Assembly (NCBI GenBank): GCA_029974035.1
Contig: JARKQG010000120.1
Coordinates: 1 to 24,861 of the forward strand
Direction: 5' to 3'
Length of the DNA: 24,861 nucleotides
DNA from: Eubacteriales bacterium
GTDB lineage: Bacteria; Bacillota_A; Clostridia; Christensenellales; Aristaeellaceae
Shown here: in pieces, positions 1 through 24,861 of the stretch
Layout: each line of letters starts with the position of its first letter
Position numbering within the stretch: position 1 is the first letter of the stretch
Notes under the pieces: generated by a model
What the model was told of the DNA's origin: nothing
Databases searched by the model: none
Seen by the model: the letters and a program-made list of their open reading frames with translations, nothing else
Made by a program: the position numbers and the translations under genes

Positions 1-2
1 GA

Positions 3-188
3 AACGTGGAGATTGACGCCCGTTGGCAGGGCGGCGCGCTGACCTTGGCGCGGCTTACGCCCCGGGTGGACGGCGAGATCCGCCTCGCGGGCATGGCGGG
101 CTTTGCGCTCTCCGGCGGGGACGCCCGGGCGGAGGCCGGCGGGGACACCATCATCCTGATGGCAAAGGCCGGCCAGACCTATCAGATT
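3..188 (+). pseudogene. C-terminal fragment of a GH95-like glycoside hydrolase (5' end outside window)
   Basis: The frame beginning at base 3 reads as the end of a glycosidase. A strand-rich segment starting near NVEIDARWQGGALTLARL is followed by GEIRLAG and then AKAGQTYQI. This resembles the C-terminal beta-domain of family 95 alpha-L-fucosidase-type enzymes, which often end in a G-x-x-Y-x-I-like strand. The family call is from remembered pattern only; GH65 or another sugar-processing beta-domain is possible. The expected stop codon is absent: the sense sequence ends around 186-190 and the next recognisable protein, an M29 peptidase, is in another frame. The frame itself runs on to a stop at 261-263, but those residues look like noise. 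The gene therefore appears cut at its extreme 3' end. Confidence 0.45.
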
Positions 189-838
189 GCGAGGGGTATT
201 TCGACGTGTGCTGCCTGGACTACACGCGCCTGGGCGGGGCGATGGACCGCCTCCGGGCGCTGATGGAACGCACGGAACAGGTTCGCATCCTTCGCGAGGG
301 CACCGACCTTTGCTTCTCGATCCGCGGCGTGCCCAAGGCGTGCTCCAAGGGCGAGCGCAACGTGCCCGACGGCGAGGTCTACACCGCGCCCGTCCGGGCT
401 TCGGTCAACGGCACCATCGCCTTTAACGTGCCCTCCACCTTTCAGGGCGTGCGCTTCGAGGGGGTGCGCCTCCGGTTTGAAAACGGCCGGGTGGCGTGGG
501 CGGAGTCCAGCCGTCCGGAGGCGCTGAACCGGATTCTGGATACCGATTCGGGCGCGCGCTTTGTCGGCGAATTCGCCTTTGGCGTAAACCCGCGGCTTTT
601 GACGCCCATCGGGCAGACGCTCTTTGACGAGAAGATCGCCGGCAGCGTCCACCTGGCGCTGGGCCACGCGCTGGACCTCACCGATAACGGCAACCGCTCC
701 GCCATCCATTGGGACCTGGTGGCCATTCTGCGCCCGGATTTCGGCGGCGGTGAAGTGTACTTTGACGGCGCGCTGATCCAGAAGGACGGCCGCTTTCTGC
801 CCGGAGAACTCGAGGATCTGAACCCTTCAGTTTTGTAA
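189..838 (+). pseudogene. M29-family aminopeptidase (AmpS/PepS type), N-terminal half missing
   Basis: From about 188 the frame reads CEGYFDVCCLDYTRLGGAMDRL and continues to a TAA at 836-838. This is the C-terminal half (about 215 residues) of an M29 thermophilic-type metallo-aminopeptidase, normally about 370-410 residues. The metal-site elements of the family are visible: DGEVYTAPV and VGEFAFG (glutamates), SVHLALG (histidine) and IHWDLV (His-x-Asp). The N-terminal domain is absent, because the sequence 5' of base 190 belongs to an unrelated glycosidase in another frame. No plausible start codon with a ribosome binding site precedes the homologous part, so the fragment is probably not translated as a functional peptidase unless this is an assembly join. 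It lies 17 bases upstream of the DapA-family gene and would have been the preceding operon member. Confidence 0.75.
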
Positions 839-855
839 AAAGGGGAAGAATCGAC

Positions 856-1743
856 ATGCATACGATCGATACGGTATACTGCGCGGCCATTACCCCGATG
901 AATTACGACCAGTCCGTGGACCTGGCCGGGCTCGTCCGGAACATCCGCTGGTACCGCGAGCAGGGGCTCGGAGGGGTGCTCGTCTGCGGGGGCACGGGCG
1001 AATTCGTCAGCCTGACCTTTGAGGAACGCCAGGCGGTGGTGGCGGCGGCCGCGCGGGAGATCGCCGGGCAATGCGGCTTCATGGTGGGCTGCGCCGCGGA
1101 AACGACCCGGGAGGCCGTGCTGCACGCGCAGCATGCGCAGGTGTGCGGCGCGGACGGGCTTTTGTTGATCGCCCCCTACTACTTCAAACCCTCGAAGGAC
1201 GAGCTCGCCGCCCACATGCGCGCGGTGGCGCGGGCGGTATCCATCCCCGTGGTGCTGTACAACAACCCCGGCGCCTGCGGCAGCGACCTGACGCCGGAGA
1301 TCATCGCGGACCTTGCCGCCGGGCCCAACATCGCCGGCGTGAAGGAAGCCACCGGCGACCTGCGGCGGGTGGACGAGATTCGCCGCCTTTGTCCGGAGGA
1401 TTTCCGCGTGGTGTGCGGCTGCGACTATTTGGCCTGCGATATTCTGGAAAAGGGCGGTGCCGGCTGGATCTCCATCACCGCCAACGCGCTGCCCGGCCCG
1501 TCCCAGCACCTCTTTGACCGCGCGCGCTCCGGTGACCACGCCGCCGCGCGGCGCGTCATGGAGCGGTATCTGCCCCTCTACACCGTCTGCGAGCAGCCCT
1601 ACAAGGCCATCCAGACCGTCAAGTTCATGATGGAGGCGCTGGGCTGCGCCAGCGGCCCCAGCCGCCTGCCCCGCCAGCCGCTGACGGAAGGCGAAAAGGC
1701 CGGCGTGCTGGCGATGATGCGAGAAGCGGGCCTTCCGGCCTGA
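856..1743 (+). CDS. DapA/N-acetylneuraminate lyase-family class I aldolase or dehydratase
   Basis: This 295-residue protein has the size and motifs of the dihydrodipicolinate synthase superfamily, cytosolic TIM barrels that use a Schiff-base lysine to make or break bonds to pyruvate or a related 2-oxo acid. Visible are GGTGE at residues 45-49 (pyruvate carboxylate binding), LYNNPG with Tyr135, and GVKEATGDL with the Schiff-base Lys163. The start is ATG 856, with AGGGGAAGA just upstream. It is the first intact gene of the operon, 15 bases before the serine dehydratase. Family members include true DapA, sialic acid lyase, 2-keto-3-deoxygluconate aldolase, 5-dehydro-4-deoxyglucarate dehydratase and a hydroxyproline-pathway deaminase. 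Co-occurrence with an aldehyde dehydrogenase favours a catabolic aldolase or dehydratase yielding an aldehyde rather than lysine synthesis, but the substrate cannot be read from the sequence. Confidence 0.88.
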   Translation: MHTIDTVYCAAITPMNYDQSVDLAGLVRNIRWYREQGLGGVLVCGGTGEFVSLTFEERQAVVAAAAREIAGQCGFMVGCAAETTREAVLHAQHAQVCGADGLLLIAPYYFKPSKDELAAHMRAVARAVSIPVVLYNNPGACGSDLTPEIIADLAAGPNIAGVKEATGDLRRVDEIRRLCPEDFRVVCGCDYLACDILEKGGAGWISITANALPGPSQHLFDRARSGDHAAARRVMERYLPLYTVCEQPYKAIQTVKFMMEALGCASGPSRLPRQPLTEGEKAGVLAMMREAGLPA

Positions 1744-1758
1744 CGGGAGGAATCATCC

Positions 1759-3336
1759 ATGACGAGCCATTCCCCCGGCCTTTTTACCGATGTGATCGGC
1801 CCGGTGATGCGCGGCCCCTCCAGTTCCCACGTGGCGGCGGCACACCGGATCGGCAGCATCGTGCGGCAGTCGCTCGCGGACGCACCCGCGGGCGCGGTGG
1901 TGGACTTTGACACCGCCGGGTCCCTCGCCAAAACCCATCGGGGTCACGGAACGGACTTTGGCTTTGCCGGCGGTCTGCTGGGCATCCCGCTGACGGACCC
2001 CCGGGTGGCGGACGCCTGCGCCGTCGCGGCGCGGGACGGCGTGGACATCCGCTTCCGGGTGCTGGACTACGGCGCGGCGCACCCCAGCCACTATCGGATC
2101 GAGGCCCGGGACGGCCGGGGCGCGATCCGCCGCTGGGACGCGGTGTCCACCGGCGGCGGCATGATCGAAATGCTCCGGCTGAACGGCCATCCGGTATCCG
2201 TCAACGGCGCCTTTTACGAGGTACTGGCCTTTCTGCCGGAGGGCCCGGCGCGGGCCCGCGCCGCGGCCCTCCTGAGCGGCGAGATCGCGTCGGCGGACGC
2301 GGCGCTCGTCCAGATCCGTCTTTTTGGCCCGCCGTCGGCCGGGGCGCTGGAGTCGGTCCGCCGCCTCCCCGGCGCGGCCGACGTGATCGTCCTTTCGCCG
2401 GTGCTGCCCGCGCCCACGGCGCCGGGGGCCCGCGTGCCCTTTGACACCGCCGAGGCGCTCCTCGCCTACGCCCGGACGGCGGGCCGCCCGCTCTCCGGCT
2501 GCGCGCTGGCCTACGAAAGCGCCCGGAGCGGCCTGACGGAGGATGCCGTCCGCGAGAAGATGGCCGAGCTGGTGGGCATCATGCGCGGCGGAATCCGCCG
2601 GGGCCTCCGGGGGACCGATTGGGCCGACCGCATTCTGGGCCCTCAGGCCACCCTCTACGAGGCGGGCAGGAGCGCCGGCGCACTGGCGCCGCTGGGCGCA
2701 CTGGACACCGTGATTCCCTACATCACCGCCCTGATGGAGGCCAAGAGCGCCCTGGAGGTGATCGTGGCCGCGCCCACGGTGGGCGCCTGCGGCTGCCTGC
2801 CCGGCACGGTGCTGGGCGTGGCCGACGCGGCGAATCTGACGGACGGGGATGCGGTGCGCGGCATGCTGGCGGCGGGCGCGGTGGGCGTTTTGATCGCGGC
2901 GGGGGCGACTTTTTCCGCCGAGATCGCCGGCTGTCAGGCCGAGTGCGGCGCGGGCTCCTCAATGGCGGCCGCCGGCGTGGCGGAAATGCTGGGCGCGGGC
3001 GCAAAGACCTGTCTGGACGCCGCGTCCATCGCGCTGCAGAACATCACCGGCCTCGCCTGCGATCCGGTGGCCGACCGCACGGAGGTGCCCTGCCTGGGCA
3101 AGAACGTGATGGGCGGCGCCAACGCGCTGGCCAGCGCCAACATGGCGCTGGCGGGCTATGACCGGGTGATCCCGCTGGACGAAACCATCCGCGCCATGGC
3201 CCGGACGGGCGAACTGATGCCGCCGCAGCTGCGCTGCACGCTGGGCGGGCTGGGCGACACCCCCACGGCCCGCGCCATTTACCGGCGGCTGAACGGAACC
3301 GATCAAGAAGGAGGCGCATCCGATGCGAACCCATGA
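1759..3336 (+). CDS. L-serine dehydratase (iron-sulfur), fused beta and alpha domains
   Basis: This 525-residue protein resembles [4Fe-4S] L-serine ammonia-lyase, which converts L-serine to pyruvate and ammonia. The beta domain begins near residue 5 with DVIGPVMRGPSSSHVAAAHR. A segment at about 150-220 (starting YEVLAFLPEG and ending at DVIVLSPV) looks like an ACT fold. The alpha domain occupies about 320-520. Cluster cysteines are Cys392 (AGCQAEC), Cys434 (GLACDP) and Cys445 (VPCLGK); the spacing of 42 and 11 matches the ligand spacing known for the Legionella enzyme. The protein is longer than the usual 450-460 residue fused form, which the ACT-like segment would explain. The start is ATG 1759 with GGGAGG upstream, and the 3' end overlaps the next gene by 14 bases. 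Given its neighbours, a different beta-hydroxy amino acid could be the substrate. Confidence 0.85.
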   Translation: MTSHSPGLFTDVIGPVMRGPSSSHVAAAHRIGSIVRQSLADAPAGAVVDFDTAGSLAKTHRGHGTDFGFAGGLLGIPLTDPRVADACAVAARDGVDIRFRVLDYGAAHPSHYRIEARDGRGAIRRWDAVSTGGGMIEMLRLNGHPVSVNGAFYEVLAFLPEGPARARAAALLSGEIASADAALVQIRLFGPPSAGALESVRRLPGAADVIVLSPVLPAPTAPGARVPFDTAEALLAYARTAGRPLSGCALAYESARSGLTEDAVREKMAELVGIMRGGIRRGLRGTDWADRILGPQATLYEAGRSAGALAPLGALDTVIPYITALMEAKSALEVIVAAPTVGACGCLPGTVLGVADAANLTDGDAVRGMLAAGAVGVLIAAGATFSAEIAGCQAECGAGSSMAAAGVAEMLGAGAKTCLDAASIALQNITGLACDPVADRTEVPCLGKNVMGGANALASANMALAGYDRVIPLDETIRAMARTGELMPPQLRCTLGGLGDTPTARAIYRRLNGTDQEGGASDANP

Positions 3337-4816
3337 AGAATATATAGCCCTCGCCCGCACGGTGTCCGGCCCCACGGGCGCGTTCATTGACGGGGCGTTT
3401 TCGCCCTCCGCCTCGGGCGATACGTTTGTGACTGTGAACCCCGCCAACGGTGCCCCCATCGCGGAGGTGGCGCTCTGCGCCGAGGCGGACGTCAACCGCG
3501 CCGTGGCGGCCGCGCGCCGCGCCTTTGAGGACGGGCGCTGGCGCAAAATGCATCCGGCGGAGCGCAAGGCGCGGCTCTGCCGCCTCGCGGAGCTGATCGA
3601 GGCCTGCGGCGACGAGCTGGCGGTGCTGGAATCCATGGACAGCGGCAAGCCCATCCGCGACACCGCGGGGCTGGATGTGCCCGAAACCGCCGCCTGCTTT
3701 CGCTGGCACGGCGAGGCCGCGGACAAGCTGGAGGACGCGGTGACCGCCACCGGCCCCGACGTGGTCAGCCTGACGGTGCGGGAACCCATCGGCGTGGTGG
3801 CGGCGGTGCTGCCGTGGAATTTTCCGCTGCAGATGGCCGCCTGGAAGCTGGCGCCCATTCTGGCCACGGGCAACAGCGTGGTGGCCAAGCCCGCGAAGCT
3901 GACGTCGCTGACGCTGCTGAAGCTCGCGGCGCTGACCCTCGAAGCCGGCATTCCGGAGGGCGTGGTGAACGTGGTGCCCGGGGACGGGCGCGTGGTGGGA
4001 TCGACGCTGGCGCTGCACCCGGACGTGGACATGATCACCTTCACCGGCTCCACGGAGGTGGGCCGGCAGCTGCTGGCGCAGTCGGGCGCGTCCAATCTGA
4101 AGCGGGTGCTGCTGGAACTGGGCGGAAAAAATCCCTGTGTGGTCATGCCGGACGTGGCGGACCTTTCCACCGCCGCGGAGCAGATCGTCTCCGCCGCCCT
4201 TTGGAACATGGGCGAAAACTGCACCGCCAATTCCAGGATTCTGGCGCACCGGGACATCAAGGACAGGCTCCTGGAGGCGCTTCTGGCCGAGGTGGCGCGC
4301 TGGAAGGCGGGCGATCCGCTGAACCCGGAGAACCGCCACGGCGCGATGATCGAGGAAAGGCACCTGAAAAGGGTGCTGGGTTACGTCAAAACCGGCGTGG
4401 AGGAGGGGGCGGGGCTGGTCTACGGCGGGCACCGCATCCTCGAGGAGACCGGCGGATTCTTTATGAAGCCCGCGGTGTTTGACGATGTGACGAGCGAAAT
4501 GACCCTCTATCGGGAGGAGATCTTCGGGCCGGTCTTCGGCGTCAGCACCTTTGACACGCCGGAGGAGGCCATCCAAATGGCCAACGACACGCCCTACGGC
4601 CTGCAGGCCAGCGTATGGTCCGGCGATGTGAACGCCGTGCACCGGCTGAGCCGCGGCATCCGCGCGGGCACCATATCGGTCAACTGCTATTCGGAGGGCG
4701 ACATCGGCACCCCCTTTGGCGGGTTCAAGCAGTCGGGTTTCTTCGGCCGCGACAAGTCCCTGTGGGCCAACCGGCAGTACACCGAGCTCAAGACCATCTG
4801 GACGCAGATCCGCTGA
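3323..4816 (+). CDS. NAD(P)-dependent aldehyde dehydrogenase
   Basis: This 497-residue protein has standard length for the aldehyde dehydrogenase superfamily, cytosolic enzymes that oxidise aldehydes to carboxylates. Motifs in order: PWNFPLQMAAWKLAPIL (Asn near the oxyanion hole), VAKPAKLT (cofactor binding), FTGSTEVG (Rossmann turn), LELGGKNP with general base Glu265, GENCTANSR with catalytic Cys300, and EEIFGPVF near the C-terminus. The start ATG 3323 lies inside the end of the serine dehydratase gene and has a strong AAGGAGG at about 3307-3313, implying translational coupling. It most resembles the betaine-aldehyde or gamma-aminobutyraldehyde type, but such assignments are weak. As last gene of the operon it probably oxidises an aldehyde produced by the DapA-family enzyme, for example glyceraldehyde or 2-oxoglutarate semialdehyde (inference). 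Confidence 0.92.
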   Translation: MRTHEEYIALARTVSGPTGAFIDGAFSPSASGDTFVTVNPANGAPIAEVALCAEADVNRAVAAARRAFEDGRWRKMHPAERKARLCRLAELIEACGDELAVLESMDSGKPIRDTAGLDVPETAACFRWHGEAADKLEDAVTATGPDVVSLTVREPIGVVAAVLPWNFPLQMAAWKLAPILATGNSVVAKPAKLTSLTLLKLAALTLEAGIPEGVVNVVPGDGRVVGSTLALHPDVDMITFTGSTEVGRQLLAQSGASNLKRVLLELGGKNPCVVMPDVADLSTAAEQIVSAALWNMGENCTANSRILAHRDIKDRLLEALLAEVARWKAGDPLNPENRHGAMIEERHLKRVLGYVKTGVEEGAGLVYGGHRILEETGGFFMKPAVFDDVTSEMTLYREEIFGPVFGVSTFDTPEEAIQMANDTPYGLQASVWSGDVNAVHRLSRGIRAGTISVNCYSEGDIGTPFGGFKQSGFFGRDKSLWANRQYTELKTIWTQIR

Positions 4817-4823
4817 AACGCGG

Positions 4824-4853
4824 GGCCCCCCGAAGGCAAGCCTTCGGGGGGCC
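4824..4853. terminator. Strong hairpin between convergent operons, probable bidirectional terminator
   Basis: GGCCCCCCGAAGG at 4824-4836 pairs perfectly with CCTTCGGGGGGCC at 4841-4853 around a CAAG loop, a 13-bp stem. It sits in the 55-base gap between the plus-strand aldehyde dehydrogenase stop (4816) and the minus-strand oxidoreductase stop (4872). No long T-run follows on either strand, so termination strength is uncertain, but position and stem make it the natural end of both operons. Confidence 0.75.
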
Positions 4854-4871
4854 TCCATGTCCCGGGCGCCA

Positions 4872-5957
4872 TCAGATCTCCAGCGGGAAGCGCACGATGG
4901 CGTGGTCGCGGGTGGAGCGGTAGATGGCCGTGAAGAGCTCCACCGTCCTCAGCCCGTCCTCCAGCGTAATGCGCGGCGCGCGCCCCTCGTCGATCGCGCC
5001 GAGGAAATCCTTGAGCTGCGCCCGGTGAAAGTAGTCCGTGCCGTCGATGGAATGGAAGAAAGCTGCGTCCTCCTCGTTCCAGCGCGCCAGCCGGTCCGCC
5101 TCGCCGGCGACCGTCCACAGATCGTTCACCGGCGGCTCGGCGATGCCGGAGACGCCCGCGATGAACATCGCGCCGCCGTCTGTCTTGACGCCGACGCTGG
5201 CGCCGTTCTCTCCATGCACGTGCACGTTTCCGTAGAGCGCGGGGTTCTGGGAATTGCTGACCACGATGTTGCCCAGCGCGCCACTTTTGAAGCGGACCAC
5301 GGCGACGGCGGTATCGTCCACCTCGAGATCGGGGTGGTTGAGGGTATCCCAAATGCCGAAGACCTCGCGGATCTCGCCCATGTACCACAAAAGCAGGTCC
5401 AGCTGGTGGGGCGCCTGGTTGACCAGCACGCCGCCGCCCTCGCCCTTCCAGGTGCCGCGCCAGGGATCGGAGCGGTAGTAGGCCATGTCGCGCCAGCCCA
5501 GCATGGTGACGGTGCCCAGGATGGGCCTGCCCAGCTTGCCCTGATCGATGGCCTCCTTCACCCGCACGGCCGGGCGGTAAAAGCGCCGCTGGCAGATGGT
5601 GGTGCCCACGACGCCCGACGCCCGGGCCGCCCCGACAATCGCGCGGGCGTCCCCGAGCGACGCGGCCAGCGGCTTTTCCACCGCGATGTGAAGGCCCAGC
5701 CGCGCGGCCTCGACGGCGTAGAGGGCGTGGTTCGGGTGCGGGGTGCAGATGCTGACGGCCTCCGCGCCGGTGGCCTTCACCAGTGCCTCCAGGCTGTCAA
5801 ACCCCGGCACGCCGTATTCCCCGCCAAACTGCTCGCCGCGGCCGGGCCGCGTGCCCACCGCGCCCACAAATTCGCTCGCCTCCAGGGCGGCGTAGGACCG
5901 GGCGTGAAAATGCCCCACCTTCCCGCAGCCGACAACGGCGGTTTTGATTTTGCGCAT
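4872..5957 (-). CDS. Gfo/Idh/MocA-family NAD(P)-dependent oxidoreductase
   Basis: This 361-residue cytosolic oxidoreductase belongs to the glucose-fructose oxidoreductase / inositol dehydrogenase / MocA family. The N-terminal Rossmann domain carries GCGKVG at residues 10-15 and the family EKP motif at 94-96 (Lys95 catalytic type). The C-terminal beta-sheet domain has the GGGVLVNQAPHQLDLL region with His184 and Asp187 in the usual active-site arrangement. Its ATG follows GGGGGGAG. It is the last gene of the nine-gene minus operon, 12 bases after the alcohol dehydrogenase. Family members oxidise or epimerise cyclic sugars and inositols, and some oxidise glycosides at C3 before non-hydrolytic cleavage. 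The company of a GH2 enzyme and a lactonase-like protein supports a sugar or glycoside substrate; the exact one is unknown. Confidence 0.9.
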   Translation of the reverse strand: MRKIKTAVVGCGKVGHFHARSYAALEASEFVGAVGTRPGRGEQFGGEYGVPGFDSLEALVKATGAEAVSICTPHPNHALYAVEAARLGLHIAVEKPLAASLGDARAIVGAARASGVVGTTICQRRFYRPAVRVKEAIDQGKLGRPILGTVTMLGWRDMAYYRSDPWRGTWKGEGGGVLVNQAPHQLDLLLWYMGEIREVFGIWDTLNHPDLEVDDTAVAVVRFKSGALGNIVVSNSQNPALYGNVHVHGENGASVGVKTDGGAMFIAGVSGIAEPPVNDLWTVAGEADRLARWNEEDAAFFHSIDGTDYFHRAQLKDFLGAIDEGRAPRITLEDGLRTVELFTAIYRSTRDHAIVRFPLEI

Positions 5958-5969
5958 GGCGCTCCCCCC

Positions 5970-7004
5970 TTACGGAATCAGCACGACCTTGTAGAGGCCT
6001 TCCTCGCGGTTGTACAGGCGCTTCAGCCATTCGCCGCCCTCGGAGAGCGGCACGGCCCTGGAGATCATGGCATCCACGTCCACCCTGCCCTCCGCGATCA
6101 ATTCCAGGCACTTTGCGTATTCCCCGGCGGAGGCGCAGCTTCCAAAGAGGCTGATCTGCCGCGTCACCACCCATTGCAGCGGAAAGTCGATCGTCTGGGC
6201 CAGGTTGCCGATCAGCACCACCCTGCCGTTCAACGAAACCGCCTTCAGGCACAGGTTGACCGTCGGGCCGATGCCGGTGGCGTCCATGGCCACGTCCGCG
6301 CCGCGCCCGTCCTTCGTCAGCGCCAGGATTTGCCCGAGGGCGTCCCCGTCCCTGCAATTCACCGCGGCGGTGGCGCCGTTTTCCAGCGCCGTCTTCAGCC
6401 GCCTGTCGTCGATATCCACGGCGATCACCGTCCTGGCGCCAAAGCTGCGGGCCACCTGCATGCTCAGCATGCCGATGGTGCCCACGCCCACGATCACCAC
6501 CGCCATGTCCGGCCCGATGGCCGTGCGGGTCGCGGCGTGGTAGGCGATGGAAAGCGGCTCCACCATCGCGGCCTGGCGGTAGGTCACCCCGTCCGGCAGG
6601 CGGTACAGCACGCGCTCCGGCACCACCACGTATTCGGCGAAGGCGCCGTCCATGCGGTAATCCTCGCAGGATACGCCCAGCACGCGCCGGTTGGCGCAGA
6701 GATTGACGTCGCCCGAGCGGCACATGTCGCATTCTCCGCAGTAGATGGTGGAATCAAAGGTCACGCGGTCGCCGGGCTTAAAGCCCCGCACCGCGCCGCC
6801 CACGGCTTCGATTTCGCCGGCGGCCTCGTGCCCCATGATCACCGGCGGCCTGCGGCGGCCGGTGGAGCCGTCCATGCCGTGCACGTCGCTGCCGCAGACC
6901 GCGCACGCCCTGACCCGGATCAGCGCCTCGTCCGGCCCGGGCGACGGCGTGGGCACCTCCCGAAAGGAAAACTCCCCGTACTTTTCCATGACCAGCGCCT
7001 TCAC
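5970..7004 (-). CDS. Zinc-dependent medium-chain alcohol/polyol dehydrogenase
   Basis: This 344-residue protein is of the sorbitol/threonine dehydrogenase class. From the chosen start, catalytic zinc ligands are Cys37 (VCGSD) and His59-Glu60 (MGHEAAG); structural zinc ligands are Cys89, Cys92, Cys95 and Cys103 (YCGECDMC...NLC). The nucleotide fold follows at VVIVGVGTIG. I chose GTG at 7004 because the AAAGGAGG is only about 2 bases from the ATG at 7010 but 8 bases from the GTG, and the mature MKALVMEKYG is the family's usual beginning. The ribosome binding site overlaps the stop of the upstream GH2 gene, implying coupling. It probably oxidises a sugar or polyol hydroxyl released or modified by neighbouring enzymes. 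Confidence 0.92.
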   Translation of the reverse strand: MKALVMEKYGEFSFREVPTPSPGPDEALIRVRACAVCGSDVHGMDGSTGRRRPPVIMGHEAAGEIEAVGGAVRGFKPGDRVTFDSTIYCGECDMCRSGDVNLCANRRVLGVSCEDYRMDGAFAEYVVVPERVLYRLPDGVTYRQAAMVEPLSIAYHAATRTAIGPDMAVVIVGVGTIGMLSMQVARSFGARTVIAVDIDDRRLKTALENGATAAVNCRDGDALGQILALTKDGRGADVAMDATGIGPTVNLCLKAVSLNGRVVLIGNLAQTIDFPLQWVVTRQISLFGSCASAGEYAKCLELIAEGRVDVDAMISRAVPLSEGGEWLKRLYNREEGLYKVVLIP

Positions 7005-7021
7005 GCGCATCTCCTCCTTTG

Positions 7022-9679
7022 TCAAGTCATCCGGATGGACGGGGCCAGCGCATACCGCCCCGAGTGGCGCCCGTAGAGGGCCAGCCCCCCGCCGCCGCTC
7101 ACCCGGAGGACGATGTCCACCGCCCCGGCCCGCCACAGCGCGGGGACGATCCGGCTGGGCAGCGGGGCGCGGATCAGGTATCCGTAGGAGCCCGCCTCGT
7201 CCAGCCTCCGGTCGTCCTTCTGGGCGTGCCAGCTCAGGATGCCCCGGGCGTCCGCCGGGTCGTTGGGGAGGGAAAAGCACCCGATGCGCTCGCCCCCCGC
7301 AAAAACCTCCACCGCCGAAGGATAGGGCGCCTCGTCGGTCATGAAGTAGGAATTGGGAAACGCGCCGCGGTCCGTGAGGCTCTTGGGGTCCCGGAAGAAC
7401 CGGAGCGGGTCCAGCGCCTCCACCGCCTCGCGCGCATCCTTGGCGAGCACGCGCTTGGCGCCCGCCTCGGCGAGAAGCTCCAGCCCGTCCGGGCAGGCCC
7501 CGCCCGGCAGATCGACCCGGAACCACACCTCGCCGGAGCCGCCAAAACACAGCTTTTCGCCGTCCATGGCCGTCCAGGATACCGGAAAGCGGTCGTCCGC
7601 CGGCCCGCCCAGCGGCAAAAGCCGCGGGTCGCGCGCCGGCCGCCGGACGTCAAAGGCGGTGAAGTTTCTGGAGATCGCGTGGCCGCGATCATCCAAAAGC
7701 CAGATCGAGCAGACCGCCGCCGCGTCCGCGTCCGGCATGGTCAGCGCCAGCGGCTCAAGGCATGTGACGCCCAAACCAAAAGCGTCGATCGGGCGCTCTC
7801 CCCAATCCGCCGTGATGCGGCCGTCGGGAGAATCGTACCAGAGCGCCCAGGCGATTCGCGCGCTCGCCCCGCCCCGGCCGGAAAAGCTCGAAAGCACCAG
7901 CGGCACAAGCACCGTTTCGCCCGCGCGGACCGTTTGGCAGGGCGGCGCGTCGACGGCGACGAAGTCCTGCGCATGGAGATCCCGGAGCGTCATACCGCGG
8001 CAGAGATCGCCGTATCCAAAGTCCTTGTCCCGGCCGTCCACGCGGTAGTAACCGTTGAACTCGTTGACGACGTCCCGGAACTCAGTGAACACGAAGCCGC
8101 ACAGCTTTTCGTGCAGGCGAAACTCGTTGAGCATGTAGCGGTACTGCCAGGCGATGTCGCTGTCCCCCGCGGAGCCCTCCACGCCCCAGACCATGCCGCA
8201 CTCGCTGACCATGAGCGGCTCCCGCCCCTGCCGCGCGCCGCCGGTGTAATTGAAGGCGGAGCCCGCCCAGGTTTCGCGCACGACGCGCGCCACGTGCTCG
8301 CGCAGCGGCTGGTAGCCGTTCATGTAGAAGTGCCAGGTGTTGAGATCGGTCTGCACATGGTCGTAATTGCAGGCGGAGTTGTCCTCGATCAGGCGGGTGG
8401 GGTCAAGGCGCTTGGCGCGGGCGTACATCCGGCGCACCCAGTCCTGCGTCTCGGCGCGGTACGTCTTTTGGCCGCCCTCAAAGTGGAAAAGTCCCCAGGT
8501 TTCGTTGAAGAGCACGAACGAAATGATCGACGGATGGCTGCGGTCGCGCAGCATCACCTCGCGCATCTCGTCCTCGTAGGCCCCCCGGGCCTCCCCGTCG
8601 GGCTCACCCCAGAAGCAGGGCATGTCCTCCATCACCATGATGCCGGCCTTGTCCATGTGGTAGAGCATCCTGGGCTCCTCCGGCTTGATGTGGAAGCGCA
8701 CCAAGTTCAGGCCCAGCCGCTTCATGCGCCAGGCCTCGTCCTCGAACACGCGCTCGTCCTCCGCGGTAAAGCCGCCCCGGGCGTATACCGCCTGATCCAG
8801 CGCGCCGCAGAGGGATACGGGCCGCCCGTTGAGGGTAATCCAGGGAAATTCGCGCCCGCCAAAGCACCGCGCGGCGATCTCGCGGATGCCAAAGTAGCTG
8901 CGAACGCGATCCTCCCCGCACTCGGAAAAAAGCGCCACCGTGCCCTCGTAGAGGTACGGATCCTCCGTGGACCACAGCCGGGGGTTCTCTACGCGGAAGC
9001 GAAGCTCGACTTCGTTCCGCCCGCACTCAAGGGCGCAGTCACGGGCGAAGGTCCGCCCCGCAAAGGCGGCCTCGAGCCGCGCTGCGCCGGCGGCGCCGGC
9101 TTCCACCCCGGCCCGGAGGATGACGGTCCCGTCGCAGCGCGTCTCAAAAAACAGATTCTCCAGCCAGGCCGCGGGCCGCTCCTCCAGCCACACGGTTTGC
9201 CAGATGCCGGCGATCTCGGCGTAGAGTTGCTTGCCGGTGGTCTGGCAGGGCCGGCGCGCGTCCCGCGCGCGGACCTCGATCAGGTTTTCCTCGCCCGGCC
9301 GCCAGAAATCGGCTACGTCAAAGGCGAAGGGCGCGTAGCCGCCGCGGTGCGTTCCGATGCGCCGGCCATTGACGTAGGCTTCGCACGCGTAATCCACCGC
9401 GCCAAAGCACAGAAAGACGCGGCCCTTTGCGTCAAACCGCGCGCGCCGCGCGTACCAGCCGGTGCCCGGCTCGTCCCGCCCCACGCCGGAAAGCGCGTCG
9501 GCCCAGGAAAAGGGTACGGTGATCTTCCCGCCATAGTCGCCGCGCCGCGCGGCAAAATCGGCCTCCGCCGCTTCCTCGCCCGCCGGAAACAGGCGAAAGT
9601 CCCAGGTTCCGTTGAGGTTGAGCCAATGCCCGCGCATGAGGTCCGGGCGCGGATGCTCCGGCTTGGGAATCGCCCTCAT
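7022..9679 (-). CDS. Glycoside hydrolase family 2 (beta-galactosidase/beta-glucuronidase-like)
   Basis: This 885-residue protein shows GH2 architecture. The jelly-roll sugar-binding domain is at about 1-190 (WLNLNGTWDFRL, GTGWYARR, VYVNG-type and HRGGYAPF motifs). An immunoglobulin-like domain lies at about 190-290. The TIM barrel at about 290-600 begins LNGRPVSLCGALDQ. Extra beta domains of about 280 residues extend to the C-terminus. Acid/base Glu393 lies in FVLFNETWG and nucleophile Glu493 in SECGMVWG. There is no signal peptide, so it acts in the cytosol on a glycoside imported by the operon's ABC transporter. The usual GH2 Arg-Gly-x-Asn-x-His turn reads CGALDQAVYARGG here, which resembles the Asp-Gln variant of many uncharacterised GH2 enzymes. 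The start ATG is preceded by GAAGGAGG. Candidate linkages are beta-galactoside, glucuronide or mannoside; sequence alone does not decide. Confidence 0.92.
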   Translation of the reverse strand: MRAIPKPEHPRPDLMRGHWLNLNGTWDFRLFPAGEEAAEADFAARRGDYGGKITVPFSWADALSGVGRDEPGTGWYARRARFDAKGRVFLCFGAVDYACEAYVNGRRIGTHRGGYAPFAFDVADFWRPGEENLIEVRARDARRPCQTTGKQLYAEIAGIWQTVWLEERPAAWLENLFFETRCDGTVILRAGVEAGAAGAARLEAAFAGRTFARDCALECGRNEVELRFRVENPRLWSTEDPYLYEGTVALFSECGEDRVRSYFGIREIAARCFGGREFPWITLNGRPVSLCGALDQAVYARGGFTAEDERVFEDEAWRMKRLGLNLVRFHIKPEEPRMLYHMDKAGIMVMEDMPCFWGEPDGEARGAYEDEMREVMLRDRSHPSIISFVLFNETWGLFHFEGGQKTYRAETQDWVRRMYARAKRLDPTRLIEDNSACNYDHVQTDLNTWHFYMNGYQPLREHVARVVRETWAGSAFNYTGGARQGREPLMVSECGMVWGVEGSAGDSDIAWQYRYMLNEFRLHEKLCGFVFTEFRDVVNEFNGYYRVDGRDKDFGYGDLCRGMTLRDLHAQDFVAVDAPPCQTVRAGETVLVPLVLSSFSGRGGASARIAWALWYDSPDGRITADWGERPIDAFGLGVTCLEPLALTMPDADAAAVCSIWLLDDRGHAISRNFTAFDVRRPARDPRLLPLGGPADDRFPVSWTAMDGEKLCFGGSGEVWFRVDLPGGACPDGLELLAEAGAKRVLAKDAREAVEALDPLRFFRDPKSLTDRGAFPNSYFMTDEAPYPSAVEVFAGGERIGCFSLPNDPADARGILSWHAQKDDRRLDEAGSYGYLIRAPLPSRIVPALWRAGAVDIVLRVSGGGGLALYGRHSGRYALAPSIRMT

Positions 9680-9727
9680 GAAGCGCCTCCTTCGGAGATT
9701 GTCCTCTATATGGCCGGCTCAAAGGCG

Positions 9728-10681
9728 TCAGGCTTCAAAAAACGCGCGGGGGTTGCCCACCAAAAGCTGCTCGATGTCCGCCTCCGCAAAGCCCTTTTGC
9801 CGAAGGAGCGGCAGCGCGTACCGGTGGATGAACCGGCTGTTGTAGCGGGCGTCATCCGGGTCCTTTTCCCGCTGGAAGCGCCACTCAAAGGGGCCGATGT
9901 CCACAAAGCTGACGTAGTCGTGAGAGATGAGCAGCCGCTTCAGCCAACCGCGCCGGCAGAGCTCCATCAGCGTATCGACGCGGCTCTCCAGCGGGTTTTT
10001 CGCGTCGTCGCCGAAGCGGTCCAGGCCGATGTAGCAGCCACGGCGCAGGATTGCTTCCAGAAAGTCCGCGTCGTTGGTGTCGCCGCAGTGGCCGATGACG
10101 ACGCGGTCCAGGGGCACGCCGTGCTTTTCCAGCACGTCCAGCTGGCGCTGCGCGCTGTCGTTTGTATGGGTGGCGTGGGTGGCCACGGGCAGGCCGCTCT
10201 CCTTCGCGGCGATGGCGGAGGCCTCCAGCAGCCGCGCGTTGATGGGCGTCACGCCCATCCGGTCGGTGCAGCATTTGATGATGCCGGGCCTGACGCCGGT
10301 GCCGTCCAGCCCATGCTCGATGTCCGTCATCAGGCAGTGCAGAAAGCTGTCCGTGCTCCGGCCGAACATCCACTGGTTTTCGGTGTAAAAAAAGCCGGTG
10401 GCACAGATGATCTGCATGCCGGTGCGCAGGGCGATCTCGCGCACGATGGCCGTATCGCGGCCCAGGCATACCGGCGTGACGTCCACCATCGTCCGGACGC
10501 CCATCGCCTTTGTGCGGGCGACATCCTCCGCGGCGTAATTTAGAAATTCCGCCCGATCGAACCACTCCGGGTAGCACATGCGCATGTTCCAGTTCGCGCT
10601 GACCACGTGCTCGTGGGTCAATGTCTGGCCCAGGGCGTCCGTGGAGATCGGCCCCGCGGCCGAATGAATCATCTTGGCCAT
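9728..10681 (-). CDS. Phosphotriesterase-family amidohydrolase, probable sugar lactonase
   Basis: This 317-residue metal-dependent hydrolase is of the phosphotriesterase (PTE, COG1735) family. All binuclear metal ligands are visible: His23 and His25 (LTHEHV), the lysine normally carbamylated, Lys136 (GIIKCCTD), His169 (ATHATHT), His198 (GHCGDT) and Asp255 (ISHDY). ATG 10681 is chosen over the further upstream ATG at 10717 because GGGAGG lies 7 bases before it and the extension has no family match. Characterised bacterial COG1735 members hydrolyse sugar lactones, sometimes phosphorylated, rather than organophosphates. Next to two sugar-type dehydrogenases, a lactonase role that opens an oxidised sugar fits well (inference). 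It is fourth from the end of the minus operon. Confidence 0.88.
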   Translation of the reverse strand: MAKMIHSAAGPISTDALGQTLTHEHVVSANWNMRMCYPEWFDRAEFLNYAAEDVARTKAMGVRTMVDVTPVCLGRDTAIVREIALRTGMQIICATGFFYTENQWMFGRSTDSFLHCLMTDIEHGLDGTGVRPGIIKCCTDRMGVTPINARLLEASAIAAKESGLPVATHATHTNDSAQRQLDVLEKHGVPLDRVVIGHCGDTNDADFLEAILRRGCYIGLDRFGDDAKNPLESRVDTLMELCRRGWLKRLLISHDYVSFVDIGPFEWRFQREKDPDDARYNSRFIHRYALPLLRQKGFAEADIEQLLVGNPRAFFEA

Positions 10682-10702
10682 GTTCGCGCCTCCCATCCGT
10701 CG

Positions 10703-10731
10703 CGGGCGGCGATCCATGCGTCCGCCGCCCG
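10703..10731 (-). other. Intercistronic stem-loop between the SIS and PTE-family genes
   Basis: CGGGCGGCG (10703-10711) pairs with CGCCGCCCG (10723-10731), a 9-bp GC-only stem with an 11-base loop. It lies in the 69-base gap between the stop of the SIS gene and the start of the hydrolase gene, one of the longer gaps of the operon. No T-run follows, so processing or mRNA stabilisation is more likely than termination. Chance pairing in GC-rich DNA cannot be excluded. Confidence 0.4.
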
Positions 10732-10750
10732 GTTGCCCGCGGCATCGCGG

Positions 10751-11353
10751 TCACTCGATGTTGCGATGGCGGGCCTCCATGTCCTCGTAGGTCTGGCCCA
10801 GCGCGTCCTTGACCAGGATGGCGACCACGTCCAGCAGGAGGTAGAGGTGCTGCTCGTACTGGTTGCCCATGGGCTGCACGGTGGGCACCGCGTCGTGCTG
10901 GCGCGGCGCGTCCGGCCCCATGGCCTTCTCGTCCAGGTAGACCGTGGCGTGCACGAAGAGGATCAGGTCCGCGTAGGTCCTGGCCAGGTAGCCCTCCGGA
11001 AGCCCGGTGATCATCGCGATCTTCGCACCCGACTCATGAGCGCGCTTCACGAAGTAACGGTGGATGCCCACGTCGCCGCGGCCGTCGCTGAGGATGAGCA
11101 GATCGCCCTCGTGCATGCCGATGGTGGTGTCGTCAAAGAGCCAGAAGGTGCGCTTGCCCAGGTGCGACAGCCGCATCGCGAAACCGCGCATGGAGATGCC
11201 CTCCCGCCCGGAGCCATATACGAAGATGTTGTTCGCCTTGACAATCGCGTCCACAAATGCGTCCAGCTGGGCCGTATCGAGAAGCTCGAACACCTTTGCG
11301 TGTTCCTCCACGATGGCCCGGGTCAGCCTGCGATAGGTTTCGGTGGAATTCAT
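10751..11353 (-). CDS. SIS-domain protein related to 6-phospho-3-hexuloisomerase
   Basis: This 200-residue single SIS domain is close in length and layout to 6-phospho-3-hexuloisomerase (HxlB). FVYGSGREG (about 44-52) matches the family's G-x-G-R-x-G turn, MRGFAMRLSHLG matches its following helix, and the C-terminal PMGNQYEQHLYLLLD matches the P-M-G-x-x-x-E catalytic region. The second phosphate-contact loop, usually Ser-Gly-Ser-Gly-x-Thr, reads LSDGRGDVG here, so the hydroxyl residues that hold the sugar phosphate are largely lost. The start ATG follows GGAGGG. It lies 15 bases after the permease gene. It may isomerise or bind a non-phosphorylated sugar or act as a sensor; a conventional phosphosugar isomerase remains possible. 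Confidence 0.82.
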   Translation of the reverse strand: MNSTETYRRLTRAIVEEHAKVFELLDTAQLDAFVDAIVKANNIFVYGSGREGISMRGFAMRLSHLGKRTFWLFDDTTIGMHEGDLLILSDGRGDVGIHRYFVKRAHESGAKIAMITGLPEGYLARTYADLILFVHATVYLDEKAMGPDAPRQHDAVPTVQPMGNQYEQHLYLLLDVVAILVKDALGQTYEDMEARHRNIE

Positions 11354-11368
11354 GTGCGGCCCTCCGTT

Positions 11369-12382
11369 TCAAGTCGTGCCCGTGTCGGCGGCGCCGGGCT
11401 TTCTGCGCAGGCGCCGGAGCCCCTGGGAGATCACGTCGGTCTGCATGCCGACCGACACCATTACCAAAACACCCATCAGGATGTTCTGCCACCAGGTGTT
11501 GATGTTGGCGGAATAGTTGAACATCGTGTTGATGACCACGATGATCAGCGTGCCGAACATGACGCCGCTGAACTTGCCCTCGCCACCAGTCAACTTGACG
11601 CCGCCCAGCGCGCAGCCGGCGATGGCGAAGGTTTCCCAGGACGCGCCGGCGGTCGCCTGCGCGGTGCGCAGCCGTCCCGAGAGCAATATGCCCGCCACCG
11701 CGCAGAGCAACCCGCAGATGGCGTAGGCCGTGATCTTGACCGAATCCACCTTGAGGCCCATCATCTGCGCCGCTTCCTCGTTGCCGCCCACGGCGTAGAG
11801 CGCGGTGCCCAGCCGCGTGTGACGGCTGAGGAACATGCAAAGCAGCACCAGCGCCAGGTAGATAAAGATCAGAATGCTGAAATCAAACAGCTTGGTGCGC
11901 CCAAACCACAGGATGGCCGGGCTTTCGACCGTCACAGGCCGCTGATCGGTGATCAGGTAGACGATGCCCCTGAGCGCCAGCATCATGGCCAGTGAGGCGA
12001 TCCAGGAGGATATCTTCATCTTGGCCACCATGAAGCCGGTCAGAAGGCCCGCGGCCAGGCCCGTAGCGAGGCCGGCGGCGATGCCCAGCACCGGGTGCCC
12101 GGTGTTGGCGACCATCGCGGCGATCACGCCCGACAGCGCCAGCGTCGAGCCCACGGAAAGGTCAATCTGCCCGATCATGATCACAAACGCCATCGCCAGT
12201 GCCACAATGCCGCCGTCGCACGCCGCCTTGCGCAGAATGTTCTGCACCGAGTCCACCGAGAGGAATTTGCGGTCGTTGAACAGAATGCTCGCCAGGGTGA
12301 ACAAAAGGATGAACGCAAGAACTGTGTTTTTGGAGTAGAACCAGTCGTACGCGGCGCGCACGGGGTTTTTCCGTTTGATCAT
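11369..12382 (-). CDS. RbsC/MglC-type ABC sugar transporter permease (second of pair)
   Basis: This 337-residue inner-membrane permease belongs to the BPD_transp_2 family. It has about ten hydrophobic segments and the GQIDLSVGSTLALSG motif typical of ribose/galactose-type permeases, then CALGGVKLTGGEGK near the C-terminal third (the family's G-G-x-x-x-x-G-G-x-G loop). ATG 12382 is preferred over the GTG at 12391 because GAGGAGG sits 8 bases upstream of the ATG and overlaps the GTG. The preceding permease gene stops at 12396, so spacing is 13 bases. Both permeases probably form a heterodimeric channel with the ATPase and binding protein of the same operon. Confidence 0.92.
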   Translation of the reverse strand: MIKRKNPVRAAYDWFYSKNTVLAFILLFTLASILFNDRKFLSVDSVQNILRKAACDGGIVALAMAFVIMIGQIDLSVGSTLALSGVIAAMVANTGHPVLGIAAGLATGLAAGLLTGFMVAKMKISSWIASLAMMLALRGIVYLITDQRPVTVESPAILWFGRTKLFDFSILIFIYLALVLLCMFLSRHTRLGTALYAVGGNEEAAQMMGLKVDSVKITAYAICGLLCAVAGILLSGRLRTAQATAGASWETFAIAGCALGGVKLTGGEGKFSGVMFGTLIIVVINTMFNYSANINTWWQNILMGVLVMVSVGMQTDVISQGLRRLRRKPGAADTGTT

Positions 12383-12395
12383 GGCCCGCACCTCC

Positions 12396-13370
12396 TCACG
12401 CGCGCGTTTCGCGCTGGATGTAGACGGCGAAGATGATGATGATCGCCTTGAGCACCTGCGCGTATTCGTAGGTAATGTTGTTCATGACGATCGAGATGGT
12501 GATCAGCTGCATGATGACCGCGCCGATCAGCGTGCCCATCACCTTGGCGCGGCCGCCGCTCATGCTGGTGCCGCCCACGGCCACGGCGGCAATGGCGTCC
12601 AGCTCCGCGAGCTTGCCCAGCGTGTTGCCGTCCGCCGCGCCCACCTTGCTGGAGAGCATGATGCCCGCCATGCCCGACAGGACCGCGCTGACCACGTATA
12701 CGGAAACGATGGTCATCACCGAATTGAGGCCCGAAAGCCGGGCCGCCCGGGGATTGTCGCCGACTGCCTGAATCCTGCGGCCCCAGGCGGTCTTTTCCAT
12801 GATGAAGTACACGGCGCCCGTCACCAGCACGATGGGCAGGATCTGCGTCGGCACGACGCCGAAGAACTTGCCCTGGCCGATGGAGAGAAAGTCCTCGTAC
12901 TGGGTCAGATAGATGATCTTGCCGTCGTTGACCACCTGGGCCACGCCGCGGGCCAGGATCAGCATGGCCAGCGTCACCACCATGGGCGACACGTTGAGTT
13001 TGCCGATCATGAACCCGTTGACCAGCCCGATCAGCGCACACAGCACGAGGCTGATCAGCATCGCGGGCACAATGCCCAGCGGCAGAAACACTGCGTTGAA
13101 CACCGCGGCCGCCGCCAGCACGGAGCCCACCGAAATGTCGATGCCGCCGGTGGAGATGACCATCGTCATGCCCATGCCGGTCAGGATGATCGTGCAACAC
13201 TGGGTGATGATGGTCCAGATGACGCTGACTGAGAAAAAGTTCTGCGTGAAGATTGAATTGATGAGCAGTATGACCGCCAGCATGATCAGCGCGCTCCAGC
13301 GCCTCAGCTGCTCGGACAGGCCGCCGCGCTCCCTGAGATAGTCCCGGCCCGCCTCGGCGGACTTCATCAT
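12396..13370 (-). CDS. RbsC/MglC-type ABC sugar transporter permease (first of pair)
   Basis: This 324-residue multi-pass membrane protein is of the same family as its downstream partner. It has ISTGGIDISVGSVLA in the first third and VAVGGTSMSGGRAK in the last third, with N-terminal hydrophobic stretches from about residue 28. The start ATG 13370 overlaps the ATPase stop as ATGATGA, giving translational coupling. A second ATG follows immediately and could be used instead. GAGGGGG lies upstream inside the ATPase gene. It pairs with the second permease to make the transmembrane part of the importer. The substrate is inferred to be a mono- or disaccharide from the family and the downstream GH2 enzyme. 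Confidence 0.92.
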   Translation of the reverse strand: MMKSAEAGRDYLRERGGLSEQLRRWSALIMLAVILLINSIFTQNFFSVSVIWTIITQCCTIILTGMGMTMVISTGGIDISVGSVLAAAAVFNAVFLPLGIVPAMLISLVLCALIGLVNGFMIGKLNVSPMVVTLAMLILARGVAQVVNDGKIIYLTQYEDFLSIGQGKFFGVVPTQILPIVLVTGAVYFIMEKTAWGRRIQAVGDNPRAARLSGLNSVMTIVSVYVVSAVLSGMAGIMLSSKVGAADGNTLGKLAELDAIAAVAVGGTSMSGGRAKVMGTLIGAVIMQLITISIVMNNITYEYAQVLKAIIIIFAVYIQRETRA

Positions 13371-14905
13371 GCGAGCACCCCCTCTTCCGCGGAGACCAGA
13401 TCGCTGTGGCTCTTGGCGATCGTGTCCATGATGCCATTCATCGAGATTTCATCGCTGATCAGCTCGCCCAGCTTGCGTCCGTCGCGGATGACAACGATGC
13501 GGTCGCAGTTGCGCACCAACTCCTCCATCTCGGAGGAAATCATGAGGACGCTGATGCCGCTTCCGGCAAATGCCTGGATCAGCCGCTCGATCTCCGCCTT
13601 GGTCCCCACGTCGATGCCTCGGGTGGGCTCGTCCAGGATGACCAGCCTGGGATTCATGCACAGCCAGCGGGCCAGCAGCACCTTCTGCTGGTTGCCGCCG
13701 CTGAGCAGGCGGACGGGCTGCTCGGGCGACGGAGTCTTGATCTTGAGCCGGTCAATGTAGGCGTTCACAATTTCCATCTGCTTTTTGGGGGATACCACGC
13801 CGCCCCGGGACAACTGGGGCAGCATGGCGATGGTGATGTTCTCCTTCACCGACAGGTGCGGATAAATGCCCTCTGCCTTGCGGTCCTCGGTGCAGTAGCC
13901 CATGCCGACGCGGATCGCGTCCTTGGGCGCGCGCAGCCTGAGGTGCCTGTCCAGCCACAGCACCTCGCCCCGGTCCGGAATCTCGGCGCCGAAGAGCACC
14001 TTGGTGAGCTCGGTGCGGCCGGAGCCCAGAAGCCCCGCCAGCCCCAGCACCTCACCCTTTTTGATGTTGACGTCGATGCCGCACAGCCGGACGCCCTGCT
14101 CGATGCCCCGCATCCCCGCCAGCACCTCGGCGCCGGCAAACGTATAGGCGCCCTTCTGGCGCAGCGTCTGGGTGTATTCGCGCCCGAGCATTAGCGAAAC
14201 CAGCTGCTGCACCGATATTTCGTCAATGGGGAACCGGCCGGATACCTCGCCGTTGCGCAGGATGGTCACCCGCTCGCAGATCCGGAACACCTCCTCCAGC
14301 CGGTGGCTGATGAAGATAACAGAAATGCCCTGGTCGGCCAGCCGCCGGATCACGCCGAAGAGCACCTCGACCTCCTTGGTGTCCAGCGACGAGGTGGGTT
14401 CGTCCATGATGACCAGCTTTGCGTGGATGGTCAGCGCGCGGGCGATGGCGACCATCTGCTGAATGGCCGTGGAGTATTTGTTCAGCGGCACATCCACGTC
14501 AATGGAAATGCCCATGCCCTGGAGCACATGCTCGGCATCGGCAATCATCTTCTTACGATCAATGGTGCCCAGCCTGGTGCGGGGCTCGCGGCCAAGGTAG
14601 ATGTTCTCGTAGACCCGCTGGAACGGGACGAGGTTGAGTTCTTGGTAAATGGGGCTGATGCCGTCGCGCTGGGCGTCCAGCGCGGTCTTGGGGCTGATTT
14701 CCCTTCCATCGAATTCGATGGTCCCGGCATCCTTCGAGTAAATGCCCGTGAGCACCTTCATCAGCGTGGACTTGCCCGCGCCGTTTTCGCCCATCAGCGC
14801 GTGCACTTCGCCCCTGCCCACCTCAAAGTCCACCCGGCTCAGCGCCCGGACCCCCGCGAAGGATTTGTCAATCCCGGTCATTCGAAGCAAAACCGGCTTG
14901 TCCAT
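13367..14905 (-). CDS. RbsA/MglA-type sugar ABC transporter ATPase with two nucleotide-binding domains
   Basis: This 512-residue tandem ATPase energises the importer. The N-terminal domain has Walker A GENGAGKST with Lys45, the RbsA-type degenerate signature YSTAIQQMVAIARAL and Walker B LVIMDEPTSSLD. The C-terminal domain has the degenerate Walker A GLLGSGRTEL that is normal for this subfamily, a canonical signature LSGGNQQKVLLARWL, Walker B LVILDEPTRGIDVG and a switch region MISSEMEEL. Length and asymmetry are exactly those of RbsA/MglA/XylG. The start ATG follows AGAGGT. The gene lies 85 bases after the binding-protein gene, with a hairpin between, and overlaps the first permease by four bases. 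Confidence 0.95.
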   Translation of the reverse strand: MDKPVLLRMTGIDKSFAGVRALSRVDFEVGRGEVHALMGENGAGKSTLMKVLTGIYSKDAGTIEFDGREISPKTALDAQRDGISPIYQELNLVPFQRVYENIYLGREPRTRLGTIDRKKMIADAEHVLQGMGISIDVDVPLNKYSTAIQQMVAIARALTIHAKLVIMDEPTSSLDTKEVEVLFGVIRRLADQGISVIFISHRLEEVFRICERVTILRNGEVSGRFPIDEISVQQLVSLMLGREYTQTLRQKGAYTFAGAEVLAGMRGIEQGVRLCGIDVNIKKGEVLGLAGLLGSGRTELTKVLFGAEIPDRGEVLWLDRHLRLRAPKDAIRVGMGYCTEDRKAEGIYPHLSVKENITIAMLPQLSRGGVVSPKKQMEIVNAYIDRLKIKTPSPEQPVRLLSGGNQQKVLLARWLCMNPRLVILDEPTRGIDVGTKAEIERLIQAFAGSGISVLMISSEMEELVRNCDRIVVIRDGRKLGELISDEISMNGIMDTIAKSHSDLVSAEEGVLA

Positions 14906-14917
14906 ACCGCACCTCTC

Positions 14918-14956
14918 TTAGAAAGAACCGCGGCCATCTCAAGGGGATGGCCGCGG
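14918..14956 (-). terminator. Attenuating hairpin between binding-protein and ATPase genes
   Basis: On the minus strand a perfect 11-bp stem (14956-14946 with 14938-14928, arms CCGCGGCCATC and GATGGCCGCGG) is followed by the pyrimidine-rich TTCTTTCTAA. Position after the first gene of the ABC operon is classic for partial termination, giving more binding protein than membrane components. The T-tract is interrupted, so read-through into the ATPase gene is expected. Confidence 0.65.
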
Positions 14957-14990
14957 CCCCGCGTATGCCATCGAAGGCGGCGCGAAGGGA

Positions 14991-15941
14991 TCAGAAGCCC
15001 TTCGACACGTCCACGTTGTCCTTGGTGTAGAGGGTATCCTCATTCTGGTTTTTCAGCTCGTAGGGCAGGCCCGCCTTGATCTTGGCGATCAGCGCGTAGC
15101 TGGCCTCGCCGAACAGCGGCGAGCAGGAGCAGCTGGCCAGCATTTCGCCGGCGGCAACGGCCTCGAGCGCGGTCTTCGGGCTGTCGATGCCGCAGATGTT
15201 GAACTTCGCGGGGTCATAGCCGGCCTGCTTGATGGCGGCCACGGCGCCCAGCGCCATGTCGTCGTTGTGGCAGTACACGGCCGCAATGTCGTCGCCCCAG
15301 GCCTGGAGCACGGTCTCCATGACGGACTGGCCGCCGGCCAAAGTGTATTCGCCCACCTGGTCCACGACCACCTTCAGATTGGAATTCTTGATGGTGTCCA
15401 TGAAGCCCGTCTGGCGGTCAATGGTGGAGGTGGCGCCCTGCGTGCCCTGGATGATCACGATGTTGCCCTCGCCGCCCGTCGCGTCAAGGATGACCTTGCC
15501 GATCTGCTGGGCTTCCCACACGAAGTCGGACATGATCTCGGCGGTGTAATCCACACCCGCCTCGCCGTTGATCGTGCGGTCAATCAGGATGACCGGGATG
15601 CCCTTGTCCATCGCGTCGGCGATGGAAGCCTGAAGCCCGTCCTCCTGCTGCGGGGCCACGACCAGGAAGTCCACGCCCTGGGCGATCAGGTCCTGAATGT
15701 CGGAAGCCTGCTTGGCGATGTCGCCGCCGGCGTCCGTAATGATGCTGTTGATGCCGTACTTTTCGGCAACTTCCTTCATGCTGTTGGTCTCCGCGACGCG
15801 CCAGCTGTTGGCGTTATCGCACTGCGAAAAACCGACAGTCAGGCCCTTCAGCACCGACATATCCGGTGCCTCAGCGAACGCGGCCGACGTCAAACCGAGA
15901 ACCAGAATGACGCTCATCAGGAAACAGGCCAGCTTCTTCAT
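14991..15941 (-). CDS. Secreted sugar-binding protein of an ABC transporter (RbsB-like, periplasmic-binding-protein type I)
   Basis: This 316-residue precursor has a clear signal peptide: MKKLACF, a hydrophobic core ILVLGL, then SAAFA followed by EAP (likely cleavage after residue 23). No lipobox cysteine is at the cleavage site, unusual for a Firmicute binding protein, so retention at the membrane is unexplained. The mature part is a ribose-binding-type fold: LTVGFSQCDNANSWR, IQDLIAQGVDFLVVAPQQEDGL, PVILIDRTI, IIQGTQGATSTIDRQTGF, YCHNDDMALGA and CGIDSPKTAL. ATG 15941 is chosen over the upstream in-frame ATGs because of GAGGAGG 10 bases before it and the signal peptide. It is the first gene of the operon, behind an extended -10 promoter, and should be the most expressed. 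Confidence 0.93.
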   Translation of the reverse strand: MKKLACFLMSVILVLGLTSAAFAEAPDMSVLKGLTVGFSQCDNANSWRVAETNSMKEVAEKYGINSIITDAGGDIAKQASDIQDLIAQGVDFLVVAPQQEDGLQASIADAMDKGIPVILIDRTINGEAGVDYTAEIMSDFVWEAQQIGKVILDATGGEGNIVIIQGTQGATSTIDRQTGFMDTIKNSNLKVVVDQVGEYTLAGGQSVMETVLQAWGDDIAAVYCHNDDMALGAVAAIKQAGYDPAKFNICGIDSPKTALEAVAAGEMLASCSCSPLFGEASYALIAKIKAGLPYELKNQNEDTLYTKDNVDVSKGF

Positions 15942-15984
15942 CAGAAATACCTCCTCAAAATCGCGCGGTCTTCCGCTGACCAGG

Positions 15985-16013
15985 ATTATAACATAGATAG
16001 GCATAGAACACAA
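15985..16013 (-). promoter_or_regulatory. Extended -10 promoter for the binding-protein/ABC operon
   Basis: On the minus strand TATAAT (15990-15985) is preceded by TGT, making a TGn extended -10. TTGTGT (16013-16008) lies 17 bases upstream as a weak -35. The predicted start near 15978 leaves a leader of about 37 bases carrying GAGGAGG. A consensus -10 with a poor -35 fits activator dependence. Confidence 0.7.
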
Positions 16014-16032
16014 TACTACGCGATAAAATATT

Positions 16033-16048
16033 CCTACATACCTACATT
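16033..16048. repeat. Tandem 8-bp repeat upstream of the ABC-operon promoter
   Basis: CCTACATA (16033-16040) is followed directly by CCTACATT (16041-16048). Counting from the predicted minus-strand start near 15978, it covers about -55 to -70, a normal position for an activator such as an AraC-type response regulator. Binding is inference. Confidence 0.55.
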
Positions 16049-16073
16049 TCGCTCAGGTTTCGTGTTGATTTCG
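16047..16073. repeat. Three TTTCG repeats at exact 11-bp spacing
   Basis: TTTCG occurs at 16047-16051, 16058-16062 and 16069-16073, each start 11 bases from the last, so all face the same side of the helix. On the minus strand they read CGAAA. They overlap the end of the tandem CCTACAT repeat and lie about -70 to -95 from the ABC-operon start. Phased short direct repeats suit AraC-family or oligomerising activators. Confidence 0.6.
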
Positions 16074-16152
16074 TAACCATGCGTATAGACAGGAGTGGAG
16101 CGCCGCAGGCCCAAAGGGCCGTGGCAGCGGGAGAACAGACAGTCAAAAACGG

Positions 16153-16181
16153 TTGACAATCGCCCGTTCCCTCGATAATAT
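16153..16181 (+). promoter_or_regulatory. SigA-type promoter for the glycyl radical enzyme operon
   Basis: A consensus TTGACA (16153-16158) is followed after 17 bases by TAATAT (16176-16181, a -10 hexamer with four consensus matches). The predicted start near 16188 gives a leader of about 90 bases before the GTG at 16280. With such a strong core, regulation is more likely by repression or by a downstream site than by activation alone. Confidence 0.75.
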
Positions 16182-16202
16182 GGTATAAAGTCTATATTCC
16201 AT

Positions 16203-16216
16203 TATGTTGTAACATA
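16203..16216. promoter_or_regulatory. Palindromic candidate operator just downstream of the GRE promoter
   Basis: TATGTT (16203-16208) and AACATA (16211-16216) form a perfect inverted repeat around GT; one mismatch outside them two further pairs also match. It lies at about +15 to +28 of the predicted transcript, where a bound repressor would block elongation. The regulator is unknown; AT-rich chance palindromes do occur. Confidence 0.45.
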
Positions 16217-16279
16217 TTGCGGATGTCGCACCCCTCGCCCGTCCGATCTTCGGCGGATCCGCCCAAAGGAGGCTTCGAG

Positions 16280-17167
16280 GTGGAGGCATGGCTTATCAAC
16301 GTTCAGCGCTTCAGCACCCGGGACGGCCCGGGCATTCGCACCACGGCGTTTTTCCAGGGGTGCAACCTCCGCTGCGCGTGGTGCCACAACCCGGAATCCG
16401 TCTCGGCCCGCCCCGCTCTGCAGTACTATGCGGACAAGTGCGCGCTGTGCGGCCTTTGCGCGGCCGCGTGCCGGCGGGGCGCCCACGCGATGGAGAGCGG
16501 GGCGCACCGGTTTGACCCCACCCGGTGCGCCTACTGCGGCGAGTGCGCGCTTTGCTGCCCGACCGGGGCGATCCGGTGCGATGCGAAGCGCTTTACGCCC
16601 GAGGCCCTCGCGGCGCTCCTGTCGCGGGACATCGCCTTCTACCAAAACAGCGGAGGCGGCGTGACGGTCTCCGGCGGGGAGCCGATGCTTCAGGCCAGGT
16701 TTGTCCGGGCGCTGTTCGCGCTTATGAAGCAAAAGGGCGTCCACACGGCGGTGGACACCGCCGCCTACGCCCCTTGGGACGCCTTTGAGGAAGTGCTGCC
16801 GGTCACCGACCTCTTTCTCGTGGATCTCAAGGCCGCCGATCCCCTGATCCACCGGCGCTTCACCGGCGCGGACAACGCGCCGATCCTCCGGAACATCGAG
16901 GCGCTGAGCGCGCGCGGCGCGGCGCTGGAGGTCCGGATGCCGCTGGTCCGCGGCGTAAACGACTCGGACGACTGCGCGCGGCAGGCGGCCGGCTTTCTCG
17001 GCGGCCTTGCCGCCGTTCCCCCCGTCCGGCTGCTCCCCTACCACAACTACGGCCTTTACAAGGCCCAGAGCGTCCGGATGGACATGCGCGAATTCCAGCC
17101 GCCCGAATCCCCGGAGGCGTTCGCCGGGATTCTCCGGGCGCATCACATCCAGGTGGAGGTGTCCTGA
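16280..17167 (+). CDS. Glycyl radical enzyme activase (radical SAM, two ferredoxin-type clusters)
   Basis: This 295-residue activating enzyme uses S-adenosylmethionine and a [4Fe-4S] cluster to abstract hydrogen from the glycine of its partner enzyme. From the GTG start the radical SAM cysteines are Cys28, Cys32 and Cys35 (GCNLRCAWCHNPES). An inserted ferredoxin-like domain supplies Cys54/57/60/64 and Cys83/86/89/93 (CAYCGEC...CCP). SGGEPML follows as the SAM-binding GGE motif. This two-extra-cluster form is typical of activases for glycerol/choline/hydroxyproline-type GREs, not of PflA, which lacks the insert. GTG 16280 is chosen because AAAGGAGG lies 8 bases upstream and the protein then begins at the conserved N-x-Q-R-F-S-T-R-D-G-P-G block; the frame is open further to a TTG at 16217. 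The GRE gene starts one base after its stop. Confidence 0.93.
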   Translation: MEAWLINVQRFSTRDGPGIRTTAFFQGCNLRCAWCHNPESVSARPALQYYADKCALCGLCAAACRRGAHAMESGAHRFDPTRCAYCGECALCCPTGAIRCDAKRFTPEALAALLSRDIAFYQNSGGGVTVSGGEPMLQARFVRALFALMKQKGVHTAVDTAAYAPWDAFEEVLPVTDLFLVDLKAADPLIHRRFTGADNAPILRNIEALSARGAALEVRMPLVRGVNDSDDCARQAAGFLGGLAAVPPVRLLPYHNYGLYKAQSVRMDMREFQPPESPEAFAGILRAHHIQVEVS

Positions 17168-17168
17168 C

Positions 17169-19475
17169 ATGGCAGAGAGCATCCTGTCCAAAACCCTGAC
17201 GCGCCAGTTGGAAAACTGGATGGAGAAGTCCAGCGACCACACCTTCTGCGAGCGCATTTCGCTGCTCATGAAGAGCGAGACAATCTTCCGGGACGAACCC
17301 TACGCCGTCCGCTACGGCGACACGCTGGGCTACATCCTAGACAGGATCAGCGTACCGATTGACGGCGACGAAATGCTGCTGGGCCGGGTGGCGGAGCGCA
17401 TCCCCACACCGGAAGAGCGAAAGGCCGCCCTGGACGCCTACGCCGCCTGGTGGGACGATAAGTCTCTCGACCAGATCCAGGAGGACATCCTGTGGTTTTA
17501 CTCAAAGGCCTGGCTCCGGTGCCGGCCGCCGTGGTTTTATTCCTTCGGCCACTTGGCGCTGGATTGGGAGCTTCTGATGCGGGAGGGCATCGAGGGCTTT
17601 GAGCGCCTAGCGGAGCGGCGCCTGGCTGAAGGCACGGACGAGCGCGGGCGGCGCTTTCTCGAGGGCGCGCGCCTGTGCCATCGGGCCGTGTCCCGGTACA
17701 TCGCCCGCTATGCCGGCGTTGCGGCCACCGCGGGCCGGGCCGACGCCGACAGCCTTCGGCACATCCGCCGCGGCGCGCCGCGCACATTTCACGAAGCGCT
17801 GCAGCTGATCTGGCTGATGACCCTGGTCGCTCAAAAGGTCTGCGGCTGCGGCGTGCTCAACTTCAGCCGCATGGATCAGTACCTGCTGCCCTTCTACCGC
17901 AGGGACATCATGGTCGGCACGCTCACCCCGACCTCGGCGCGGGCGCTGGTTCAGGAATTCTTCTTCAAGAACAACGAAATCATGGCCAACACCGACCACA
18001 TGAGCCTCGACACCGAATCCACGACCGGCACGCTGGAGGTGGCCTTTGACGACCCCAACTACATCATCCTGGCGGGCCTTTTGCCCGACGGCCGCTCCGG
18101 CGTCAACGAGCTGACGGAGCTGATGGTGCAGGCAGCCCACGACCTGAAGCTGAAAAACCCCTTCGTGGTGGTGCGCTGGCACCGGGGGATCGATGGAACC
18201 TTCTTTGAGTCGGTCGCGGCCGCGATGCGCGACAACGCCACCATGGTCGTCTACAGCGACGAGGTGATGCTTCCCGCGCTGCGCCGGTGCGGCGTGGAGG
18301 AGCCGGAGCTCTACGACTACGGCTTTTTCGGCTGCAACGACCCGATCATCCCGGCGGAGGAGGGCGGCCTGAGGCAATTGTGGCTGAACCTCGTCAAGCC
18401 GCTGGAACTGGCGCTCAACGAGGGCGACTATCCGATGGCGCCCGGCGGTACCAACCGGGGCCTCTACGTGTTCCCGCTGGAGGACCGGCTGACCGGCCTG
18501 ATGACCGGCGCATACTACGGCGTCAAGACGCCGCCCCTGCGGCACATGGAGCGCATGGAGGATGTGCTCCAGGCCTACCGGGCGCAGCTGCGCTTTCTGA
18601 TGCACAGCTACCGCCAGGGCATCGAGCGCGACATGGAGCTGGAAAAGCGCGTCAACGCCGGACGGCTGCGCTTTGAGGACTGCTTCCTCCCGGGGACGCT
18701 CAAAAACGCCGTCACCTGGAACAACGGCGGCACCAAGTACCACTATATCGTCGTCCAGGGGTCGGGCATTGCCACGGCGGCGGACGCGCTGTACGCCATC
18801 GACCGCCTGGTCTTCCGGGAAAAGGCGCTCACCCTCGAGCAGCTCAACGACATCCTGAAGTCCGACTGGGCGGGACACGAGGCGCTGCGCCAGCGCGTGC
18901 TGCACCTGCCCAAGTTCGGAAACGACGTGGACGAGGCGGACCGCTACGCCGCCTTTGTCAGCGAGGCCTTTGCCGACGCGGTGGCGGAGGAGGACGGGGG
19001 GCGCTACCTATACGGCTTTTTGCCCACGCTGTCCAGTGACCGCGATTTTACGACGATGGGGCTTTATGTCGGCGCCACCGCGGACGGGCGGCACGCGCGC
19101 GCACCCATCAGCGAAAACCAGTCCCCCGCCGAGGGCGCGGACCTCTCCGGCCTCACGGCACTGCTCAACTCCGCCTCCAAAATCCGCTTTGACCGCATCA
19201 CCGGCGGCCCGCTGAATTTGCGGCTGCACCCCAGCGCTGTCGGCGGCGCAAACGGCGCGCGGCTGCTGGCGGCGCTGCTCGGGACCTATTTTGAAAACGG
19301 CGGGCTGCAGATCCAGATGAACGTAGTGGACAGCGAAACGCTGCGCCAGGCCCAGCGCGAACCCGAGAAATTCCGTGGCCTTTGCATCCGCGTGACGGGC
19401 TACAGCGCGTTCTTCACCCAGATGGGTCGGCGCGCGCAGGACGAGCTGATCCGCCGCACCGAGCAGGCGCCGTAG
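17169..19475 (+). CDS. Glycyl radical enzyme of unknown substrate, variant Cys-x-Asp active site
   Basis: This 768-residue protein has the length of pyruvate formate-lyase and glycerol/choline/hydroxyproline-type GREs. The C-terminal radical motif RVTGYSAFF holds Gly744, 24 residues from the end. The active-site loop reads YGFFGCNDPIIPAEEGG, placing thiyl Cys389 and Asp391 where characterised eliminating GREs have Cys-x-Glu; the following proline is kept. Other family marks are TFHEALQLIWL, SRMDQYLLPFY and DGRSGVNELTELM. The start ATG 17169 has GGAGGTG 7-8 bases upstream. No microcompartment genes or acyl-CoA-linked genes sit nearby, so it is not obviously a Pfl, GrpI-diol or choline-lyase locus. 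Divergence from a sugar importer suggests a radical dehydratase or C-C/C-O lyase acting on a carbohydrate-derived substrate (inference). Confidence 0.92.
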   Translation: MAESILSKTLTRQLENWMEKSSDHTFCERISLLMKSETIFRDEPYAVRYGDTLGYILDRISVPIDGDEMLLGRVAERIPTPEERKAALDAYAAWWDDKSLDQIQEDILWFYSKAWLRCRPPWFYSFGHLALDWELLMREGIEGFERLAERRLAEGTDERGRRFLEGARLCHRAVSRYIARYAGVAATAGRADADSLRHIRRGAPRTFHEALQLIWLMTLVAQKVCGCGVLNFSRMDQYLLPFYRRDIMVGTLTPTSARALVQEFFFKNNEIMANTDHMSLDTESTTGTLEVAFDDPNYIILAGLLPDGRSGVNELTELMVQAAHDLKLKNPFVVVRWHRGIDGTFFESVAAAMRDNATMVVYSDEVMLPALRRCGVEEPELYDYGFFGCNDPIIPAEEGGLRQLWLNLVKPLELALNEGDYPMAPGGTNRGLYVFPLEDRLTGLMTGAYYGVKTPPLRHMERMEDVLQAYRAQLRFLMHSYRQGIERDMELEKRVNAGRLRFEDCFLPGTLKNAVTWNNGGTKYHYIVVQGSGIATAADALYAIDRLVFREKALTLEQLNDILKSDWAGHEALRQRVLHLPKFGNDVDEADRYAAFVSEAFADAVAEEDGGRYLYGFLPTLSSDRDFTTMGLYVGATADGRHARAPISENQSPAEGADLSGLTALLNSASKIRFDRITGGPLNLRLHPSAVGGANGARLLAALLGTYFENGGLQIQMNVVDSETLRQAQREPEKFRGLCIRVTGYSAFFTQMGRRAQDELIRRTEQAP

Positions 19476-19488
19476 CGCGCCCCGGGGG

Positions 19489-20946
19489 TCAGGCCGGGCC
19501 CGGCGCGGCGTCCGGCACGCGGAGCGTGACCACGGTGCCCCGGCCCGGCGCGCTCTCCACCGACACGTGGCCCATGCCGTAGGTCAGCCGCATCCGCTGC
19601 AGCACGTTTTCAAGGCCGATGCCGCCCCGGGCGCCCGCCTCCCGGGGCGCCAGCACCTCGCGCAGCCGCTCCGGGCTCATGCCCGCGCCGTTGTCCCGCA
19701 CCACCACGACCAGCGCCCCGTCCTCGATCCCGGCCGAAACCTCGATGCGGTCGCCCGCCTTGGGCTTGGGAAAGCCGTGCTGGACGGCGTTTTCGATCAG
19801 CGGCTGCACCACCATGCGCGGAATGGGCCGGAGCATCGCGTCCGGATCGACGCGGCAGGAATAGCCCAGGCGGTCGCCAAAGCGCGTCTTCTGGATGGCC
19901 ACATAGTCCTCCGCCACGCCCAGCTCCTCCGAAAGCGGCGCGAACTGGGCGCGGTCGTTGAGCGAGTAGCGCAAAATGCCCGCCAGCCGGGAAACCATCG
20001 CGCCCGCGCGGGGCGCGTTTTCCATTTCGGCCAGCGCGCCGATGGAATTGAGCGTGTTGAACAGAAAGTGCGGGTTCATCTGCATGCGCAGCATGTCCAG
20101 CTCCGCGCTCTTGAGCAGGCTCTTCGTTTCCAGGTTGTCCACCTGCTGGCGGCTCAGCTCGCGCTCCACCTCGCGCTTTTCGATGGTCTCGGCCACCAGC
20201 ACATTGTAGCTGTCCACCAATTCGCCCACCTCGCGAAGCGACGTGCGCCCGGAGGACGCGGCGACATCTTCGCCGGTTCTGGTAAAGTGGCGCATGCGGC
20301 TGACCAGCGTCTTGATGGGCCTGGACACGCCGCGAACCACCCACGCCGCGGCGAGCAGGCACGCGGCGGCCGTCAGCCCCATGAGCAGGTTGCCCCGCCG
20401 CGCGATGGAATCCAGCCGCGCGGAAAACTGATCGTAGGTGCCCTTGGCCTCGACGGTCAGCGCCTCGCTGGCGGCGCGGATCTCGCCCTCGATGTAGCCC
20501 TTGAGCCGCTGCAGGTACCGCTCGTAGACGGTCAGGTAGAGCGTGTAATCGGTGGAGAGGTTTGCCACCAGCTCGCGGTAGGTTTCGTCGAAGGTGGTGA
20601 TCATGTTGCCGATGTCGATGATCCGGTAGCGCATGTCCCCCTCGACGCGCCCCTTCACAAGCGCGAGCCCGGCGCGGGCGCGGGCGAGCGCGGTTTCATA
20701 GTTCCGTTCAAAGGCGGCGCGCTGGTCCGCCCGCCCGTTGCGAAGACTCCAGGCGGCCATGTACATGCCGTCCACGTCGTCCTTGACCTCGATCATGCGG
20801 ATCAGGAGCGAATACTCGCTGGCAAAGTCCACGTAAAAGGTCTGATAGTCCCGCCGGGACCAGAAGCCGCTGGTGGTCATCACCGCGATGATCGCCAGAA
20901 AGCACAAAAAGAGCACCACCCAGATGGGGACGCGGTGTCGGGCCAT
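19489..20946 (-). CDS. YesM/LytS-type membrane sensor histidine kinase
   Basis: This 485-residue sensor kinase has TM1 at about 7-24, an extracytoplasmic largely helical sensor at 25-185, TM2 at about 186-207 and a HAMP-like linker (SRPIKTLVSRMRHFTR). The His_kinase (PF06580) block holds phospho-acceptor His293 in MNPHFLFNTLNSIGALAEME. The ATPase domain has PLIENAVQHG (N box), VRDNGAGMS (G1) and GIGLENVLQRMRLTYG (G2). ATG 20946 is preferred over the open frame extending to 21240 because of ATAGGAGG upstream and because the membrane anchor begins there. It is the last gene of its operon, 10 bases after the response regulator, its obvious partner. The stop lies 13 bases from the convergent GRE stop. 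Confidence 0.93.
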   Translation of the reverse strand: MARHRVPIWVVLFLCFLAIIAVMTTSGFWSRRDYQTFYVDFASEYSLLIRMIEVKDDVDGMYMAAWSLRNGRADQRAAFERNYETALARARAGLALVKGRVEGDMRYRIIDIGNMITTFDETYRELVANLSTDYTLYLTVYERYLQRLKGYIEGEIRAASEALTVEAKGTYDQFSARLDSIARRGNLLMGLTAAACLLAAAWVVRGVSRPIKTLVSRMRHFTRTGEDVAASSGRTSLREVGELVDSYNVLVAETIEKREVERELSRQQVDNLETKSLLKSAELDMLRMQMNPHFLFNTLNSIGALAEMENAPRAGAMVSRLAGILRYSLNDRAQFAPLSEELGVAEDYVAIQKTRFGDRLGYSCRVDPDAMLRPIPRMVVQPLIENAVQHGFPKPKAGDRIEVSAGIEDGALVVVVRDNGAGMSPERLREVLAPREAGARGGIGLENVLQRMRLTYGMGHVSVESAPGRGTVVTLRVPDAAPGPA

Positions 20947-20956
20947 AGAGCGCCTC

Positions 20957-22060
20957 CTATCGCGCGCGGAAATCGTGGGGCGACACGCCGTAGTACCGGG
21001 CGAAGAGCTTGCGGAAGTAGGCGGGGTCGGCGTAGCCGCACCGGCGGGATACCTCGCCGGGGGACAGCCGGGTTTCCGCAAGAAGCCGCCGCGCCAGCCG
21101 CATCCGCCGCCGGGTGATGTACTCGATGAAGTTGACGCCCACCCGATCCTTGAAGCTGGCCGAAAGGTGCTGGGGCGATACGCCCAGCTCCAGCGCGAGG
21201 CTCTCCAGCGACAGCGACGCCAGCTGGTCGTCCCGGACAAAGCGGTCGATGTTGTCCAGCAGGTTCAGGCCCTTGTCGTCCTCGCCCCGGGCCATCAGAA
21301 GCCGGGCCAGCCGGCCCCACGCCGGCGCCCATTCGCCGCCATCCACCGGAAGCACGCGCCGGGGCGCGCCGGAAAAGCCCGCCTCGTGGCAGGCGTCGCC
21401 AAAGCGCTTTTCCCAGGCCGCCAGGCCGTCCGCCGGCGAAACCAGCGCCGTAAACAGCCCCTCCAGCGCGCCGGTAAACACATACCCCATGCTGGGCGCG
21501 CGCTTTTTCAGAAGATACCCCAGGCGGCTCAGCCGCTCCTCGCCCCCGCCCGGGCAGGCGGCGGCCATGATCAGCCCCTCGTCGAGGCGGCCGTAGTAGC
21601 GGCGGATCTGCGCGCGGGTGGCCTCGCCGAGTTCCCTGGACGTCAGAAGCGCCAGCACCTGCTGGTCGGCAAAGGCCTCGGCGGCGGATATGCTGGCGTG
21701 GAACAATCGGGAGATCTTCTCCACCGCCTCCTCGCGGCGGACCGGCTTGAGCAAATAGCCCTTCACGCCGATGTCCAACGCCTCGGACACCAGCGAAAAG
21801 GAATCATAGGCCGAGCAGATCAAAATCGACGCCATCGGGTAGGCGGCGAGAATCCGGCGCGACGCCTCCAGCCCGCTGATGCCCGGAATGCGGATGTCCA
21901 TCAGCACGCCGTCCGGCCGGTAGCGGGCATACTTCTCCACGGCCTCCTCGCCGGTTTCCGCCTCGGCGACCACCGTCACGTCGGAAAAATTCCGGGAGAG
22001 CAGCGTACTCAGCGCGAAGCGGGACAGCTCCTCATCATCCACCAACAGGACCGTGGGCAT
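20957..22060 (-). CDS. YesN-type response regulator with AraC DNA-binding domain
   Basis: This 367-residue protein has a receiver domain at 1-120 with acidic pocket Asp8-Asp9, phospho-acceptor Asp55 (LMDIRIPG), Ser83 and Lys105 (LLKPV). A middle helical region of about 140 residues resembles the variable linker of YesN proteins. The C-terminal AraC domain (about 268-367) has two helix-turn-helix units, LALELGVSPQHLSASFKDRVG and VSRRCGYADPAYFRKLFARYYG, ending PHDFRAR. The start ATG follows AAAGGAGG. It is cotranscribed between the degenerate kinase-like gene and the histidine kinase. AraC-type regulators bind direct repeats, so the repeats at 16033-16073 are natural target candidates (inference). 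Confidence 0.94.
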   Translation of the reverse strand: MPTVLLVDDEELSRFALSTLLSRNFSDVTVVAEAETGEEAVEKYARYRPDGVLMDIRIPGISGLEASRRILAAYPMASILICSAYDSFSLVSEALDIGVKGYLLKPVRREEAVEKISRLFHASISAAEAFADQQVLALLTSRELGEATRAQIRRYYGRLDEGLIMAAACPGGGEERLSRLGYLLKKRAPSMGYVFTGALEGLFTALVSPADGLAAWEKRFGDACHEAGFSGAPRRVLPVDGGEWAPAWGRLARLLMARGEDDKGLNLLDNIDRFVRDDQLASLSLESLALELGVSPQHLSASFKDRVGVNFIEYITRRRMRLARRLLAETRLSPGEVSRRCGYADPAYFRKLFARYYGVSPHDFRAR

Positions 22061-22079
22061 GGTTCCTCCTTTCGCCGCG

Positions 22080-22529
22080 CTACAGCGTCCATTGGCGCAC
22101 AAAGTCCGCGCCTTCGCAGACCCCGGTTTTGCGCACGGCCATGCGCAGCCGGTAGCCCAGCGCCATGTCCTGGCGGATCTGCACCTCGATCTCGTACTCG
22201 CAGGCCGGGTCCCGGAGCATTTCATCCGGCGCGCAGGCCGCCTCCGCGGCGTTTACAAGCGCCATGCGCGGCACAAAAAGGGCCGCGCACGGCATCGGCC
22301 CTAGGTGAATGCGGTTGCCGAAGCGGCCCTTGCGGATCTCGATCAGATCCTTCAGGGCCGCCCATTCGTCCGCAAGCGGAACCCAATCGCGGCACAGCGC
22401 CGCGTGGCGGACCAGGCGCTGCATGGAAGCCAGCAGGCGCGCGGTCCCCTGTGCGCCCTCAATGTCCGCCAGCTGGCTGGCCTGGGTCAGGTAATCGCAG
22501 ATCTTTCCCGGCAGGTCGTCCCGCTCCAT
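22080..22529 (-). CDS. Small degenerate histidine-kinase-core protein (pseudokinase-like)
   Basis: This 149-residue soluble protein, without signal or membrane segment, aligns by eye to the core of the YesM-type kinase in the same operon (kinase residues from about 290). LPGKICDYL pairs with NPHFLFNTL, so the phospho-acceptor His becomes Gly8. A gapless stretch continues through LADIEGAQ opposite LAEMENAP. WVPLADEWAALKDLIEIRKGRFGNRI pairs with the FAPLSEEL-to-RFGDRL block, and VPRM with IPRM. The N box ENAVQHG is replaced by NAAEAAC, and the G1 motif RDNGAG by RKTGVC, where the protein soon ends. ATP binding and autophosphorylation should therefore be lost. Start ATG 22529 has GGGAGG 6 bases upstream and intact spacing (12 bases from URO-D, 19 to the regulator), so it looks like a maintained gene rather than decay. 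Role unknown; modulation of the adjacent kinase or regulator is my inference. Confidence 0.8.
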   Translation of the reverse strand: MERDDLPGKICDYLTQASQLADIEGAQGTARLLASMQRLVRHAALCRDWVPLADEWAALKDLIEIRKGRFGNRIHLGPMPCAALFVPRMALVNAAEAACAPDEMLRDPACEYEIEVQIRQDMALGYRLRMAVRKTGVCEGADFVRQWTL

Positions 22530-22541
22530 GCACGCCTCCCG

Positions 22542-23723
22542 TCAGCGGTAGACGCCGTACTCCTGAAGCGCCTCCCACATGGCCATGTAATTCTCCGGCG
22601 GCACGTCGCTCTGCACGTTGTGCACGGTGGAAAAGACGAAGCCGCCGCCGGGGGCCAGATCGTCAATGCGGCGCCGGACTTCGTCCTTCACTTCCCGCGG
22701 CGTACCGCAGGGCAGCACGTGCTGGGTGTCCACGCCGCCGCCCCAGAAGGTGAAGCGGCTGCCCAGCTCCCGCTTGAGGCGGGCGCTGTCCATATCCTTG
22801 GCGCTGACCTGCACCGGGTTCAGGATGTTGACGCCCTCCTCGCAGAGCATATCCGCAAAGGGCAGCATGCTGCCGCAGGTGTGGTAGAAGATGTAGATCT
22901 CCGGCGCGCCGTTTTTGCGCGCCCTGTCGCGGATGAAGCCGAAGAGTTCCTTGTGGTAGGGCGACACCATCTCCCGGTAGAGGCCGGGCGACACCAATTG
23001 GCTGTTCTGGGTGGCCAGGTCGTCCGCCTCGGAGACGATCAGCACGTTTTCGCCCACCTCGTCCAGCGCCTTTTCCCAGTAGGCCAGCTTGTAGTCGGTG
23101 ATCTTGCGCATCAGCGCGTGGCTGAATTCCTTTTCGGCCATCATGTCGCAGAAGAACTTCTCAAATCCGCTGGTCCACAGCGCCAGCTCCCAGATGCCTG
23201 CGTTGTGGCGGCCCAGGATGTAGGCGCGCTTTTCCCCGTTCACGTAGTTGTCCGCCCGCGCCTTCATGCCGGCAAAACGCGAAGGATCGTCCCCGGCAGG
23301 CATGTGGTAGGCGTCAAGGTCCTCGATGGTTTCGGCGTCCTGCAGCGGGTGGCTGACCATGTCGAAGTAATGGCCGCCGTCCACCGGCATGCGCCAGCCG
23401 ATGCCCAGCTCGTCGGTCATCAGCACGTATTTGCCGTCCGGAGACAGGCGCGGCTCGGAGCGCATCGGCGCCACGGCGATGGGGTTGGGGTCCACGCCGC
23501 GCACGTCCACCTTCAGAAGGTTCACCACGTCGTCGTCAATGCGCGCCAGTTGCTGGGTCATATCCTGGATGTCGATTTCGACCTCCGCGAGGCCCAGAAA
23601 CTTTCTGAGCGCGCGGTAGGCGGATACGTTCATGCCCGTCAGAACGCACGCGCCCAGGTCGAAGGGAATCCTGTCCGGCTCCTTGTGCCGGAGCGCCGTC
23701 AGAACGCGCTCGTAGCTCGTCAT
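22542..23723 (-). CDS. URO-D-fold protein, probable MtaA/CmuA-like methyltransferase
   Basis: This 393-residue protein has the uroporphyrinogen decarboxylase fold, beginning MTSYERVLTALRHKEPDRIPFD. A zinc site like that of corrinoid:coenzyme methyltransferases is visible: His281 and Cys283 (FYHTCGSM) and Cys339 (HVLPCGTP). HemE lacks this site and is shorter, so haem synthesis is unlikely. The start ATG 23723 follows GGGAGGG; the ATG 33 bases further upstream lacks support. No corrinoid-binding protein is encoded in the window. Many such stand-alone URO-D proteins occur near sugar ABC transporters in Clostridia without known function. It lies between a permease and the two-component genes, 29 bases after the permease stop. 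Confidence 0.85.
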   Translation of the reverse strand: MTSYERVLTALRHKEPDRIPFDLGACVLTGMNVSAYRALRKFLGLAEVEIDIQDMTQQLARIDDDVVNLLKVDVRGVDPNPIAVAPMRSEPRLSPDGKYVLMTDELGIGWRMPVDGGHYFDMVSHPLQDAETIEDLDAYHMPAGDDPSRFAGMKARADNYVNGEKRAYILGRHNAGIWELALWTSGFEKFFCDMMAEKEFSHALMRKITDYKLAYWEKALDEVGENVLIVSEADDLATQNSQLVSPGLYREMVSPYHKELFGFIRDRARKNGAPEIYIFYHTCGSMLPFADMLCEEGVNILNPVQVSAKDMDSARLKRELGSRFTFWGGGVDTQHVLPCGTPREVKDEVRRRIDDLAPGGGFVFSTVHNVQSDVPPENYMAMWEALQEYGVYR

Positions 23724-23752
23724 TGATATCCCTCCCGATAAAGATTCCCCGC

Positions 23753-24715
23753 TCAACCGGCTTTTTCCTGCCTGATCTTGCCGGCGCGGTCAATGAGCAC
23801 CGCCGCCATCAGCGTAAAGCCCGTGACGAAGGTCTGCCAGTAGACGCTGACGTTGAGAAGCGTCATGGCGTTGGAGATCAGCGCCATCAGGATGCAGCCC
23901 AGGAAGGCGCCCACCACGGTGCCCTCGCCGCCGCTCATGGACGCGCCGCCGATGATGACCGCGGTGATGACCTTCAGCTCCAGCCCCACGCCCGCGGTGG
24001 TGGAGGCCGAGCCCAGCCGCGCCGTCAGGATGATGCCGGCAAACGCCGCCAGAAGGCCCATGATCACGTAGTTGACAATCTGCATCCGCTCGGCGTGGAT
24101 GCCGGAGAGCTTCGCCGCCTTGAAGTTGCCGCCGATATAATAGTTCTGGCGGAAAAAGCGGCTGCGGCGCAGCAGGAAATCGCCGATGATCACCAGAATC
24201 AGCATGTAGATCACCGGCATCTGCACCGGGCCCAGCTTGGCCTGGCCGATCCAGGTGAAGCTTTCGGGCAGGTTTGAGATATTTTTGCCGTTCATGAACA
24301 CCAGCACCAGGCCGCGGCCCATGCTCTGGGAGGCCAGGGTGGTGACGAAGGGCGTGATGCCCAGCCTGGCGATGGCGAAGCCGTTGAAAAGGCCCACCAG
24401 CGCGCCGGTGACGATGCCGCCCACCACGCCAAGCCACACCGGCACGCCGGACTTCATCAAAAGCGCCGCGATGCCGCCCGAGAGCGCCACGATGGAGCCC
24501 ACCGACATGTCAAACCCGCCGCTGACCATCAGGCTGACCATGCCGACCACCATGATGGCCTCCATGGAAAGGCTCAAAAGCACCGCCAGCAGGTTGGCGC
24601 CGGAGAAAAAATAGGGCGAGGCAAAACACATCGCCGCGAACATCACCACCACCACGCCCATTAGCACCAGTTCGCGCGCGTTTTTCATCCGGCTGGTAAG
24701 GTTCTTGAGATTCAA
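23753..24715 (-). CDS. RbsC-type ABC transporter permease, apparently without its own ATPase nearby
   Basis: This 320-residue multi-pass permease is of the BPD_transp_2 family: MVSGGFDMSVGSIVALSGG in the first third and VIIGGASMSGGEGTVVG in the last. Start choice is uncertain. TTG 24715 has GAGGAA 7 bases upstream and gives the longer normal N-terminus; ATG 24688 gives MKNARELV but lacks a ribosome binding site. It is followed by the URO-D gene and the sensor genes on the same strand. Upstream, a divergent gene seems to begin at 24775, so this permease may lead the operon, with no ATPase or binding protein beside it. It may borrow the ATPase encoded at 13367-14905 or one outside the window. 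Confidence 0.9.
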   Translation of the reverse strand: MNLKNLTSRMKNARELVLMGVVVVMFAAMCFASPYFFSGANLLAVLLSLSMEAIMVVGMVSLMVSGGFDMSVGSIVALSGGIAALLMKSGVPVWLGVVGGIVTGALVGLFNGFAIARLGITPFVTTLASQSMGRGLVLVFMNGKNISNLPESFTWIGQAKLGPVQMPVIYMLILVIIGDFLLRRSRFFRQNYYIGGNFKAAKLSGIHAERMQIVNYVIMGLLAAFAGIILTARLGSASTTAGVGLELKVITAVIIGGASMSGGEGTVVGAFLGCILMALISNAMTLLNVSVYWQTFVTGFTLMAAVLIDRAGKIRQEKAG

Positions 24716-24734
24716 GGTTCATTCCTCGTATTAT
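24705..24734 (+). promoter_or_regulatory. SigA-type promoter for a gene leaving the window
   Basis: TTGAGA (24705-24710) and TATTAT (24729-24734) are separated by 18 bases, each one mismatch from consensus. The predicted start near 24741 is followed by GGAGGT at 24761-24766 and an ATG at 24775. It overlaps the 5' end of the minus-strand permease gene. Confidence 0.5.
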
Positions 24735-24774
24735 ATAAGAGTAGTGTTTAGCCTCTCTCCGGAGGTGTGCTACA

Positions 24775-24861
24775 ATGCTTGGGATGCTGTGGATCGGTGA
24801 TTCGTTCCTACCACTGGATGGTTTAACGGAGGCTCCAACCACAGCCCCTTTGCCAGTTTGT
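24775..24861 (+). CDS. 5' end of an unidentified gene (29 codons, runs off the window)
   Basis: From ATG 24775 the frame is open to the last base, encoding a peptide that begins MLGMLWIGDSFLPLDGL. A strong GGAGGT lies 8 bases upstream and a promoter further up. I do not recognise the protein. Codon use (CTT, CTA, TTA, GGT) is less GC-biased than in all neighbours, so it may be recently acquired or the frame may be accidental. The antisense frame is also open here, which weakens the case. Confidence 0.4.
   Translation, partial: MLGMLWIGDSFLPLDGLTEAPTTAPLPVC

Follow-up and report, generated by a model that had tools for sequence, protein, structure and literature searches.

The 149-residue protein encoded at 22080..22529 on the minus strand of the window, by which we mean the whole stretch of 24,861 nucleotides analysed here, is a stand-alone pseudo-histidine-kinase core, referred to below as PH, and its status as a maintained third component of a YesM/YesN-type pair is well supported. 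Sequence comparison relates PH to the DHp-CA core of kinases of the LytS/YesM type. Our preferred reading, which we hold to be about as probable as all others taken together, is that PH is a dedicated dead histidine-kinase core that joins a YesM/YesN-type pair, encoded next to a sugar transporter, as a third component and docks on the receiver domain of the response regulator. Pseudo-histidine-kinases are already known; the minimal, His-less and regulator-paired form is what appears to be new here.

Results

Gene layout in the window

On the minus strand, the genes follow one another in the order permease, UroD-like protein, PH, regulator and kinase. The ABC sugar permease (BPD_transp_2; 23753..24715, minus strand) and the UroD/MtaA-like protein (22542..23756, minus strand) were recognized from profiles and relatives; the latter is the upstream neighbour of PH, and this linkage is frequent, not constant. 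PH itself is an ATG-start open reading frame, identified by its PF06580 match, its family and its structure model. A likely ribosome binding site, GGGAGG (22535..22540, minus strand), is found 6-11 bases ahead of its ATG, the stop codon of the UroD-like gene lies 12 bases before the PH start, and 19 bases separate the end of PH from the ATG of the regulator gene, which is preceded by AGGAGG (22065-22070, minus strand); the first-pass annotation had credited PH with its own ribosome binding site and tight spacing, and this is borne out. The identities that it had given to the two partners agree with their Pfam domains: the open reading frame at 20957..22060 (minus strand) encodes a YesN-type response regulator of 367 amino acids, with REC and AraC HTH domains and an intact VLMDIRIP phospho-Asp motif, and that at 19489..20946 (minus strand) encodes a YesM-type histidine kinase of 485 amino acids, with PF06580 and HATPase_c domains and intact NPHF, ENAVQHG and DNGAG motifs.

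Relationship of PH to histidine kinases

The window PH matches the Pfam family PF06580 with E=7.7e-5 and 23.3 bits, just below the 25.2-bit gathering score, and BLASTP aligns it to the neighbouring kinase with 26% identity over 69 amino acids (E=5e-7). PF06580 was matched by 25 of the 30 PH members at E<=0.01, with no other Pfam family found, while NCBIfam gave one weak, unrelated match on PH members. A profile search devoid of kinase similarity had been named beforehand as an outcome that would speak against the kinase-core assignment; what was obtained are PF06580 matches. In the predicted models of two distant PH members, a DHp hairpin is followed by a stripped, CA-type ATP-binding domain, and the closest structure is the GanS kinase domain, in line with the fold anticipated from the window alone. 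In the window, the model and the conservation place the DHp-like helical hairpin at codons 6-43 (helices 6-24 and 26-43; 22401..22514, minus strand), and the model and the alignment place the CA domain remnant, which lacks the N-box Asn and the G1 Asp, at codons 46-149 (22083..22394, minus strand). The sensor part is missing, as only 7 residues precede the His position in the window frame. The description of PH as aligning almost without gaps to the kinase stands up to about residue 96 and fails beyond it, where the CA part is shorter; the difference in length indicates that PH lacks some 45 residues of the kinase ATP-binding part. Taken together, the profiles, the models and the residue losses described below support the initial view of a stand-alone pseudo-histidine-kinase core beside a YesM/YesN-type pair.

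In a tree of 42 rows, 29 PH sequences and 13 kinases fall on opposite sides of one branch (95/98, 80 columns), and with the H motif removed (81 columns from residue 17 on) the PH/kinase branch has values of 94/92 and is not starred, both trees having few columns, long branches and a small kinase sample. A single origin of the PH family is favoured by these sequence data. The 29 PH rows include one identical pair and exclude P0026 (a fragment), P0001 and the PH proteins of loci L069 and L070. The 13 kinases were found or cut via an N[PQ]HF match, so that their His is partly there by construction; none of those read lacked it. At one further locus, L071, a YesM-type kinase is spread over two overlapping frames (2706-4258) and is perhaps broken.

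Loss of catalytic residues

None of the 29 aligned PH proteins has His in the phospho-acceptor column, which reads Glu in 17, Gly in five, Asp in four, Gln in two and Ser in one. The Gly8 noted earlier at this place (codon 8, 22506..22508, minus strand, from the alignment to kinases) is thus correct for the window PH, the family majority being Glu. Outside the 29 rows, reading by eye gives Glu for L069 and Ser for L070 at this position. At His+4, Asn is found in 0/29 PH proteins versus 13/13 kinases, PH reading Glu in 15, Leu in eight, Ser in three, Asp in two and Gln in one. The N-box Asn is kept in 0/29 and the G1 Asp in 1/29, these two columns being weakly aligned in the distant PH members. 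For the window PH, the alignment agrees with the reported G1 change from RDNGAG to RKTGVC; the N-box register first given was off by three residues since, once the alignment is anchored on VPRM/IPRM, it is EAACAPD and not NAAEAAC that faces ENAVQHG. A His at +8 occurs in only 9 of the 29. PH has residues of its own near the lost His, namely Ala at +9 (29/29 PH versus 1/13 kinases; Thr in L070, by eye) and Gln or Glu at +11 (29/29 versus 2/13). From these missing residues we infer that PH is catalytically dead as a kinase.

A short protein family under selection

A single-sequence search with PH returned 15 homologues at E<=1, all of 148-149 amino acids and 65-99% identical to the query; P0001 is 99% identical to the window PH, and the identity among 14 window-clade relatives is 65-80%. 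The first profile search gave 16 relatives, and adding the Spirochaetia members to the profile raised the number to 26 (E<=1, 5.8 billion proteins, 7,998 candidates scored). Of these, 25 have 145-156 residues and one is a 116-residue fragment (P0026), in a protein search that considers lengths of 0.55-1.75 times the query only, full kinases lying outside this range and being covered by the genome searches. At least two members, P0017 and P0019, carry the label 'histidine kinase' in public records, which the residues compared here do not support. In the genome_contigs and viral_contigs collections no confirmed PH-family locus was found with short patterns that fit the window clade only.

The pair L031 and L032 yields a dN/dS of 0.15 for PH, close to the 0.145 of the regulator, and of 0.068 for UroD; in more distant pairs the PH value is 0.22-0.36, at synonymous distances above 1. 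The DHp-like hairpin is the best conserved part of the protein, the conservation of residues 1-76 versus 77-149 being 0.78 versus 0.61 in the window clade and 0.79 versus 0.47 in six Spirochaetia members. The claim that PH is a maintained stand-alone protein is upheld by this family of near-constant length, by selection and by the fixed place of the gene.

Gene context across genomes

Genomes were searched with the UroD-like neighbour as an anchor and then with the PH profile itself. Outside the window, short stand-alone PH frames turned up in nine genomes (G002, G003, G781, G783, G816, G863, G1023, G1036 and G1066), all of which appear to come from the class that includes the Spirochaetaceae MAG of locus L003. 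In seven of ten genomes, the PH profile found one short frame each (166-223 amino acids, 7e-59 to 8e-34), the next match being a long frame at 2.5e-13. In a second genome set, 17 of 168 genomes had a match at E<=1e-13, of which five are short frames (153-223 amino acids) and 12 are frames of 333-653 amino acids. The best relatives are therefore short frames and full kinases score far lower, contrary to the alternative, raised at the outset, that the homologues would turn out to be full-length kinases.

In all ten loci (the window and the nine genomes), the regulator gene is immediately preceded by PH in the same orientation, the window being the one locus covered from the clade of the 16 window-type proteins (P0001-P0016). 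The search for homologues of similar length beside YesN-type regulators, proposed in the first-pass annotation, thus yielded a short family in a fixed place. The gap to the regulator gene, next to the 19 bp of the window, is 10 bp in L002, 18 in L003, 4 in L028, 25 in L029, 18 in L031 and 18 in L032, and the two genes overlap in L027 (-4 bp), L069 (-4 bp) and L070 (-11 bp); the PH start codons in L027 and L029 were chosen by us. PH is encoded with the regulator rather than with the kinase, because the kinase gene is convergent in 9/10 loci; it is codirectional in the window, and the contig of L032 holds the kinase end only. In the nine loci with a whole kinase gene, the H, N and G1 motifs are present in 9/9 kinases and the phospho-Asp motif in 9/9 regulators.

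A permease 55-61% identical to that of the window is found near PH in eight of the nine other loci and is absent from the 5.4-kb contig of L070. The pairing of PH with the regulator outlasts its other neighbours, as L069 lacks a close UroD and L070 has a xylose-isomerase-like gene, assigned by eye. This gene before PH (L070, 4373-5403) resembles the end part of a xylose isomerase and hints at a xylose-type signal. The UroD-like protein was considered as an essential partner of PH and rejected, since a close UroD is missing from L069, which has PH, and both L001 and L030 have UroD without PH; a tie of PH to short regulators (267-379 amino acids) was likewise dismissed, the regulator of L070 having 526 amino acids.

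PH is an optional part of the system because locus L030 (genome G547) has a 62% identical UroD, a 535-residue regulator and a kinase without PH, the best match to the PH profile there being a 503-residue frame. In L001 (genome G001), with a UroD of 74% identity, nothing of a two-component system is found in the 3.6 kb downstream; the UroD of the window is closest, at 74%, to a Clostridia MAG. PH was found in 3/146 genomes of the order of G002 and in 3/46 of the order of G003, the PH genomes being those with a close UroD; these frequencies are rough, as they come from even samples of larger groups, with scoring restricted in the larger ones to the top few (4-5) candidates of each genome. In the order of G001, a search with A2 matched one of 396 genomes, with a 458-residue kinase frame, and in the class of G001 no match to the regulator was found at E<=1e-40 in 391 genomes. 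The 13 loci with a UroD below 60% identity (L004-L008 and L033-L040) gave no PH match, four of them having under 3 kb downstream. In two of these, L005 and L006 (Moorella stamsii and a Clostridiales record), an alanine-dehydrogenase-like protein, as judged by eye, directly follows the 48%-identical UroD-like gene.

Discussion

Compared with the LytS/YesM kinases (PF06580 plus HATPase_c, with the solved GanS kinase domain 6swj/6swk), PH lacks the sensor, the phospho-His, the N-box Asn and the G1 Asp, along with the stretch of the CA part noted above. Relay of phosphate via a DHp histidine would thus be impossible for PH. ChpT, according to the excerpted text of its report, is a pseudo-kinase histidine phosphotransferase that passes phosphate via its His, and its interface with CtrA includes the C-terminal half of helix 1 and the N-terminal half of helix 2 (PMC9981736); PH has no His at that place in 29/29 members and only 10-15% identity to ChpT, and a ChpT-type phosphotransferase role was ruled out. 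A likeness may exist with DivL of Caulobacter, a His-less kinase core described in the cited extract as binding DivK~P via the docking face of the response regulator (PMC4211667). In both cases a kinase core without kinase action would serve as a regulator-binding module, such binding being conjectural for PH; DivL additionally carries PAS sensor domains, whereas PH consists of the bare core and is encoded with its regulator.

We favour the regulator side because PH is encoded together with the regulator and opposite to the kinase in 9/10 loci, and because DivL, as far as the excerpt describes it, offers a working precedent by analogy. PH would dock on the receiver domain and gate its phosphorylation. 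By occupying or gating the docking face, it might act as a buffer for free regulator, protect the regulator against non-cognate phosphorylation and make a higher signal level necessary for the intact kinase to turn on the target operon. A more specific version, which we put forward only tentatively, has the His-less core co-translated with the regulator and sitting on its receiver domain as a gatekeeper or decoy that only a strongly active membrane kinase displaces, an arrangement shared by the Spirochaetia-class genomes and the window lineage.

The main rival to regulator docking is a mixed dimer, in which the DHp hairpin of PH would pair with the cytoplasmic DHp of the YesM-type kinase and so lower or set the activity of the kinase, in the manner of RetS with GacS, a reading that we consider somewhat unlikely. 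The hairpin is the dimerization element of kinases as well as the best kept part of PH, and its conservation consequently cannot tell regulator docking from mixed dimers. Precedents are available in the excerpts cited here: RetS inhibits GacS with DHp-DHp contacts (PMC12148439), and heterodimers are described for FasB/FasC (PMC12675982) and ChrS/HrrS (PMC9491836). RetS, FasC and ChrS_CA-fs are kinase-like third members that pair with a kinase; as the same extracts present them, however, they comprise long sensor proteins and a frameshift mutant of laboratory origin, whereas PH has the minimal core only and a fixed place in operons. PH proteins also show a slight excess of likeness to their own kinase, but in nine loci, and with relatedness not removed, this excess is not significant (permutation p=0.057), and the co-encoding of PH with the regulator again points away from the kinase.

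Other roles can be envisaged on the regulator side or apart from both partners. DHp domains can help to dephosphorylate regulators, and PH, which keeps the hairpin and is made with its regulator, could be a DHp-type phosphatase partner that speeds the loss of regulator phosphate without a histidine of its own; this is improbable, as the varied residues at His+4 offer no common catalytic side chain. It is likewise improbable that the CA remnant has turned into a ligand-binding or scaffold part through which PH senses a cytoplasmic metabolite, such as a sugar phosphate, and informs the pair of it: an alpha/beta domain is predicted at good confidence in the two distant members and PH genes adjoin sugar transport genes, yet the remnant is the less conserved part of PH and no pocket motif is shared across the members. 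As for a decaying kinase copy or a chance frame in GC-rich DNA, the loss of catalytic residues would fit such an origin, but the constant length, the identity retained by the 14 relatives, the dN/dS of 0.15 and the fixed place in 10/10 loci make it hardly credible, and we have excluded it.

If the docking of PH on the receiver domain is right, a kinase core that was once an enzyme would now serve as a stoichiometric insulator, which would amount to a three-component type of signalling. Apart from ChpT, which retains its His, the pseudo-histidine-kinases compared here are, in the excerpts cited, mostly sensor proteins of considerable length; in the open-licence PMC literature we found no minimal, His-less, operon-fixed pseudo-histidine-kinase that serves a YesMN-type pair. 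A minimal natural pseudo-kinase of this kind, fixed beside a regulator, would demonstrate a regulatory use for a bare DHp hairpin. It would also add a third member to the YesMN-type sugar systems, for which models usually comprise two proteins, or three if a sugar-binding protein is included. In the SBP-type three-component systems (XylFII-LytS and CuaDSR), two-component sugar systems are joined by a third protein (PMC10384115); in the excerpt consulted, that protein is sugar-binding and acts on the outside part of the sensor, whereas PH is a relative of the kinase core and, by its PF06580 match and predicted DHp/CA fold, is not a solute-binding protein.

Other features of the window

On the plus strand of the window, a glycyl-radical enzyme and its activase are encoded at 16217-17167 and about 17165-19475. 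The best NCBIfam model for the glycyl-radical enzyme is PFL2-3 (359 bits, below the cut-off of 678), and RVTGYSAFF and GCNDP motifs were read by eye. Further upstream, also on the plus strand, positions 1759-3336 encode an L-serine dehydratase-like chain of 525 amino acids, in which beta-type and alpha-type parts are fused, both scoring below their NCBIfam cut-offs.
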